DNA from: Solirubrobacteraceae bacterium
Lineage (GTDB): Bacteria > Actinomycetota > Thermoleophilia > Solirubrobacterales > Solirubrobacteraceae
Length of the DNA stretch: 64,000 nt
Direction of reading: 5' to 3'
NCBI GenBank assembly: GCA_017882455.1
Contig: JADGPL010000001.1
Coordinates: 186,001-250,000, forward strand
Position numbers and translations under genes: made by a program. Below are positions 1 through 64,000 of the stretch, piece after piece. The notes under the pieces are model-generated. The model ran no database searches, was not told the DNA's origin, and saw only the letters and a program-made list of their open reading frames with translations. The number at the start of each line of letters is the position of its first letter. Position 1 is the first letter of the stretch.

Positions 1-1
1 C

Positions 2-886
2 GCTCTGCTCGCCCGCGCGCTGATCGGCCTGGGCTGGACCGAGGCCTTCCTGCTCGGCGCCCTGCTCTCACCGACAGACCCCGTGCTCTCCTCGGGGGTC
101 GTCACCGATCCGCGCGTGCCCCGCATCGTCCGCCACTCGCTGAACCTCGAGTCTGGCCTCAACGACGGGCTGGCGCTGCCGGCCGTTCTCGCCTTCGCCG
201 CGGCGCTCGAACCGGACCACGGGCACTTCGTGTGGTGGCACTTCGTGCTCCAGGACGTCGGCCTCGGGCTTGCCTTCGGGCTGGTCTGCGGCGTCGTGGG
301 CTCGCTGCTGATGCCCCGCGCCGGCGAGCACGCCGACCGGCCGATACCCGCCCATCAGCGAGCGCTCTACGGACTGGGCCTGGCGTTCGCGACCTATGGT
401 CTGACGGTGCTGCCACCGCATGGCAACGGCTTCATCGCCGTATTCGTCGCGGCCATCGTACTCGGCAACCGCCGCCCGGATCTGCGCAGCTGCTTCGCCG
501 AGCGTGCCGAGGAGCTCGTGGAGATCGTGAAGCTCGGGATCTTCACCGTGTTCGGCGCGCTGCTCACCATCGACGGCCTGTTCGGCGACGGGTGGGCTGC
601 GGTGGCGGTGGTCGCCGCCACCTTCCTGATCGCGCGACCGCTCGCCGTGTGGATCGCGCTGGCCGGCACCCGTATCGGCGCTGTCAGCAAGGCGTTCATG
701 GCGTGGTTCGGCCCGAAGGGGGTCGCCACGATGGCCTTCTCGCTCCTGATCCTCTCTCGCCACATCCACTCGGGGCAGCGCATCTTCAACATCGCCGCGC
801 TCGCCGTCTTCGCCTCGATCCTCGTGCATGGCGTGACCGACACACCCGGCACCCGCTGGATCGGGCGACGCGCGCAGGAGGCGTGA
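2..886 (+). CDS. CPA1-type Na+/H+ (cation/proton) antiporter, 5' truncated
   Basis: The reading frame is open from the window edge to a TGA at 884-886, so only the C-terminal part is present. The first residues include the CPA1 signature LLSPTDPVL followed by SSGVVTDPRVP, with LNLESGLNDGLALP soon after; both are typical of the transport core of NhaP/NhaK-type antiporters. Several hydrophobic helices follow (for example LVCGVVGSLLMP, FIAVFVAAIVLGNR, and VAVVAATFLIARPLAVWIAL), and the conserved helix with WFGPKGVATMAFSLLIL is near the C-terminus. The protein should exchange Na+ or K+ for protons across the membrane. It converges with the DUF2254 gene four bases downstream. Family assignment is firm; cation specificity cannot be told from sequence. 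Confidence 0.9.
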   Translation, partial: ALLARALIGLGWTEAFLLGALLSPTDPVLSSGVVTDPRVPRIVRHSLNLESGLNDGLALPAVLAFAAALEPDHGHFVWWHFVLQDVGLGLAFGLVCGVVGSLLMPRAGEHADRPIPAHQRALYGLGLAFATYGLTVLPPHGNGFIAVFVAAIVLGNRRPDLRSCFAERAEELVEIVKLGIFTVFGALLTIDGLFGDGWAAVAVVAATFLIARPLAVWIALAGTRIGAVSKAFMAWFGPKGVATMAFSLLILSRHIHSGQRIFNIAALAVFASILVHGVTDTPGTRWIGRRAQEA

Positions 887-890
887 GGGC

Positions 891-2243
891 TCAGGCTGCC
901 GGCGGGCTCGCCTCGGCGGACACGGCTGCCGCCAACACGGCGTCATACCGGCGACGCACATCGACGCGATCGGCCTGCTCGGGCACCGACTCCTCGCTCG
1001 CCCGTAGGATCATCTCCGCCTGCGCGAGCAGCAGATCGCGCTGTCCCGGGGAGCTCGTGTACGCCATCACCTTGGCGAGACCGTCCAGCTGGCGAATCAT
1101 CACCGCCGGCATGCCGCGGCTCGCCTGGCGGATCTTGTCGTGAGCACGCTCGACGAGACGACGAAAGCTGATGGTCACCGTGATCACGCGCAGGTGGCCT
1201 GCAGCGTCGCGATGCACCGTTGCGGGGCGCCAGCGGCTGGCGATCTTGCCCAGACCGTCACCGAGCCAGTCGATGCAGGCCAGCGCTGTGAAGGTGTCGT
1301 TCACGGCGGGGGAGAGCGCCCGGATGGCTATCTCCACCAGCTGGTCCACGGCAAACGAGAGATCCTGGGTGAGCGTTCTGTGCGGACCCGTCGCGTGCGC
1401 TCCGCCGAGCGCCCGCGCGACACCCGGCGCAGCAGCGGCGGGCCAGACGTTCGCCAGAGGCTCACCCTCCATCACGAAGTGGCCCGGGCGATGCAGCAGG
1501 CGGATCACGGCGTGGCCCTGGCGAGCGATGTCGATCAGGGTGCTCATGCTCACGTACTGCAGATAGCCGCTGCTCGGCGCGCGCACCACGGCGCTGTCCT
1601 CGTCCAGTCGTACCAGCATCTCCGACAGCGACGGACCGGCCTTCGGTACGCCGGCGCCCGGCGCAGAGACCTCAGCCTCGATCGCCCTGGAGAGATCCCC
1701 GGCGATGCTCGCGATGACCTGCGGCAGTTGGATCGATTTGGCGATGTGATCGATGAACAACACCAGCACCGCCACATCGATGACCACGAGCGCCATCGTC
1801 ACGGTGATCGACAGGTGCGGGACGAATTCACCATGGCGCCCCGGGCCGATCGTGACGAGTGCGAGGATCGCGTAGACGAACGTCGCCACGAAGCTCCCGA
1901 GCGTGAGCTGAGTGATGCGATCCCGGATGAAGTTGCGCAGCATCCGCGGGCCGAACTGGGTCGAGGCCAGCGTGAGCGTGACGATCGTGATCGAGAAGAC
2001 GAGCGTCACCACCGTGATGACCGCTGCCGCGATCGCCGTCAGGATCTGCCGGGCCGCGTCGGCGGTGCCGCTGATGATCCAACCCGGGAAGTGCAGCGAG
2101 CCGTCGTAGGCAAGTCGATCCAGAGCGTAGGTTCCAGCGAACAACGCGACCGCGAGCGTGATCTCGACCGTGGGAACCAGCCACAGGTTCGTGCGCAGCG
2201 CCTCACGTCGCCATGCGGATGGCAGCGGCAGACGAGCCTTCAC
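891..2243 (-). CDS. DUF2254 family membrane protein
   Basis: Predicted membrane protein of 450 aa. Four hydrophobic segments occupy the first third (VEITLAVALFAGTYAL, ILTAIAAAVITVVTLVFS, LGSFVATFVYAILALVTIG and MALVVIDVAVLVLFIDHI), then a long soluble C-terminal part. The stretch TLASTQFGPRMLRNFIRD after the second helix is typical of DUF2254, a family of unknown function, as is the later ALSPAVNDTFTALACIDWL. The GTG start at 2243 has no clear ribosome binding site, but TAGCTG ends seven bases before it and may be a -10 box. It is read towards the antiporter gene. The family call is good; the function is unknown. Confidence 0.8.
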   Translation of the reverse strand: MKARLPLPSAWRREALRTNLWLVPTVEITLAVALFAGTYALDRLAYDGSLHFPGWIISGTADAARQILTAIAAAVITVVTLVFSITIVTLTLASTQFGPRMLRNFIRDRITQLTLGSFVATFVYAILALVTIGPGRHGEFVPHLSITVTMALVVIDVAVLVLFIDHIAKSIQLPQVIASIAGDLSRAIEAEVSAPGAGVPKAGPSLSEMLVRLDEDSAVVRAPSSGYLQYVSMSTLIDIARQGHAVIRLLHRPGHFVMEGEPLANVWPAAAAPGVARALGGAHATGPHRTLTQDLSFAVDQLVEIAIRALSPAVNDTFTALACIDWLGDGLGKIASRWRPATVHRDAAGHLRVITVTISFRRLVERAHDKIRQASRGMPAVMIRQLDGLAKVMAYTSSPGQRDLLLAQAEMILRASEESVPEQADRVDVRRRYDAVLAAAVSAEASPPAA

Positions 2244-2415
2244 GACGGCTCAGCTACGTCGAGAGGACGCCCACGACCGCGGCGGATAGCAGTGGTCGGG
2301 AGGCGGAGGTTGGGGCACATGGTGCTTGGAGCAGCGCGAAGCAGCGCCGACCAGGCTTCCCGGCTCACCGACGCTCACAATATCGCGCCGGACTCACATC
2401 TGGCCTACTCAGCGC

Positions 2416-2457
2416 GGCTGGCGCCGATCGCTCCGAGCCGAGCGATCAGCGCCAGCC
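2416..2457. repeat. long imperfect inverted repeat in an intergenic region
   Basis: Arms of 17 bases, GGCTGGCGC-c-GATCGCT (2416-2432) and its complement AGCGATC-a-GCGCCAGCC (2441-2457), with one mismatch and an 8-base loop. It lies between the end of the gene at 2522 and the start of the gene at 2243, both on the minus strand, so it could end transcription or be an RNA element or operator. No T-tract is visible. The rest of 2244-2521 holds no gene I can support. Confidence 0.6.
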
Positions 2458-2469
2458 AACTGCTCTGTG

Positions 2470-2488
2470 CGGCGGCGTTGCGCCGCCG
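2470..2488 (-). terminator. GC-rich hairpin after the 186-aa gene
   Basis: Perfect 8-bp stem CGGCGGCG-ttg-CGCCGCCG, 33 bases beyond the stop of the minus-strand gene ending at 2522. There is no U-tract on either side, so an intrinsic terminator is only a possibility; actinobacterial terminators often lack U-tracts. Confidence 0.4.
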
Positions 2489-2521
2489 ACGGTGTGAGGT
2501 CAATCGCCGGCGCTCGACGAG

Positions 2522-3082
2522 CTACGCAGCCAACGCGTCGAAGCCGGTGGCGGGCAGCTCCTCCAGGGCGTCCTGGATCTCACGCACGGCCTGAGTGACC
2601 GTGCGCCTGGAGCTGGGGTTGAACAGAGGGCTGAGACCGTCGGTGAGGAACCTCCGAGCGAGCACGACGCCACGCGGGCTGACCGGGGCGCCCTCCTCGA
2701 GGAGTTCGGCCAGCTCCATGATCGCGTCGCGACCCTCCCTCACCGCCTGAGACTCGACGACGACCGCCGAGACGATCGCTCGCGGCTCGCGCCGGTCGAC
2801 GTACTCGATCAGCCGACGCAGGTTGCCGGCGATGTCGCGCCGGACGCGAGAGTCGGTCAGCTGGCGGGTGCGCAGCGTGAGCGCCTCGCTGGCTTCGCAC
2901 GGGGTACCAGCAGCGATCTGCCGATCGAGCCGTGCGCGCGTCGTGAACACCCGGAGACGTAGACCGAAGGGTGCGCCAGCGGGAGTCGATCGACCGTCGC
3001 GACGCGACGGCGCGACCTCGAAGCCGGGCCTCGTCGAAGGCATAGCGGGCGCAGAATGGTGAATGCCTCTTACAGTCCTCAT
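2522..3082 (-). CDS. unrecognised 186-aa soluble protein, candidate kdp co-regulated gene
   Basis: I do not recognise the family. The start is set by GGAGG eight bases before the ATG at 3082; a longer frame from 3118 has no such signal. The N-terminal 45 residues are basic and poor in predicted structure. The remainder is mostly charged helix (QLTDSRVRRDIAGNLRRLIE, GRDAIMELAELLEEGAPV) and ends VREIQDALEELPATGFDALAA. There is no signal peptide, membrane span or recognisable catalytic motif. Its upstream region (3134-3187) carries the same multi-block direct-repeat element as the kdp operon, which suggests shared control. It is a single-gene unit bounded by hairpins downstream. Real gene: likely; function: unknown. 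Confidence 0.65.
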   Translation of the reverse strand: MRTVRGIHHSAPAMPSTRPGFEVAPSRRDGRSTPAGAPFGLRLRVFTTRARLDRQIAAGTPCEASEALTLRTRQLTDSRVRRDIAGNLRRLIEYVDRREPRAIVSAVVVESQAVREGRDAIMELAELLEEGAPVSPRGVVLARRFLTDGLSPLFNPSSRRTVTQAVREIQDALEELPATGFDALAA

Positions 3083-3133
3083 GCTGAGTACCTCCGAGTC
3101 AACGTGGGATGAGAACAACCCGAGTGTTCCACC

Positions 3134-3187
3134 AGCCGTGTGACGCCCTCGTGACGAACCGGCGTTCGCTCATAACGATTTCGTGAA
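3134..3187 (-). promoter_or_regulatory. multi-block direct-repeat operator, copy 1 (shared with kdp)
   Basis: On the minus strand, blocks beginning TTCACGAAATC, GTTATGAGCGA, a 10-base spacer block, GTCACGAGGGC and GTCACACGGCT run end to end with steps of 11, 11, 10 and 11 bases. The same order and spacing occur at 9698-9751 before the kdp operon. Direct repeats at 11-bp steps are the known binding geometry of OmpR/PhoB-class response regulators, so KdpE is the natural candidate. The element ends 51 bases before the ATG at 3082. Confidence 0.6.
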
Positions 3188-3214
3188 GGTGTCTCTTGCG
3201 GCGCATGCGTCACC

Positions 3215-3784
3215 TCAGAAATGCCCCCTGACCGCCTCGACCGATATCCGGCGAGTGTCCTCGGGAGCCGGGCGCAGGATCAGGATCTCGGCGGGGACAC
3301 GCGCGAGCAGCCAGCGCAGATCGTCGTAGCCCAGTCCCCCGCGCTGGTCTTCGTCGGCCGAGACGATGATCCGGTCGAAATGCTCCTGCTGGAGCAGTTT
3401 GCGCAGCGCGTCACGCGCGGATCGCCCACGTCCCACCCTCGAATCGACCGGGACGCCCTGCGATGTGAGGCTCTGCTCGATCGCCTCGAGCAGAGGCATC
3501 CCACCGGCGCACTGCACCGGGAGAGCCGTCTCGATCGGCAGGTTCATGGGCACGCGCGCGAGGAAGGCCGGCATGATGATCGCGTTCTCTGCCTTGGCGA
3601 GGCGCACCGCGGCCTCGAACGCTCGTCGCGAGATCGCCTGGCCGGTGAACGGCAGCAGGATGCGACGCACGGGACGGGGACGGTTGCGCGCGGCGAGGCG
3701 CCCGTGCGGCGGCAGCCAGTAGCCCGCAAGGATCCCGAGCAGGACTCCCAGAACGCCGACCGCGACGGTCCCGAGCGCGTTCAT
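3215..3784 (-). CDS. universal stress protein domain with N-terminal membrane anchor
   Basis: 189 aa. Residues 4-26 form one hydrophobic segment (GTVAVGVLGVLLGILAGYWL). The soluble part starts RRILLPFTGQAISRRAFEAAVRLAKAENA, the usual first strand and helix of a UspA-type fold, and later has FDRIIVSADEDQRGG. The C-terminal LARVPAEILILRPAP matches the last USP strand. The ATG overlaps the stop of the KdpD sensor half by four bases (ATGA), so the two are probably translationally coupled. As last gene of the kdp operon it may act as an extra nucleotide-binding module in potassium sensing; that role is inferred from position only. Confidence 0.75.
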   Translation of the reverse strand: MNALGTVAVGVLGVLLGILAGYWLPPHGRLAARNRPRPVRRILLPFTGQAISRRAFEAAVRLAKAENAIIMPAFLARVPMNLPIETALPVQCAGGMPLLEAIEQSLTSQGVPVDSRVGRGRSARDALRKLLQQEHFDRIIVSADEDQRGGLGYDDLRWLLARVPAEILILRPAPEDTRRISVEAVRGHF

Positions 3785-4917
3785 GGCCTGTCCCCGTTTG
3801 GACGCCGGGTGCGGTCGGCGACGATACGCACGTCGACTCCGGGGAGGCTCTGCATGAGCCGCTGCGGCAGCGGAAGCCGCAGGCGGGCAAGACCGTGGGC
3901 CGGGCGTGAGTGGCCGAGCAGGATGTAGGTGGTCCCACGCCGGCAGGCAACGTCGACCACCGCTGCTGCCAGATCGTCGGACTCCTCCTCGAGCAGCCTC
4001 GCGCCGAGCACGGAGGCGAGCTGGCGCAGCGCGGACAGTGAGCGCTGCTCGTCATCGGATAGCTCCTGGCCGGGTGCCTTGACCCACAGGAGATCGAGCT
4101 CGGCGCCCAGCCGCTGGGCCGAGCGCCACGCACGGCGCACGAGGCGCTGCGCGCGCGGATAGGGCTCGACGAGCGCCATCAGGCGCTCGCCGACGGCCTG
4201 GGGCGCATCGGCGGCGAGGCTCTCCTCGCGCGAGCCGACGAGCTCGGTGGTCAGGCGCTTGGCGCCGACCTCCTCGGCGACCTGGCGGAGGGCCACCTCC
4301 CGCAGCGCAGCCAGGTTCTCGATGCGGAAGAAGTTGTTGAGCGCCGCGTCGATGCGCTCGAGCGGATAGATCCTGCCCGCGCGCAGCCGCTCGAGCAACG
4401 CCTCGGGGGTGAGATCGATCAGCACCACCTCATCGGCGCGACCGAGGATCGCGTCGGGGATGGTCTCGCGAACACGCACGCCGCTCAGCTCGGTGATGTG
4501 GTCGTTGAGCGACTCGAGGTGCTGGACGTTGAGCGTCGAGAGGACGTCGATCCCCGCCGCCAGGACGTCCTCCACGTCTTCGTAGCGCTTTCGGTGCTCG
4601 GTGCCGGGCGCGTTCGTGTGGGCCAGCTCGTCTATCAGGCAGAGCTCGGGGGCTCGGCTCAGGATCGCGGGTAGGTCCATCTCCTCGAGCACAGTTCCGC
4701 GGTAGCGGACGCTGCGTCGGCTCACGGCCGGAAGGCCCTCGGCCAGCCGGGCGGTCTCGGCCCGGCCGTGGGTCTCGAGCAGGCCCACGGCCACATCTCT
4801 GCCCGCTTGCAGCTCAGCGTGCCCTTCGAGCAGCATGCGATAGGTCTTGCCCGCCCCGGCAGCCATCCCGAGGAAGACCTTCAGACGGCCCCGCGGCTGA
4901 CCGGCGGATGCGTCCAT
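3781..4917 (-). CDS. kdpD: KdpD N-terminal sensor half (KdpD domain plus USP domain, no kinase)
   Basis: 378 aa, far shorter than full KdpD (about 900 aa). It starts with the KdpD sensor domain: Walker A-like GMAAGAGKTYRML near residue 17 and Walker B-like LCLIDELAHTNAPG near 92, then NVQHLESLNDHI. A universal-stress-protein domain follows (AQRLVRRAWRSAQRLGAELD to the C-terminal GVDVRIVADR). The transmembrane, HisKA and ATPase parts of KdpD are absent. A DUF4118-containing histidine kinase that looks like the missing half is encoded separately at 10560-12122. N-terminal-only KdpD proteins are known from some cyanobacteria and Firmicutes. The gene lies in the kdp operon 34 bases after kdpB. 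Confidence 0.88.
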   Translation of the reverse strand: MDASAGQPRGRLKVFLGMAAGAGKTYRMLLEGHAELQAGRDVAVGLLETHGRAETARLAEGLPAVSRRSVRYRGTVLEEMDLPAILSRAPELCLIDELAHTNAPGTEHRKRYEDVEDVLAAGIDVLSTLNVQHLESLNDHITELSGVRVRETIPDAILGRADEVVLIDLTPEALLERLRAGRIYPLERIDAALNNFFRIENLAALREVALRQVAEEVGAKRLTTELVGSREESLAADAPQAVGERLMALVEPYPRAQRLVRRAWRSAQRLGAELDLLWVKAPGQELSDDEQRSLSALRQLASVLGARLLEEESDDLAAAVVDVACRRGTTYILLGHSRPAHGLARLRLPLPQRLMQSLPGVDVRIVADRTRRPNGDRP

Positions 4918-4951
4918 GGCCCAGGATCTCGCTCGCGCCCGAGCTCGCCGC

Positions 4952-7036
4952 TCAGCCTCCGAGGAGGTTGTGGACGATCAGGTCGATGAGCTTGATGCCG
5001 ATGAACGGGGCGATGATGCCGCCGAGGCCGTAGATCAGGAGGTTGCGTCTGAGCAGGGCGCTCGCGCCGATCGGCCGGTAGCGCACGCCCCTGAGCGACA
5101 GCGGGATCAGCAGCGGGATCACGATCGCGTTGAAGATGATCGCGGAGACGATCGCCGAGCGCGGCGTGCCGAGGCCCATGATGTTGAGCACGTGCAGCGG
5201 GCCCTTGCCCCCCGGACTGGCCGCATAGGTCCCGATGAAGACGGCCGGCAGGATCGCGAAGTACTTGGCCACGTCGTTGGCGATCGAGAAGGTCGTAAGC
5301 GCGCCGCGCGTGATCAGCAGCTGCTTTCCGACCTCGACGATCTCGATGAGCTTGGTTGGGTTGGAGTCGAGGTCGACCATGTTTCCGGCCTCGCGTGCCG
5401 CCTGGGTGCCGGTGTTCATCGCCACGCCCACGTCCGCCTGGGCGAGCGCTGGCGCGTCGTTGGTGCCGTCGCCGGTCATCGCCACCAGGCGCCCGTCCTG
5501 CTGCTGCTCGCGGATCAGCGCGAGCTTGCGCTCGGGCGTGGCTTCGGCCAGGAAGTCGTCGACTCCGGACTCCTCGGCGATCTTTGCGGCCGTGAGACGG
5601 TTGTCGCCGGTGACCATCACGGTCTTGATGCCCATCGCGCGCAGCTGGTCGAAGCGGGCCTTCATGCCCTCCTTGATCGTGTCCTTGAGGTAGACCACCC
5701 CGAGCACCTGGCTGTCACGGGACACGGCCAGGGGGGTGCCGCCCTCATTGCCGATGCGGTCGAGCACGGCCTGCAGCTCGGGTGGCGGCGAGCCGCCTTC
5801 ACCGCGCACCAACTCGATGATCGCGTCGCCGGCGCCCTTGCGCAGTTGCTGCCCGTCGATGTTCACGCCGCTCATCCGTGTTTGTGCGGTGAACGGCACG
5901 AACTCGGCGTGCAGGGTGGCCATGTCGTGCTCGCGGATGCCGTACTGCTTGGCCAGCACCACGATCGAGCGGCCCTCAGGGGTCTCGTCGGCGAGGGATG
6001 AGAGCTGCGCGACCTCGGCCAGCTCGGACTCGGGCACGCCGGGCATCGGGACGAACTCGGACGCGAGCCGGTTGCCGATCGTGATCGTGCCCGTCTTGTC
6101 GAGCAGCAGCACGTCGATGTCGCCGGAGGCCTCGACCGCACGGCCGGAGAGGGCGAGCACGTTGCGCCGCACCAGGCGGTCCATCCCGGCGATGCCGATC
6201 GCCGACAGCAGCGCCCCGATCGTCGTCGGGATCAACGCCACGAGCAGCGCGATCAGCGTGGTCTCGGAGATCGAGGTTCCCGAGAACAGGCCGAAGGGTC
6301 GCAGCGTGGCCACCACGATCATGAAGATCAGCGTCAGCGCGGCGAGCAGGATGTTCAGCGCGATCTCGTTCGGCGTCTTGCGCCGCTCCGCGCCCTCAAC
6401 CAAGGCGATCATCCGCTCCAGGAACGACTGACCGGGCTCCTGCGTGATTTCCACGACGATTTCATCCGAGGTCACGCGCGTACCGCCCGTGACCGCGCTG
6501 CGGTCGCCGCCGGACTCCCGGATCACGGGCGCCGACTCTCCCGTGATCGCCGACTCGTCCACGGTCGCGATGCCCTCGATGACCGTGCCATCCCCGGGGA
6601 TCAACTCCCCCGGAGTGACGACGACGACATCGCCGCGGGTCAACTCGGCGGCCGCCTTGGTGGAGCCGTCGCGCATTCTCGCGACGGTCTCCTTGCGCAT
6701 CGCCCGCAGCGTGTCTGCCTGCGCGCGGCCGCGTCCCTCGGCGAACGCCTCGGCCATGTTCGCGAAGACCACCGTCAACCACAGCCAGACCGAGATCAGG
6801 AACGTGTACCAAGCGGGCTCGTTGCCGCCGCCGAGCGGCTTGCCACCGAACGCCTGGATCAGCCACGTCACGGTCGTGATGAGAGAGCCGATCTCCACCA
6901 CGAACATCACCGGGTTGTGGATCTGCACCCGCGGGTCGAGCTTCTTGAAGCTGTCGATCAGCGCGCGTTTGACGATGTCGCGCTGGAACAGCGAGATCGC
7001 CTGGCGCTCGTGGGTGGCGGGCATCTGTGCGGACAT
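4952..7036 (-). CDS. kdpB: potassium-transporting P-type ATPase, catalytic subunit KdpB
   Basis: 694 aa, normal KdpB length. The phosphorylated aspartate lies in [11 protein letters not shown] (D313). The actuator motif is TGESAP near 165, and the hinge motifs are [16 protein letters not shown] and [22 protein letters not shown]. Hydrophobic helices flank these as expected. KdpB hydrolyses ATP to drive K+ uptake by the KdpFABC complex in the inner membrane. The ATG overlaps the kdpC stop by one base (TGATG). The gene comes after kdpC, so the order is A-C-B rather than the usual A-B-C. Confidence 0.97.
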
Positions 7037-7698
7037 CAGGGCGTTCCTTTTGTGAGGCGGTCGAGGGCAAGGTTGAGCTCGAGGACGTTCACGCCCTTCT
7101 CGCCCGAGAAGCCGAGCCCACGAGAGTCGGTGTACTTGGAGATCAGCCCGTCGACCACGGCCAGCGAGAGCTGGCGCTTGGCCGCGATGCGGTGCGCCTG
7201 GACCCAGGCGTTGGCCTGAGAGATTTCAGGGTCGAGGTTCGACCCAGACGTGTTCACCGCGTCGACCGGAACCTGAGCTGTGGTGAGCCCGGTGTCGTAG
7301 GGCTTGTTCAGTTCGAGGTATTCCTTGATGTTTTCTTCGTCGGCTTCCTTGGTGGCCTTGTCGTTGGGGCCACGGTTGGAGAACGTGCTCGCCGCCGCGT
7401 TATACGCCCCACCTTCGGTCGCCGACGGACGCGACTGGAAGTAGCTCGGGTCCGCTTCGGTGACGAGTTCTTCTTCCTTTTCCTCGGGCTTGCCGTTCTT
7501 GCCGATCACCGGAGACTTGAAGCTCTGCCCGATGATCTTCGAGCCGACGAGCTTCCCGTTCACATAGACCTTCTGACCGTTGGCGTTGCCCGGGAACGCG
7601 ACCTGGCTGACGCCGGTGATCACGAGCGGGTAGACGAGGCCGATCAGGACCGTCAGGACGACGATGCCGATCACGGATGTGACGATGTCGCGGCGCAT
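7036..7698 (-). CDS. kdpC: potassium-transporting ATPase subunit KdpC
   Basis: 220 aa. A single N-terminal membrane helix ([25 protein letters not shown]) precedes a periplasm-facing domain. Family signatures are [34 protein letters not shown] and the C-terminal [14 protein letters not shown] charged insert (about residues 68-82, rich in E and K) sits between the first two motifs. KdpC stabilises the KdpA-KdpB complex and influences ATP affinity. It starts one base after the kdpA stop. Its position between kdpA and kdpB is unusual. Confidence 0.96.
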
Positions 7699-7699
7699 G

Positions 7700-9472
7700 T
7701 CAGTAGAGGTGTCCCGTCAGGCCCTGCACGACCGGTCCGAGCAACAGGGCGGGGAAGAAGGTCAGCGCGCCGACAAGGATGATCACGCCGATCAAGAGCA
7801 CCACGAACGTCGGGTTATCCGTGCGCATCGTGCCGAGGCCCGCGGGAGTGACGCGCTTGCCCGCCAGGGCACCCGCGACGGCGAGCGCGAACAGGATCGG
7901 CGCGTAGCGCGCGAAGAGCATGTCGAAGCCACCCAGCAGGTCCGCGAAGGTGACTCCGTGCGACCCCACGTTGCCGGCGTTCGGCTGGATGAAGCCCGTG
8001 TAGCCGGCGAAGGCGGAGCCGTTGTTGTTGGCCTGGGAGAGATAGGCGTAGAAGGTCTCGGAGAAGCCCTGTGGGCCCTTGCCCAATTCGGAGATCGACG
8101 CGCGGCCGGCGTGGCTGGCGGTCGCCATCGCGGTGCAGAACAGAGCCGCCAACGGCGTGATCAGGATGCCGAGCCCGGCGAGCTTGATCTCCCTCGCCTC
8201 GAGCTTCTTGCCGAGCCACTCCGGCGTGCGCCCGACCATCAGCCCACCGATGAAGACCGCGAGCAGTACGTAGAGCAGCATCGAGTAAAGGCCCGTGCCG
8301 ACCCCGCCGAAGATCACCTCGCTCGCCGACAGGTTGGCCATCGGCACCGCACCGCCGATGCCTGTGAAGGACTCGATCGCGCTGTTGACCGCCCCACACG
8401 AGGTGACGGTCGTGACCACGTCGAACAGGGCCGATCCCGCGATCCCGAAGCGCTGCTCCTTGCCTTCCATGTTGCCGCCGGTCGATCCGGAGATCACGTG
8501 TGTGTGCAGGCCGGCCGCATGCTGGGCGGGCGAGCCATGCGCCTCGGCGATGTAGGCGACGATCGCAGCGCCGAGGAACATCAGCATCATCGCCGAGTAG
8601 ATCGCGTATCCCTGCCGGCGGTTGCCGGTCATGCGCCCGTAGGTGAACACGAGCGCCGCCGGAATGATCAACACGAGCAACATCTCGAAGAGGTTGGTGA
8701 AGGCCGTCGGGTTCTCAAACGGGTGCGCCGAGTTGACGTTGAAGAAGCCACCACCATTGGTGTTCAGCATCTTGATGACCTCCTGCGAGGCGACCGGACC
8801 CATCGCGATCGACTGCGTAAGGCCGGTGACCGTGTGGGCGGTCAGGTAGGTCGTGAAGTTCTGGATCACTCCCTGTGAGACCAACACCAGCGCCCCGATC
8901 ACCGAAATCGGCGTCAGCACGTACAAGACCGTGCGCACCAGGTCCTGCCAGAAGTTGCCGAGGCTCTTACCGCTGCGCCCGATGATCCCGCGGATCAGAG
9001 CGACCGCGACCACGATGCCGACGCCGCCTGAGAGCCAGTTCTGCACCGTCAGCCCGATCATCTGGCTGAGGTAGCTCATCGTCGTCTCGCCGCCGTAGTA
9101 CTGCCAGTTGGTGTTCGTCAAAAACGACGAGGTGGTGTTGAAGGTGACGTTCCACGGGGCCGAGTGATAGCCCAGCGGGTTCAGCCCATGAGGGACGAAG
9201 AACGCGTTCTGCGTACGCAGGATCACATACAGCAACAGCCATCCCGCCAGCGAGAAGATCAGCAGGCTTTTCGCGTAGGACTTCCAGTCCTGCTCACGCT
9301 TGGGATCGACCCTCAGGATCACGTACAGGAAGCGCTCCGGGCCCGAGAAGATCGGCGACAGGAACACCCGCCTACCCGTGTACACCTTCGCCATATAGCT
9401 GCCCAGCGGCATGGCGAGCGCGGTCAGGATCGCCGCGAACAGGAAGATCGTGAGCCAGCCGGCGAAGGTCAT
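7700..9472 (-). CDS. kdpA: potassium-transporting ATPase, K+-binding subunit KdpA
   Basis: 590 aa, slightly longer than the usual 555-570. It is an integral membrane protein with about ten helices and the repeated selectivity-filter loops of the SKT superfamily. VVTTVTSCGAVNSAIESFTG is one filter, and GGFFNVNSAHPFENPTAF and NNNGSAFAGYTG are conserved pore segments. The N-terminus MTFAGWLTIFLFAAILTAL matches the family. It forms the K+ pathway of the high-affinity Kdp pump. It follows kdpF by a single base and precedes kdpC. Confidence 0.97.
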   Translation of the reverse strand: MTFAGWLTIFLFAAILTALAMPLGSYMAKVYTGRRVFLSPIFSGPERFLYVILRVDPKREQDWKSYAKSLLIFSLAGWLLLYVILRTQNAFFVPHGLNPLGYHSAPWNVTFNTTSSFLTNTNWQYYGGETTMSYLSQMIGLTVQNWLSGGVGIVVAVALIRGIIGRSGKSLGNFWQDLVRTVLYVLTPISVIGALVLVSQGVIQNFTTYLTAHTVTGLTQSIAMGPVASQEVIKMLNTNGGGFFNVNSAHPFENPTAFTNLFEMLLVLIIPAALVFTYGRMTGNRRQGYAIYSAMMLMFLGAAIVAYIAEAHGSPAQHAAGLHTHVISGSTGGNMEGKEQRFGIAGSALFDVVTTVTSCGAVNSAIESFTGIGGAVPMANLSASEVIFGGVGTGLYSMLLYVLLAVFIGGLMVGRTPEWLGKKLEAREIKLAGLGILITPLAALFCTAMATASHAGRASISELGKGPQGFSETFYAYLSQANNNGSAFAGYTGFIQPNAGNVGSHGVTFADLLGGFDMLFARYAPILFALAVAGALAGKRVTPAGLGTMRTDNPTFVVLLIGVIILVGALTFFPALLLGPVVQGLTGHLY

Positions 9473-9473
9473 C

Positions 9474-9602
9474 TCAGAGCTTCTCCCCGCGAATCAACGC
9501 GTAGAAGAGGTAGCCGATGATCAGCACGGAGACGACCAGGCCGAAGAAGTCGGCGCCGCTCATGTGCGCGACGAAGAAGCCAGCAGGCAGCTCGATGCTC
9601 AT
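9474..9602 (-). CDS. kdpF: small potassium-ATPase subunit KdpF
   Basis: 42-aa protein directly before kdpA, with a single membrane helix. Its C-terminal half VVSVLIIGYLFYALIRGEKL aligns well with E. coli KdpF (…LLLGYLVYALINAEAF), including the GYLxYALI core. The N-terminal extension of about 20 residues is not typical. KdpF is a lipid-like stabiliser of the KdpABC complex. The ATG overlaps the TGA of the upstream 26-aa ORF (ATGA). Confidence 0.85.
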   Translation of the reverse strand: MSIELPAGFFVAHMSGADFFGLVVSVLIIGYLFYALIRGEKL

Positions 9603-9679
9603 ATCCGATCGACCCCCTCCACCATCCACAGCAGCAGGAGGAACACAACGATCCCGAGCGCTATTGCCAAGATGTCCAT
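9599..9679 (-). CDS. 26-aa membrane micro-protein, first gene of the kdp operon
   Basis: The ORF begins MDILAIALGIVVFLL, continues as one hydrophobic helix and ends VEGVDRI. It overlaps the kdpF start by four bases (ATGA) and is the first ORF after the operator at 9698-9751. Small single-helix ORFs before kdpF or kdpA occur in several bacterial kdp operons, but I know of no assigned function. There is no Shine-Dalgarno sequence; TAGTGA ends five bases before the ATG. Overlap with kdpF and an uninterrupted helix support coding, but at this length chance cannot be excluded. Confidence 0.6.
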   Translation of the reverse strand: MDILAIALGIVVFLLLLWMVEGVDRI

Positions 9680-9697
9680 GGCAGTCACTATTGACGG

Positions 9698-9751
9698 TCG
9701 TGTGTCACGTACTCATGACGATCGGGGCGACGCGCATAACGATTTTGTGAC
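9698..9751 (-). promoter_or_regulatory. kdp operon operator, copy 2 of the multi-block element
   Basis: Minus-strand blocks GTCACAAAATC, GTTATGCGCGT, a 10-base spacer, GTCATGAGTAC and GTGACACACGA follow each other with the same 11, 11, 10, 11 steps as at 3134-3187. AAATCGTTATG and the GTCA starts are conserved between copies. It ends 18 bases before the first ORF of the kdp operon, a suitable place for activation by KdpE, an OmpR-class activator. Confidence 0.65.
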
Positions 9752-9802
9752 GACGGCATTGGGTGACCCTACGAGGCCGTGAGAGTCGCGCAATCGGTAA
9801 TA

Positions 9803-9846
9803 CGCCCACCCTGGGCGGGGGGAACCCGCGCTCCTGGTAAGCGGGT
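9803..9846 (-). terminator. two hairpins after kdpE
   Basis: Stems CGCCCA-ccc-TGGGCG (9803-9817) and ACCCGC-N11-GCGGGT (9824-9846) lie seven bases beyond the kdpE stop on the minus strand, before the kdp operator. They could end the kinase-kdpE transcript. No strong U-tract follows. The rest of 9752-9852 shows nothing else I can name. Confidence 0.4.
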
Positions 9847-9852
9847 GATCGT

Positions 9853-10563
9853 TCAGCCGGCGAAGCGGTAGCCGACGCCCGGATCGGTCACGATGTAGCG
9901 CGGTCCCGCCACGCCCTCCGGCTCGATCTTGGCGCGCAGGCGCGCGATGTGGGTGCGCAGCGGTTGCATGTCGTCGACGTACTCGGGTCCCCACACCTCG
10001 GTCAACAGCTTGCGGTGAGTCATCAGGCGCCCGCGGTTGCGCACGAGCGCACGCAGCAGGTCGAACTCGATCGGGGTGAGATGAACCGGCTCGCCGCCGC
10101 GCCGCACCACCCGCGCGGCGAGGTCCACCTCCAGGTCCTCGACCACGATGCTCGGCTCCTCCTCCACGCGTGCTGCACGCCGAAGCGCCGCCTGGAGCCT
10201 GGCAACCAGCTCGCGTGTGCCGAACGGCTTGGTGATGTAGTCGTCGGCTCCGGCCTCGAGCGCCCTGACCTTCTGCTCCTCCTCGCCCACGGCCGAGAGC
10301 ACGAGGATCGGCATCTCGCTCCACTCCCGCAGCCTGCGCGTCAGCTCGATCCCGTCGAGGTCGGGGAGCACGAGGTCGATGATCGCGGCCTCCGGCGGGC
10401 GCACCGCCGCGAGGTCCAGCGCCTCGGAGGCCGTTTCGGCGGGCACCGCCTGGAAGCCGGCCTCACGCAGCACCACCTTCAGCGCGCGCACGATCTGGGG
10501 CTCGTCGTCGACGACCAGCACACGCGGTGGCGGCGGCGGCTCGGCCGCCGAGGGCGTGCTCAC
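9853..10563 (-). CDS. kdpE: KdpE-type OmpR-family response regulator
   Basis: 236 aa. The receiver domain starts RVLVVDDEPQIVRALKVVLREAGF; the phosphoacceptor is the D in AIIDLVLPDLDGIEL, and GADDYITKPFGTRELVARLQ carries the conserved lysine. The C-terminal winged-helix DNA-binding domain contains LTPIEFDLLRALVRNRGRLMTHRKLLTEVWG and ends DPGVGYRFAG. The GTG start overlaps the kinase stop by four bases (GTGA), so kinase and regulator are coupled. Closest family is KdpE (DxxLPDxDG, GRLMTHRxLL), and the neighbouring kdp genes support it. It is expected to bind the direct repeats before kdp. Confidence 0.9.
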   Translation of the reverse strand: MSTPSAAEPPPPPRVLVVDDEPQIVRALKVVLREAGFQAVPAETASEALDLAAVRPPEAAIIDLVLPDLDGIELTRRLREWSEMPILVLSAVGEEEQKVRALEAGADDYITKPFGTRELVARLQAALRRAARVEEEPSIVVEDLEVDLAARVVRRGGEPVHLTPIEFDLLRALVRNRGRLMTHRKLLTEVWGPEYVDDMQPLRTHIARLRAKIEPEGVAGPRYIVTDPGVGYRFAG

Positions 10564-12122
10564 GTGGCCGACCCGCGTGGGCTGTTGGAGGCCGCCGCTC
10601 GAGCGTCGTGCCCTGGGCCGGCTCCTGTAGGCGCATCGTGGGCGGGCTCTTCGCCGGCCACCTCGATCGGGAACTCGAACACGAACGTGGCACCCTGCCC
10701 CGGCAGCGACTCGACGTGCAGCGAGCCTTCGTTGGCCTCGGCAAAGCCACGTGCGATCGCCAGCCCCAGCCCCGAGCCGCGGTGTTCGCCTCCAGGCGTA
10801 CCGGCGCGATAGAACGGCTCGAAGACGCGCTCGAGCTGCGCCGGCGGTATCCCGGGCCCGCGATCGACGACGCGGACGACCACACGATCGCCGCCGGCTC
10901 CCGGCCGCTCGCCCGCGACGGAACCGCGGCTCGGCGCCGCCAGCCTGGGGCCGCCCGCCAAGCTGCGCACGGCCCGTGCCCTGACCGACACCGGATGCCC
11001 GCCTGAGTGTCGCCTGGCGTTCTCGAGCACGTTTACGAACGCTCTCTCCATCTGCACGGCATCGATGTTCACGAGCGGGAGCTCGGGATCGAGCGAGAGC
11101 ACGAACTCATCCGGGCCGCAGGCCAGCTCGCCGAGAGCGGCGCCGATCAGCTCCTCGATCGAGGTCGGATGGCGACGCGGCTCGGCCGCGCCCGCCTCCA
11201 GTCGCGAGAGATCGAGCAGGTTGTCCACCAGGCGCGACAGTCGCCGCGTCTCCTCCTGGATCACGCTGGCCAGCTCCTGGCGCTCGGACGCCGAGATCGA
11301 GGACGACGCCACGGCCTCGCCCGCGGCCGAGATCGCGGTCAGCGGCGAGCGCAGATCGTGGGAGACAGCGCGCAGCAGCGCCGTCTTGACCGTGTCCGCC
11401 CTGCGCAGCGCGGCCGTCTCGACCACGCCGCCGAGCAGCGCCTCGCGCTCCAGGGCGGCGCTGAGCAGCGCCTCCAGAGCAGGCACGACCCGCTCCTGCA
11501 GGCGCCGCAGGTTCTCCTCCGAGGTTCCCGCGCCCACGAGCAGGGTTCCCAGCCGGGTCGTGCCCTCGCGCAGCGGGAAGGCGACGCTGCGCTCGTCGCC
11601 ATCGACCGCGTCCATGTCGATCGCGGCCGAGCTCAATTCGAGCGTGCTCGCCAGCCGTGCCGCGGCTGTGGGCAGCGCCTCGGCGAGACTGTTGCCGCGG
11701 AGCAGCAACCTCGCCATCTCGGCGGCGAGGTCCGCCTCGCGACGGCGCTCCTCGGCGTCGCGCGTGCGCGCCCTGGTGAGCTCCGCCAGGGAGCTGGCCA
11801 GCGCGGCCACCACGAGGAAGGCGACGAGGGCGACCCAGTTGCTGGAGTCACGAATCGTGAGCTCGCCCACCGGCGGCAGGTGGAAGAAGTTGAAGGCCAG
11901 GGCGCTGACGACCGCCGTGGCATACCCCAGCCACAGACCCCAGATGATCGACACGACGAGCACGGCGGGCAGGTACACGACGCTGAGCGACCCGACCGGG
12001 GCGACGTGCTTGAGCGGATAGACGATCAGCGTGCTGAGGCCCACCGCCGCGAGCGCGACCACGGCGCCGGCTCGGCGCGGCGGCGGGTTGGGCGAGAGCA
12101 GCATTCCGAACGGAGAAAACAC
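10560..12122 (-). CDS. DUF4118 sensor histidine kinase: C-terminal half of a split KdpD
   Basis: 520 aa from the GTG at 12122. That start is chosen because TAGGCT (a -10-like box) ends eight bases upstream, a pattern repeated at many starts here; the frame stays open to 12251, but that extension is low-complexity and Arg-rich. The DUF4118 membrane block comes first (VVALAAVGLSTLIVYPL, SLSVVYLPAVLVVSIIWGLWLGYATAVVSALAFNFF), then a coiled linker, a GAF-like region and HisKA with the phosphoacceptor H in LLRAVSHDLRSPLTAIS. HATPase boxes are NVLENARRHSGG, DRGPGIPP and GSGLGLAIARGFAEAN. This is the domain order of KdpD after its cytoplasmic sensor, which here is a separate protein (3781-4917). It should phosphorylate KdpE. 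Confidence 0.85.
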   Translation of the reverse strand: MFSPFGMLLSPNPPPRRAGAVVALAAVGLSTLIVYPLKHVAPVGSLSVVYLPAVLVVSIIWGLWLGYATAVVSALAFNFFHLPPVGELTIRDSSNWVALVAFLVVAALASSLAELTRARTRDAEERRREADLAAEMARLLLRGNSLAEALPTAAARLASTLELSSAAIDMDAVDGDERSVAFPLREGTTRLGTLLVGAGTSEENLRRLQERVVPALEALLSAALEREALLGGVVETAALRRADTVKTALLRAVSHDLRSPLTAISAAGEAVASSSISASERQELASVIQEETRRLSRLVDNLLDLSRLEAGAAEPRRHPTSIEELIGAALGELACGPDEFVLSLDPELPLVNIDAVQMERAFVNVLENARRHSGGHPVSVRARAVRSLAGGPRLAAPSRGSVAGERPGAGGDRVVVRVVDRGPGIPPAQLERVFEPFYRAGTPGGEHRGSGLGLAIARGFAEANEGSLHVESLPGQGATFVFEFPIEVAGEEPAHDAPTGAGPGHDARAAASNSPRGSAT

Positions 12123-12130
12123 CGAGACCC

Positions 12131-12136
12131 AGCCTA
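12131..12136 (-). promoter_or_regulatory. -10-like box of the kinase-kdpE operon
   Basis: TAGGCT on the minus strand, eight bases before the GTG at 12122, with no Shine-Dalgarno sequence. It implies a leaderless or nearly leaderless transcript. Confidence 0.45.
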
Positions 12137-12290
12137 ATGGCGAGCGAGACGGGATTTCTCCCCGCCTCGCTCGCCGCGCCCTACGCGGTCCGGTGCGCCC
12201 TGTGCGGCGAGGCTCGAGCCGGCCGAGGGTGGCCTCGCCTGATCTGTCCACCGTCCCCTGACCATGATCCCCGCTGCTCGGCGCCCGGAA

Positions 12291-12329
12291 GTGATCCCGC
12301 GGTGATCAAGCTGTGATCATCGGGTGATC
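12291..12329. promoter_or_regulatory. four tandem GTGATC repeats, exact 11-bp period
   Basis: GTGATC begins at 12291, 12302, 12313 and 12324, separated each time by five variable bases. Read on the minus strand, the units are GATCAC plus five, close to the 11-nt direct-repeat units bound by actinobacterial PhoP and similar OmpR-class regulators. The array lies between the divergent kinase-kdpE operon (start 12122) and the peptidase gene (start 12416). Confidence 0.65.
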
Positions 12330-12415
12330 ATGCGCTCGAATGCGTCCGGGCCGGCGACCCAAGCTCAAGCCAAGCGGCGCCCGTGCCGAGAAAGTCGGGT
12401 AGGACTCGCACACGT

Positions 12416-14533
12416 ATGAGATCCCCCACGCGCCACAACACAGCGCTGAGCCTCTCTGCCCTGATCGCCGGGGTGGTCGCGCTGTTTGTGCTTGCGGGCA
12501 CAGCGCTCGCCCTCTCTCCGCTTCCACGCTCCGACTACACGGTGCGCGCGGCCTGTGGCGCGCCGAGCCCAGGGCGAGCCTCGTGCCTGGCGCTGCAGCT
12601 CGTGCCGAGGAGCGCCGAAGCGCAGGCGCACACCCACCCGCTCGCAGCCGCCGCCCCGATCGGGGGACCGGCCTCCGCGGCCTCAGAAGGGGCATTCGGC
12701 CTGACCCCCGGCGATCTCCACACCGCCTATCAGCTCCCGGATAAAACGACGGGTGAACAGACGATCGCCCTGGTCGACGCCTACAACGATCCGACGGCCG
12801 AATCGGACCTGAGGAGCTACGACCGTGAGCTCGGCCTGCCGCCGTGCACGAGCGCGAACGGCTGCTTCAAGAAGGTCAACCAGCGAGGCGAAACGACGAA
12901 CCTGCCGTTTCCCAGGACCAGCGCGGAACTGGAAGCCAGCGAAGGCCCAATGGCCGAAGAAGCCGAAGGCTGGGGCGGAGAGATCTCGCTGGACATCGAG
13001 GCCGCGCACGCAACCTGCCAGAACTGCAAGATCCTGCTCGTCGAGGCGAGCTCCCCCGAATACGAAGATCTGGAAAAGGCCGAGCACGCCGCGGTGCAAC
13101 TCGGAGCGACGGAGATCTCGAACTCCTGGGGAGGCCCCGAGCTCGGAGAGACTCCCGCAATCGAGTCCGCGAGCCAGTTCAACCGTCCCGGGATCGTGAT
13201 CACGGCGTCAGCAGGCGATGACGGCTATCTCGAATGGGCCGCTCAAGCGCCGTCCCGCGAACCGAGCTTCCCCGCCTCCTCGCCCCACGTGGTCGCCGTC
13301 GGAGGCACACGGCTGACCACTGCTGGGACGGGCGCATGGCAGAGCGAGAAGGTGTGGAACGACGGCGGCGAGAGCAACGGCAAAAAGGACGGCTACGGAG
13401 CAGGTGGAGGCGGCTGCAGCGAAGTCTTCGAAGCTCAACCCTGGCAGCGCGGCGTCGCGGATTGGTCGGAAGTCGGCTGTGGGCTGAAACGGGCCGTGTC
13501 CGACGTCGCCGCAGATGCCGATCCCTACAGCGGCCTGGCCGTCTACTACACGAGCAGAGAATGCGAATCCGAACACGAAGGGCAGATCGTCCATTGGTGC
13601 ACCTACGGCGGCACCAGCCTCGCCTCCCCGATCGTCGCCTCGACCTACGCCCTCGCGGGTGGCGCCCACGGCGTCAGCTATCCGGCCAAGACACTGTACG
13701 AAAACACCACCGCCCATCCAGCATCCCTGCACGACATCGCCTCCGGCTCGAACGGGGAATGCCTCAAGCCCTTCAACACAAAAACGGGCGTCTCCGGGTG
13801 CACGAGCTCCGAAGAGGCCGAAGCCAGCTGCTCATCGAAGGCCATCTGCCTGTCTCGCTTGGGCTTCGACGGCCCGAGTGGAGTGGGAACGCCGCACGGC
13901 ATCGTGGCCTTCGAGCTGCCCTCCACCGAAGGCGGACCCAGCGAAGCTGAAATCCTGAAAAAAGAGGAAGCGGAACGCCAGGAAGAAGCCCAGCGCAGAG
14001 AAGAAGGCAAAAGCGAAGAAGAAGCCGAACGCCGGGAAGAAGCAGAACGCCAGGAACAGCTCGAACGTGAAGAACGCAAGCGCCTGGAAGAAGCCGGCGA
14101 AAGGTCCTCCGGGGGCAAAACGATCTCATCGAACGGCCTCGTGGCGCAGCCCAGCTCCCCGTCTCCTGCCCCAGCCCCGGCCCCGGCGAGCACCACTGTC
14201 GCCAGCGGCCCCGCCACGCCTCAGATCTCATCGCTCGCCCTCACGGTGAGGGCCCTCTTCGCCCTGAACACGACCCGGCCGCGAGCCACCCAGGTGGCGT
14301 TCGCCTTCACCCTCAACACCGCCACCCATGTCCGGATCTCCCTCGCCAAGCGCGTCAGGGCTCACGGGCACACGCGCTGGCAGGTCACGCGGTACTCGCT
14401 CACGATCTCCGCGGGCAGCGGGCGCATCGGACGACACCTCACAGGGCGGGGGGCCCTGTCGCCCGGCTTCTACCGTCTGACCGCCACGCCCACCCACGGC
14501 GCGGCACGGTCGATCTACTTCCAGATCGGCTAG
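12416..14533 (+). CDS. secreted sedolisin-like (S53) serine-carboxyl peptidase with coiled-coil and C-terminal domain
   Basis: 705 aa from the ATG at 12416; TAGGAC ends ten bases upstream, and a clean signal peptide (MRSPTRHNT then ALSLSALIAGVVALFVLAG) follows. The catalytic pattern is that of S53: E189 and D193 in GGEISLDIEAAH (the E-x3-D spacing of sedolisins), an Asp in TASAGDDG (268/269), and S401 in YGGTSLASPIVAS. After the catalytic domain come a Lys/Glu-rich segment of about 55 residues likely to be coiled coil, a Pro/Ala/Ser linker and a beta-rich basic C-terminal domain of about 100 residues. The pro-region is very short compared with classic sedolisins. GAA is preferred for Glu, unlike most neighbours. 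Likely an extracellular peptidase; substrate unknown. Confidence 0.85.
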   Translation: MRSPTRHNTALSLSALIAGVVALFVLAGTALALSPLPRSDYTVRAACGAPSPGRASCLALQLVPRSAEAQAHTHPLAAAAPIGGPASAASEGAFGLTPGDLHTAYQLPDKTTGEQTIALVDAYNDPTAESDLRSYDRELGLPPCTSANGCFKKVNQRGETTNLPFPRTSAELEASEGPMAEEAEGWGGEISLDIEAAHATCQNCKILLVEASSPEYEDLEKAEHAAVQLGATEISNSWGGPELGETPAIESASQFNRPGIVITASAGDDGYLEWAAQAPSREPSFPASSPHVVAVGGTRLTTAGTGAWQSEKVWNDGGESNGKKDGYGAGGGGCSEVFEAQPWQRGVADWSEVGCGLKRAVSDVAADADPYSGLAVYYTSRECESEHEGQIVHWCTYGGTSLASPIVASTYALAGGAHGVSYPAKTLYENTTAHPASLHDIASGSNGECLKPFNTKTGVSGCTSSEEAEASCSSKAICLSRLGFDGPSGVGTPHGIVAFELPSTEGGPSEAEILKKEEAERQEEAQRREEGKSEEEAERREEAERQEQLEREERKRLEEAGERSSGGKTISSNGLVAQPSSPSPAPAPAPASTTVASGPATPQISSLALTVRALFALNTTRPRATQVAFAFTLNTATHVRISLAKRVRAHGHTRWQVTRYSLTISAGSGRIGRHLTGRGALSPGFYRLTATPTHGAARSIYFQIG

Positions 14534-15558
14534 TCGCCGGCCGGCGGGTCCTCGAGCGGACGCCAGTCGCCCGGCGCCCTGATCGCGCGCACGGCTGCCC
14601 GCAGGCCGGCGGCCTTCACGAGCCCTTCGCCCCGCCCGCTCAGACGCCACGAGTTGGGGGCTCCTCGGGTGCGGGCCTCGGCCGCCTTCTCGATCAACCC
14701 ACGCGCCTCCAGCCGGGCGAGCAGCTTTGAGACCTGGCCCTGGTCCACGATCCCCGCGCGCTCGGCGACCTCGCGGTTGCTGGCGCCCGGATAGTCGTCG
14801 ATCGCGGTCAGGACACGCGCCGTCCTATAGGTGAGACGCGTGCCCGTCTCCTGGCCGCTCAGTGACGCCGAGAGGCCGGACTCGAGCTCCTCCGGGCTTC
14901 GCAGGCGCGGCGCCGGGCGCGTCAGCTCGCGGCGCGCCACCCCCGCGCCCAGGTAGGGCAGCGCCACGATGCTGATCAGCGGCCCGAACAGCTCCGCGGG
15001 GCGCTCGGGGTCATCGGCGAGCAGTCGATTCTGCACGACCGTGAGCACCGCCCCCACGACTCCTTCGGCCACGACCGCCGGAGGCTGATGTGCCCCCGCG
15101 GGCGTCTCGGCGCGACCCAGGTCAACGACGCCGGCGAGCGCCGCCAGGACCTCCCTGCGCCGATGCAGCACGCGCGCTCCGCTGCCGGCCGAGTGCACGA
15201 CGAGCAGCCGTCCCAGAGCCGGCTCCTCTTCGAGGAACCACAGAAACGAGGCCAGCGCCGCCTTGACCGCGTCGAGCCAGCGGGACTCGCTGCGATATGC
15301 GTTGCCCATGGCCGTGCCCGCGCGCTCCACGCCGAGCTCGAACGCCGCCAGCAGGCACGCTTCGCGGTCGCTGAAGAGCGCGTTGAAGGTTGCGCTGTCC
15401 GTTCCCGCCCGCGCGATCACCCGCGCGATCACGTCGGCCACCGCCGAGTCCTGCGCTCCGGCGCCGCGCTCGGCCACGACCTCGGCCATCGCCTCGAGAA
15501 TCCTTGTCCGCTGACCTTCCTCCACGCCACAGCCCCCGCCAGGTGCATCACTTGACAC
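14530..15558 (-). CDS. TetR-like regulator with a C-terminal winged-helix domain
   Basis: 342 aa, longer than ordinary TetR proteins (about 200). The N-terminal part resembles a TetR helix-turn-helix and ligand domain (RTRILEAMAEVVAERGAGAQ, then ATFNALFSDREACLLAAFELG). The last 100 residues look like a MarR/ROK-type winged helix: VLTAIDDYPGASNREVAERAGIVDQGQVSKLLARLEARGLIEK. So two DNA-binding modules appear fused. The GTG start lies inside an inverted repeat (15554-15586), as expected for autorepression. Its TAG stop overlaps the TAG of the convergent peptidase gene within a shared CTAG. The target genes are unknown. A GTG at 15525 is an alternative start. Confidence 0.75.
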   Translation of the reverse strand: MSSDAPGGGCGVEEGQRTRILEAMAEVVAERGAGAQDSAVADVIARVIARAGTDSATFNALFSDREACLLAAFELGVERAGTAMGNAYRSESRWLDAVKAALASFLWFLEEEPALGRLLVVHSAGSGARVLHRRREVLAALAGVVDLGRAETPAGAHQPPAVVAEGVVGAVLTVVQNRLLADDPERPAELFGPLISIVALPYLGAGVARRELTRPAPRLRSPEELESGLSASLSGQETGTRLTYRTARVLTAIDDYPGASNREVAERAGIVDQGQVSKLLARLEARGLIEKAAEARTRGAPNSWRLSGRGEGLVKAAGLRAAVRAIRAPGDWRPLEDPPAGD

Positions 15559-15586
15559 TGATAGCGGAGCCTATCTTCTTAGTGTC
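15554..15586 (-). promoter_or_regulatory. inverted-repeat operator over the TetR gene promoter
   Basis: GACACT-GATAG-N6-CTATC-N5-AGTGTC: both the outer hexamers and the inner pentamers are complementary. The -10-like TAGGCT of the regulator gene (minus strand, 15568-15573) is at the centre and the GTG start at 15558 is inside the left arm. Binding would block initiation, so autoregulation is the simplest reading. Confidence 0.55.
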
Positions 15587-16857
15587 TATCCAAGAAGCTG
15601 TCGCAGATCGCCCGACAGCTCCGCAGAGGCACCGTAGGGAGCCAGGCAGGGCGGCAGCTCCACGCTGCCGTCGGCCCGCTGTCCGTTCTCCAGCAGCGCC
15701 ACGATCGTGCGTCCCACCGCCACGGCGGTGCCATTCAGCGTGTGCAGCGCCGCCGTGCGCTTGTCGCGACGAACGCGGATGTTGAGGCGGCGCGCCTGGT
15801 AGTCGGTGGTGTTCGAGCACGACGTGAGCTCGCGGTAGCGACCCTGGCTCGGCAGCCACGCCTCGCAGTCGTACTTCTTGGCCGCCGAGTTGCCGAGGTC
15901 CCCAACCGCGATGTTCACGACCCGGTATGGCAGCCCGAGGGCCGTGAGGATCTCCTCCTCGATCGCCAGGATCCGCTCGTGCTCGTCGGCCGACTCCTCG
16001 GGATCCACGAAGCTGAACATCTCGACCTTGTCGAACTGGTGCACGCGAAAGATCCCGCGCGTGTCCTTGCCGGCGGCCCCGGCCTCGCGCCGGAAGCAGG
16101 GCGAGAAGCCGGCGTAGCGCACCGGCAGCCGCTCGGCCTCCAGGATCTCGCCGTCGTGCAGCGAGGCGAGCGCCACCTCCGAGGTGCCGACGAGGAACAG
16201 CTCATCGGCGGGAAGGCTGTAGATCTGCTGCTCGGTGTCCGGGAGGAAGCCCGTGCCGTACAGCGCCCGCTCGCGCACCAGCACCGGGGGTATGACCGGC
16301 TCGAAGCCATGGGCGCGTACGGTCTCGAGCGCCCAGCGCACGAGCGCGAGCTCGAGCATCACCAGATCGCCCTTCAGATAGGCAAAGCGCGAGCCCGACA
16401 GGTTGGCCGCCCGGTCCATGTCGATCCGCCCACCCGCCAGCTCCAGGTGGTCGCGTGGCTCGAACCCGAGCTCGGGGACGGCGCCGACCTCGCGCACGAG
16501 CTCGTCCTCGGGCCCAGGGGCCGCCGTGGGATCGGGGAGGTTCGGCAGCGGCGCCAGCGCCTCCTGCAGCTCGGCCTCGACCGCGCCGAGCTCCTGCTCG
16601 AGCTGCTTCGCGCGCGCGGCCACCGCACGCATCGCCTCGATCTCACGATTTCGCTGCTCGGGGTCCGGTGCCTGGCGTATGCGCGCGTTGGCCTCGTTCT
16701 GCTCGGCGCGCAGACCCTCGAGCTCGGGCAGCAGCGCACGGCGGCCCCCGTCCAGCTCGATCACGCGATCGAGCCCCGCGGCCGTCGCCTCCCCGCGCCG
16801 CGCCAGCGCCGCACGCACGCCGTCCGGGTCCTCACGGATGCGTTTGAGGTCGAGCAT
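15586..16857 (-). CDS. serS: seryl-tRNA synthetase
   Basis: 423 aa, normal length. The N-terminal tRNA-binding long coiled coil spans about residues 30-105 (ELEGLRAEQNEANARI, AVAARAKQLEQELGAVEAEL). Class II motifs follow: motif 2 in SPCFRREAGAAGKDTRGIFRVHQFDKVEMF and motif 3 near the end as NGTAVAVGRTIVALLENGQ. The serine-site segments LTSCSNTTDYQARRLNIR and LVGTSEVALASLH are present. GGAGG lies directly before the ATG. It charges tRNA-Ser with serine. It stands apart from other translation genes here. Confidence 0.97.
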   Translation of the reverse strand: MLDLKRIREDPDGVRAALARRGEATAAGLDRVIELDGGRRALLPELEGLRAEQNEANARIRQAPDPEQRNREIEAMRAVAARAKQLEQELGAVEAELQEALAPLPNLPDPTAAPGPEDELVREVGAVPELGFEPRDHLELAGGRIDMDRAANLSGSRFAYLKGDLVMLELALVRWALETVRAHGFEPVIPPVLVRERALYGTGFLPDTEQQIYSLPADELFLVGTSEVALASLHDGEILEAERLPVRYAGFSPCFRREAGAAGKDTRGIFRVHQFDKVEMFSFVDPEESADEHERILAIEEEILTALGLPYRVVNIAVGDLGNSAAKKYDCEAWLPSQGRYRELTSCSNTTDYQARRLNIRVRRDKRTAALHTLNGTAVAVGRTIVALLENGQRADGSVELPPCLAPYGASAELSGDLRQLLG

Positions 16858-16881
16858 CCTCCGCGCCGCCCAGCGGGCTGC

Positions 16882-17289
16882 CTATTTGGTGGAGAGCGTG
16901 ATGGTCGTGTGCGGGACGTTCTGCGCCTGCTTGCCCGAGTAGGCCGCGAGGAAGCTGGCCACTTCCTGTGCGTTCTGGCCGACGACGATGTTCTCGGGCA
17001 TGATCGCCCCGGAGAAGCCGCCGTTGCGGATCGCGTACAGCGCCTGTTCGACGTTCTCCTTGCGGATGTTGAAGTTCGGCCCGTTGCCCTTCACGCGGTT
17101 GGCGATGCTGGTCGCCGAGCCCTCCGCGCCGACCGTCGCCAGCGTGTGGCAGCCGGAGCAGTGATCGCGGAACAGGACCGCGCCGCGATAGTACGGGCTG
17201 GTCTTTGCGATCTGGATCCCCTGCGATCCACATGCGCCCAGGACGGCTGCGCAGGCGAGCAGGACGATCGTCGTGACGGCGACCTTCAT
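16882..17289 (-). CDS. class I c-type cytochrome, lipoprotein
   Basis: 135 aa. The N-terminus is a lipoprotein signal (VAVTTIVLLACAAVLGAC; lipobox LGAC, cysteine 20). The heme site is CSGCH near residue 44, preceded by GAVLFRDH, and the axial methionine is in GAIMPENIV near 95. The C-terminal helix VASFLAAYSGKQ is typical of small soluble cytochromes c such as c6 or CccB types. It should carry electrons on the outer face of the membrane. TATATT ends eight bases before the ATG. It sits near the nuo operon but is transcribed away from it, so a shared role in respiration is plausible but not shown. Confidence 0.88.
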   Translation of the reverse strand: MKVAVTTIVLLACAAVLGACGSQGIQIAKTSPYYRGAVLFRDHCSGCHTLATVGAEGSATSIANRVKGNGPNFNIRKENVEQALYAIRNGGFSGAIMPENIVVGQNAQEVASFLAAYSGKQAQNVPHTTITLSTK

Positions 17290-17379
17290 GCGCCGGGAAT
17301 ATATAGGGCCTACCCCGGAGGGGCGTGCGACCGGGGCGCCCGAGGGCCGACTGCGGCGAGGACGCGCGGGCGCAAGGGC

Positions 17380-17880
17380 TCAGAAGCCGCGGGCCGTGCC
17401 CGCCGCGCGCAGGGCGAGGAAGACCACGACCAGCGCCGAGAGCGCCATCACGCCCATCTCCCGGCGCAGGACGCTCGCGACGAGCGTCTGCTGCTCGGGC
17501 TCGGGCAGCGTGCCCACGGCCTGGGCGTCCTCGAGACCGTGTTGGTCGAGGATCGTCTGTGCCGAGGTCACGCGCAGCTGCTCGGCCACGAACGCCACGG
17601 CCAGCGGCAGCAGCGCGTAGAGATAGAAGAGGCTTTCGCGGGGATGCTTGCCGGCCGCGGCGAGCGAGCCGACGGCGATCGCGAGGGTGAGCGCCGAGCC
17701 CTGCCCCACCCGCAGCAACACCCAGAACGCGCCGGGCGCCCCGGCGCCGGGCTCGCCGCGATACCAGACCCAGGCGCCGAGCAGGCCCGCGATCCCGTTG
17801 AGGGCGGCCACCACCAGCGCCCCCGCCACCACGGCCTGCGTCACGGGCGGGATATCGAGCCGATTGCCACTATGTAACAC
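17380..17880 (-). CDS. unrecognised small membrane protein (four predicted helices)
   Basis: 166 aa. Four hydrophobic segments are visible: [57 protein letters not shown] and [18 protein letters not shown]. Between helices 3 and 4 is a soluble loop ([30 protein letters not shown]). I cannot place it in a named family. The GTG start at 17880 is the first available; the promoter region is shared with divergent nuoA. An electron-transport-associated role would rest only on the neighbours. Confidence 0.65.
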
Positions 17881-17895
17881 TCTGCCACAAGCAGT

Positions 17896-17903
17896 GATAT
17901 AAC
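17896..17903. promoter_or_regulatory. overlapping divergent -10-like boxes (nuo operon and membrane protein)
   Basis: Plus strand TATAAC (17898-17903) ends eight bases before the nuoA GTG. On the minus strand TATATC (17896-17901) ends fifteen bases before the GTG at 17880. Because the two boxes overlap, the two transcription units should compete for polymerase. Confidence 0.45.
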
Positions 17904-17911
17904 AGCGCGAG

Positions 17912-18268
17912 GTGCTCCGCAGCTATCTCCCGGCGATCGTATTCCTCGTTCTCGGTGGCGCCGTTGGCGGCGCCTTCGCCGTCCTGAACTCGGTCATCGG
18001 CCCGCGTCGCGCGACCCCCCACAAGCAGGATCCGTACGAGTGCGGCCTGCCCTCCGAGGTCAAGCGCGGGATGCGCTTCGGGATCAGCTTCTACCTGATC
18101 GCGATGCTGTTCATCCTGTTCGACATCGAGGTCGTCTTCCTGTACCCGATCGCCGTCGAGCTGCGCGCCTACGGCAGCTATGCGCTGACCGAGACGATCG
18201 TGTTCATCGTTCTCCTGTTCGTTGCGTTCGGATACGTCTGGCGCAGGGGGGCACTCGAGTGGAGATGA
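17912..18268 (+). CDS. nuoA: NADH-quinone oxidoreductase subunit A
   Basis: 118 aa with three membrane helices. The loop between helices 1 and 2 carries the family signature [41 protein letters not shown], whose acidic residues lie near the quinone channel. First gene of the nuoA-N operon. The GTG start has no Shine-Dalgarno sequence and is eight bases after TATAAC, so the operon mRNA is probably leaderless. It overlaps nuoB by four bases. Confidence 0.96.
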
Positions 18269-18921
18269 AGCGCGAAGTCCTCGGCCCGGCTGGCACGGCG
18301 GGTACGCGGGTCGATCCAGAGACGCTGCGCGTGCGCTCACTCAACGCACACCAGCTCCTGCGCGGAGGCGAGCTCGAAGGCGCCAACCAGCCCGCCCATC
18401 TCGAGGGCGAGGAGCTCGAGCGCTATGTGCACGAGCGCCTCGTCTTCACCACCCTCGACTCTGCGGTCGCGTGGGCGCGGTCGAACTCCTTCTTCCCGCT
18501 TGCCTTCGGGCTGGCCTGTTGCGCGATGGAGCAGTTCCAGACCGCCGGCCCGCGCATGGACATCGCACGATTCGGCTACGAGGCATTCCGCGCCTCTCCG
18601 CGTCAGGCCGACCTGATCATCCTCGCGGGGCGGGTCTCGATCAAGATGGCTCCGATCATCCGCCGCCTCTACGACCAGATGCTCGAGCCCAAGTGGGCTA
18701 TCTCGATGGGCGCTTGCTGCAGCTCCATGGGCGTCTTCAACAACTATGCGCTCGTGCCGGCCGACAAGTTCATGCCGATCGACGTCCACGTGCCCGGCTG
18801 CCCGCCGCGGCCAGAGGCGCTGATGCACGGCGTGCTGAAGCTGCGCGAGATGGTCCAGGACAACCCCGAGGCGGGCTGGCGGGAGCGCTACGGCGCAGTA
18901 GGCACCGAGGAGCGCCCATAG
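18265..18921 (+). CDS. nuoB: NADH-quinone oxidoreductase subunit B (N2 cluster)
   Basis: 218 aa from the ATG that overlaps the nuoA stop (ATGA). The frame is open further upstream, but that part is antisense-like and overlaps nuoA. The four ligands of cluster N2 are in [11 protein letters not shown] (two adjacent Cys), SMGACCSS and [11 protein letters not shown]. The N-terminal extension of about 55 residues ([15 protein letters not shown]…) is longer than usual. Together with NuoC, D and I it forms the quinone-reducing connecting arm of complex I. Confidence 0.97.
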
Positions 18922-19419
18922 ATGCCTGATGCCACGGGCTTGGAGCTCCTCGCCCACGACCTGGGCGAGGCGGCGCTGGAGGCCGTGCACTACCGCGGAC
19001 AGGCCACGATCGTGGTCGACCCAGCCCATATCCGCACCGTCCTCCAGACCCTCCGCGAGCGTGGCTTCGGCTTCCTGGCGAGCGTGCACGGGGTCGATTA
19101 CTACCCCGAGGAGCCTCGACTGGGCGTGGTGTACGAGCTGCTGGACATGAGTCGTGTCGATCGGATCGCAGTGAAGGCGCGCGTGCCCGTGGACGCGCCT
19201 GTGATCGATTCGGTCACTCCGGAATGGCCGACGGCCGACCACCAGGAGCGCGAGGTCTACGACATGTTCGGCGTCGTCTTCCGCGGACATCCCGACCTGC
19301 GCCGGATCCTGATGCCGGAGGACTACGAGGGCCATCCCCAGCGCCGCGACTTCCCGATCGGCGGCGAACCGGTGATCTTCACGCGTGACGAGGGCAGATG
19401 GCTGGAGGCACGCGAGTGA
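18922..19419 (+). CDS. nuoC: NADH-quinone oxidoreductase subunit C
   Basis: 165 aa. It contains the 30-kDa subunit signature EWPTADHQEREVYDMFGVVFRGHPDLRRILMPEDYEGHPQRRDFP near the C-terminus. It begins immediately after the nuoB stop and overlaps nuoD by three bases in a GTGA junction. NuoC and NuoD are separate here, not fused as in E. coli. It is a structural part of the peripheral arm at the quinone site. Confidence 0.96.
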   Translation: MPDATGLELLAHDLGEAALEAVHYRGQATIVVDPAHIRTVLQTLRERGFGFLASVHGVDYYPEEPRLGVVYELLDMSRVDRIAVKARVPVDAPVIDSVTPEWPTADHQEREVYDMFGVVFRGHPDLRRILMPEDYEGHPQRRDFPIGGEPVIFTRDEGRWLEARE

Positions 19420-20675
19420 GCCCTGCCGACAACCCGCAGCTCTCGGAGTACCGCAGGCGCGAGCAGAGCATCACACTCTCGCCTCTGGAAACCACCGGCG
19501 AGGATTCGCACGACGAGCTGCTGACGCTCAACTTCGGTCCTCATCACCCCGCCACCCACGGGGTCCTGCGACTGCTGGTCACGCTGCAGGGCGAGGTCGT
19601 GCGCGACATCAAACCGATCGTCGGCTATGTCCATACCGGCATCGAGAAGACCGCCGAGGACAAGGCCTATTGGAAGGTAATCCCGGTGGTGGAGCGGATG
19701 GACTACCTGTCCTACTACTTCAACGCGATGGCCTACTGCGGCGCGGTGGAGACGCTGGCGGGGGTCGAGGTCCCCAAGCGGGCGCAGTACCTGCGCGTCA
19801 TCCACCTCGAGCTGAATCGCATCGCATCGCATCTGATCTGGCTCGGTACGAGCGTGCTCGATCTCGGCGCGACCTCGATCTTCCTGTATTGCCTGCGCGA
19901 GCGCGAGCTGATCCTCGACCTGTTCGAGATGTCCTCCGGCGCGCGCATGCACACCCGCTACTTCCAGGTGGGCGGCGTGATCGAGGACATCCCCGCCGGC
20001 TTCGAGCCAAAGCTGCGCGAGTTCTTGAAGATCATGCCCAAACGAGCCGACGAGTACGGCGCGATCCTCAACTCGAACGAGATCGTCCTGCAGAGGCTGC
20101 GCGGCGTCTGCCCGCTCGACGCGGAGACGCTGCTGGGACTGGGTGTGACAGGACCCCTGCTGCGCGCCGCGGGCAACCCCTGGGACCTGCGCAAGGCGGA
20201 CCCCTACAGCTCCTATGGGGACTTCCAGTTCAAGATCCCGGTCGGCACGGTCGGCGACAACTACGACCGCTTCGCCGTGCGCCTGGCCGAGATATACGAG
20301 TCGGTGAAGATCATCGAGCAGGCACTCGACGGGCTGCCCGAGGGACCCCACATCACCGAGGACCGCAAGATCGCGCTGCCGCCCCGCCATGAGCTCGCAA
20401 CCTCGATGGAGGCGCTGATCCACCACTTCAAGCTCGTCACCGAGGGCTTCCGCGTGCCGCCCGGAGAGGTCTACTACCCGATCGAGTCGCCGCGCGGGGA
20501 GCTGGGCTGCTTCGTACGCGCGGACGGCTCCTCCAAGCCATCGCGCGTGCACATGCGCGACCCCTCCTTCGTCAACCTGCAGGCCCTGCGCCACATGGCC
20601 GAGGGCAGCTACATCGCCGACATGATCGCCACGCTGGCGATGCTCGACCCGATCCTAGGTGGGATCGACAGATGA
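19416..20675 (+). CDS. nuoD: NADH-quinone oxidoreductase subunit D
   Basis: 419 aa from the GTG at 19416, chosen because GGAGG lies eight bases upstream and the codon overlaps the nuoC stop; an ATG at 19398 is in frame but lacks a site. Conserved segments are NFGPHHPATHGVLRLLVTLQGE (quinone-site His), GYVHTGIEKTAEDK and the C-terminal DPILGGIDR. This 49-kDa subunit forms the quinone cavity with NuoB and descends from the hydrogenase large subunit. Confidence 0.97.
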   Translation: MSPADNPQLSEYRRREQSITLSPLETTGEDSHDELLTLNFGPHHPATHGVLRLLVTLQGEVVRDIKPIVGYVHTGIEKTAEDKAYWKVIPVVERMDYLSYYFNAMAYCGAVETLAGVEVPKRAQYLRVIHLELNRIASHLIWLGTSVLDLGATSIFLYCLRERELILDLFEMSSGARMHTRYFQVGGVIEDIPAGFEPKLREFLKIMPKRADEYGAILNSNEIVLQRLRGVCPLDAETLLGLGVTGPLLRAAGNPWDLRKADPYSSYGDFQFKIPVGTVGDNYDRFAVRLAEIYESVKIIEQALDGLPEGPHITEDRKIALPPRHELATSMEALIHHFKLVTEGFRVPPGEVYYPIESPRGELGCFVRADGSSKPSRVHMRDPSFVNLQALRHMAEGSYIADMIATLAMLDPILGGIDR

Positions 20676-21355
20676 GTCCCGCCCACCGAGACCAGACCGT
20701 TGCGCACGGCCTGCGCTGGGATCGCGCGGCCGACCTCGAGAAGGACCCCGCCGAGGTCCCCGACCCCGAGAGGGTCGAGGTACCCCAGGCGCTGCGCGAG
20801 GAGATCGAGGCGCACATGGCCAACTACCCCGACAGCCGCTCGGCGGCGCTGCCCGCGCTCGAGGCCGCCCAGCGCCTGCACGGCTGGTGCTCGCCGGAGG
20901 CGATCGAGCAGGTGGCGTGCGTGATGCGCGTGACCCCGGCCTACCTGGAGTCCGTGGCGAGCTTCTACGACATGCTCGAGACCGCGCCCGTGGGGCGCCA
21001 CAGCGTGTACGTGTGCACCAACATCTCCTGCTCGCTGCGGGGCGCCGACGAGCTGTACGAGACCGTGCGCGACGCCGCGACCGAGGGAATCGACGGGGAA
21101 CCGATCAACGTGCGCTCCTTCGAGTGCCTCGGCGCGTGCGACATCGCGCCGATGGCCTCCGTGGACGGCGTCTACGTCGGGCCGCTCACCCCGGAAGACG
21201 TCCCACAGCTGCTCGAGGATCTGCGCGCCGGACGCCCGGTGCTCCCCGAGAAGCAGCTCGTCAGGCGACTCGTGGCCGATCCCCACGCCAACACGCGAGA
21301 GTTCCCGCGACACCCGGCCGACGAGACCGCTCGCGCGGACGAGGGAGGCGATTGA
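20672..21355 (+). CDS. nuoE: NADH-quinone oxidoreductase subunit E (2Fe-2S)
   Basis: 227 aa; the ATG overlaps the nuoD stop (ATGA). Cluster N1a ligands: the first two in VCTNISCSLRG (C-x4-C) and the others in ECLGACDIAPM (C-x3-C). The N-terminal helical bundle (LEAAQRLHGWCSPEAIEQVACVMRVTPAYLESVASFYDM) is typical. About 35 extra polar residues follow the thioredoxin-like domain. It belongs to the NADH dehydrogenase module with NuoF and NuoG. Confidence 0.96.
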   Translation: MSPAHRDQTVAHGLRWDRAADLEKDPAEVPDPERVEVPQALREEIEAHMANYPDSRSAALPALEAAQRLHGWCSPEAIEQVACVMRVTPAYLESVASFYDMLETAPVGRHSVYVCTNISCSLRGADELYETVRDAATEGIDGEPINVRSFECLGACDIAPMASVDGVYVGPLTPEDVPQLLEDLRAGRPVLPEKQLVRRLVADPHANTREFPRHPADETARADEGGD

Positions 21356-21357
21356 CT

Positions 21358-22779
<1,422 letters not shown>

Positions 22780-22781
22780 CG

Positions 22782-25082
22782 ATGCCGCGCCCCGAGTCGA
22801 AGATGATCAACTTCACGATCGACGGCCGCGAGGTGAGCGCTCCCGAGGGAGCGATGCTCGTCGACGCGGCCAAGCACGGTGACGTCGAGATACCGGTCTT
22901 CTGCTACGAGCCCAAGCTCGGCCAGCCGGTCGGCGCCTGCCGCATGTGCCTGGTCGAAATCGAGGGCATTCCCAAGCTCCAGACGGGCTGCTCCACGCCC
23001 GTCCGGGACGGGATGGTCGTCTACACGGAAACCGAGCGGGTGAAGGTCGCCCAGCAGTCGGTGGTCGAGTTCCTGCTGATCAACCACCCGCTCGACTGCC
23101 CCGTCTGCGACAAGGGCGGGGAGTGCCCGCTGCAGGACATCACCTTCGGCTGGGGTGGCGGCATCTCGCGCTTCATCGAGCCCAAGCGCCACTTCGTCAA
23201 GCCGCTGGAGCTATCCCCGCTGATCGCGATCGACCGTGAGCGCTGCATCCTCTGCTACCGCTGCGTGCGCTTCTCTCAGGAGATCTCAGAGGACTACCAG
23301 CTGGTCCTCCTCGAGCGCGGGGCGCACTCCTACGTCTCGACCTTCGACGGGCACCCCTACGTGGCGCCCTTCAGCGGCAACATCGTCGAGCTGTGCCCCG
23401 TCGGCGCGCTCACCTCGCGCCCCTACCGCTTCCGCGCGCGGCCGTGGGACATCGAGGGCGCCGGCTCGGTCTGCACGCTCTGCCCAGCTCAGTGCAACGT
23501 CACGATCACCGTTCGCGACGAACGTGCCCTGCGCGTGCTCGCACGCCAAAACGACGAGGTCGACGACGGCTGGCTGTGCGACAAGGGTCGCTTCGCCTAC
23601 CAGTCCTTCCACGCCGAGGAGCGCATCACCGAGCCGCTGATCCGCGACGGGGGTCAGCTGCGGCCTGTCACGTGGGAGCGGGCGCTCGAGCAGGCCGCTG
23701 GCGCTCTCAAGCGCGCCGGCGCCAACGCCGCGGCGATCGCCGGCGGGCAGAGCACCGGCGAGGAGGGCCACCTGCTGGCACGACTCATGCGCGAGGGACT
23801 CGGCTCGCCACACCTCGACTCGCGCCGCGCGGGCACCCTCTCGCTCGATGCCCACCGTGCCCTTGGCGCCCCCGCGCTGCAGGCCAACGTCTCGGATCTC
23901 GAGTTCGCCCACGCCGTGCTCGTGCTCGACACCGATCCGGTCAACGACGCCTCGATCCTCGACCTGCGCCTGCGCAAGGGCATCCGCCGGCGCGGGCTGA
24001 AGCTGGCGGTCGCATCTCCGGGCCCGAGCTCCCTGGACCCGAGCGCCGCCCTGTCCATCCGCTTCAAGCCCGGCGCCGGCGCGGCATTCGCCGCCGCACT
24101 GAGCGCAGCGCTCGGCGCGAGTGCGGAGCTCGAGACCCTGTGTGGCGAGGCCGGCGTGGAGAGCGCTGCGGTCCGCGAGCTGGCCGAGCTGCTGCGTGGT
24201 CCCGAGCCACAGCAGGGAGCCGACAGCGAGCTGCAGCCGCGCGAGGTCGTGATCCTCTGGGGCGAGCGCCTGACGGCCGCGCCCAACGCCGAGCTCGGGG
24301 CAGGCGCGCTGCTGGGCATCGCCGAGGCGCTCGACCTCGCGAACGTCGAGGGCGCGGGGATGCTCGAAGTTCCCGCCACCGCCAACGGCCGCGGACTGCG
24401 CGAGGCCGGAGTGCTGCCCAACGCTGGACCGGGGCTCTCCCAGCTCCAGGACGCCGGACGCGACAGCGCGGCGATTGCCGAGGGACTTGCAGCCGGTGAG
24501 CTCAGCGCGCTCTACCTGCTGCAGTGCGACCCGCTGCGCGAGCTTGCGGACCGGGCCCTGTGGGAGCGAGCGCTTGCCGGCGCGAGCACTGTGATCGCGC
24601 ACGCATCGTTCCTCACCGACGCAATCAACGAGCACGCCGACGTCGTCTTCCCCGCCGAGGCCTACCCCGAGAAGGAGGGGACGCTCGTGCATCCCGATGG
24701 ACGCCTGCAGCGTCTGCGCCCGGCGATCGCGCGGCCGGGCTCGGTGCGGGCGGGCTGGCACGTGATCGCCGAGCTGGCACTGCGCCTCGGGCTCGACTTC
24801 GACGTGCTCAGCGGCGCGATGGCCTCACGGCAGCTGTTCGAGGCGGTGCCCTTCTACAGCGGGCTCACGCTCGAGGAGATCGGCGGTCGCGGCGTGCGCT
24901 GGCAGGAGCGCGAGGCTGCCGCTGCATTTCCCGCGCCAGCGAGCGCGCCATCGGGTGATGGGTCCTTTGAGGAGCCGGCCGATCCTGGCGAGGCCGCCGG
25001 CTACCGCTCCGTTTGGGACGCGCCCGAGGTCGAGCACTCCCCGGCCTTCGACTTCCTCTTCAAGACCAAGGAGCTCGTCTAG
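22782..25082 (+). CDS. nuoG: NADH-quinone oxidoreductase subunit G
   Basis: 766 aa from the ATG at 22782, with GGAGG about nine bases upstream. Plant-type 2Fe-2S ligands are in CYEPKLGQPVGACRMCLVEI and a later Cys (QTGCSTP). The His/Cys N5 region is HPLDCPVCDKGGECPLQD, and the 4Fe-4S ligands include CILCYRCVRFSQEI and ELCPVGALT. CTLCPAQCN starts the molybdopterin-oxidoreductase-like domain, which continues to the C-terminus but is catalytically silent in complex I. It links the NADH module to the quinone arm. Confidence 0.96.
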   Translation: MPRPESKMINFTIDGREVSAPEGAMLVDAAKHGDVEIPVFCYEPKLGQPVGACRMCLVEIEGIPKLQTGCSTPVRDGMVVYTETERVKVAQQSVVEFLLINHPLDCPVCDKGGECPLQDITFGWGGGISRFIEPKRHFVKPLELSPLIAIDRERCILCYRCVRFSQEISEDYQLVLLERGAHSYVSTFDGHPYVAPFSGNIVELCPVGALTSRPYRFRARPWDIEGAGSVCTLCPAQCNVTITVRDERALRVLARQNDEVDDGWLCDKGRFAYQSFHAEERITEPLIRDGGQLRPVTWERALEQAAGALKRAGANAAAIAGGQSTGEEGHLLARLMREGLGSPHLDSRRAGTLSLDAHRALGAPALQANVSDLEFAHAVLVLDTDPVNDASILDLRLRKGIRRRGLKLAVASPGPSSLDPSAALSIRFKPGAGAAFAAALSAALGASAELETLCGEAGVESAAVRELAELLRGPEPQQGADSELQPREVVILWGERLTAAPNAELGAGALLGIAEALDLANVEGAGMLEVPATANGRGLREAGVLPNAGPGLSQLQDAGRDSAAIAEGLAAGELSALYLLQCDPLRELADRALWERALAGASTVIAHASFLTDAINEHADVVFPAEAYPEKEGTLVHPDGRLQRLRPAIARPGSVRAGWHVIAELALRLGLDFDVLSGAMASRQLFEAVPFYSGLTLEEIGGRGVRWQEREAAAAFPAPASAPSGDGSFEEPADPGEAAGYRSVWDAPEVEHSPAFDFLFKTKELV

Positions 25083-25085
25083 GCG

Positions 25086-26105
25086 ATGCTTGCCGTCGTC
25101 GGCTACTTCGAACCTTGGTGGATCCAGATCCTCAAGGCGATCCTGATCTTCGCCGTGGGCCTGCAGCTCGTGCCGGTCGTGCTGCTCGCCGAGCGCAAGC
25201 TGCTCGGACGCTTCCAGAGCCGCTACGGCCCCAACCGCGTCGGCCCCTATGGCGCCCTGCAGCCGCTCGCCGACATCCTCAAGCTGCTGACCAAGGAGCA
25301 GTCTCGGCCGACCACCTCGGTCGGTCTCCTGTTCGCCATCGCACCGCTCATCTCGATCCTCACGGCGGTCGCGGCATTCGCGATCATCCCCTTCGGCGAC
25401 ACCCAGGACATCTTCGGGACAAAAGTGGGGCTCTACGGAATCGACGTGTCGATCGGCCCCCTCTATGTGTTCGCTCTCGGAGGGATCGCCTTCTACGGGA
25501 TCATGCTCGGCGGCTGGTCCTCGGGCTCCAAGTACTCCTTCCTCGGCGCCATGCGCGGCGCCGCCCAGCTGATCTCCTACGAGGTCTCCCAGGGCCTCGC
25601 GCTCGTCGGCGTGGTCATCACCGCCCAGACCCTGTCGCTCACCGGCATCGTCACCGCCCAGAAAGGCATGTGGTACTTCATCCCCCAGTTCTTCGGCTTC
25701 CTCGTGTTCCTGGTGGCCGGCTTCGCCGAGACCAACCGCGCGCCCTTCGACGTGACCGAGGCCGACGCCGAGCTCGTCGGCGGCTACAACACCGAGTACG
25801 GTGGCGGAGGCTTTGCCTCCTACTACTTCGCCGAGTACCTCAACGTGCTCGTCGTCTCCGGGATCGTCACCACGATCTTCCTCGGAGGTTGGCTGATGCC
25901 TTTCGGGATTCACCCCCCCGGCTGGGTCGATCCGATCGTCGTGCTCTTCAAGATGTCGCTCATCACATTCCTGTTCATCTGGATCCGCGCCACGCTTCCC
26001 CGCCTGCGCTATGACCAGCTGATGAGCTTCGGCTGGAAGGTGCTTCTGCCTCTGGCAACCGTCAACACTCTCGTCACGGCCATCGTGGTCGTCGCCGTCC
26101 ACTGA
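25086..26105 (+). CDS. nuoH: NADH-quinone oxidoreductase subunit H
   Basis: 339 aa, eight predicted membrane helices. Signatures are [38 protein letters not shown], the quinone-facing loop [28 protein letters not shown], and the late [26 protein letters not shown]. It anchors the peripheral arm to the membrane and forms the entrance of the quinone tunnel. Its stop overlaps the nuoI start by one base (TGATG). Confidence 0.97.
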
Positions 26106-26698
26106 TGAGCGATACACCTCCCAAGGCCGAGCAGGCCACCCCGGACACGACAGCGCTGAAGGTCGAGGGCTGGAACCCGGGCGATGACGTGATCGAGATC
26201 GTGCGCTCTCCAGATCCGGGGCCGGGGCGAGCCACGTGGCGCACGTTCCGCGAGACGGCCCGCGGCCTGCTGACGACCTTTGGGCGCTTCACGGAGACTC
26301 CCGTCACAGTCGAGTACCCGGAGGAGAAGACCCCCGTCTACCCCCGCTTCCGCGGGCGTCACAAGCTGCACCGCTTCGAGGACAGTGGCCTCGAGAAGTG
26401 CGTCGGCTGCTCGCTGTGCGCGGCCGCCTGCCCGGCCGACTGCATCCGCGTGGTCGCCGCCGAGAACACTCCCGAGAACCGCGTCTCCGCGGGCGAGCGC
26501 TACGCGGCCGTGTACGAGATCAACCTCTCCCGCTGCATCTTCTGTGGCTACTGCGAGGTCGCCTGCCCGTTCGACGCCATCACCATGGGCCACGACTACG
26601 AGCTCTCCGACTACGACCGCTCGGACCTGATCTTCACCAAGGAGATGCTGCTGGCCGAGCCGCTCGAGCGTACGCCGCTGAGGAACGAGGGCGAGTGA
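26105..26698 (+). CDS. nuoI: NADH-quinone oxidoreductase subunit I (two 4Fe-4S clusters)
   Basis: 197 aa. Two ferredoxin motifs are clear: [18 protein letters not shown] and [18 protein letters not shown], holding clusters N6a and N6b. [19 protein letters not shown] precedes the first. The N-terminal 45 residues are polar and longer than the usual amphipathic start. It carries electrons towards N2 in NuoB. Confidence 0.97.
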
Positions 26699-26714
26699 GG
26701 ACCGGGGGGCCGAG

Positions 26715-27350
26715 ATGAGCTCGGTTCTGTTCTTCCTCGCCGCCATCGGCGTGATCACGGGCGCCACCGGCGTGGTGGTGCTGCGCAACCCCTTCTACAG
26801 CGTGCTCGCCCTGGTCATCCACCTGGTCTCGCTCGCCGTCCTGTTCCTGCTGCTGCGGGCCGAGTTCGTGGCGGCCGTGCAGGTCGTGGTCTACGCCGGC
26901 GCCGTGATGGTCCTGTACGTGTTCGTCGTCGCCTACGTGGGCGGCGAGTCCGACTCGATCGGCGAGCGCCTGCGCTCACGGGGCGCCGTCGGCTCGGGCC
27001 TGCGCCTCGGCGGCGCCATCCTCGGCGGCGCCGTGTGCGTCGAGCTGTTGATCGCGCTGCTCGGCACAGGCCTGGAGGCGATCAACGGCTATGGCGCCGG
27101 CTACAGCCCGGGGCCGCAGGCCTACGGCACCCCCGCCTATATCGGAAAGCTCCTGCTCACGCGCTTCCTGCTGGCCTTCGAGGTCGCCTCATTCCTGCTG
27201 CTGATCGCCGCCGTCGGCGGCGTCGTGCTCGCCCGCCGCCGCGGCGGCCTGGAGGACGAGGACGAGCGCGATCTGCTCACCCCGCTCGAGATGCTGCGCC
27301 CGCGGGGCACCGGCACGATGGCCGAGGGCGTCGGGAGGCGCAGCCCGTGA
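26715..27350 (+). CDS. nuoJ: NADH-quinone oxidoreductase subunit J
   Basis: 211 aa with five predicted membrane helices. The first helices contain RNPFYSVLALVIHLVSLAVLFLLLRAEFVAAVQVVVYAGAVMVLYVFVVAY, the conserved core including the pi-bulge helix. The C-terminal tail after LLLIAAVGGVVLARR is charged and soluble. It starts 16 bases after nuoI and overlaps nuoK by four bases (GTGA). It is part of the proton-coupling membrane arm. Confidence 0.95.
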   Translation: MSSVLFFLAAIGVITGATGVVVLRNPFYSVLALVIHLVSLAVLFLLLRAEFVAAVQVVVYAGAVMVLYVFVVAYVGGESDSIGERLRSRGAVGSGLRLGGAILGGAVCVELLIALLGTGLEAINGYGAGYSPGPQAYGTPAYIGKLLLTRFLLAFEVASFLLLIAAVGGVVLARRRGGLEDEDERDLLTPLEMLRPRGTGTMAEGVGRRSP

Positions 27351-27646
27351 GCATCGCCTGGTATCTGGCCGTCTCGGCAATCGTCTTCTCGCTCGGAGCC
27401 ATCGGTGTGATGACCCGGCGCAACCCCCTCGTCGTGCTGCTCTGCCTCGAGCTGATGCTCAACGGCGCCAACCTCGCGTTGATCGCCTTCTCGCGGATGT
27501 GGGGCAACGGCGACGGACAGATCCTCGCGATCGTCGTCATGACCGTGGCCGCTTGCGAGGTCTGCATCGGCCTGGGCATGATCGTCGCCATCTACCGCCG
27601 CCACCTGCCCATCGACGTAGACGAGCTGCGGGAGCTGCAGGGCTAG
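27347..27646 (+). CDS. nuoK: NADH-quinone oxidoreductase subunit K
   Basis: 99 aa, three helices, exactly the usual length from the GTG overlapping the nuoJ stop. The conserved helix 2 glutamate is in VVLLCLELMLNGANLALIAF, and the helix 3 glutamate in VVMTVAACEVCIGLGMIVAIYR. These glutamates are part of the proton-transfer axis. The frame is open upstream inside nuoJ, but the GTG at 27347 matches family length. Confidence 0.96.
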   Translation: MSIAWYLAVSAIVFSLGAIGVMTRRNPLVVLLCLELMLNGANLALIAFSRMWGNGDGQILAIVVMTVAACEVCIGLGMIVAIYRRHLPIDVDELRELQG

Positions 27647-29676
27647 TGAGCGCCACCACCTACGGCTGGCTCGTCCTGCTCTTCCCGCTGCTCGGGATGC
27701 TCGTCACCGCCCTCGGCTTCCGCTCGCTTCCGGGGCGCTCCGCGGGTTGGATCGCGACGGCCGCCATCTTCCTCTCCTTCCTGGCTGCCCTCGGTGCGCT
27801 GATCAAGATCCAGGGGCTCGCCCCCGAGCATCGCCAGGTGGTCTCATCGCTGTGGAGCTACGCCTCCACCGTGGGCATCGACGCTCAGATGTCGATCCTC
27901 GTGGATCCCCTGTCGGTGTTCATGATCCTCGTGGTCACAGGCGTCTCCACGCTGATCCACCTCTACTCGATCTCCTACATGGAGGGCGACCGCGGCTTCG
28001 CCCGCTACTTCTCCTACCTGAACTTCTTCGTCTTCTCGATGCTGCTGCTGGTGCTGGCGGGCAACTTCCTGCTGCTGATCACCGGCTGGGCCTTCGTCGG
28101 CGCAGCCTCCTATCTGCTGATCTCCTTCTGGTACCGGCGCACCACGGCCACGAGCGCAGGAATCAAGGCGTTCGTGATCAACGTCGTCGGCGACGTGGGG
28201 CTCGTGCTCGGCACCTACTTCATCTTCAAGCACACCCACACGCTCGACTTCCTGAAGACCTTCCAGGCGACCAGCGCGGGCGCCTTCGGTCACGCCTCCA
28301 ACGAGGGCGACCTCGTGGCCGGCTGCATCCTGCTGCTCGTCGGCGCCTTCGCCAAGTCCGCCCAGATCCCGCTGCACACGTGGCTGCCCGATGCCATGGA
28401 GGGACCCACCCCGGTCAGCTCGCTGATCCACGCCGCCACCATGGTCACCGCCGGCGTGTACCTGATCGCGCGCATGCACCCGCTGTTCGAGCTGGCTCCG
28501 GCCGCACAGGACGTCGGGGCTGTGGTGGGCGCTGCCACGCTGCTGATCGCCGGGACGATCGGCCTCGCCCAGACCGACATCAAGCGCGTGATCGCCTACT
28601 CGACCATGTCCCAGATCGGCTACATGATCATGGGCGTCTCCGTGGGCGCCTATGCGGCCGGCCTCTTTCACCTGATGACCCACGCCTTCTTCAAGGCCCT
28701 GCTGTTCATGGCCGCCGGATCCATCATCGGCGCGATGGCCGGCGAGCAGTCGCTGAATCGGATGGGCGGCTTTCGCAAGGCGATGCCCTTCACCTACGGC
28801 TGCTTCATCGTCGGCGGACTGGCCCTCTCCGGCGTCCCCCCCTTCTCGGGCTTCTTCTCCAAGGACGACATCCTGCTGGTCACCGGTGAGCGCGGCGGCT
28901 GGCACTGGATCCTCTACGTGGCCGGCTACGTCGGCGCCTTCCTGACCGCCATCTACACCTTCCGCATGATCTTCCGCGCCTTTCACGGCGAGCCCGTGGC
29001 CGAGGCGCGCGAGCTTAATCTGAAGTCCCACCCACCCCACCTGCACCATGCCGAGGTCCCGCGCAACCCCGCCAATGGCGAAGAGGAGGACACCGACGTG
29101 GGCTTCCCCGGGCCCACCCACGCGATCGCCGAGCGGGCGCTGCCGATGCGGGTGGCGATGGGCGTGCTCGCGCTCGGCGCGGTCGGAGCGGGCCTCGTGC
29201 AGATCCCCAAGGTGGACTTCGTGATCGATGACTTCCTGCGCCCCTCCTTCGCCGGCTCGGCGCTGTATGAACCGCACACCAAGAACGGGCTGCTCGTCTT
29301 CGGGCTGGGCCTCGGCACCGTGCTCGCCCTGCTCGGGATCGCGCTCGCGCACCGCATCTGGGTGGTTCGGCCGGGTATGGCCACGAGCATCCGCGAGCGC
29401 TTCCGGCCTGCCTATGTGCTGTTCGTGAACAAGTGGTACTTCGACGAGCTGATCGACATGCTCGTCGTGAAACCGGCCGCCGCGGCCGGGCTCTTCGCCC
29501 GCGACACCTTCGAGCAGCTGTTCGTCGACGAGACGCTCATCGGGGGCACCACCGGCATCGTGCGCGCCGGCTCGGCCGCCGTGCGCGCCGCCCAGAGCGG
29601 CTTCGTGCGCTACTACGCCGCCCTGCTCGTGCTCGGCGTGACCGGCGTCGGCTTCTACTTCCTCCTGCAGACCTGA
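27646..29676 (+). CDS. nuoL: NADH-quinone oxidoreductase subunit L (antiporter-like)
   Basis: 676 aa from the GTG at 27646, which overlaps the nuoK TAG by one base. Antiporter-core residues occur in LINLYSI-like TLIHLYSISYMEGD, in the lysine helix FAKSAQIPLHTWLPDAMEGPTPVSSLIHAATMVTAGVYLI, and in DIKRVIAYSTMSQIGYM. The long C-terminal amphipathic helix follows (FVNKWYFDELIDMLVVKP…). It pumps protons at the distal end of the membrane arm. Upstream in-frame sequence overlaps nuoK and is not part of the gene. Confidence 0.96.
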   Translation: MSATTYGWLVLLFPLLGMLVTALGFRSLPGRSAGWIATAAIFLSFLAALGALIKIQGLAPEHRQVVSSLWSYASTVGIDAQMSILVDPLSVFMILVVTGVSTLIHLYSISYMEGDRGFARYFSYLNFFVFSMLLLVLAGNFLLLITGWAFVGAASYLLISFWYRRTTATSAGIKAFVINVVGDVGLVLGTYFIFKHTHTLDFLKTFQATSAGAFGHASNEGDLVAGCILLLVGAFAKSAQIPLHTWLPDAMEGPTPVSSLIHAATMVTAGVYLIARMHPLFELAPAAQDVGAVVGAATLLIAGTIGLAQTDIKRVIAYSTMSQIGYMIMGVSVGAYAAGLFHLMTHAFFKALLFMAAGSIIGAMAGEQSLNRMGGFRKAMPFTYGCFIVGGLALSGVPPFSGFFSKDDILLVTGERGGWHWILYVAGYVGAFLTAIYTFRMIFRAFHGEPVAEARELNLKSHPPHLHHAEVPRNPANGEEEDTDVGFPGPTHAIAERALPMRVAMGVLALGAVGAGLVQIPKVDFVIDDFLRPSFAGSALYEPHTKNGLLVFGLGLGTVLALLGIALAHRIWVVRPGMATSIRERFRPAYVLFVNKWYFDELIDMLVVKPAAAAGLFARDTFEQLFVDETLIGGTTGIVRAGSAAVRAAQSGFVRYYAALLVLGVTGVGFYFLLQT

Positions 29677-29687
29677 GCTCCCAGACC

Positions 29688-31328
29688 TTGCCCCCGCTTT
29701 CCATACTCCTCTGGCTCCCCTTCGTGTGCGGCCTGCTCGGCGCACTTGCGTCAGCCGTGCTCGCGCGCGGCGGGCGCACCAACGCCGAGGCATCGGCCGG
29801 CGATGCTTCCGCCGCAAGCGGACGCGGAGCCTGGGGCGCGCCGGGCGTGGTCGCCCTCGTCGGCTCGCTCGTCGCGCTGGGGCTCGCGATCGCCTACATC
29901 GCCGACTACAAGTCCGGCGGGGCGGCCCTCCAGCACGTCACCGACACCGTCTGGATCTCCACGCTGGGGATCCACTACAAGCTCGCCGTCACGGGCCTCA
30001 ACGTCTTCCTGCTCGGCCTCACCACGCTGCTGTTCGCCGTCGCGACGCTGGCGGCGAACCTGCGCAGCTGGGAGCGTCCCAGGCTCTTCTACTTCCACTT
30101 CATGCTCGCCGAGTCGGCCGTGCTCGGCGCCTTCCTCGCCCAGGACCTGGCGCTGTTCGTCTCGTTCTTCGACCTGATGCTGATCCCCTTCTACTTCCTG
30201 ATCGGCGGCTGGGGCCGGGAACCCGGACGAATCAAAGCCACGATCAAGCTCGTCATCTACACCCTGGTGGGCTCGCTGCTGATGCTCGCCGCGGCCATCG
30301 CCACCGGCGTGCTCGCCTCACAGCAGGGCGGCGGGCACATCACCTTCGTGCTCTCGGCGCTGCACGCGCTGCCGCTGAGCAGCGGCTCGCAGGAGTGGAT
30401 CTTCCTGTTCTTCGCCGCCGCCTTCCTCGTCAAGATGCCCGCCTTCCCGCTGCACGGCTGGATGCCCGACGGCTACCGCGCGATGCCGATCGAGGTGCTG
30501 ATGGTCTTCTCGGGTGTGCTCTCCAAGGTCGGCGCCTACGGCTTTTTGGCGATCGTGCTGCCGCTCTTCCCCCAGGCCGCCGTGCACTTCCAGACGCTGA
30601 TGCTGCTGATCGCGCTCGCCTCGATCCTCTACGGCTCCGCACAGGCCTTCAGCCAGACCGACGCTCGCCTGATCGCCGGGTACTCCTCGGTCGCCCAGCT
30701 CGGCTTCATCACGCTCGGCATCTTCTCCCTGAACTCCCAGGGGGCGCAGGGCGCGCTGCTGCAGATGGTCAACCACGGGCTCGTCGTGGCCCCGCTGCTG
30801 TTCATCGTCGGGCTGCTGGCCAAGCGCACCGGCGGCTCTGAGGACGTGCGCCAGATGGGCGGCCTGGCCTTCCGCGCCCCCGTGCTCGCCTCGCTGTTCC
30901 TCGTCGTCGCGCTCGCCACGCTCGCGATCCCCGGCTCGTCGAACTTCGTCGGCGAGTTCCTGATCCTGCTCGGCGTCTTCAAAGCCAAGCTCGCGATCGC
31001 CATCATCGCCTTCAGCGGCGTGGTGCTGGCGAGCGTCTACGCGCTGCGCCTGTTCATCCGCGCCATGCACAACCGCGTCGGACCATCGGCCGACTCGCAT
31101 GAGATCTCCATCCTCGACGGCGCCGTGCTCGCTCCGCTGATCGCCGTGATCGTGTTCCTCGCGCTCTACCCGCAGCTGGCTCTGCACCGCAGCGAACGCT
31201 CGGTCAAGGCAGCCGTGGCGAGCGTGCAGGCCTCGACGGTCCCTGCCCAGACCGTCGCACGCGTCATCTCAGGCCCCCGAGTCGTTCATCGCTCTGCGAC
31301 CTTCGCCGATTCCGTCAGGACGCCATGA
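29688..31328 (+). CDS. nuoM: NADH-quinone oxidoreductase subunit M (antiporter-like)
   Basis: 546 aa if started at the TTG at 29688 (MPPLSILLWLPFVCGLLG). There is no ATG or GTG near the expected N-terminus; a CTG at 29673 overlapping the nuoL stop is another option. Core motifs are FFDLMLIPFYFLIGGWG (conserved Glu replaced by Asp/Leu context), FFAAAFLVKMPAFPLHGWMPDGYRAMPIEVLMVFSGVLSKVGAYG, and DARLIAGYSSVAQLGF. It is one of three proton-pumping antiporter-like subunits. Its TGA overlaps the nuoN ATG. The product is certain; the start is not. Confidence 0.93.
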   Translation: MPPLSILLWLPFVCGLLGALASAVLARGGRTNAEASAGDASAASGRGAWGAPGVVALVGSLVALGLAIAYIADYKSGGAALQHVTDTVWISTLGIHYKLAVTGLNVFLLGLTTLLFAVATLAANLRSWERPRLFYFHFMLAESAVLGAFLAQDLALFVSFFDLMLIPFYFLIGGWGREPGRIKATIKLVIYTLVGSLLMLAAAIATGVLASQQGGGHITFVLSALHALPLSSGSQEWIFLFFAAAFLVKMPAFPLHGWMPDGYRAMPIEVLMVFSGVLSKVGAYGFLAIVLPLFPQAAVHFQTLMLLIALASILYGSAQAFSQTDARLIAGYSSVAQLGFITLGIFSLNSQGAQGALLQMVNHGLVVAPLLFIVGLLAKRTGGSEDVRQMGGLAFRAPVLASLFLVVALATLAIPGSSNFVGEFLILLGVFKAKLAIAIIAFSGVVLASVYALRLFIRAMHNRVGPSADSHEISILDGAVLAPLIAVIVFLALYPQLALHRSERSVKAAVASVQASTVPAQTVARVISGPRVVHRSATFADSVRTP

Positions 31329-32896
31329 TCCCCCTCGCCACCGCCCACCTCAAAGGCCCGCACATCGACTTCGCGGGGCTCTCGCCGCTGATCGCGCTGC
31401 TCGGCGGCTCGGTGCTCGTCCTGATCGTGGGTCTGCTCGGCTCGCGCTGGATCCGCGCACAGGCGGTCCCCTCGCTCAGCCTCGGCGCGCTCGGGGCGGC
31501 GCTCGGCCTGACCATCTGGCAGTGGAACGCCCAGAAGTCGATCGTCTCGGGCGCGCTGCGGATCGACGATCTCGCGCTCGTGCTGAACCTCGTGCTGATC
31601 GCGGGCGCGGCGTGCACGGTGCTGCTCGCCTGGCGCTCGCTGGCAGCGCGTGAAGCGGCCCATGGTGAGTTTCACGCGCTGCTGCTGAGCTCCGTCGCGG
31701 GCATGTCGCTGCTGGCCGCCGCCCAGAACACCGTGGCGCTGTTCGTCGGCCTCGAGCTCCTGTCGATCCCGCTGTACGTGCTGTGCGCCACCGAGCTCAA
31801 GCGGGAGCACTCGCTGGAGTCGGGGCTGAAGTACCTGATCGTCGGCTCCGTCGGCTCGGCCACGCTGCTGTATGGCCTGGCGATGATCTACGGCGCGACC
31901 GGCACGACCGACTTTGCCGGGATCGCCTCGGCTCTCTCGAATGGAAGCCTCGCCACCGACCCGCTGACGCTGACCGGCGTGGCGCTGTGCGTGGCGGGCC
32001 TGTGCTTCAAGTCCTCGATCGCCCCCTTCCACCAGTGGACGCCCGATGTCTATGAGGGGGCGCCCACCCCGGTCACGGCCTTCATGGCGGTCACCACCAA
32101 GGTCGCCGCTTTCGGCGTGTTCCTGCGCTTCTTCGACGTCGCCCTGATCGACACGCAGGTGAGCTGGGGCCCGGCGCTGGCCGTTCTCGCCACGATCACG
32201 ATCCTCGTCGGCAACGTGGGCGCCCTGGGCCAGTCCTCGCTGAAGCGGATGCTCGCCTACTCCTCGGTGGCGCAGGCCGGATACATGCTCGCCGGCGTCG
32301 TCGTCTCCACCCAGCTCGGCGTCCGTGCGACCGTGTTCTACCTCGCGGCCTACCTGTTCATGAACATGGCGGCCTTCGCCGTGATCGTGGCACGCGAGCG
32401 CCAGACGGATCTGGGCGACTCGATCGGGGCGCTGGCCGGCCTCGGGCGCGAGCGTCCACTCTTGGCATGGCCGATGACGATCTCGATGCTGGCGCTCGCC
32501 GGGATCCCCGCCACGGCGGGGTTCATGGGCAAGTTCTATCTGATCGACGCCGCCGTCTCGGGCGGCTACACGTGGCTCGGCGTGGCGATCGTGGTCGGCT
32601 CGATGATCTCCCTCGGCTACTACCTGCCGGTGATCGCCGCCATGTGGATGCGCGAAGCACCCGCCGCCACGAGCCCGAACGACGCCTCCGTGCTCGCCCC
32701 CACCCCCGGTCCCCTGCCGGCGCTCGCGGGCGGATCCTCCGAGCTCGACGAGGATGGCGGACCGCTGAGCGGCTCGCAGCCGGAGGTCCTCGTGGTGGCG
32801 GTCCTCGCCGGCGCGGCCACGATCTTCTTCGGCGTCATCCCCCAGCCGCTGTTCGATCTGGTCCACGGGGCCGGCAGCGGCCTCGGGTTGTTCTGA
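31325..32896 (+). CDS. nuoN: NADH-quinone oxidoreductase subunit N (antiporter-like)
   Basis: 523 aa; the ATG overlaps the nuoM stop (ATGA). Hallmarks are FVGLELLSIPLYVLCATELKREHSLESGLKYLIVGS, the lysine helix FKSSIAPFHQWTPDVYEGAPTPVTAFMAVTTKVAAF, and SLKRMLAYSSVAQAGYMLAG. A polar insert (about residues 445-480) lies before the last helix. Last gene of the nuo operon; it converges with the peptidase gene ending at 32904. Confidence 0.96.
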   Translation: MIPLATAHLKGPHIDFAGLSPLIALLGGSVLVLIVGLLGSRWIRAQAVPSLSLGALGAALGLTIWQWNAQKSIVSGALRIDDLALVLNLVLIAGAACTVLLAWRSLAAREAAHGEFHALLLSSVAGMSLLAAAQNTVALFVGLELLSIPLYVLCATELKREHSLESGLKYLIVGSVGSATLLYGLAMIYGATGTTDFAGIASALSNGSLATDPLTLTGVALCVAGLCFKSSIAPFHQWTPDVYEGAPTPVTAFMAVTTKVAAFGVFLRFFDVALIDTQVSWGPALAVLATITILVGNVGALGQSSLKRMLAYSSVAQAGYMLAGVVVSTQLGVRATVFYLAAYLFMNMAAFAVIVARERQTDLGDSIGALAGLGRERPLLAWPMTISMLALAGIPATAGFMGKFYLIDAAVSGGYTWLGVAIVVGSMISLGYYLPVIAAMWMREAPAATSPNDASVLAPTPGPLPALAGGSSELDEDGGPLSGSQPEVLVVAVLAGAATIFFGVIPQPLFDLVHGAGSGLGLF

Positions 32897-32903
32897 GCCT
32901 CGC

Positions 32904-34721
32904 CTACAACCGCCCAGAGGCGTGGGCGGCCTCCTCGGCTTCGGTCAGCTGACGCGCGACCAGGTCGAGCCCGGCCTCCCAGAAGCCGGGGTCGGCGAGG
33001 TCGATGCCGACGATCGCGCCGAGCTCCTCGGGGCTGCGCGAGCCGCCGGCCGCCAGCAGCTCCATGTAGCGCGGCACGAGCTCCGGGCCGGTCTGCTCGT
33101 AACGCTGGTAGACCGAGAGCGCGAGCAGCTGCCCGTAGGCGTAGGCATAGACGTAGCCGGGGCTGCCGATGAAGTGCGGGATGTATGACCACCACGTCCG
33201 GTATCCGTCGGTCAGCTCGACCGAGTCGCCGAGCATCTCGTTCTGGCTCTCTGCCCACAGCTCACCGAAGCGCTCCACCGAGAGCTCGCCCTCTTCGCGG
33301 CGCGCGGTGTGCACCAGATGCTCGAAGCGGTTCATGGCCACCTGGCGGAAGACCGTGGCGATCGTGTCCTCGAGGTTCTCTGCCAGCAGCGCCAGGCGCG
33401 AGGCCGGCGCGGTGTCCTCCTCGAGCAGGCGGCCGAAGACGATCGTCTCGCCGAACACCGAGGCGGTCTCGGCGAGCGTCAACGGGGTGTGCTGGTGGAA
33501 TATCCCCTGGCGGGCGGCCAGGGCGAAGTGCACGCCATGGCCGAGCTCGTGGGCGAGCGTGAGCACGTCGCGCCGGCGCGAGGTGTAGTTGAGCAGCACA
33601 TAGGGGAAGACCGACGGCACAGCCGAGGCGCAGAAGGCCCCTCCGCGCTTGGCCGGGCGCACGGGCGCATCGATCCGGTGCTCGTCGAAGAAGCGCTTGG
33701 CGAGCGCACCGAGCTCGGGGGAGAAGGAGGAGTAGCAGTCGAGCACCACCTCGCGGGCCTGGGCGAAGGGGTAGGTGACCTCGTCCTCGGTGACGGCCGC
33801 CATGCGGTCGTAGTCGGCCAGGCGCTCCACGCCGAGCAGCCGGGCCTTCAACCTGTACCAGCGGCGCGCGATCTCATAGCGCCCGCTCACGGCGTCGATC
33901 AGCGCCTGCACGGACTCGTCGCTGGCCTCGTTGGCGAGGTTGCGAGCCGCGAGCCAATGGGGATAGCGGCGCAGGCGGTCATCGGTGGCCTTGTCCGCGA
34001 GCAGCGTGTTGAAGAGGAACGCGCGCGTCCTCAGACCCGGCTCGAGCGCGGCGGTGACGGCCTCGGCGGTGGTCCGCCGGAGCTCGCGATCGGCGAGCGA
34101 AAGGCGGCTGAGCGCGACGTCGAGCGCGACCTTCTCGCCACCCGCGTCGAGCTCGACGCCGATCGCGGAGGTCAGCTCCTCGAACAGCCGTGTCCAGGCG
34201 CCCGCCCCGGTGAGGGACTTCTCGGCGAGGATCCTCTCCTCGGGCTCTGAGAGCAGGTGCTCGCGATAGCGGCGCACGTTGCGAAGGTGATGGCGGCAGA
34301 AGTCCAATCCCTCGCCCGCCAGCAGCTGCTCGGCGCGCTCGTCGGAGAGCGCCGCCCACTCGAGCTCGAAGAACAGAAGCGTCGTCTGGATCGCCGTCTC
34401 CTGCTCCTGGACGCGCTGCAACAGCGCCCCATTGGCGGGCTCGGCCGTGTCGGTGGAGAAGCGCAGGGCGGCGTAGTAACCGGCACGGCCCACCAGCTCG
34501 TGGATCGCCCCGAGCTCGCTCATGGCCTCCTGCAGCCCGGCGCCGTCGAGCTCGGCGATCCTGCCGGCGTAGCGCTCCGAGAACGCCTTGGAGCGCTCCA
34601 GCGCCTCCGCCAGGCGCCGCTCGACCCCGGGTTGGCCCTCGCCGTCGACGAGCGGCTCGATGTCCCAGGCGCTCGCCTGGAGCTCGGAGTCGCTGGGCTC
34701 GGTGGCGGCGGTCTGGGCCAT
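32904..34721 (-). CDS. pepF: oligoendopeptidase F, M3 family zinc peptidase
   Basis: 605 aa, typical of PepF. The zinc site is HELGHGVH (391-398), with the third ligand in the downstream TLAETASVFGETIVF. The substrate-binding segment with conserved Tyr/His is near SYIPHFIGSPGYVYAYAYGQLLAL. It is cytoplasmic (no signal peptide) and cleaves short peptides. TAAGCT ends eight bases before the ATG and no Shine-Dalgarno sequence is seen, so it is probably leaderless. It stands alone, convergent with nuoN. Confidence 0.93.
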   Translation of the reverse strand: MAQTAATEPSDSELQASAWDIEPLVDGEGQPGVERRLAEALERSKAFSERYAGRIAELDGAGLQEAMSELGAIHELVGRAGYYAALRFSTDTAEPANGALLQRVQEQETAIQTTLLFFELEWAALSDERAEQLLAGEGLDFCRHHLRNVRRYREHLLSEPEERILAEKSLTGAGAWTRLFEELTSAIGVELDAGGEKVALDVALSRLSLADRELRRTTAEAVTAALEPGLRTRAFLFNTLLADKATDDRLRRYPHWLAARNLANEASDESVQALIDAVSGRYEIARRWYRLKARLLGVERLADYDRMAAVTEDEVTYPFAQAREVVLDCYSSFSPELGALAKRFFDEHRIDAPVRPAKRGGAFCASAVPSVFPYVLLNYTSRRRDVLTLAHELGHGVHFALAARQGIFHQHTPLTLAETASVFGETIVFGRLLEEDTAPASRLALLAENLEDTIATVFRQVAMNRFEHLVHTARREEGELSVERFGELWAESQNEMLGDSVELTDGYRTWWSYIPHFIGSPGYVYAYAYGQLLALSVYQRYEQTGPELVPRYMELLAAGGSRSPEELGAIVGIDLADPGFWEAGLDLVARQLTEAEEAAHASGRL

Positions 34722-34777
34722 GGCCCGCCAGCTTAGCTGCCCACCCCGCGCCCGGGCGAGCGCGGCAGCAGACCGCG

Positions 34778-37354
34778 CTACTCGGAGGCGAGCGCGCCGA
34801 GCACGTTCAGGCGGGCCGCGCGGCGGGCCGGAAGCTGTGCGGCGAGCAGGCCGGCGAGCGCGGCGACGAACAGCAGGATCACGAGCGTGCCGATCGGGAA
34901 GGACTGCACGTAGCCGGAGCCCGACAGTGCGAAGGTGGTGACCAGAACGGAGCCGACGACGCCGATCACCAGGCCGAACACTCCCCCGATCAGCGCTGTG
35001 ATGATCGACTCGTAGCGGATCATCTGGCGGATCTGGCGCCGTGAGGTGCCGATCGCGCGCAGCATCCCCAGCTCCCGCGTGCGCTCGTAGATCGAGAGGA
35101 TCAGCGTGTTGACGATCCCGAACAGCGACACGATCACCGACAGCGCGAGCAGCACGTAGATGAGCGTCAGCAGCGTGTTGATCTGGTTGGCCTGGTCGGC
35201 CTTGAACTGGGCCGCGGTCCGCGATCGCGCCTGCGGGAAGTAGGCCGCGAGCCCCCTGTTCACGATCGGCTGAACCTGGGCGTTGCTGACGCCACGCGCA
35301 TACGTGACGAAGTCCAGCGCGTCGTCACGCTGCCCGAAGGCGCTGCGCGCGAGCGACAGGTCGATCGTGAGGTCGCCCAGCAGGCGCGCGTTGTCGGAGG
35401 CGATGCCGCGCACCGTCAGCGACACATGCTGGCCGGTCGGTGTCAGCACCGACAGCGTCTGCCCGACCTTCAGGTGATGCGAGCTCGCATAGGCTTTCGT
35501 GACGATCGTGCCGGTGGCGCCGAGCTGCTGCAGCGTCGCGTTCGAGCCATGCGCCCATTCGACCCGGTAGACGCGCCCGAAGGAGGCCGGTTCGATCGCG
35601 GTGATCGTCGAATTGCTCGAGCTGCCGCGCAGCCGACCCACGGTGAAGGCGACCGGGGTCACGCTCGCCACCCCGGGCACCCGCCGAACCGCCGGGGCCA
35701 GGATCGCCGGGATCCCTGCTTCGCTGTTGACGCTCGAGTTCTCAATGATCAGATCGCCCGCGAACGAGCGGCTGACGGCCTGGTCGATCGTGGCCTTCGT
35801 GCCGTCGGCGAGCACCGCGACGAACGCGACCAGCGCGATGCCGACGGTCAGCGAGGCCGCGGTGATCATCGTGCGTCCGGGCTGGCGGATCGAGTTCTCC
35901 TGCGCCAGGCGCCCGGTGATCCCGCGCCAGCGCACAAGCACCCCAACGCCGCGGGCGAGCGCACGAACCACTGGATGGCGCCCGGGCACGCCTCCGCGCA
36001 TCAAGCGGACGAGCAGGAAGGTGACGTAGCCCGAGAGCACAATGAAGCCAATCACGCCGATGGCGCCCGAGCCCGTCAGGAGCGCGATCGCCGCGAAAAC
36101 CAGCACCACGAGCAGTGCGCGCGCAAGCACCCCCACGCCGCTGAGGACTCGTGGCGGGATCTCCACGCCCTCGCGCATCGCCGCCAGCGGCGGCACGCGC
36201 GTCGCGCGCAGCGCCGGTGCGAGCCCGGCGGCCACCGTCACGAACACCCCCACCAGCAGCGAGACCACGATCGTGCGGGTCTCGAGCACCGTGCCGTTGT
36301 CGGGCAGGTCGGCGCCGAAGGACTTGAACAGCTGGTCGAGCCCCGGCGCCAGGGCGATCCCGCCGAGCAGGCCGATCCCGGAGCCGAGCAGCCCGAGCAG
36401 CAGGCTTTCGATCACAACCGCGCGCATGATCTGGGCGCGGGAGGCACCGAGCGTGCGCAGCAGGCCGAACTCGCGCGTGCGCTGGGCGACGGTGATCGAG
36501 AAGGTGTTGAAGATGATGAACGCGCCCACGACCAGCGAGACGTAGGCGAAGATCAGCAGGAAGGTGCGCAGGAAGCTGAGGTTGCTTTCCAGGTCAGAGG
36601 ACTCCTTGGCCGCCTGCTGGGCGCCGGTGCGCACGTCGACCGCGCTCGGCAGCTGCGCGCGGATTCGGTCGCGCAGTTCGCCGGGCGTCACTCCGGGCTT
36701 GGCGGCCACGTCGATCTGGTCGTAGCGGCCCGGCTCGCCGACCACGCGCTGGGCCTCAACCGGCGTGAGGATCGCGGCGCTTGCGCCGCCGAAGGACTGG
36801 CCGCCACCGAACTTGAGGATGCCGGTGATCGTGTACTGCCTGGCCTGGGCCGAGCCGGCGACCACGATCCTCTCCCTGAGCCGCAGGTGCTCGCGTTCGG
36901 CCGTCGCCTGGTCGATCGCCACCTCGCTCGCACTCGTGGGAAAGCGGCCGCTGACCGGCACGAACGACTCGAAGCGCTTGGGCACCTCCGAGGCGACGAA
37001 GCCGGGGGCGCCTCCAGTCGTCAGTCGCTTGCCGTGCAGGTCCAGGAAGCTCGCCGGGGTGAAGATCGCACCGGCCGCTTCGGCCACGCCCGCGGTGGCG
37101 CGCACCTGCGCGAGCATCTGCTCGGTGATCGGCGAGGTCTGCGAGCGGGTCTGGCGCCCGAGCGTCTGCGTGGGCGTGATCACCACGTCGTGCCCCTTGT
37201 TGGCGACCTGGAAGATCCCCGCGAAGGAGCGGTTGATCGTGTCGGTGAGCACGTAGGTGCCGGCCATCAGGGCCACGCCGAGAGCGATCGCGATGCCGGT
37301 CAGCAGCACCCGCAGCTTGCGCTGCAGGAAGCCTCTGAGGACCAGCTTGAGCAT
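34778..37354 (-). CDS. ABC transporter permease, FtsX/MacB type (two FtsX domains)
   Basis: 858 aa. The N-terminal helix RVLLTGIAIALGVALMAGTYVL precedes a large extracytoplasmic MacB-PCD-like domain, then a first FtsX core (VGAFIIFNTFSITVAQRTREFGLLRTLGASRAQIMRAVVIES). A middle membrane block and second extracytoplasmic domain are followed by a second FtsX core (IVSLFGIVNTLILSIYERTRELGMLRAIGTSRRQIRQMIRYESI). Such duplicated permeases work as mechanotransmitters or in lipoprotein, peptide or lipid export. It overlaps the ATPase gene by one base (TGATG). The substrate cannot be told. Confidence 0.92.
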   Translation of the reverse strand: MLKLVLRGFLQRKLRVLLTGIAIALGVALMAGTYVLTDTINRSFAGIFQVANKGHDVVITPTQTLGRQTRSQTSPITEQMLAQVRATAGVAEAAGAIFTPASFLDLHGKRLTTGGAPGFVASEVPKRFESFVPVSGRFPTSASEVAIDQATAEREHLRLRERIVVAGSAQARQYTITGILKFGGGQSFGGASAAILTPVEAQRVVGEPGRYDQIDVAAKPGVTPGELRDRIRAQLPSAVDVRTGAQQAAKESSDLESNLSFLRTFLLIFAYVSLVVGAFIIFNTFSITVAQRTREFGLLRTLGASRAQIMRAVVIESLLLGLLGSGIGLLGGIALAPGLDQLFKSFGADLPDNGTVLETRTIVVSLLVGVFVTVAAGLAPALRATRVPPLAAMREGVEIPPRVLSGVGVLARALLVVLVFAAIALLTGSGAIGVIGFIVLSGYVTFLLVRLMRGGVPGRHPVVRALARGVGVLVRWRGITGRLAQENSIRQPGRTMITAASLTVGIALVAFVAVLADGTKATIDQAVSRSFAGDLIIENSSVNSEAGIPAILAPAVRRVPGVASVTPVAFTVGRLRGSSSNSTITAIEPASFGRVYRVEWAHGSNATLQQLGATGTIVTKAYASSHHLKVGQTLSVLTPTGQHVSLTVRGIASDNARLLGDLTIDLSLARSAFGQRDDALDFVTYARGVSNAQVQPIVNRGLAAYFPQARSRTAAQFKADQANQINTLLTLIYVLLALSVIVSLFGIVNTLILSIYERTRELGMLRAIGTSRRQIRQMIRYESIITALIGGVFGLVIGVVGSVLVTTFALSGSGYVQSFPIGTLVILLFVAALAGLLAAQLPARRAARLNVLGALASE

Positions 37355-38103
37355 CAGCCCACGGACTTCATGAGGTCGAGCGCCTGCTCGGCCGTCACCG
37401 CATCGCCGTCGTGGACGATCTGCCCGTCAGCCAGCAGCAGCAACCGGTCGGCGAAGGAGGCGGCGTGCGCGTCATGGGTGACCATGACAACGGTCTGCCC
37501 GAAGTCGTCCACGGCGTGTCGCAACAGCTCGAGCACGTCGTTTGAGGATTTCGAGTCGAGGTTGCCGGAGGGCTCGTCGGCGAAGACCACCGACGGGCGC
37601 GAGACGAGCGCGCGCGCGACCGCCACGCGCTGCTGCTGGCCGCCGGACATCTCGGCCGGGCGATGCGTGAGGCGGTCGCGGATCCCGACCGTGTCGATGA
37701 GCCGTTCGAACCACTCCCGGTCGGGGTCGCGCCCGGCGATCGAGAGCGGCAGCAGGATGTTCTCCTCGGCGTTCAGGACCGGGAGCAGGTTGAAGGTCTG
37801 AAAGATGAAGCCGACGCGATCACGGCGAAGCTGGGTGAGCTCGCGGTCGCTGAGGTCGGTGAGCTGAACCCCGGCGATGCTCACGGTCCCGGAGGTCGGG
37901 CGATCGAGGCCGGCGAGGATGTGCATCAGTGTGGACTTGCCCGAGCCCGAAGGGCCCATGATCGCCGTGAAGCGCCCGGCCGGGAAATCGACGGTGACCC
38001 CCGCGAGCGCATCCACGGCAGCTTCGCCCTCGCCGTAGCGGCGACAAAGGTCGTGGGCCTCGACGATCTTCCCAGATGGAGCTTCGGCTTCCGGCAGGGC
38101 CAT
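37354..38103 (-). CDS. ABC transporter ATP-binding protein (MacB/LolD type)
   Basis: 249 aa. Walker A is [23 protein letters not shown], the signature motif LSGGQ-like [16 protein letters not shown], Walker [14 protein letters not shown] and the H-loop VMVTHD. The ATG at 38103 is preferred to a TTG at 38109 because TAGACT ends nine bases before it. The LolD/MacB-type DEPSGNLDS pattern fits the FtsX-like permease downstream. Its promoter is divergent from that of thyX. Confidence 0.94.
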
Positions 38104-38112
38104 CTGCAAGCC

Positions 38113-38146
38113 AGTCTAGGGGGACGCCCGGAGCGGTAGGTAGGAT
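38113..38146. promoter_or_regulatory. divergent -10-like boxes of the ABC exporter and thyX
   Basis: Minus-strand TAGACT (38113-38118) ends nine bases before the ABC ATG, and plus-strand TAGGAT (38141-38146) ends ten bases before the thyX ATG. Neither gene has a Shine-Dalgarno sequence, so both messages should be leaderless. Confidence 0.5.
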
Positions 38147-38156
38147 CGTCCGCCCG

Positions 38157-38945
38157 ATGCATGAGACGAGCCCAGGAGTGTTCCTTCTCGCCCGCCCTTC
38201 GATCGACCTCGAGGGGATGCGCGCCTACCTCGCGGACGTGGGCGGCGAGTCGTGGCTGGAGCGCCGCCTCGGGGAGGCGCAGGGGCAGCCCAACGGCGGC
38301 GAGCTGATAGTGGAGTTCGGCGGACGCGCCTGCTACCGCAGCTGGGAGCCGGGGCTCAACCCGAACGTCACGCGCGTGCGCACCGATCAGCGCGAGTACT
38401 TCGCCAACATCCTGCGCTCGGCGCACGGGAGCGTGCTCGAGCACGCCAACTACTCTTTCATCTTTCGGAACGTTTCGCGTGTTTTCACCCACGAGATCAT
38501 CAGGCATCGGGCCGGCTCGGCCTTCAGCCAGGAGAGCCTGCGCTACGTGCGCCTGACAGACATCGGCTTTCGCGTTCCGCCCGCCCTGGAGCCGGTGCGC
38601 CAGCAGGTGCTCACGATCGTGGAGCAGCTCGAGGAGTTCCAGCAGAGCGCGGCCAAGGAGCTGGGCATCGACGAGGAGGGAGTGCCCTTCCACGTCAAGA
38701 AGGAGGTCACCTCGGCGCTGCGCCGGCTGGCGCCGATCGGGCTGAGCACGGACATCCTGTGGACGGCCAACGCGCGAACGCTCAGGCACGTGATCGAGAT
38801 GCGCACGGCGGAGGGCGCCGAGGAGGAGCTGCGCATGGTGTTCGACAAGATCGCCAGGATCATGCAGGCCGAGGCGCCGGGCCTCTTCCAGGACTTCGCC
38901 CGCCAGGACGACGGCTCCTGGGTGCCCGAGCACCACAAGGTCTGA
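38157..38945 (+). CDS. thyX: FAD-dependent thymidylate synthase ThyX
   Basis: 262 aa from the ATG at 38157; a longer frame from 38076 would overlap the divergent ABC gene and its promoter. The ThyX motif is at 116-130: RHRAGSAFSQESLRY. Nearby EHANYSFIFRNVSRVFTHEI and the C-terminal NARTLRHVIEMRTAEGAEEELR also match. It makes dTMP from dUMP with methylene-tetrahydrofolate and reduced FAD. No thyA is present in this window. Confidence 0.95.
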   Translation: MHETSPGVFLLARPSIDLEGMRAYLADVGGESWLERRLGEAQGQPNGGELIVEFGGRACYRSWEPGLNPNVTRVRTDQREYFANILRSAHGSVLEHANYSFIFRNVSRVFTHEIIRHRAGSAFSQESLRYVRLTDIGFRVPPALEPVRQQVLTIVEQLEEFQQSAAKELGIDEEGVPFHVKKEVTSALRRLAPIGLSTDILWTANARTLRHVIEMRTAEGAEEELRMVFDKIARIMQAEAPGLFQDFARQDDGSWVPEHHKV

Positions 38946-39005
38946 CGGCAGCGAGATCGCCCGCGGGGCGCCCCGGGCAGGGACGCCTCTCACGAGCGGT
39001 TGCGA

Positions 39006-40319
39006 TCAGTGCGCGGGGCCGCGCCGGGAGAAGCGCGGGAAGCCGGGCCCGTGCCCTGGACCTCCGGGGCCGTCATGCCCGTGGCCGGGCGCGCCCGAGC
39101 CCAAGGGGTTCCACGGCAGCAGGTAGGCGCGATAGGTGTTCACCCCTGCCGGGAGGCTGGCGTTGAACAGCAGCTGACCGGACGGGCTGAACTCGGAGAA
39201 GTAGGGCAGCGCACCCCAGCCGACGAACAGGTTGCCGTCGGCGGTCGTCTGAGCGTTGCCCTGCGATGGCGCCGAGAGCCCCTCCGGCTGCGCGTCCGAG
39301 GCCACCAGCGTGGCCGTGTGCGTCCACGGGTTCAACCTCACGGTGACGGCGCGGCTGTAAGGGAGCTCTGAGGTGCCGGCGGCGTCGTTGTCGAAGAACG
39401 TGTACACGCCGTCGCCCAGCGCCTCGGGGTCGTGCTGCCAGGCGAAGATCTCATTCGCGCTGTCGAGCACCTGCCCCGGGGCGACCTGCAGCCTGAAGCT
39501 CGAGTCCTTGCCGCCGAGCTGCCAGACGATGCTGCCGTTGAAGCGATTGACCTTGTAGGTGGTCCAGGTATCGCGGCCGTCGATCAACAGGTTGCCGTCG
39601 GTGTCGAGATGCACGGCGTTTATGTGGAACCAGTCCCACGGCGTGCTCGGCGAGGCGGGCAGCGGCTGCTCGCTCTGGCTGAAGGGCACGTGATCCTGGC
39701 TGTTCCACTGGAACAGCACCTTGCCCGTGGGTATGTCGATCTCCTGCACGACGCCGTCGATCACTGTCTGGTTCGCCGCACCGCCGATCGATGTCAGGTT
39801 GGCGGTCGCGGTCGTGTAGGAGAGGATCAGCGCCGTGTTCTGAGGCGTGATCAGGAACTCGTGCCCGTCGGCGCTGAGCCCGTTGCCGGCTTTGACGGTG
39901 GCGATCTGCTGGTAGTGGTCGTCGTAGATGTAGTCGGTGCCCGAGGCGGGGCCGCCGAGCCCCGTCCCCTGCCACCAGGTGAGCACCGGCTGCCCGTGGT
40001 AGGTCTGGGTGCGGAAGTCCGACGCCTCCTGGCCCGCGGGAACCGGCTGGAACCAGACGACGTTGCCGTGGGTGTCGAGGATCTCCGGGCCGTTGGCGTA
40101 GGTGGGCGTGCCTCCGAACGGCGAGATGAAGATGTCGCCGCGACCGAGATCGCCCTGCGAGGTGAGGATCGATACGGGCGGCGGCGGGGGACTCGCCTCG
40201 GCCGGTGGGAGCAGCGCGGTGGCCACCACGCCGATGAACGCGCTCGGTACTCCGATCGCGATCAGCGTGAGCGTCCGCCTGAGCGAGGCGATTCGGGTTT
40301 GAAGGGAACTGCGGGACAT
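39006..40319 (-). CDS. secreted arylsulfotransferase (ASST)-like beta-propeller protein
   Basis: 437 aa with a signal peptide (TLTLIAIGVPSAFIGVVATALLPPAEA). The ASST family pattern is visible: GTPTYANGPEILDTHGNVVWF, YHGQPVLTWWQG, DGHEFLITPQNTALI, VQEIDIPTGKVLFQWNSQDHV, DWFHINAVHLDTDGNLLIDGRDTWT and GNAQTTADGNLFVGWG. The last 35 residues are rich in Gly, His and Pro. AGGAGG lies eight bases before the ATG. Proteins of this family move sulfuryl groups between phenols, but many actinobacterial members are uncharacterised, so the reaction is not assured. A palindrome upstream (40390-40405) is a likely operator. Confidence 0.8.
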   Translation of the reverse strand: MSRSSLQTRIASLRRTLTLIAIGVPSAFIGVVATALLPPAEASPPPPPVSILTSQGDLGRGDIFISPFGGTPTYANGPEILDTHGNVVWFQPVPAGQEASDFRTQTYHGQPVLTWWQGTGLGGPASGTDYIYDDHYQQIATVKAGNGLSADGHEFLITPQNTALILSYTTATANLTSIGGAANQTVIDGVVQEIDIPTGKVLFQWNSQDHVPFSQSEQPLPASPSTPWDWFHINAVHLDTDGNLLIDGRDTWTTYKVNRFNGSIVWQLGGKDSSFRLQVAPGQVLDSANEIFAWQHDPEALGDGVYTFFDNDAAGTSELPYSRAVTVRLNPWTHTATLVASDAQPEGLSAPSQGNAQTTADGNLFVGWGALPYFSEFSPSGQLLFNASLPAGVNTYRAYLLPWNPLGSGAPGHGHDGPGGPGHGPGFPRFSRRGPAH

Positions 40320-40389
40320 GTCGATTGCCTCCTGGTTTGGGGGGGAGACAAGACAAATAGCATAATGTCGATCTAATTTATGAGGAAAT

Positions 40390-40405
40390 GTGAACAGGCG
40401 TTCAC
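40390..40405. promoter_or_regulatory. palindrome GTGAAC-N4-GTTCAC before the arylsulfotransferase-like gene
   Basis: Perfect 6-4-6 inverted repeat 71 bases before the ATG at 40319, in an unusually AT-rich intergenic stretch. This is the shape of TetR- or GntR-family operators. The partner regulator is not identifiable. Confidence 0.5.
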
Positions 40406-40448
40406 TTCTTGCTCGAGAGGACGCTCGACTCGTCGGGGTCCCGCGCGC

Positions 40449-41240
40449 TCAGGCGTCCATCGTGCGCGTGCGCCAGGCACCGAGCGCGAGGAACACGAGC
40501 AGCCAGACCGCGAGGACGATCACCCCGGTGGCACCGGACATCGTGACGGTCGAGCCGCGCCCGCCTCGGTCCCCCAGGTTGACCGGGCTGAAATGTGAGA
40601 CGGCCTGTGCGAGCACCAGCTTGCGCGAGCTCCCCAGCGAGCTGATGTTGGCGAGGATCGGGCTCGCGACCAGATCCCAGCCGATCAGCACGGTGAGGGC
40701 CGCCGGGCGCGAGGCCGTCAGCGAGGCGAATCCCACTGCCACCGCACAGATCACACCGGTCGAGAGCAGCGAGAAGCCGAGGCCGTTGGCAAGCAGCGTC
40801 CCGCTCGGGGTCGGCGCGGCGGAGGCGAGCACGTAGGTGCCGAGGATGACGAGCACGTAGCCGACGCCGATGACCAGCCAGCACAGCCCGACCGCGGCCG
40901 GGACACGCGAAGCGAACAGGGCGACGCGCGAGCGTCCGGTGACCACGAGGTCGCGGAACACGCCCGCGGAGACGTCGCCTGCGCCCGCGTCGGTCCCGAT
41001 CATGATCGCGGCCAGTGGGCCGAAGAACATGGCCAACAGCCGCACCGCATCCGTATACCCGCTCAAGCCGCCCGCGGGAGGATGTTCGATCGCGTTCGAG
41101 GAGTGCTGGGCGGCGCGAACGATGAAGAAGATCAACACCGGCGCGAGCGCCAGCACGAGCGCCCAGATCAGCGTTCCTCGCTTCTTGCGCAACTTCAGGA
41201 AGTCGGCTCCCATCATCTGGGCGGCAATGGTGGCGTTCAT
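40449..41240 (-). CDS. ABC-2 type transporter permease
   Basis: 263 aa, six hydrophobic segments (LIWALVLALAPVLIFFIV, AVRLLAMFFGPLAAIMIG, AVGLCWLVIGVGYVLVILGTYVLAS, FSLLSTGVICAVAVGFAS, ALTVLIGWDLVASPIL and TGVIVLAVWLLVFLALGAW). The cytoplasmic segment DVSAGVFRDLVVTGRSRVALFASRV is typical of ABC-2 exporter permeases. The ATG overlaps the ATPase stop (ATGA). The exported substrate, possibly an antimicrobial or a lipid, is unknown. Confidence 0.88.
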   Translation of the reverse strand: MNATIAAQMMGADFLKLRKKRGTLIWALVLALAPVLIFFIVRAAQHSSNAIEHPPAGGLSGYTDAVRLLAMFFGPLAAIMIGTDAGAGDVSAGVFRDLVVTGRSRVALFASRVPAAVGLCWLVIGVGYVLVILGTYVLASAAPTPSGTLLANGLGFSLLSTGVICAVAVGFASLTASRPAALTVLIGWDLVASPILANISSLGSSRKLVLAQAVSHFSPVNLGDRGGRGSTVTMSGATGVIVLAVWLLVFLALGAWRTRTMDA

Positions 41241-42235
41241 GCCGAGACCTCCCTGGGCTCGACGTGGGCATCGAGTCTCGAGGTGATCTCCAGGAAGCGC
41301 GCCTCGAGGCTGTGGCGCACGGGCTCAAGGCGCATAACGCCAATGCCAGCGCCCACGAGCACGGCATTCAGCTGCGCGGCGGTCTGTGGCCCACCAGCGA
41401 GGATCACGCGCAGGCCCTCGTCAGAGGGACGCGCCTCCAGCACGAGCTCGCTCCCCTTGAGCGTCTCCAGTGCCCGCTCGGCGTCATCGACGCCCAGGAT
41501 CAGCTCGTGCCGCACTGTGCCGCCAGCGGCCAGGTCGGCCATGGCGCCCTGGGTGACGACCTTGCCGCGGTCGACGATCGCGGCCGCGTCACATGTCTTT
41601 TCGACCTCGTCGAGCAGGTGCGAGGAGATGAACACGGTGCGACCCTCCTGCTCGACCATCGCGCGAACCATTTCGCGAAACTCCTGAATGCCGCCGGGAT
41701 CGAGCCCGTTGGTCGGCTCGTCGAGGATCAGCAGCAGCGGATCGGCGAGCAGGCAGCGGGCGACGCCGAGGCGCTGGCGCATGCCCATGGAGTACTTCTT
41801 GACCTTCTCGGAGGCGCGATCGGAGAGGCCCACGCGCGCGAGCGCCGGGTCGATCCGCTCGCGCGTCTCGGGGCCGCGCGCGGCTGCGACGATGCGCAGG
41901 TTCTCACGGCCGCTCAGATGCATGTGAAAGCGCGGTTCCTCGACGATCGCGCCGACACGCTGCAGCGCCTGGCCTCGCTCCAGCGGAACAGGGTGCCCGA
42001 GCACGTGCATGGTGCCAGCGCTCGCGTGCGTCAGTCCGAGCAGCGTGCGGATCATGGTGGTCTTGCCCGCGCCGTTGGGGCCGAGAAAGCCGAATGCGCA
42101 CCCCCGCGGAACCCGCAGGTCGACGCCGTCGATCGCTGCTCGCTCACCGAAGCGCTTGGTCAGGCCTCTGGTCTCGATCGCCAGATCGCCGGAATCGCCG
42201 GAATCGCCGGCGGCCCGCTGGACTGTGGATGACAT
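41237..42235 (-). CDS. ABC transporter ATP-binding protein (multidrug/bacteriocin exporter type)
   Basis: 332 aa from the ATG at 42235, chosen because CAGGAG precedes it; the open frame upstream to 42307 crosses the operator region. Walker A is GPNGAGKTTMIRTLLGLT, signature YSMGMRQRLGVARCLL, Walker B LLILDEPTNGLDPGG, H-loop FISSHLLDEVEKTCD. The C-terminal 90 residues form the extra domain of drug-export ATPases. A small repeat of three GGAATCGCC-like units encodes GDSGDSGD near the N-terminus. Next to the PspC-kinase/LuxR operon and sharing its palindrome, it is a likely target of that system. Confidence 0.93.
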   Translation of the reverse strand: MSSTVQRAAGDSGDSGDLAIETRGLTKRFGERAAIDGVDLRVPRGCAFGFLGPNGAGKTTMIRTLLGLTHASAGTMHVLGHPVPLERGQALQRVGAIVEEPRFHMHLSGRENLRIVAAARGPETRERIDPALARVGLSDRASEKVKKYSMGMRQRLGVARCLLADPLLLILDEPTNGLDPGGIQEFREMVRAMVEQEGRTVFISSHLLDEVEKTCDAAAIVDRGKVVTQGAMADLAAGGTVRHELILGVDDAERALETLKGSELVLEARPSDEGLRVILAGGPQTAAQLNAVLVGAGIGVMRLEPVRHSLEARFLEITSRLDAHVEPREVSA

Positions 42236-42306
42236 CGAACTCCTGTCCGCTCGAAACGACAATGGAAACTCAGGCCAACTGTGACGCGGGCGCTCACTGC
42301 GCGCCA

Positions 42307-42322
42307 TAGGGAATCACCCCTA
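42307..42322. promoter_or_regulatory. palindromic operator TAGGGAATCACCCCTA before the ABC operon
   Basis: Five-base arms TAGGG and CCCTA around a six-base spacer. It matches the site at 44349-44364 in 13 of 16 positions. On the minus strand it is followed directly by CTATGG, a possible -10. The LuxR-type regulator encoded next door is the probable ligand. Confidence 0.55.
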
Positions 42323-42327
42323 ATGCC

Positions 42328-42343
42328 CCTCTGGGCCGAGAGG
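42328..42343 (-). terminator. hairpin after the LuxR-type regulator
   Basis: CCTCT-gggccg-AGAGG lies downstream of the regulator's stop codon and upstream of the ABC operon. The stem is short and has no U-tract, so this is a weak call. The AT-rich GATATATC palindrome at about 42364 in the same gap is otherwise unexplained. Confidence 0.3.
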
Positions 42344-42419
42344 CCACTATTACTACGTCACACGATATATCATTGTGCGAGCTATCGGCCGGCGCCTGCG
42401 GTCCTGCCGGGCGCCGGGT

Positions 42420-43094
42420 CTAGGTCCCGTCGAAGCTCACCAGACGCCTCTGCACGGCCCAGCGGCTCAGCTCGTGACGGCTCGAGAGCTGGAGCTTGCG
42501 CAGCACGGCCGAGACGTGAGCCTCGACCGTCTTGGTCGAGATCCCCAGCCGCAGTGCGATCTCCTTGTACATGTAGCCACGGGCGATGTGGCGCAGGACC
42601 TCACGCTCACGGGGGGTGAGCTGGTCGAGCTCCCGATCGGCCTGCGGCGAAGGCGCTTCGTCGTGCGAGCGATCGGCAGCGAAGGCATCGAGCACGAAGC
42701 CGGCCAGACGTGGCGAGAACACCGCATCGCCGCCGGCCACGCGACGCACCGCTTCGGCGAGCTCGCTGGCCGAGATCGTCTTGGTCACATATCCGCGCGC
42801 TCCGGCCCGGATCACCGCGATCACGTCCTCGGCGGCATCTGAGACGGAAAGCGCCAGGAAGCGAACGCTCGGCTGCTCGGCGCCGATCCGCGAGATCACC
42901 TCGACGCCACCGCCTTCGGGCATATGGACGTCGAGCAGCACCACGTCGGGTCGCTGCTCGACGATCACGGCCACGGCCTCGCTGACGCTGCCGGCGTCGC
43001 CGACGACCGCCAGCTCGTCGCCGAGCTCGGCGCGAACGCCGGAGCGAAACAGGTGGTGATCGTCCACGATCACGACGCGCGGCTGGGAGCTCAC
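42420..43094 (-). CDS. LuxR/NarL-family response regulator
   Basis: 224 aa. Receiver: VVIVDDHHLFRSGVRAEL, phosphoacceptor D in DVVLLDVHMPEGGGVEV, and GARGYVTKTISASELAEAVRRV. The C-terminal LuxR helix-turn-helix is QLTPREREVLRHIARGYMYKEIALRLGISTKTVEAHVSAVLRKL. The GTG overlaps the kinase stop (GTGA). Together with the PspC kinase it resembles envelope-stress systems such as LiaSR, VraSR and EsrSR. Confidence 0.94.
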   Translation of the reverse strand: MSSQPRVVIVDDHHLFRSGVRAELGDELAVVGDAGSVSEAVAVIVEQRPDVVLLDVHMPEGGGVEVISRIGAEQPSVRFLALSVSDAAEDVIAVIRAGARGYVTKTISASELAEAVRRVAGGDAVFSPRLAGFVLDAFAADRSHDEAPSPQADRELDQLTPREREVLRHIARGYMYKEIALRLGISTKTVEAHVSAVLRKLQLSSRHELSRWAVQRRLVSFDGT

Positions 43095-44314
43095 GCGGCC
43101 GAGCTCCGCTCCATCACGAGCTCCACCTCGGTGCCCTCGCCGGGCGTGCTGTGAACGGAGGCGCGACCATGGTGGCGCTCCATGCGGGCGATGATCGAAT
43201 CCCGCACGCCGCGGCGGTCGGTGGGGATCGCGCCCGGATCAAAGCCCACACCGCGATCGCGGACGAAGACCTCGACGCGCTCGGGCTCCACCTCGGCATA
43301 GAGGTCGACGTGAGCGCTGCTCGCGAACTTCGCCGCGTTGGTCATCGCCTCGCGTGCCGCCTGCACCATCGCCTCGAGGCCGTCGTCGAGAGGTCCGTCG
43401 CCCACGGTGACGACCTCGATCGGGACCCTGTGCAGCTCCTCGACCTCGGCCGCGGCGCGCTCGAGCGCAGTGGCCACGCTGTCGTGATCGATGCGCGCGG
43501 GGCGCTCGAGCAGCCAGTGGCGAAGCTCGCGCTCCTGCCGACGCGCCAAGCCCGCCACCTCGCGCGGATCGCCGGCGCGCTTCTGGATGAGCGCGAGGGT
43601 CTGCAGGACCGAGTCGTGCAGGTGTGCCGCCACCTCGGCGCGCTCCTGCTCGCGGATACGCGCGGCGCGCTCGGAGGCCAGGCTGCGACCCAGGCGCACC
43701 ACCCACGGCCCGACCAGCAGGCTCAGCATCGTGGCGATGATCGCGACCGCGCCGATCGCCTTGCCGAGGCTGTGCAGCACGCCCACGGTGTGCAGCAGCG
43801 AGGCCGAGGCGAAGGCGACGAGCAGGGCGCCCAGGACCAGGCGCGGCACGTCGATTCGCCCCGAACGGCGCGCGAACTCGCGCAGGGAGACGCGTCGCGG
43901 GCGAGACGCGGATGGCGAGACGGTCGGTCGCCAGACCAGCGCCATCCCGCAAACACCAAGCACGAGCGGCCACACCACGGCGTAGCCGATTGGCAGCCCG
44001 GATAGGCGCAGGCCCACGAGCACGCCGACCACGCCGAGCACCATCAAGACCGCCTCGCGCCAGGCGCCGGGACGCCGCGGCAGAGCCTCGCTCTCCGGCG
44101 CGATCGGGATCAGCGCCCAGGCGAGCGAGTAGACGGCCACGCCGATCCCACCGACGGCGACGATCATCGCCATCAGCAGACGCACGACGATCACCTCGAC
44201 CTGGAAGTGATCGGCCATGCCCGCACACACGCCTCCGATCAGTCCGCGCTCGGGGCGGCGGCGCAGAGGCGCAGGACTTCGGGGCTGCTCCAGCGGTGCC
44301 TCGGCAGAGGCCAT
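43091..44314 (-). CDS. PspC-domain sensor histidine kinase (HisKA_3 type)
   Basis: 407 aa. The N-terminal PspC domain is RPERGLIGGVCAGMADHFQVEVIVVRLLMAMIVAVGGIGVAVYSLAWALIP. Several more membrane helices follow. The HisKA_3 phosphoacceptor is H in EVAAHLHDSVLQTLALIQK, and the ATPase boxes are AREAMTNAAKFASSAHVDL and FVRDRGVGFDP. PspC-fused kinases sense membrane or envelope stress. A palindrome about 35 bases before the ATG (44349-44364) suggests autoregulation by the paired regulator. Confidence 0.93.
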   Translation of the reverse strand: MASAEAPLEQPRSPAPLRRRPERGLIGGVCAGMADHFQVEVIVVRLLMAMIVAVGGIGVAVYSLAWALIPIAPESEALPRRPGAWREAVLMVLGVVGVLVGLRLSGLPIGYAVVWPLVLGVCGMALVWRPTVSPSASRPRRVSLREFARRSGRIDVPRLVLGALLVAFASASLLHTVGVLHSLGKAIGAVAIIATMLSLLVGPWVVRLGRSLASERAARIREQERAEVAAHLHDSVLQTLALIQKRAGDPREVAGLARRQERELRHWLLERPARIDHDSVATALERAAAEVEELHRVPIEVVTVGDGPLDDGLEAMVQAAREAMTNAAKFASSAHVDLYAEVEPERVEVFVRDRGVGFDPGAIPTDRRGVRDSIIARMERHHGRASVHSTPGEGTEVELVMERSSAA

Positions 44315-44348
44315 CGCTCAATCATCGCAGCGGCACGTTCGTCGAACA

Positions 44349-44364
44349 TAAGGGATCTCCCCTA
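44349..44364. promoter_or_regulatory. palindromic operator TAAGGGATCTCCCCTA before the PspC kinase operon
   Basis: Second copy of the site at 42307-42322 (13 of 16 bases the same). On the minus strand it runs directly into TTATGT, a possible -10. Presence before both the two-component and the ABC operon makes a small regulon likely. Confidence 0.55.
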
Positions 44365-44398
44365 CACGGGGCCGGCTCGCCGGTGCCCACGCCCGCCC

Positions 44399-46393
44399 TC
44401 ACTCCTCCTCGGCGCGAAGCTCCTTGACCTGGTCCTCGAGCTGCTGCATGACGGCGGGGTCGCGCAAGGTCGTGACGTCCCCGAGAGCACGCCCCTCGGC
44501 GATGTCCCTCAGCAGCCGGCGCATGATCTTGCCGGAGCGTGTCTTGGGCAGATCCCCGGTCCAGATGATCCGCTTGGGCCTCGCGAACTTGCCGATGCGA
44601 CCGGAGACCGTCTCGCGGATCCCCTCGACTGTTCCATCGTCGCCCTGGATGTCGCCCTGAAGGGTCACGAAGGCCACGATCGCCTGTCCGGTGTCCTCGT
44701 CGTGCTGGCCGATCACGGCTGCCTCGGCGACCTCGGCGTGAGCCACGATCGCGGACTCGACCTCGGCCGTGGAGAGTCGGTGCCCGGAGACGTTGACCAC
44801 GTCGTCGATCCGTCCGATCACCCAGATGTAGCCGTCGCGGTCACGCCGCGCGGCATCGCCGACCAAGTAGATGTCACGGCCGAAGCGCTTGAAGTAGGTC
44901 TCGATGAAGCGCTCCTCCTCCTTGTAGAGGGTGCGCAGCATCGACGGCCACGGATGCGTGAGCACGAGCAGGCCCTGCCCCTCCTCCACCGGCTCGCCGG
45001 TGGACTCGTCGAGGACCTCTGCGAAGACGCCCGGGAAGGGCTGCGTGGCCGAGCCGGGCTTGGTCGCGGTGATCCCCGGCAGGGGCGTGATCATGATCGC
45101 GCCGGTCTCGGTCTGCCACCAGGTATCCACGATCGGACACCGTTCCCCGCCGATCACCTTGTGGTACCAGAGCCACGCCTTGGGGTTGATCGGCTCGCCG
45201 ACCGACCCGAGCAGGCGCAGGCTCTGCAGGTCGTGCTTGCCTGGCCACTCGGCCCCCCACTTGATGCAGGCGCGGATCGCGGTGGGGGCGCAGTAGAGGA
45301 TCGTGACGCCGTAGCGCTCGACGATCTCCCACCAGATGCCCTTGTTGGGGTAGTCGGGCGCGCCCTCCCACATCACCGAGGTCGCCCCGTTGCACAGGGG
45401 CCCATAGACGATGTAGGAGTGCCCGGTGACCCAGCCCACGTCGGCGGCGCACCAGTAGACGTCGGACTCCGCCTTGAGGTCGAAGACGTAGCGATGCGTG
45501 GCCGAGACGCCCGTCAGGTAGCCGCCGGTGGTGTGGAGGATCCCCTTGGGCTTGGCCGTGGAGCCGGAGGTGTAGAGGATGTAGAGCGGATGCTCGGCAT
45601 CGAGCGGCTCGGCGGGGCAGGCGGGGTCGGCGGCGGCGAGGATGTCCTCGTAGTAGACGTCGCGGCCCTCGCGCATCTGGCAGGGAATGCCCTTGCTCTT
45701 GACGACCACGATCTTCTCGAGCGAGGCCAGGTCGCCCATCGCCTCGTCCACGCGATCCTTGACGGGCGCCGTCTTGCCCTTGCGCGCGGCACCGTCGACG
45801 GTGATCAGCACCTTGGCCTGCGAGAACTCCATGCGCTCGCGCACGGCCTCCGCGGAGAAGCCGCCGAAGACCACGTTGTGCGGCGCGCCGATGCGCGCGC
45901 AGGCGAGCATTGCCACGACGACCTCGGGAATCATCGGGAGGTAGATGCCCACTACGTCCCCCTTCTGCACCCCGAGATCCTTCAGGGCGCTGGCGAAGCG
46001 TTCGACCTCGGCGAGCAGCTCGGCGTAGGCGATGTCCCGCTCCTGCCCGTCCTCGCCGCGCCAGTGCAAGGCCACCCGATCCCCCAAGCCGGCGATGACA
46101 TGACGATCGAGGCAGTTGTAGGAGACGTTGAGCGAGCCGCCCACGAACCACTTGTAGAAGGGAGGGTCGTCGTCGTCCAGCACGCGGTTCCACTTCTGGA
46201 ACCAGTCGAGCTCCTCTGCCTGTGCGACCCACCACGCCTGCGGGTCCGAGGCCGCCTGCTCGTAGACCGCGGGGTCTTTCAGCAGTGCCTGCTCGCGAAA
46301 GCCCGCAGGGGGCTCGAACGTCTCGACGTCGAGCAGCTCGGCAAGCTCGGCGTCGAGCTCGGCGCCGCTGACAGCATCTGCCTCAGTGCTCAT
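44399..46393 (-). CDS. acs: acetyl-CoA synthetase
   Basis: 664 aa, standard length. Signature segments: the P-loop-like YTSGSTAKPKGILHTTGGYL, VTGHSYIVYGPLCNGATSVMWEG, DTWWQTETGAIMITPLPG, the adenylate motif YLVGDAARRDRDGYIWVIGRIDDVVNVSGHRLSTAEVESA, and the C-terminal PKTRSGKIMRRLLR whose lysine is the usual acetylation site. It activates acetate with ATP and CoA. GGAG lies about ten bases before the ATG. It follows a SatP-type acetate permease, so the pair forms an acetate uptake and activation unit. Confidence 0.97.
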   Translation of the reverse strand: MSTEADAVSGAELDAELAELLDVETFEPPAGFREQALLKDPAVYEQAASDPQAWWVAQAEELDWFQKWNRVLDDDDPPFYKWFVGGSLNVSYNCLDRHVIAGLGDRVALHWRGEDGQERDIAYAELLAEVERFASALKDLGVQKGDVVGIYLPMIPEVVVAMLACARIGAPHNVVFGGFSAEAVRERMEFSQAKVLITVDGAARKGKTAPVKDRVDEAMGDLASLEKIVVVKSKGIPCQMREGRDVYYEDILAAADPACPAEPLDAEHPLYILYTSGSTAKPKGILHTTGGYLTGVSATHRYVFDLKAESDVYWCAADVGWVTGHSYIVYGPLCNGATSVMWEGAPDYPNKGIWWEIVERYGVTILYCAPTAIRACIKWGAEWPGKHDLQSLRLLGSVGEPINPKAWLWYHKVIGGERCPIVDTWWQTETGAIMITPLPGITATKPGSATQPFPGVFAEVLDESTGEPVEEGQGLLVLTHPWPSMLRTLYKEEERFIETYFKRFGRDIYLVGDAARRDRDGYIWVIGRIDDVVNVSGHRLSTAEVESAIVAHAEVAEAAVIGQHDEDTGQAIVAFVTLQGDIQGDDGTVEGIRETVSGRIGKFARPKRIIWTGDLPKTRSGKIMRRLLRDIAEGRALGDVTTLRDPAVMQQLEDQVKELRAEEE

Positions 46394-46419
46394 CGCTCAC
46401 GCTCCTCGCTATCGAAGAT

Positions 46420-46436
46420 CCGCGGACGCTCCGCGG
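46420..46436 (-). terminator. hairpin between satP and acs
   Basis: CCGCGGA-cgc-TCCGCGG, a perfect 7-bp stem in the 69-base gap between the permease stop and acs. It may reduce read-through or mark an RNA processing site. No U-tract is seen. Confidence 0.4.
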
Positions 46437-46462
46437 AGGCCATTCTCCCACGGTCGTGACGC

Positions 46463-47104
46463 TCACCGCCCACTCAGGGGGAACACCGGCGCGACGGTGC
46501 GCCCGAACGTCGAGTTCACGACGGCCGCAAACGACGCGTACCAGGCGGCCGCAGCCGTGGCGAGACCGACATAGCCACCCCAATGGGTCACCGTTTCATG
46601 GGCGCCGGAGGCGCCGATGGCGAGCAGGATGAACGTCGCGGTCAGCAGCACGAACACGAGCAGCACCGCCCCGCTCACCCGGAGCGCGGCGACGGTCATG
46701 TACAGGGTGAAGATCGCCCAGGCCCAGAGGTAGACGCCGACCGCGTGCCCGGCATTCCCACCGATCTGCTTCGCGTAGAAGACGTTCAGCGCCCAGAAGG
46801 AGATCCAGAAGGCGGCGAACGAGCAGAAGGCGACGGCGCCGAAGGTGTTACCCGTGCGGAACTCCCACAGGCCGGCCACCAGCTGGACGATCCCGCCATA
46901 GGCGAGCGCCAGCCCGAGCACCACCGGCGTCCCCTTCGCGTCGACCAGGTTCGAGTTGAACATCGAAAGCACGAATGTCGTCATGGCGAACGCCGCAAGA
47001 CCCAATGGCCCCGGATCGGCCGGTTTCCAGCCGCTGAGCGGCTGTGCGCCGTCGACCCGCGTCGGGTCCTCGTCGCGAGGACGCTGTGTTGCCTCTGTCT
47101 CCAT
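46463..47104 (-). CDS. satP: SatP/YaaH (GPR1/FUN34) family acetate/succinate transporter
   Basis: 213 aa from the ATG at 47104, which has GGAGG six bases upstream; the open frame extends to 47203 but through unrelated sequence. The family start is NPxPLGLxxF-like ADPGPLGLAAFAMTTFVLSMFNSNL. Six helices follow, including YGGIVQLVAGLWEFRTGNTFGAVAFCSFAAFWISFWAL. It imports acetate or succinate and is placed ahead of acs. A strong hairpin at 47120-47136 sits just before its ribosome binding site. Confidence 0.93.
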   Translation of the reverse strand: METEATQRPRDEDPTRVDGAQPLSGWKPADPGPLGLAAFAMTTFVLSMFNSNLVDAKGTPVVLGLALAYGGIVQLVAGLWEFRTGNTFGAVAFCSFAAFWISFWALNVFYAKQIGGNAGHAVGVYLWAWAIFTLYMTVAALRVSGAVLLVFVLLTATFILLAIGASGAHETVTHWGGYVGLATAAAAWYASFAAVVNSTFGRTVAPVFPLSGR

Positions 47105-47119
47105 GGGAGCCTCCTTCCG

Positions 47120-47136
47120 GGCCCCGTCTCGGGGCC
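47120..47136 (-). promoter_or_regulatory. hairpin in the satP leader
   Basis: GGCCCCG-tct-CGGGGCC, a perfect 7-bp stem five bases before the satP Shine-Dalgarno sequence. TATGAT at 47232-47237 (minus strand) is a plausible -10, giving a leader of about 120 nt. The hairpin could influence translation of the permease. Confidence 0.4.
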
Positions 47137-47270
47137 TCATGCGCTTTGAGCCCTCTGCTGGAACCACCGAGCTCGCGTCGGAGCTCGACGGTTCTCCCCA
47201 CAACTACGTTTCCCGATCGGGCTGCCCGCTAATCATACGCAGGTACCGCCGACTCGGCGGGCCGGCTCGA

Positions 47271-48182
47271 TCAGGAGCGCTTGCGCCGCTTGCGCGAGGA
47301 CCCGACCGCCGGGCGTGCCGGCGCGGGAGCCACGTCGGCGCCCGCTCCAGCAGCCGCCGGGGTCGTGCCGCCCCGCAATCCTCTGCGCCGTGCCTGCGCG
47401 GGCCAGGGCCGCGCCTCGCCGGCCATCCACGCGGGGGGCTCGGCGTTGGGCCAGCGGCCGACATAGAGGATGCCCATCATCACCATCCAGAACGCGGGTA
47501 TCACCTGCAGCTCGGCGCCGCCGATCGGCAGGACGATGAGCAGCGCGGTGAACATCCCGAGGATGTTCATCCAGCGCGGTATCAGGCCCACGCGCAGGGC
47601 GTTGACCATCACGCCGATCATGCCCGCGGCGAGTGCCAGGCCAGAGAGCAGGCCGAGGTAGGCGGCGACCTGGTTGGCCGCGCCCTTGGTGAGCGCCTGA
47701 TCGACCGCGTGGGCCGTGAAGTCGTGGCCGACGGCAAAGCTGTGCGTCGAGATCGAGTTCACGATCTGGTGGGCGAGCGTGACGAACGCCACGGCGATCC
47801 CGCCGTAGAGGACCAGCGGGCGGGCCGCCGCCCAGGTCTCGGGACGCCGAAAGCGCGTGGCGTCGAGCAGCAGCAGCAGGATCAGCGTCAGAGCCCCAAC
47901 GGCGATCGCGGCCAGCACGCTCCCGGTGATCAGGGAGAAGGCGTGGTGGCTGATGAATTTGACCTCGGCCGCGCGCGGGCTCACGGCCGGTTCGGCCACG
48001 CCGGACAGCGCCGGCGCGAGGCCCTCGAGCAGCCCCACGGTGGGAGCGCCTTTGAGCGTGCCTTCGATGATGATCGCGCTCAGCAGGTACAGCACCCCGC
48101 CGGCGAACGCCGGCACGGCGAGACGTCCACGCCGCCAGGCCTCGCGCTCGAGCTGCTGGCGAATCTCATCTGCGGAGGGCAT
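47271..48182 (-). CDS. unrecognised multi-pass membrane protein
   Basis: 303 aa. Six hydrophobic segments are visible (LAVPAFAGGVLYLLSAIII, LITGSVLAAIAVGALTLILLLLL, PLVLYGGIAVAFVTLAHQIV, VAAYLGLLSGLALAAGMIGVMVNAL, ILGMFTALLIVLPIGGAEL and VIPAFWMVMMGILYVG). The last 60 residues are low-complexity Ala/Pro/Arg. I cannot name a family. TAGACT ends nine bases before the ATG, so the message is probably leaderless; its box overlaps that of the divergent small gene at 48208. Confidence 0.7.
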   Translation of the reverse strand: MPSADEIRQQLEREAWRRGRLAVPAFAGGVLYLLSAIIIEGTLKGAPTVGLLEGLAPALSGVAEPAVSPRAAEVKFISHHAFSLITGSVLAAIAVGALTLILLLLLDATRFRRPETWAAARPLVLYGGIAVAFVTLAHQIVNSISTHSFAVGHDFTAHAVDQALTKGAANQVAAYLGLLSGLALAAGMIGVMVNALRVGLIPRWMNILGMFTALLIVLPIGGAELQVIPAFWMVMMGILYVGRWPNAEPPAWMAGEARPWPAQARRRGLRGGTTPAAAGAGADVAPAPARPAVGSSRKRRKRS

Positions 48183-48191
48183 GAGCAGGGC

Positions 48192-48201
48192 AGTCTATGA
48201 T
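48192..48201. promoter_or_regulatory. overlapping divergent -10-like boxes
   Basis: Minus-strand TAGACT (48192-48197) ends nine bases before the ATG at 48182, and plus-strand TATGAT (48196-48201) ends six bases before the ATG at 48208. The two boxes share two bases, so only one polymerase can open the region at a time. Confidence 0.5.
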
Positions 48202-48207
48202 GCGAGC

Positions 48208-48480
48208 ATGGAGAGTGGCGGACTCGGAGACCTGTTCGGAGATCCAGAGGAGCTCCAGCGGCGTCTGGCGGAGTTCGCAGAACAGGTCCAGGGCAACCAG
48301 CGCCTGGCCTGGGCCGACAACGCGATCAAGCTGGCTGTCGACATGACCGTGGCGGCCGTCAACCGCGTGAACGTGCAGGGCAACGCGGAGGCCCAGGCGG
48401 AGCAGATCCGGACGGTCATCGCGCGTGTGTTCCCCGAGGCCGTCGCGCTGGTTCGTGAGGCCCGCGAGGGCCTTCAATAG
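48208..48480 (+). CDS. small conserved-looking helical protein, 90 aa
   Basis: Starts MESGGLGDLFGDPEELQRRL and continues as amphipathic helix (LAEFAEQVQGNQRLAWADNAI, QGNAEAQAEQIRTVIARVF). No cysteine pair, signal or membrane span is present. I do not recognise the family; the size and helix pattern resemble small coiled-coil or dimerising proteins. The ATG at 48208 is favoured over one at 48181 because TATGAT precedes it at the usual distance and the longer form would overlap the divergent gene. The 3' end overlaps the convergent flippase-like gene by seven bases. Confidence 0.65.
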   Translation: MESGGLGDLFGDPEELQRRLAEFAEQVQGNQRLAWADNAIKLAVDMTVAAVNRVNVQGNAEAQAEQIRTVIARVFPEAVALVREAREGLQ

Positions 48481-49559
48481 CGCAGGCGGGCGCTGCGCGT
48501 CCGGGGCGGCCCCGGCGGTTCATCCTCCAGAGCGTCGAACGGGTCGCCTTCGAGCCGACCATCGGTGCGCTCGGCCTCGCGCTCGGCCTCGCGAGATGCG
48601 CGCCCCGCGTGGAGGACCTCCTTGAAGGAGCGGAAGCGGAAGATGAAGACAACGGCGCCAAGTCCCATCAGCGCCGTGAAGGCCGCGATGGCGATCTGCT
48701 GACCCACCGAATAGGCGGCCACGACGGTGGTCGAGGCGCTGGTGGCGAACACCTTGACGAGCAGCGCCTGCTGAACCCCGGCGCCGCCCGGCGTGAACGG
48801 GACCGCGCCGGCGACCTGGTTGACGGCAAAGACCAGCAGCACGTTCTTCACCGAGCCCCCGACCCGGAACGCATCGAGCAAGAACCAGAAGGCCGTGAAG
48901 CGACACAGCCAGGCCACGACCTGCAACGCGGCCACCTCGCGCAGGTAACGGCGGCGGTCGGTGAGGATCGTCACGCCCTGGCGAACCCGGGACCAGAAGG
49001 CCTTGACGCGCACAGACAGCAGCGCGAACGCCACCAGGCCGAGGACGGCGAGCGCGGTGATCAGGAAGAGCGTCAGACGGAAGTGCTCGGCGAGATAGGA
49101 GATGTCGAAGGAGCTCAATTTGGAGAAGTCGGGGGGCTTCGGGAAGACGCCCTGGGTGAAGGCGAAGATCAGGACCAGCACCCCCACGCAGGCGTCGAAG
49201 ATCGACTCCACGAAGAACGCCGCCGCCACGGTCGGATAGCGCGAGCCGGGGATCGAGGATCGCGTCAGGAACAGCTTGATGACGTCGCCACCGCGAGCCG
49301 GGACGACGTTGTTGAAGCCGACCGCGGCGAAGTAGGCGCCCCACACCCGGCGCCACTGGAAGGCGACGGCCGGGTAGGCGGCACGCAGGCTGTGAAAGAA
49401 GGCGCGGGAGCGGATCGTCAGGTTGAGCCCGAAGAAGAGCAGTCCGAGCAGCAGCGCAGGCCAGTGCACGGCCGCCAGGTCTGTGAAGAACTGACCGACG
49501 GCGTGGAAGAAGGAGCTGAGGCTCTGGCCGACGGATGCCGATGCGAGGAGCGCGAGCAC
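48474..49559 (-). CDS. lysylphosphatidylglycerol synthase TM-region/UPF0104 family membrane protein
   Basis: 361 aa, about eight helices. The family pattern includes AYFAAVGFNNVVPARGGDVIKLFLTRSSIPGSRYPTVAAAFFVESIFD and NQVAGAVPFTPGGAGVQQALLVKVF, which match the flippase-like half of MprF proteins. No catalytic lysyltransferase domain is attached. Such proteins are thought to move lipids or polyprenyl-linked sugars across the membrane. TACGCT ends seven bases before the GTG. The C-terminal 50 residues are charged. Confidence 0.85.
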   Translation of the reverse strand: MLALLASASVGQSLSSFFHAVGQFFTDLAAVHWPALLLGLLFFGLNLTIRSRAFFHSLRAAYPAVAFQWRRVWGAYFAAVGFNNVVPARGGDVIKLFLTRSSIPGSRYPTVAAAFFVESIFDACVGVLVLIFAFTQGVFPKPPDFSKLSSFDISYLAEHFRLTLFLITALAVLGLVAFALLSVRVKAFWSRVRQGVTILTDRRRYLREVAALQVVAWLCRFTAFWFLLDAFRVGGSVKNVLLVFAVNQVAGAVPFTPGGAGVQQALLVKVFATSASTTVVAAYSVGQQIAIAAFTALMGLGAVVFIFRFRSFKEVLHAGRASREAEREAERTDGRLEGDPFDALEDEPPGPPRTRSARLRY

Positions 49560-49629
49560 AGGCTCAAGCGTACGGCGATGGCCCCCGGCAGGCGAGCGAG
49601 CAGCGCGCTCGGGCCGATGCGCACGCCGC

Positions 49630-50733
49630 TCAGCCGCCGCCGAGCGCCAGCGCCCCCAGAAGCGCGACAGGAGCGAGCATCAGACCCTGGCGCGAGTAGG
49701 CGATCGCCGAGGGCGTGGCGCCGCTCGCGCGGGCGGCCCGCCACCACAGCAGCACGGCCAGCGATCCGGTGACCGCCAGGTTGGGACCGACGTTGAGCCC
49801 GAGCAGCAGCGCCCCGGTGTGCAGGTGGCGCCCGGAGGACAGGAGCACGGCGGCGGGCAGGTTGTTGACGAGCACGCTCGCCAACGCCGCGACGAGCGCC
49901 GTCAGCGGGGCGCCGGCCGAGTGCATGAGATCGGCCGGGAACGCGCTCGCGCGAGCGAGCGTGCCCAGTGCGACCGACAGGCCGAACAGGCTCGCCAGCA
50001 CCGGCACGCCGAGCCACGAGATCGTCTCCCGCACAGGGACCCGGCCCTGGAGGGCCCGCGCAAGCAAGAGCGCGAGCCCGATGGCGAGCACGGGCAGCGC
50101 GGCGTTGCGCAGGATCACGATCAGGCTCGCCGCGGCGAGGGCGCCCCACAGCCCCAGTCCCAGGCGCAGCGGCGCGGGAGGGCTCTCCTGCACGCGCTCA
50201 CCCCCGGCGAAGAGCCGACGGCGATGGATGAGCACGATCCCCGCCGCGGTGATCAGCGCAGCGGCGATCGCACCGGGGAGCATGCGCGCGAAGAACGCCG
50301 CGCCCGAGACACGCTCGCCCGAGAGCACGAGCAGGTTCGTGAGGTTCGACCCAGGCAGGAACAACGAAGATGCGTTGGCCATGAACACGCTGCCGTAGAG
50401 GAAGGGATTGACGTCCACGCCCCGTCGCCGCGCGGTCTTGATGAGCACGGGCGTGAGGAAGACGACCGAGGTGTCGAGGTTCAAGAGCGCCGTCACCACG
50501 ACGACGAGCGCGAAGCAGGCGAGCAGCAGGACCACGGGGGGACCGGCCAGGCCCACCAGGCGGGAGGCCGCCGCGTCGAACAGTCCGTCGCGTCCCGCAA
50601 CCAGCCCGATCAGCAGCAGCCCGGCCACCAGCACGAAGGGCGGCCACGCCTGCGCGAGCGCAGCGCGAGCGTGCGAGGCATCGAGCAGCAGCACGAGCGG
50701 GACGAGCAGTGCGCCCGCGTGGCGGCGGTACAT
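49630..50733 (-). CDS. ArsB/SLC13-like anion permease
   Basis: 367 aa with about ten helices. Repeat-core motifs of the ArsB/NhaD (ion transporter) superfamily are ALLNLDTSVVFLTPVLIKTARR, FMANASSLFLPGSNLTNLLVL, ASVLVNNLPAAVLLSSG and LLGLNVGPNLAVTGSLAVLLWW. It is shorter than typical ArsB (about 430 aa). It may export arsenite or another oxyanion, but no arsR, arsC or arsA is nearby, so the substrate is open. TAGCGT ends eight bases before the ATG. Confidence 0.82.
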   Translation of the reverse strand: MYRRHAGALLVPLVLLLDASHARAALAQAWPPFVLVAGLLLIGLVAGRDGLFDAAASRLVGLAGPPVVLLLACFALVVVVTALLNLDTSVVFLTPVLIKTARRRGVDVNPFLYGSVFMANASSLFLPGSNLTNLLVLSGERVSGAAFFARMLPGAIAAALITAAGIVLIHRRRLFAGGERVQESPPAPLRLGLGLWGALAAASLIVILRNAALPVLAIGLALLLARALQGRVPVRETISWLGVPVLASLFGLSVALGTLARASAFPADLMHSAGAPLTALVAALASVLVNNLPAAVLLSSGRHLHTGALLLGLNVGPNLAVTGSLAVLLWWRAARASGATPSAIAYSRQGLMLAPVALLGALALGGG

Positions 50734-50744
50734 CGACGCGGACG

Positions 50745-51470
50745 CTACGGGCGCGGCCTGAGCGACCTGACGGCGAGCAGGGAGGCGCCGAGCAGCAAGG
50801 CGGCGATCGCGAGCAGCATCGCGTCTCCACCGGGCCAGCTGAGGCCGAGGCCCTCGGCGCCCCAGAAGATTCCGTAGGAGCTGAGCATGACCCCGACGGC
50901 GAACTTCATCGTGTTCTCGGGAACGCGGGCGAGCGGCGCACGAACGGCGAATCCACCCGCGATCACGGCCAGGATGGCCAGGGCGGCAGCGAGCGTGGCG
51001 AGCCCGGTGTGATGCTGGTTGGCGCCGAAGGTGACGACGATGAGCGCGACCTCCAAGCCCTCGAGCAGGACGCCTTTGAGCGCGACCGCAAATGAGTATG
51101 TATCCCAGTCCGCGGCGGCTCGAGCGGCTGCTTCGGCGGCGGCCCGCTCGTACTCGTATGCCCGCGCCTCATCGTGCAGCGCCTTCAGGCCGGCGGAGCG
51201 CAGGATCGCCTTGCGCAACCACTGCAGCCCGAAGAGCAACAGCAGCGCGCCGATGAGAACCCGGAGATCGTCCAACGGCAGCGAGGTGAGCGCCGCGCCC
51301 AGGCCGGCCACGATCGCGACCAGAGCACCCGCCGCCACTCCCACGCCGGCGAGCGCTGATGGCCAGCTGCGGGCGTTGCCCACGGCCATGACGATGGTGA
51401 GCGCCTCGACAGCCTCCACGGCGCAGGCCAGGAACACAGACACGGCAAGTCCCAGCTCGGCTCCGCTCAC
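50745..51470 (-). CDS. COG4280-like membrane protein with two ExxE motifs
   Basis: 241 aa, six predicted helices in two similar halves. AVEAVEALTIVMAVGNAR near the N-terminus and LKGVLLEGLEVALIVVTFGAN in the middle both carry an acidic ExxE/EA pattern inside a helix, reminiscent of the REGLE motif of FTR1 iron permeases. A charged, likely coiled segment (ARAYEYERAAAEAAARAAADW) separates them. I believe it belongs to an uncharacterised predicted-permease group. Metal transport is a guess. TAGATT ends six bases before the GTG. Confidence 0.6.
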   Translation of the reverse strand: MSGAELGLAVSVFLACAVEAVEALTIVMAVGNARSWPSALAGVGVAAGALVAIVAGLGAALTSLPLDDLRVLIGALLLLFGLQWLRKAILRSAGLKALHDEARAYEYERAAAEAAARAAADWDTYSFAVALKGVLLEGLEVALIVVTFGANQHHTGLATLAAALAILAVIAGGFAVRAPLARVPENTMKFAVGVMLSSYGIFWGAEGLGLSWPGGDAMLLAIAALLLGASLLAVRSLRPRP

Positions 51471-51500
51471 GCCCTGAATCTAGCGACCGCCGGCGAGAGC

Positions 51501-51535
51501 CCCCGATCCCGGCGACTACCCCCCGATCCCGGCGA
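51501..51535. repeat. two copies of CCCCGATCCCGGCGA, 20-bp period
   Basis: Exact 15-base copies at 51501-51515 and 51521-51535, between the divergent genes at 51470 and 51553. The -10-like boxes of the two genes lie on either side, so the repeats may be an operator or a recent small duplication. Confidence 0.6.
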
Positions 51536-51552
51536 TGCGGTACAACGGGCAC

Positions 51553-52587
51553 ATGGCGGGCGGGACAAGATCGGCCAAGGGCCTCACGGTCGCAGTGACC
51601 GGGCCCACGGGCGAGATCGGACGGGCGGTCGTGGCCGCGCTCGAGCGCTCGCGCGAGGTCGAGCGCATCCTCGGCATGGCGCGTCGGCCCTTCGATCCGC
51701 GCGCCAAGGGCTGGAAGAAGGTCACCTACAGGCGGGGAGACGTGCTCAACCGCAGACACGTGACGGCACTCATGGAGGAGGCCGACGTGGCAGTGCATCT
51801 CGCGTTCATGATCATGGGTGGCGCCAGGGAGAGCCGACGGGTGAACCTGAGCGGCTCGCGCAACGTGTTCGAGGCGACCGTCACGGCCGGGGTCAAGCGG
51901 CTGGTGTACGCATCCTCGGTCGCCGCCTACGGCTTTCATGGCGACAATCCGCAACCACTCACCGAGGATGTACCGGCACGCGGAACCGCGGCCCACTACT
52001 ACTCGGCGCAGAAGGCCGAGGTGGAGGAGCTGCTCGCGGACACACTCCACGGCAGCCGTACCGCCGCATACGTGTTCCGCCCGTGCATCGTGGCCGGCCC
52101 TGAGGCGCCGCTGCTGATCGACAGCCTCCCGTACACCCAGATCTCAGAGCGCCTGCCGGGACCGGTTCTCAGGCTGCTCGACGGCGTGCCGATCCTCAAG
52201 CCGGTGCTGCCCGACCCGGGTGTGCCCTTCCAGCTGGTCCACCACGACGACGTGGCCAACGCGATGCGGGCCGGCGTGCTCGGTCGTGGCAAGCCCGGTG
52301 TCTACAACCTCGCCGGGCCGGGGCAGCTGACGGTCAAGCTGCTCGCCGATGAGCTGGGGTGGTACTCGATCCCGGTGCCCGAGCTTGCGGTTGACGCTGT
52401 GGCCGAGACGATCGGGCGCCTCGGGTTCCTGCCGGCGCAGGCACAGTGGATCGCGGCCTTCCGAGAGCCGGTGATCATGGACACGAGCAAGGCGCGGCGT
52501 GAGCTCCGCTGGCGCCCCAAGCACGACGCCCTGCACACGTTGCGCGAGACGATCACGGCGACGCGTCTCGATAGCCTGATCCGCTAG
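51553..52587 (+). CDS. NAD-dependent epimerase/dehydratase family protein
   Basis: 344 aa, extended SDR. The Rossmann glycine motif is VAVTGPTGEIGRAVVAAL, the second strand ends at MARRPFD, and the active-site YxxxK is YYSAQKAEVEEL, with upstream Ser in VYASSVAAYG. ATG 51553 is chosen because TACAAC ends six bases before it; an ATG at 51535 is in frame and falls in the repeat. Related proteins act on nucleotide sugars or steroids; the substrate is not evident. Confidence 0.88.
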   Translation: MAGGTRSAKGLTVAVTGPTGEIGRAVVAALERSREVERILGMARRPFDPRAKGWKKVTYRRGDVLNRRHVTALMEEADVAVHLAFMIMGGARESRRVNLSGSRNVFEATVTAGVKRLVYASSVAAYGFHGDNPQPLTEDVPARGTAAHYYSAQKAEVEELLADTLHGSRTAAYVFRPCIVAGPEAPLLIDSLPYTQISERLPGPVLRLLDGVPILKPVLPDPGVPFQLVHHDDVANAMRAGVLGRGKPGVYNLAGPGQLTVKLLADELGWYSIPVPELAVDAVAETIGRLGFLPAQAQWIAAFREPVIMDTSKARRELRWRPKHDALHTLRETITATRLDSLIR

Positions 52588-52647
52588 GGCGAGGTCTCAC
52601 GACGTCGGTGAAGCGAGACGAGTCCAGGCTCCGTAGGCTACCGGCCC

Positions 52648-53547
52648 GTGAGCGTTGCAGAAGGCCGGAACATCCCCCCCACACCGCGTCGCGTCGCGAT
52701 CGTCACAGACAGCACGCCGTACCTTCCACGTGTCCTGATCGAGCGCTGGGGGATCGCCCAGGTCAGCCTGTATGTGGGCTGGGAGGGAGACCTGCGACCC
52801 GAGCACGAGTACGTGGATCTCGACGCCTTCTATGCGCGCCTGCACGACTCCCCCCAGCTGCCCACCACCTCCCAGCCCTCGGTCGGCGACTTCCTCGCCT
52901 GCTATCAGCCGCTCATCAGCGAGGGTCTTGACATCGCGTCGATACACATCGCTGGAGGCCTGTCGGGAACATGTGAGAGCGCGCGCGAAGCCGCCAGGCT
53001 ACTGCTCGAGGAAGGCCATCCGGGCAAGGTCGAGGTGATCGACAGCCAGACCGGCGCCGGCGGCCTCGGCTGCCTCGTGCTCCTGGCCGCCGACGTGGCC
53101 GAGCGGGGGGGAACCCTCGCGGATGTCGCCGAGGCGATCCGTCGAGGTCGCGAGAGCCTGGACATATGGTTCTGTTTGGATACCCTCGAGTTCCTGCGCC
53201 GTGGCGGGCGAATTGGGGCGGCGCAGGCAGCCGTGGGCACGGCCTTGAAAGTCAAGCCCATTCTGACGTTCGGCACAGAGATCGCACCGGTGGGTCGCGT
53301 GCGCACCCACCGGCGTGCGTTCGAGCGGATGGTGGCCTACCTGCACGAGCTGCACGAGCGGGGCGCCACAGACTGGATCATCCAGCACGCCCAGTCACCC
53401 GGCGACGCCGAGAGACTGGTGGCGGCGGGCACCGAGCTGTTTGGGGGCGAGCCCCTGTTCTGCACCGAGGTCGGCCCCGTGCTCGGGGCGCACCTGGGGT
53501 CGGGGATGCTCGTCGGCGGGATGACCCGGCCGAGCTTGCTCCCGTAG
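52648..53547 (+). CDS. DegV family lipid-binding protein
   Basis: 299 aa. The DegV start is VAIVTDSTPYLPRVLIERWGI; later TSQPSVGDFLACYQ, IHIAGGLSGTCESAREAARLL and VEVIDSQTGAGGLG match the family. LDTLEFLRRGGRIGAAQAAVGTALKVKPILTF is the strongest signature. DegV/FakB proteins bind a fatty acid and, with FakA, present it for phosphorylation; no fakA is seen here. TAGGCT ends eight bases before the GTG. Confidence 0.93.
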   Translation: MSVAEGRNIPPTPRRVAIVTDSTPYLPRVLIERWGIAQVSLYVGWEGDLRPEHEYVDLDAFYARLHDSPQLPTTSQPSVGDFLACYQPLISEGLDIASIHIAGGLSGTCESAREAARLLLEEGHPGKVEVIDSQTGAGGLGCLVLLAADVAERGGTLADVAEAIRRGRESLDIWFCLDTLEFLRRGGRIGAAQAAVGTALKVKPILTFGTEIAPVGRVRTHRRAFERMVAYLHELHERGATDWIIQHAQSPGDAERLVAAGTELFGGEPLFCTEVGPVLGAHLGSGMLVGGMTRPSLLP

Positions 53548-53598
53548 GTCGAACCGGGGCCGGGAAGCGCTCAGCTCGTGGGCAGATCGTCAGGCAGC

Positions 53599-53628
53599 GG
53601 GACCTCCTGCGGCGGACGACCAGGTCCC
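53599..53628. terminator. inverted repeat between convergent degV and cupin genes
   Basis: GGGACCT (53599-53605) and AGGTCCC (53622-53628) around a 16-base loop. Its place between two converging genes suits a bidirectional terminator, though no U-tract is present. Confidence 0.4.
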
Positions 53629-53645
53629 TCCTGTAGCCACGAGGC

Positions 53646-53996
53646 CTAGGCATGACCGTCTCGACCCACGTGCTCCCCGGAGCCTCCGAGCGCGATCAGC
53701 ACGAGCCGCTCGGCCCCCGCGTTGATCAGCTGGCGGCGCACACCTGAGCCGACCCGCACCAGCTGGTCGGCTCTGAGGACCTGCTCCTCGCCCTCGACGC
53801 CGAGCGTCAGCTCACCCTCGAGCACCAGGTAGACCTCCTCCTGGTGATCGTGTGAGTGGATGCGCCCCCGCTGGCCGGGCTGCAGCACGATCAGGTTCAG
53901 GCCGAAGGAGACCACGCCCAGTTCGCGCCGGAGCGCTTGGAAGCGCTCGCTGCTGTCGCGGTTCAGCATCGTGCGCTCGACCTCCTGAGCTGACAT
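53646..53996 (-). CDS. cupin-domain protein
   Basis: 116 aa. Cupin motif 1 is HSHDHQEEVYLVLEGELTLGVEG, holding the metal-binding His and Glu, and motif 2 lies in VRVGSGVRRQLINAGAERLVLIALGG, where the usual metal-binding His after the Pro/Gly turn is replaced (RRQL), so metal binding may be incomplete. Single-domain cupins have varied roles and no specific one can be assigned. TAAGCT ends six bases before the ATG. Confidence 0.85.
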   Translation of the reverse strand: MSAQEVERTMLNRDSSERFQALRRELGVVSFGLNLIVLQPGQRGRIHSHDHQEEVYLVLEGELTLGVEGEEQVLRADQLVRVGSGVRRQLINAGAERLVLIALGGSGEHVGRDGHA

Positions 53997-54052
53997 GCAG
54001 CCAGCTTAGAGGGGGTCCCGGCTGAGGCGCCGGGCGCACAGTGACGGGCGTG

Positions 54053-54691
54053 TCAGAGCGGGCTCAGCATGACAGCGCTCTCGGTTCGCACCATCGCCCA
54101 GCCCTCCGCCCGAAGGCCCTGAGCGAACTCGTCGATCTTCCGCCTCGGCCCGGTCACGGTGAAGCCGACCTGCGTGCTGAGGAGGTGAGGATGCTCGATC
54201 ACCTCGCACTGCAGCCCGAGCTCGCGCGCCCATTCGCGCATCGTCTGCTCGAATTCGGCGCGGACGAGTCGACCGGAGCTCGCGACCATCGTGCGCGTCT
54301 CAACCGAGTCCTCGGCGCGATCGCCGGCAGCCTGGACGGCCGCCTCCTCAGGGCTGGGCGGAGGATCGGTCTGCTGCCAGCGGTCTCGCTCATCGTCCCA
54401 ATGACTCAGACGCACCCTCGCCGCGACTCCGTCTCGGCGGAGCACCCCCGCAATCGCCTCGCGGGCCGCGCCAAGAGCCTGCTGGGTGGCGGCATAGGCG
54501 AAGAGCAGGTGTCCGTCGTGGGTGATCACGACGTCTCGCGGCACCTCGAACTCGATCTGCTCCGCGAGATCCTCGTCCCCGCGCAGGCGGCCGCTCAGAT
54601 CGCGCAGCACGCCACCGGGTGCCGGCGTGTCCAGCTCGGCCTCCAAGCGCCAGTCCCGCTCGCCTGGGTCGACAGGCACCTCGCTCGCCAT
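54053..54691 (-). CDS. unrecognised 212-aa protein with two apparent repeats of one fold
   Basis: Starts MASEVPVDPGERDWRLEAEL and ends VRTESAVMLSPL. The first half reads FEVPRDVVITHDGHLLFAYAATQQALGAAREAIAGVLRRDG with an acidic/His stretch, and the second half CEVIEHPHLLSTQVGFTVTGPRRKIDEFAQGLRAEGW. Alternating beta and helix in both halves looks ferredoxin-like or ACT-like, but no named family is recognised. The ATG at 54691 is chosen: TATCCT ends ten bases upstream. The frame continues open through the divergent GGDEF gene, which is not coding. Confidence 0.7.
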   Translation of the reverse strand: MASEVPVDPGERDWRLEAELDTPAPGGVLRDLSGRLRGDEDLAEQIEFEVPRDVVITHDGHLLFAYAATQQALGAAREAIAGVLRRDGVAARVRLSHWDDERDRWQQTDPPPSPEEAAVQAAGDRAEDSVETRTMVASSGRLVRAEFEQTMREWARELGLQCEVIEHPHLLSTQVGFTVTGPRRKIDEFAQGLRAEGWAMVRTESAVMLSPL

Positions 54692-54841
54692 CGCGGAAGG
54701 GAGGATAGCCTCCGGGAGATGTCTCTGGACGGCTCGCGGTTGCTCGACTCGTCGAGATCGACCGGACCCGCCTGGCACGAGGAATGCCGAATCTTGGGAG
54801 CAGGTGTGGTGTTTGTCTCGCTGGCAGCCGATACCTGTCAG

Positions 54842-55855
54842 ATGAGTCCCTCGCTCGTCAGTCTCCGCTTCAACAGGAGGCTCATGGCCTACACGGCCAG
54901 CGCGATCTACGGAGCGGCAGCCTTCGACGGCGGGGTCGATGGCCTTCTTCCGAGTGATCCGAGCTTCTCGGTCACGCCCATCCTCGTCACGCTCGCGATC
55001 GCTTTGGCTCTCTTGCCCTTCGGCCCGCGGCTTCCTCGACGATGGCTCGCGCCACTGGGACCGCTCGGCGTAGCGCTCATCGCCCACGCGCTCGCCACCA
55101 CTCCCGGTGCCGGCGACGGTGCCGTCCTGTACATGTGGCCCGTGCTGTGGATGACGTTCTTCTTTGGTCGACGGGGAGCGATGGCGGTAATCGCGTGCGT
55201 GGGCGTGGCTCACGCCGCCGCGCTCCTCTCGCTGCCGGCAGCCAGCAGCTACCCGGGACGCTGGGTGGACGTCATGATCTGCGTGAGCGTGGTGGCCGGG
55301 GTCACCCTGACGCTCGTTCATCGCAACGAGGCGCTGCTCTCCCAACTGGCCGCAGAGGCCAGAATAGACCCGCTCACCGGGCTGCTCAACCGACGCGGCT
55401 TCGACGAGCGCGCGTCGCTCGAGCTCGCGCACGCCAGGCGAGAGGACCGCCCGATCGCGCTTGCCGCGTTCGACATCGACTACTTCAAGTGCATCAACGA
55501 CGAGTGGGGTCACGAGATCGGCGACCGGGTCCTCGCCCGCACCGGCGAGCTGCTGGCGGCTCAATCCAGGGAGATCGACGTGGCCGCCCGCACCGGCGGC
55601 GAGGAGTTCACGGTTCTGTTGCCCGGCAGCGACGGCTCAGACGCGGATGCCTTCACACAACGCGTCCGCGCGGCCCTCGCCGCGAGCGACCCCTCAGGCC
55701 TGCCGACGGTGCGGGTGAGCGCGGGCATCCTCGCCAGCGACACGCCCACGGACATCGAGACGATGCTTCGTGGCGCGGACACGGCCCTCTACAGGGCCAA
55801 GCGCGGGGGCAGGAACCGGACGGTGACCATCAGAGCGGGCCGCGTCCTGCATTAG
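54842..55855 (+). CDS. membrane-bound diguanylate cyclase (GGDEF)
   Basis: 337 aa from the ATG at 54842. About five hydrophobic segments form the N-terminal half (PILVTLAIALALLPFGPRL, VLYMWPVLWMTFFFG, AMAVIACVGVAHAAALLSL, VMICVSVVAGVTLTLVH). The GGDEF domain begins ARIDPLTGLLNRRGFDERA, the metal site is FDIDYFKCINDEWGHEIGDRVL, and the active loop is RTGGEEFTVLLPG (GGEEF, expected to be active). ADTALYRAKRGGRN ends it. It should make cyclic di-GMP from GTP. Possible GTG starts lie upstream. Confidence 0.88.
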   Translation: MSPSLVSLRFNRRLMAYTASAIYGAAAFDGGVDGLLPSDPSFSVTPILVTLAIALALLPFGPRLPRRWLAPLGPLGVALIAHALATTPGAGDGAVLYMWPVLWMTFFFGRRGAMAVIACVGVAHAAALLSLPAASSYPGRWVDVMICVSVVAGVTLTLVHRNEALLSQLAAEARIDPLTGLLNRRGFDERASLELAHARREDRPIALAAFDIDYFKCINDEWGHEIGDRVLARTGELLAAQSREIDVAARTGGEEFTVLLPGSDGSDADAFTQRVRAALAASDPSGLPTVRVSAGILASDTPTDIETMLRGADTALYRAKRGGRNRTVTIRAGRVLH

Positions 55856-55859
55856 CCCG

Positions 55860-56336
55860 CTACACGGCCGGTGGGCTGGCCTGCTGGAGCGCCTTCAGCA
55901 CGAGCGCGTCGTGCTCGGCGGGCTTGACCTTGCGAAGCACCTGGGCGACGCGCCCGTCGGGGTCGATCACGAACGTGGTGCGCTCGTTGCCGAAGTATTT
56001 GCGCCCGTACATCGACTTCTCCGCCCATACGCCGTAGGCCTCGGCGACCGCGTGATCCTCGTCGGCCAGCAGGGGGAAGTTGAGGTCGAACTTCTCGTGG
56101 AATCTCTTGACCTTGGCCACGGGGTCGGGGGAGATCCCCAGGACGGGAGCGCCCACCTTGGCGTAGTCGGCCTGATGGTCTCGCACGCCGCAGGCCTGAG
56201 TGGTGCATCCAGGCGTGTCGGCCTTGGGGTAAAAAAACAGTACGACTGGCGTGCCTCGAAAGTCGGATAGTTTGACGGCGCGGCCATCCTGGTCGGGAAC
56301 CTCAAAGTCTGGGGCTTGGTTTCCTTGCTCGATCAT
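55860..56336 (-). CDS. bcp: thiol peroxidase/peroxiredoxin of the Bcp (PrxQ) family
   Basis: 158 aa. The peroxidatic Cys is in VLFFYPKADTPGCTTQACGVRD (TPGCT), with the likely resolving Cys five residues later, as in PrxQ enzymes. NERTTFVIDPDGRVAQVLRKVKPAEH completes the fold. It reduces hydrogen peroxide and organic peroxides using thioredoxin. TAGGAT ends six bases before the ATG and no Shine-Dalgarno sequence is seen. Confidence 0.95.
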   Translation of the reverse strand: MIEQGNQAPDFEVPDQDGRAVKLSDFRGTPVVLFFYPKADTPGCTTQACGVRDHQADYAKVGAPVLGISPDPVAKVKRFHEKFDLNFPLLADEDHAVAEAYGVWAEKSMYGRKYFGNERTTFVIDPDGRVAQVLRKVKPAEHDALVLKALQQASPPAV

Positions 56337-56562
56337 GGCCTGATCCTAGCCGGCTCGCGGCCATACATCACGACTCCGAGTCGAGCGCAGTCCCGTGGGC
56401 TTGCCGCTACACCGAGCGGCCCCGCAGAGCCTTGAGGCGGGGCTCTGCGTGATGGAGGCAGGTACGGTTCGTCTCGTGGGGCCCCGGTAGGGCTGCCGGT
56501 GGTGTGTCCGGTCCCTGGCTGTCACGCTTGAGGAGGCCGACCGGTATGGCCGATGGGGAGCT
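56337..56562 (+). other. structured leader region before the GGDEF/EAL gene
   Basis: No gene of normal size fits in this 226-base region. It contains GCCGCT-acaccg-AGCGGC, then CGCAGAGCC (56423-56431) pairing with GGCTCTGCG (56441-56449). An alternative pairing GCCCCGC (56419-56425) with GCGGGGC (56437-56443) excludes the second stem. This looks like a switching leader, but I cannot match it to a known riboswitch class. The bcp -10-like box (56343-56348) lies at its left edge. Confidence 0.45.
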
Positions 56563-56605
56563 ATGCGACCGCATCACAGAGGTGGGAGGCCGCTGCGGCG
56601 TCTGA
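56546..56605 (+). CDS. possible 19-aa leader peptide
   Basis: ATG at 56546 has GGAGG nine bases upstream, better placed than any site before the ATG of the main gene at 56563. The ORF (starts MADGELCDRITE) ends with TGA at 56603-56605 inside the first codons of the GGDEF/EAL gene in another frame. It could couple or limit translation of that gene. It may equally be chance. Confidence 0.35.
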   Translation: MADGELCDRITEVGGRCGV

Positions 56606-58599
56606 CCCTGACGCGACAGGTGGCGCTTATGAGCCTTGTCCCGATAGTTGCGCTGGGGTTCATCCTCGCGCGGGTGATCCAGGCACAGGTCGTCTCTCGC
56701 GCATTGAGCGACGCCGATCAATCCGCGCAGCTGATCGCGCGCATCGGGATTCAGCCCCGTCTCACACCCCACGACTTGCGCTACGGCTTGAGTGCGGCGG
56801 GCGTCCGGAGCCTGGATGACCAGCTGCGCGCGCGATCGGTGACGCAGGACCTCGCGCGAATCAAGATCTGGAATACCAAGGACCAGGTCATCTACTCCGA
56901 CGATCACGGCCTGATCGGTCGCACCCTCGCCCCGAGCGACGATCTGTTGAACGCTCTGGCGGGACGGCCCAACGACGCAGAGGTGGTGACTCCCAGCCCA
57001 CACACGGAGACTGCCAGCGAGGTTGGGCTTGGGCAGCTCGTAGAGGTCTACGTGCCTCTGCGTTTCGCAGCCACTGGCCCGCCGGCCGGCGTGTTTGAGA
57101 TCTATCTGAGCTACCGGCCGATCGCGGCGGCGCTCACGCGCAACAAGCGAATGATCGCTCTGCTGGTCGCGATCGGGCTAGCACTCCTATGGTCAATTCT
57201 CTATCGAATCGTCGCCAGAGCCTCGCGCCGGCTACGCCAACAGGCCGACCTGAATGACCGGCTCGCGCGCTATGACCAGCTCACAGGGCTACCGAACCGA
57301 ACGCTGTTCATCGAAGGAATCGAGGATGCGGTCGCGCACAGCAAGCGCCGACCAGGCACGTTTGCGGTGCTGCTGATCGACCTCGATCGATTCACAGAGA
57401 TCAACAACACGCTCGGTACCGCCAACGGCGACCTCGTTCTCTGCGAGATCGCTCACCGTCTTCGCAGCAGCGTGCAAGACGATGCGCTGGTGGGACGCCT
57501 CGCCGGCGACGGATACGCAGTCCTCGTACACGGCGCGCAAGGCATCCCCGACGCACTGAGCGCAGCGGCCGCCATCCAGGCCAGCTTTGAGCCCACGATC
57601 GTGCTTGACGACGTTGAGGTCAGCGTCGAGGCGAGCATCGGCATCGCGGTGATGGGCGAGCACGCCGACGCACCGAACGCCCTGCTGCAACGCGCCGACA
57701 CAGCACTCGCCCACGCCAGATCGCGTCACAGTCCTATCGAGGTCTACTCCCCGGAGCTCGACCAGTTCGATGCCCCTCGATTGACGCTGCTCAGCGAAGT
57801 CCGCGGCGCCCTGGGACGTGGTGAGTTCATCCTTGAGTACCAGCCCCAGATCGAGTTGCCAGGCGGGCGCATCATCGGCGTCGAGGCGCTGGTGCGCTGG
57901 CATCACCCCGAGCATGGTGTGCTCGCTCCACCGCGGTTCATTCCGCTGATCGAGCAGACGGCGCTCATCGGACCCCTCACGCTGGCGCTGATCGACCAGG
58001 CACTCGGCCAGCTCGTGACATGGCGGAAACTCGGGATCGACGTTCAGATGTCGGTCAACCTGTCCGCCCGCAACCTGATTGACGCGGAGCTGCCGCAGCA
58101 GGTCGCCGAGATCCTCGAGCGCCACCGTGTGGCGCCCGACAGGCTCGTGGTGGAGGTCACCGAGAGCGCAGCGATGGACGATCCACACAGAGCGGTGGCA
58201 GTGCTCGCGGCGTTGCGGGACAGCGGCATCGGCGTGTCGGTAGATGACTTCGGGACAGGCAACGCCTCGATCGAGTACCTCGCGAAACTGCCGGCGAGCG
58301 AGATCAAGATCGACCGCTCGTTCATCACCGACATCCTCGATGACCCACGGTCCGAGGCGATCGTCCGCTCGACGATCGACCTCGCTCGCAACCTTGGGCT
58401 CACCGTCGTGGCCGAGGGCATCGAGACCGCGGCGGTCCTGCGCCACCTCACCGCACTTGGCTGCGACATCGCGCAGGGGTACTACATCTCACGACCACAG
58501 CCACCGGAGCGGCTCACGGCGATGCTGAGCGGATCGAGCGAGAGCCGATCGAGCCTCTCCAGCACGAGCAGCGCCACGCCGAAGCTCACTCGCGTCTAA
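56563..58599 (+). CDS. membrane-bound cyclic di-GMP phosphodiesterase (degenerate GGDEF plus EAL)
   Basis: 678 aa. Helix 1 (LMSLVPIVALGFILARVI) and helix 2 (MIALLVAIGLALLWSILYRIV) enclose a periplasmic sensor region of about 160 residues. The GGDEF domain has DQLTGLPNRTLF and LLIDLDRFTEIN, but the catalytic loop reads RLAGDGYAVL, so cyclase activity is unlikely. The EAL domain keeps EALVRWHHP, NLSARNL, EVTESAAMD, SVDDFGTGNAS, KIDRSFI and EGIET, and should be active. It would degrade cyclic di-GMP, opposing the cyclase at 54842. The start is uncertain: the ribosome binding site is too close and a small ORF overlaps. Confidence 0.88.
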   Translation: MRPHHRGGRPLRRLTLTRQVALMSLVPIVALGFILARVIQAQVVSRALSDADQSAQLIARIGIQPRLTPHDLRYGLSAAGVRSLDDQLRARSVTQDLARIKIWNTKDQVIYSDDHGLIGRTLAPSDDLLNALAGRPNDAEVVTPSPHTETASEVGLGQLVEVYVPLRFAATGPPAGVFEIYLSYRPIAAALTRNKRMIALLVAIGLALLWSILYRIVARASRRLRQQADLNDRLARYDQLTGLPNRTLFIEGIEDAVAHSKRRPGTFAVLLIDLDRFTEINNTLGTANGDLVLCEIAHRLRSSVQDDALVGRLAGDGYAVLVHGAQGIPDALSAAAAIQASFEPTIVLDDVEVSVEASIGIAVMGEHADAPNALLQRADTALAHARSRHSPIEVYSPELDQFDAPRLTLLSEVRGALGRGEFILEYQPQIELPGGRIIGVEALVRWHHPEHGVLAPPRFIPLIEQTALIGPLTLALIDQALGQLVTWRKLGIDVQMSVNLSARNLIDAELPQQVAEILERHRVAPDRLVVEVTESAAMDDPHRAVAVLAALRDSGIGVSVDDFGTGNASIEYLAKLPASEIKIDRSFITDILDDPRSEAIVRSTIDLARNLGLTVVAEGIETAAVLRHLTALGCDIAQGYYISRPQPPERLTAMLSGSSESRSSLSSTSSATPKLTRV

Positions 58600-58620
58600 C
58601 CCGCCCGCGACCCCCTCGTG

Positions 58621-58715
58621 GGCAGTCGTGCGCAGCACACAACCGGTGGGAAGGATCCCGCGGCGGCGGAGTCAAGGCAGGTAGCGCACGAGGAAAAAGC
58701 TGTGTGCTGACTGCC
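58621..58715 (+). other. long-range inverted repeat, possible structured 5' leader
   Basis: GGCAGT (58621-58626) and CAGCACACA (58633-58641) together pair, across a 6-base bulge, with TGTGTGCTGACTGCC (58701-58715): 15 base pairs enclosing a 59-base loop. Within the loop GCGCAC (58684-58689) can pair with GTGCGC (58628-58633), a potential pseudoknot, and GGGA-agga-TCCC forms a hairpin. The region lies between the EAL gene stop and the lipoprotein gene. No named RNA family was recognised. Confidence 0.45.
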
Positions 58716-58801
58716 GCCGAAAGCCGGAGGGGAGCGGAATGCCCCCTTCGGTGACCGCAAGCTGCTTCGTCCCCGATACCGAACTACAGGAGAACACTCC
58801 A

Positions 58802-60355
58802 GTGCCAAGATCGTCAATCCTTGCCCTCGCGGGCATAGCCCTTGCCCTCGCCGGGTGCGGCAGCTCCAGCAAGACGGGCTCCTCCGGTTCGACAACGGCC
58901 GCGGCGGGCGTTGCCACGACGTCGAGTGCAAGCTCGTCTCCTTTTCTGGCAAGTCTGGGGACTGTCAGCAAGGTCGCCTCCACGGTCCCCGCCAACGGCG
59001 ACGTGAATCCGTACGGCATCGTTCTGGTTCCCACCAGCGTGGGCAAGCTCCAGGCGGGCCAGATGCTGATCAGCAACTTCAACGCCAAGGAAAGTGCAAA
59101 GGAGACCGGTCAGGGCACCGGCACGACGATCGTGCAGGTCTCGACCGCCGGGAAGGTCTCGCCGTTCGCGACGATCGATGCCAAGACGCTCCCCGGACCA
59201 TGTCCAGGCGGCGTCGGGCTGACGACGGCGCTCAACATCCTGCCGGGCGGCTACGTCGTCGTGGGCAGCCTGCCAACGACCAACGGCAAGTCAGCGACCG
59301 CGAAGTACGGCTGCCTGATTGTGCTCGACAGCGAAGGTAAGACGGTCGAGACGATCGCCAGCAAGAACATCCAGGGTCCCTGGGACTCGACCGCTAAGAG
59401 CGAAGGCTCCAAGACCATGCTGTTCGTCAGCAACGCGCTCAATGGCGGTGCCGCGAAGGGCATCCACACGATCGACAACTCGACCGTGCTGCGGATCGAA
59501 CTGGAATCCGGCGAACACCAGATGCCGAAGGTGCTGAGCGAAACGGTGATCGCCAAGGGCATCCCCTGGATTGATTCGGCAGAAGCCCTCGTGCTCGGCC
59601 CGACCGGACTCGCACTCGCCTCCGACGGCACGCTGTATGTGGCCTCGACCGAAGACAGCAAGATCCTCGCGATCTCCGAAGCAATGACGCGCACGACGCC
59701 CGCCGCGAAAGGCGGCACCGTCCTCACCGAAGGCGGCCACCTCAAGGAACCGCTCGGCATGGTGCTCGCACCCAACGGCAACATCATCACGAGCAACGGT
59801 GGCGACGGCAACATGGTCGAAACCACGCCCGCCGGCCAGCAGGTCGCCGTGCAGAGCGCCGACAAGAAGACCGGCGCCGGATCGCTATTCGGCCTGGTGA
59901 TCGCCCCAGAAAGCAAGGGCATCTACTTCGTAGACGACGGCGAAAACACGCTGAACCTCTTGCACGAAGGCCAGCCGGCCACACCAACCACATCGAGCAC
60001 CGCAGCATCCTCGACCGCGCCAAGCGAAAGCTCCCCCAAGCCCGCGGCATCCGCCACGACCGGCGGCGGCGAAGCGCTCAGCCTCGAAGCGAACCCCGAA
60101 GGCCAGCTGAAATACAGCAAGACGGCGCTGAGCGCAAAGGCGGGAAAGGTCTCGATCGACTTCACCAACATGGCGCCACTGGTCCACAACATGACCGTGG
60201 CGTCAGCCTCGGGCGCGGTCGTCGGAGCCACGCCGACATTCCAGGGCGGCTCAAAGACGCTGACGCTGAACATCAAGCCCGGCACCTACAAGTTCTACTG
60301 CTCAGTCCCGGGACACCGAATGGCCGGAATGGAAGGCACGCTGACAGTCAAGTAG
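58802..60355 (+). CDS. lipoprotein with NHL-like beta-propeller and C-terminal cupredoxin domain
   Basis: 517 aa from the GTG at 58802, with AGGAG nine bases upstream. The signal is lipoprotein-type (ILALAGIALALAGCGSSS; lipobox LAGC). A Ser/Thr/Gly linker leads to repeats such as DSAEALVLGPTGLALASDGTLYVAS, LKEPLGMVLAPNGNIITSNGGDGNMVE and LFGLVIAPESKGIYFVDDGENTLNLL, typical of NHL/six-bladed propellers. After another Ser/Thr/Pro linker the last 100 residues form a plastocyanin-like domain, with copper ligands in PLVHNMTV and YCSVPGHRMAGMEG (His, Cys, His, Met). Likely an extracellular copper electron carrier tethered to the membrane. GAA is favoured for Glu. Confidence 0.85.
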   Translation: MPRSSILALAGIALALAGCGSSSKTGSSGSTTAAAGVATTSSASSSPFLASLGTVSKVASTVPANGDVNPYGIVLVPTSVGKLQAGQMLISNFNAKESAKETGQGTGTTIVQVSTAGKVSPFATIDAKTLPGPCPGGVGLTTALNILPGGYVVVGSLPTTNGKSATAKYGCLIVLDSEGKTVETIASKNIQGPWDSTAKSEGSKTMLFVSNALNGGAAKGIHTIDNSTVLRIELESGEHQMPKVLSETVIAKGIPWIDSAEALVLGPTGLALASDGTLYVASTEDSKILAISEAMTRTTPAAKGGTVLTEGGHLKEPLGMVLAPNGNIITSNGGDGNMVETTPAGQQVAVQSADKKTGAGSLFGLVIAPESKGIYFVDDGENTLNLLHEGQPATPTTSSTAASSTAPSESSPKPAASATTGGGEALSLEANPEGQLKYSKTALSAKAGKVSIDFTNMAPLVHNMTVASASGAVVGATPTFQGGSKTLTLNIKPGTYKFYCSVPGHRMAGMEGTLTVK

Positions 60356-60444
60356 ACGCCACCACCAAAGACGCCGAAGCCGATGCGGGCGATGCGCCAT
60401 CCCGAGCAGCGGCGACAACCTAGCCCGAGAAAGGTGAGTTCACA

Positions 60445-61320
60445 ATGAGAGTGCCCACGCTTTTGCTTTTCACCCTTGCTGCGCTGGTTGGAGCAGCGGT
60501 GGCCGTGCTGCCAGCTCTCGCTGCTGCCCCGTCCGAAACGAAGCTCGAAGTCAACGAAAACTGTGTCGAGAACAACTGGCCGTGCTGGGCAGCCGCCGGC
60601 TCGGGATCCAAACCGGTACCCGCGAGCAAGATCACGATCGCCGCCGGTGGCGAAGTCACGTTCACCGACAACACGACCACCAAGGCGAACATCGCGTGGA
60701 TGGGAGCCGCACCGACCTGCTCGTCCAGCGTGCCGGTGAGCCCCGCCCCACCCCAGACACCCTGGGAAGGCAAGTGCAAGTTCGAGCAGCCTGGGACCTA
60801 CAAGTTCGAAAGCTCGACCCTCTTCAACGGTGGACCATCCTTGGACTACACCAAGTATGAAATCGTCGTGGAAAGCACCGCCACTCCCACCACGACGACC
60901 ACAACACCGCCGACCACAACGACGAGCACCCCCACAGCACCGCACGAACCCAGCCCCGGCTACGGCTCGCCCGTTGAAGGAGCACCCAGGGCACTCAAGC
61001 TCGCCGCCAGCCAGCACGGATCGACACTGCGCGGCTCGATCAAGGTGTCCCAGGCCGACTCCGGCGGACGACTGGAAGTCGCCCTGTTCGCCGCCGGCGC
61101 CCCTCTGGCCAAGACGCAGCACGCTGCGCAGGTGCGCATCGGGCGGCTTGTGCGCTCAGCATTGAAGGCCGGCAGTATGTCCTTCTCGGTGCCACTGAGC
61201 GCCAAGGGCAAGGCCTCATTGCGCCGCCACCGGCGCCTGACGTTGACGGTGAAGATCACGCTCACACCGCTTCGCGGCGCGGCGGTCACAACCACCCGCA
61301 GCGTCGTCATGCACTCCTGA
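60445..61320 (+). CDS. secreted protein with cupredoxin-like N-terminal domain
   Basis: 291 aa. Signal peptide LLLFTLAALVGAAVAVLPALAAA. The first domain reads ITIAAGGEVTFTDNTTTKANIAWM, later KFEQPGTYKFESSTLFNGG and YTKYEIVVES, the strand pattern of a cupredoxin fold. No complete type-1 copper site is seen (Cys present, but no CxxxH-like cluster). A Thr/Pro-rich linker (about 145-175) leads to a basic beta-rich C-terminal domain like the tail of the peptidase at 12416. AAAGGTGA before the ATG is a plausible ribosome binding site. It follows the lipoprotein gene by 89 bases and shares its GAA codon preference. Confidence 0.75.
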   Translation: MRVPTLLLFTLAALVGAAVAVLPALAAAPSETKLEVNENCVENNWPCWAAAGSGSKPVPASKITIAAGGEVTFTDNTTTKANIAWMGAAPTCSSSVPVSPAPPQTPWEGKCKFEQPGTYKFESSTLFNGGPSLDYTKYEIVVESTATPTTTTTTPPTTTTSTPTAPHEPSPGYGSPVEGAPRALKLAASQHGSTLRGSIKVSQADSGGRLEVALFAAGAPLAKTQHAAQVRIGRLVRSALKAGSMSFSVPLSAKGKASLRRHRRLTLTVKITLTPLRGAAVTTTRSVVMHS

Positions 61321-61332
61321 GCGGCCTTGCCC

Positions 61333-62187
61333 TCACCGCAGCAGTCGCGAGAGCCTGCGGTCCTTGAGCACGCGCCCCTCGGTCTGACAGGTGGGGCAGT
61401 AGGCGATCACGTAGTCCTCGAAGTGGACCGCCTGCATCACGGTGCCACAGCGTGGACAGGGCTCGCCCTGATGGCGGTGGATCCTCAGAGGCATGGGCAG
61501 CTTGTCGGGGATCGGCAGGCTGACCGCCTGCTCGTAGTGGGCGATGGCCTGCCCGAGCGTCTCGACGATCGCGGCCCTGAGCGCCTCTGCCTCGGCCTCG
61601 TCGAGATCGGCGCCGCGCTTGTAGGGCGAGAGCTTGGCCAGCCAGAGGATCTCATCGACCCAGGAGCGTCCGATGCCGGCGATCGTGCGCTGGTCGCGCA
61701 GCAGCGTGTGCAGCGGGCGCGGGGCGGCCAGGAGGTCTTTCAGGTGGGCCCACCCACCCGGATCTGGCCAGGCCTCCGGTCCGAGCGTGGCGAGTGCCTC
61801 GTCCTGCTCCAGGTCGTGCGCCGCCAGGAGCTTGACCCAGGCCGCCTGCTTGGAGCCGAACTCGCGCAGGCGCAGCTCGCGTCCGCCCTCGATCCTCACG
61901 AGCAGCCGCGAGGTGCGATCGCGCGGCCCGGCGTGCTTGTCATAGAGCTGCAGCCTGCCGGCGGACATCAGGTGGATGAGCAGCGCCAGCTCGCGATCGG
62001 TCTCGACGATCAGGTGCTTTCCCCGGCGGCGCACCGATGCGATCCGCTGGCCCGCGAGCGCCGAGAGCGGCGGCTCGAAGGTCTTCAGGGCGTTGATTCC
62101 GGGCGCCAGCGCCGATTCGATCTGCGCGCCGCCGAGCGCGCCGCTGAGCAGGCGCGCGGTGATCTCGACCTCGGGCAGCTCCGGCAT
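61333..62187 (-). CDS. formamidopyrimidine-DNA glycosylase family protein (Fpg/Nei)
   Basis: 284 aa from the ATG at 62187, which gives the obligatory MPELPEVE N-terminus with catalytic Pro2 and Glu3; a TTG two codons earlier would bury it. TAGGAT ends nine bases upstream. The helix-two-turn-helix is DQRTIAGIGRSWVDEILW, and the C-terminal zinc finger has CPRCG and CPTC. It excises oxidised bases from DNA. Details in the finger (RVLKDRRLSRLLR rather than the usual QR at the tip) leave Fpg versus Nei open. Confidence 0.93.
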   Translation of the reverse strand: MPELPEVEITARLLSGALGGAQIESALAPGINALKTFEPPLSALAGQRIASVRRRGKHLIVETDRELALLIHLMSAGRLQLYDKHAGPRDRTSRLLVRIEGGRELRLREFGSKQAAWVKLLAAHDLEQDEALATLGPEAWPDPGGWAHLKDLLAAPRPLHTLLRDQRTIAGIGRSWVDEILWLAKLSPYKRGADLDEAEAEALRAAIVETLGQAIAHYEQAVSLPIPDKLPMPLRIHRHQGEPCPRCGTVMQAVHFEDYVIAYCPTCQTEGRVLKDRRLSRLLR

Positions 62188-62232
62188 CGCCAACCCATCC
62201 TAGGGCGGCGGTGCCGGAGCGCAGAGGGTCCG

Positions 62233-63687
62233 TCAGTGGGCCTGGATCGGCGGGCCTTCGTACTTGGCGCCCGACGGGCCGACCCAGCGCACGCGCCAGT
62301 ACTGCCCGGGCGTCGATGAGCTGAGGCTCCAGTACCCCGTGGAGCCGGTGGTGAGCGTCTTCAGGGTCTTGTACGTCTTCGAGCCCCTGGCTCGCACCAG
62401 GATCGTGACCTTGGTCGAACCCGTGGCGGGGCGTACGAGCCCCCACAGCGAGAAGCCGTGGCCGTGCTTGCTGACGGTGAGCGGCAGCGGCCAGCCGGAG
62501 TAGAGCGGCTTGTGGCTGCCGTTGACGTACTCGAGGCCGGTCTGGAAGCCGGTCGAGCCGCCGTGCACGCTCGCGCCGGGCGCTCCCCCGAGCGGGTCGT
62601 CCTTGAGCAGGTACTGCGAGAACGCCGCCACCTGCGGGTTCGACCACGCGATGTGCTCTGCCATGGCGTCGTATTCGGCCTGCTGGGCGGCTGAGACGCC
62701 GAGGTACTTGTTGGGCTTGCTCTGGACCCCGAACTCGGTGAGGTAGATGGGCAGGCCGCCGGGAATCGCGTGGGCGCGCGCGGCCAGGTTGAGGGCGTTG
62801 GAGAGCCGCGACAGGGTGCCGATCTCGACGTCGTCGCGCTGCGGGTCCACGTAGCTCGGCGGCACGGCCTTGGTGTAGGCGTGGTGCGCGTAGCCGCTCA
62901 TCAAGAGCTCGCCGCAGGAGCCAGCCTTCTTGTACCTGGCGTTGAGGCACAGCGCTTCGCGCAGGAACGCGAGCGGTGCGACGTCGTGCAGCAGCGCCTT
63001 CGACCTTTCGCGCCGCAGCAGGCTCTTGACGCTGTCGAAGCCAGTCGGCGCGGTCTCGCCGAACAGCACGCGCGGGCGGGCGAGCCCGCCGGCCCGCAGG
63101 CCTTCGTAGCCGGCCTGGTAGAGGCCGCGGTAGATGCGCGGCGAGGCCGGCGCGCCGTTCGAGGCGAACTGCGGCTGCAGGAACGCCGGATGGTTGGGCT
63201 CGTTCCAGATCGAGAAGAGCGTGACCTGCGAGCCGTAGTGACGGCCCACGGCGGTCATGAATTCCTTGAAGTCCCTGTCGTCTGGGCGCGTGACATACGG
63301 CGCTTTCTTGTTGGACGTCGCCCACCGCGGCACCGGCGAGGTGACCGTCAACAGGACCTGCCAGTGCAGGCGCTGGGCTTCCGCGATCAGGGCGTCGTAT
63401 TCGCCCCAGGCGTAGTAGCCGGGGTTGGTCGCGTCGAAGCTGGGGCGCGTCGCGAGGTTGGCGCCGGGCGCGACGTTGGCCCAGCTGAGCTCCACGCGCA
63501 GCGCTTTGACGCCCAGCGACTGCAGCTGGGCGATGGCCTTGGGGCGGGTGCTCGCTTCGAGCAGGTCCTGGGAGCCCTCGAAGAAGGTGGTCTGGCCATG
63601 GGAGGCGAGGGCCTGGCCGGTCCCGACGGCGCCGAGCAGGAGGGCGCTGCAGGTCAGTGTGAGGAGGAGTGTGCGGATTTTGGACAT
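62233..63687 (-). CDS. secreted glycoside hydrolase, clan GH-A (cellulase-like)
   Basis: 484 aa from the ATG at 63687 with signal peptide IRTLLLTLTCSALLLGAVGTGQALA. The barrel shows the clan GH-A acid/base Glu in TLFSIWNEPNHPAF and the likely nucleophile Glu in LPIYLTEFGVQS. ALRVELSWANVAPG and WQVLLTVTSPVPRW are early barrel strands. A C-terminal beta domain of about 100 residues ends TGYWSLSSSTPGQYWRVRW. It should act on a beta-linked polysaccharide outside the cell. A frame open upstream to 63993 is not part of the gene. Confidence 0.85.
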   Translation of the reverse strand: MSKIRTLLLTLTCSALLLGAVGTGQALASHGQTTFFEGSQDLLEASTRPKAIAQLQSLGVKALRVELSWANVAPGANLATRPSFDATNPGYYAWGEYDALIAEAQRLHWQVLLTVTSPVPRWATSNKKAPYVTRPDDRDFKEFMTAVGRHYGSQVTLFSIWNEPNHPAFLQPQFASNGAPASPRIYRGLYQAGYEGLRAGGLARPRVLFGETAPTGFDSVKSLLRRERSKALLHDVAPLAFLREALCLNARYKKAGSCGELLMSGYAHHAYTKAVPPSYVDPQRDDVEIGTLSRLSNALNLAARAHAIPGGLPIYLTEFGVQSKPNKYLGVSAAQQAEYDAMAEHIAWSNPQVAAFSQYLLKDDPLGGAPGASVHGGSTGFQTGLEYVNGSHKPLYSGWPLPLTVSKHGHGFSLWGLVRPATGSTKVTILVRARGSKTYKTLKTLTTGSTGYWSLSSSTPGQYWRVRWVGPSGAKYEGPPIQAH

Positions 63688-63744
63688 GGTCGCTTGAGAC
63701 ACCTCAGCGCAGAGAAGGTTGCGGTCTTTGTACGGTTCGATGCC

Positions 63745-64000
63745 GTGAGCGCGCCGATCGCACCTGACGACATCGTCCAGACCCCGGCGGATGGGGAGGC
63801 TAACAGCCGCCCCCCGCTGCTCGTGCTCGAGCCCCTGCAGGCCTTCCTCGACGAGCACGGCATCGGCGAGGGCGAGATCCACGCGAACCCGATCGGAGAG
63901 GGGCATTCCAACATCACCTACCTGATCGAGCGCGATGGAGCCGAGGTCGTGCTGCGCCGCCCGCCCCGGCCTCCGCTGCCGCCGAGCGCGCACGACGTGC
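63745..64000 (+). CDS. phosphotransferase family protein (aminoglycoside phosphotransferase fold), 3' truncated
   Basis: The frame from the GTG at 63745 runs off the window (85 codons visible). TACGGT ends eight bases before the start. After a 30-residue lead comes LLVLEPLQAFLDEHGIGEGE, then the nucleotide-binding loop PIGEGHSNITYLIERDGAEVVLRRPPRPPLPPSAHDV, characteristic of the COG3173 group often found next to acyl-CoA dehydrogenases. The kinase active site lies beyond the window, so only the family can be given. Confidence 0.82.
   Translation, partial: MSAPIAPDDIVQTPADGEANSRPPLLVLEPLQAFLDEHGIGEGEIHANPIGEGHSNITYLIERDGAEVVLRRPPRPPLPPSAHDV

What the first reader, a model, noticed from the sequence alone, without database searches (positions are those of the whole stretch)
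12291..12329. Four GTGATC repeats with exact 11-bp period
Starts at 12291, 12302, 12313 and 12324. One helical turn spacing places all copies on the same DNA face, as in PhoB/PhoP boxes. The array sits in a divergent promoter region between the kinase-kdpE operon and a secreted peptidase, so one regulator could control both.
Basis: partly seen in the sequence, partly recalled or inferred. Interest (0 to 1): 0.65.

Follow-up and report, generated by a model that had tools for sequence, protein, structure and literature searches.

The report
Four-copy regulator-binding array near potassium genes
A soil actinobacterium carries four copies of a short DNA word, one helical turn apart, between a potassium-sensing gene pair and a secreted protein-digesting enzyme; it looks like a docking row for a phosphate-starvation-type gene switch, a known kind of control element in an unexpected place.

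Summary
In detail: GTGATC starts at 12291, 12302, 12313 and 12324, and no chance model reproduced it. It is the only such period-11 array in the window. Read on the minus strand it is GATCAC-N5 x4, core TCAC-N7. Three related species keep the same divergent kinase/S53-peptidase arrangement and carry a TCAC-N7 x4 array at the same place and register with other letters (mostly CGTCAC). Family-wide, contiguous TCAC-N7 x4 arrays mostly lie within about 120 bp upstream of, and point at, pst, alkaline phosphatase, PhoX, phosphoesterase and PAP2 genes, so this is the group's Pho box. The KdpE box, derived here from kdpF promoters, differs in letters (CGTCAC-NNAAT-CGTTAT) and layout (0, 11, 32, 43). 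The window array scores like Pho boxes (18, 19 and 4.5 for its three pairs; Pho sites' own mean 20) and not like KdpE boxes (-5 to -17). The relatives' first pair, however, is KdpE-like. Best reading: a Pho-type OmpR/PhoB-family operator, probably acting toward the kinase-kdpE operon. Regulator and target are inferred, not shown. Two genomes with the same gene pair lack the array.

The parts
12291..12329 (-). Four-unit tandem operator, GATCAC-N5 x4 read on the minus strand (GTGATC on plus), period 11 bp
12139..12175 (-). Inverted repeat (15-pair hairpin) between the array and the kinase -10; compensatory pair changes across the four array-bearing genomes plus G110
12131..12136 (-). Likely kinase -10 (TAGGCT); a similar motif stands before many kinase orthologues, with or without the array
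   Evidence: by eye; inference from position next to the start codon
10560..12122 (-). KdpD-like sensor kinase without the KdpD N-terminal domain (DUF4118 + HisKA + HATPase); likely GTG start at 12122, next ATG 12104
9853..10563 (-). kdpE response regulator (receiver + winged helix)
12416..14533 (+). Secreted S53 (sedolisin/kumamolisin-type) peptidase; ATG at 12416, alternative GTG 12383
9703..9753 (-). KdpE box of the kdpF promoter (CGTCACAAAATCGTTATG ... CGTCATG-N4-CGTGAC), comparison site
3139..3189 (-). Second KdpE-like box, upstream of a small gene at 2522-3118

Best explanation
The array is a four-half-site operator for a dimerising OmpR/PhoB-family regulator, of the Pho-box type used in this family of Solirubrobacterales. 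Protomers bind head to tail on one DNA face, one per 11-bp unit. In this genome the most likely binder is the phosphate-starvation regulator of the pst region; the candidates are the receiver-less winged-helix protein encoded just ahead of pstS and the two full-length regulators flanking pst. The units point toward the kinase-kdpE operon, as Pho boxes here point at their targets, so the likeliest effect is a second, phosphate-responsive input into the potassium-sensing operon through a leader of about 170 nt that contains a conserved hairpin. An effect on the divergent peptidase is possible. Shown: the array, its conservation in place and register, and the family-wide association of such arrays with phosphate genes. 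Inferred: the regulator, the target and the sign of control.
For: TCAC core invariant in 15 of 16 columns among 4 species against 98 of 281 flanking and 4 of 21 spacer columns (Fisher p 3e-6 and 5e-6). 28 exact TCAC-N7 x4 places listed in 121 family genomes against 1 for the reversed pattern; of the genes they point at, most annotated ones are pst parts, winged-helix-pst, alkaline phosphatase, PhoX, phosphoesterase or PAP2. Within this genome, the only non-overlapping WTCAC triple-repeat hits (<=1 mismatch) are this array, one upstream of the pstS region and one upstream of a PKD protein with a weak purple-acid-phosphatase N-domain match next to PstS-like genes. Pho weight matrix: pairs 18.1, 19.1, 4.5 (Pho sites' own mean 20.2) against KdpE -4.9, -6.8, -16.7; the two best Pho hits in 64 kb are the array. 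K+/phosphate cross-regulation is known in E. coli (PMC5458449).
Against: In the three related species the first unit pair (CGTCAC-NNNAT-CGTYAC) scores better as a KdpE box (19.4, 15.2, 21.0) than as a Pho box (10-13). The array ends about 168-231 bp from the kinase start, farther than nearly all annotated Pho boxes here, while its distance to the peptidase start is constant (about 80-88 bp). Two genomes with the same divergent genes have no array. The Pho matrix was built from sites selected for TCAC, so it discriminates weakly at the other positions.
Confidence: 0.5

Rival explanations
1. KdpE binds the array: autoregulation of the kinase-kdpE operon, with or without control of the peptidase, by extra KdpE half-sites.
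For: The first unit pair in G104, G109 and G113 resembles the genus's KdpE box at kdpF promoters (seen in the same genome for G104 and G109); pattern CGTCACNNNATCGTYAY hits 14 places in 24 genomes, 0 controls, and these are mainly kdpF promoters plus these arrays. E. coli KdpE also uses 6-bp direct repeats 5 bp apart (PMC3264566).
Against: In this genome the units are GATCAC, and KdpE scores are negative although its own kdpF box is intact. Layout 0/11/22/33 is that of Pho boxes; KdpE boxes are 0/11/32/43. Kinase orthologues without the divergent peptidase often have kdpF boxes but no array. The search pattern was partly drawn from the arrays themselves.
Confidence: 0.25
2. Another OmpR-family regulator (neither Pho nor KdpE) binds the array and mainly controls the peptidase, reading it as GTGACG/GTGATC-N5.
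For: Constant distance to the peptidase start in four species; array found only where the peptidase is the neighbour, apart from a degraded remnant in G110. One reversed CGTCAC array in another genus lies upstream of a papain-family peptidase.
Against: S53 peptidases elsewhere in the genus have no array, nor do two with the kinase neighbour. The papain case is a single example.
Confidence: 0.2
3. Chance repeat or neutral remnant with no regulatory role.
For: Absent from two genomes with the same gene arrangement.
Against: No equal in 60 simulated windows; core columns far more conserved than flanks and spacers.
Confidence: 0.05

Closest known systems
PHO box / PhoP box of Streptomyces coelicolor (GTTCACC, 11-nt direct repeat units) and E. 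coli PhoB box
   Same: 11-bp head-to-tail direct repeats with a TCAC core and several units in a row; the same arrays precede pst and phosphatase genes in this family
   Different: All four units here are GATCAC rather than TTCAC; location upstream of a kdp sensor operon and a peptidase; farther from the start codon
KdpE box (E. coli TTTATA-N5-TTTACA)
   Same: OmpR-class site with 6-bp half-sites and 5-bp spacers; same operon family; relatives' first pair resembles this clade's KdpE box
   Different: Letters in this genome and the 0/11/22/33 layout do not fit this clade's KdpE box (0/11/32/43)
K+/phosphate cross-regulation in E. coli (PhoR phosphorylating KdpE, PMC5458449)
   Same: Couples potassium and phosphate homeostasis
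   Different: There the coupling is by kinase cross-talk; here it would be at an operator

Membership tests
Pho box (PhoB/PhoP-type operator) | 11-bp head-to-tail direct repeats with the group's core word | tested here: met
   TCAC-N7 x4, exact
Pho box (PhoB/PhoP-type operator) | Score against a matrix from the genus's pst promoters | tested here: met
   Two of three pairs 18-19 against own mean 20; third pair 4.5
Pho box (PhoB/PhoP-type operator) | Lies just upstream of, and points at, a recognised phosphate-starvation gene (typical, not strictly required) | tested here: not met
   Neighbours are a kdp sensor kinase and an S53 peptidase; 168 bp from the kinase. So it is described as Pho-box-type, not filed as a proven Pho box
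Pho box (PhoB/PhoP-type operator) | Bound by the Pho response regulator under phosphate limitation | not testable with these tools
   needs binding or expression data
KdpE box | Half-site letters as in the same genome's kdpF promoter | tested here: not met
   Scores -4.9 to -16.7
KdpE box | Two 11-bp pairs 32 bp apart, last unit 11 nt before the -10 | tested here: not met
   Contiguous 0/11/22/33 array
KdpE box | Half-site letters, judged on the orthologous arrays of relatives | tested here: inconclusive
   First pair fits KdpE (15-21 against own mean 32), other pairs do not consistently

The most novel reading that the evidence does not exclude
An operator array between a potassium-sensing operon and a peptidase has kept its position and 11-bp register while its letters changed from KdpE-like (CGTCAC) to Pho-like (GATCAC) in all four units, moving the operon from potassium to phosphate control: operator-level rewiring between paralogous regulators.
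Probability: 0.18. Interest if true: 0.6.

Novelty: new member of a known kind. Interest (0 to 1): 0.38.

Why it matters
It gives a testable Pho-box definition for a little-studied actinobacterial order, a separate KdpE-box definition, and one locus where the two kinds of site are hard to tell apart. If the array is Pho-controlled, it would couple phosphate starvation to the potassium sensor operon at the DNA level, where E. coli couples them by kinase cross-talk.

Tried and rejected
Exact GTGATC x3 in family genomes: only this genome, because the letters outside TCAC are not conserved. GATC or Dam-type methylation cluster: rejected, relatives' units are mostly CGTCAC without GATC. Known RNA family or riboswitch in the leader: no Rfam hit at gathering threshold. 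Arrays upstream of other S53 peptidases in the genus: none as strong. Array in the window's kdpE-kdpA gap: no contiguous 4-unit array, a differently spaced KdpE box instead. GTCAC x4 across the order: few hits, mixed genes, some upstream of phosphoesterase-like genes (by eye), so CGTCAC letters alone do not exclude Pho.

Full report
What is there. GTGATC starts at 12291, 12302, 12313 and 12324. Among periods 7-40 the window has one such place at period 11, and 60 simulated windows had none at any period. The genes around it are a minus-strand cluster (short KdpD-like kinase with DUF4118, HisKA and HATPase, then kdpE, then kdpF, kdpA, kdpC, kdpB as read by position, a stand-alone KdpD sensor domain and further small genes) and a plus-strand secreted peptidase related to kumamolisin and sedolisin, family S53. 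The organism is a Solirubrobacterales MAG by its relatives' record titles.

Conservation. Kinase orthologues were fetched from the genus and from named genomes. Four genomes (G000, G104, G109, G113) carry a four-unit array, all units TCAC except one TTAC, at the same place between kinase and peptidase. TCAC columns are invariant in 15 of 16 positions against 98 of 281 flanking columns. The letters before TCAC differ: GA in this genome, mostly CG, with CC or GG in some units, in the others. G110, which lacks the peptidase at this place, keeps a remnant of about two units. G074 and G083 have the divergent pair without an array, and no other kinase locus has one.

What such arrays are. TCAC-N7 x4 is rare by chance: 1 place for the reversed pattern against 28 listed forward places in 121 family genomes. 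Genes they point at include receiver-less winged-helix genes ahead of pstS, pstS, a permease taken as pstC, two PhoA-type alkaline phosphatases, a PhoX, a phosphoesterase, a phosphodiester glycosidase and, in G035, PAP2. A few have unrelated or unclear neighbours (L156, L158, L159, L163, L170), and four (L150, L151, L153, L172) plus L161 precede a TIM-barrel protein of unknown role. In most cases the units run in the direction of the target. This matches published PHO boxes built from 11-nt direct repeats, GTTCACC in Streptomyces (PMC4415409). In the window's own genome the pst region has the same kind of array, TTTCACAGATTTTTCACGATTGGATAAC.

KdpE box. Ten kdpF promoters aligned by script plus four pattern-hit sites (one a duplicate locus, one not at kdpF) gave CGTCAC-NNAAT-CGTTATG, then CGTCATG-N4-CGTGACG 32 bp on, with a -10 about 11 nt after the last unit. 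Weight matrices separate the classes. The window array is Pho-like (18.1, 19.1, 4.5) and not KdpE-like (-4.9, -6.8, -16.7); the relatives' first pair is KdpE-like (15-21) with Pho scores of 10-13. The KdpE sites are closely related to each other, so the KdpE matrix may be too strict.

Which gene. Orientation points to the kinase. Distance to the kinase is about 168-171 bp in two measured cases and 231 in G113; distance to the peptidase is about 80-88 bp in all four (the window value counted from the sequence). A 15-pair inverted repeat just upstream of the kinase -10 has 3 pairs with compensatory changes and some G-U intermediates across the four array genomes and G110, and is not found at the other genus kinase loci, some of which have unrelated dyads. 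An RNA hairpin there would need a transcript starting upstream, which would fit an array-driven promoter toward the kinase. This is inference; no start site was mapped.

Judgement. A real, conserved OmpR/PhoB-class operator; Pho-type in this genome is the best single reading (0.5), KdpE second (0.25). Coupling of K+ and phosphate control has a precedent in E. coli through PhoR and KdpE (PMC5458449). No paper on the Pho regulon of this class of bacteria was found in the library.

Noticed in passing
L141:8116-8560 and L154, L160, L165, L167, L067: A receiver-less OmpR-type winged-helix protein (about 110-150 aa, Trans_reg_C only) is the first gene behind the Pho-type array, ahead of pstS in most of the loci seen; a candidate phosphorylation-independent Pho regulator.
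   Followed up: partly
window 3781-4917 and 10560-12122: KdpD is split: a stand-alone KdpD sensor domain (NCBIfam KdpD non-kinase) downstream of kdpB and a separate short DUF4118 kinase upstream of kdpE.
   Followed up: partly
window 3139-3189: A second KdpE-like box with the 32-bp pair spacing upstream of an uncharacterised gene (2522-3118); a G074 site looks like its orthologue.
   Followed up: partly
window 12139-12175: Covarying inverted repeat upstream of the kinase start, no Rfam match, seen in the array-bearing genomes and G110.
   Followed up: partly
L143:3874-3910 and L069:3434-3470: TCAC arrays upstream of a large protein with glycosyltransferase domains (PHP-associated domain in one), possibly a phosphate-saving lipid or polymer pathway.
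   Followed up: no
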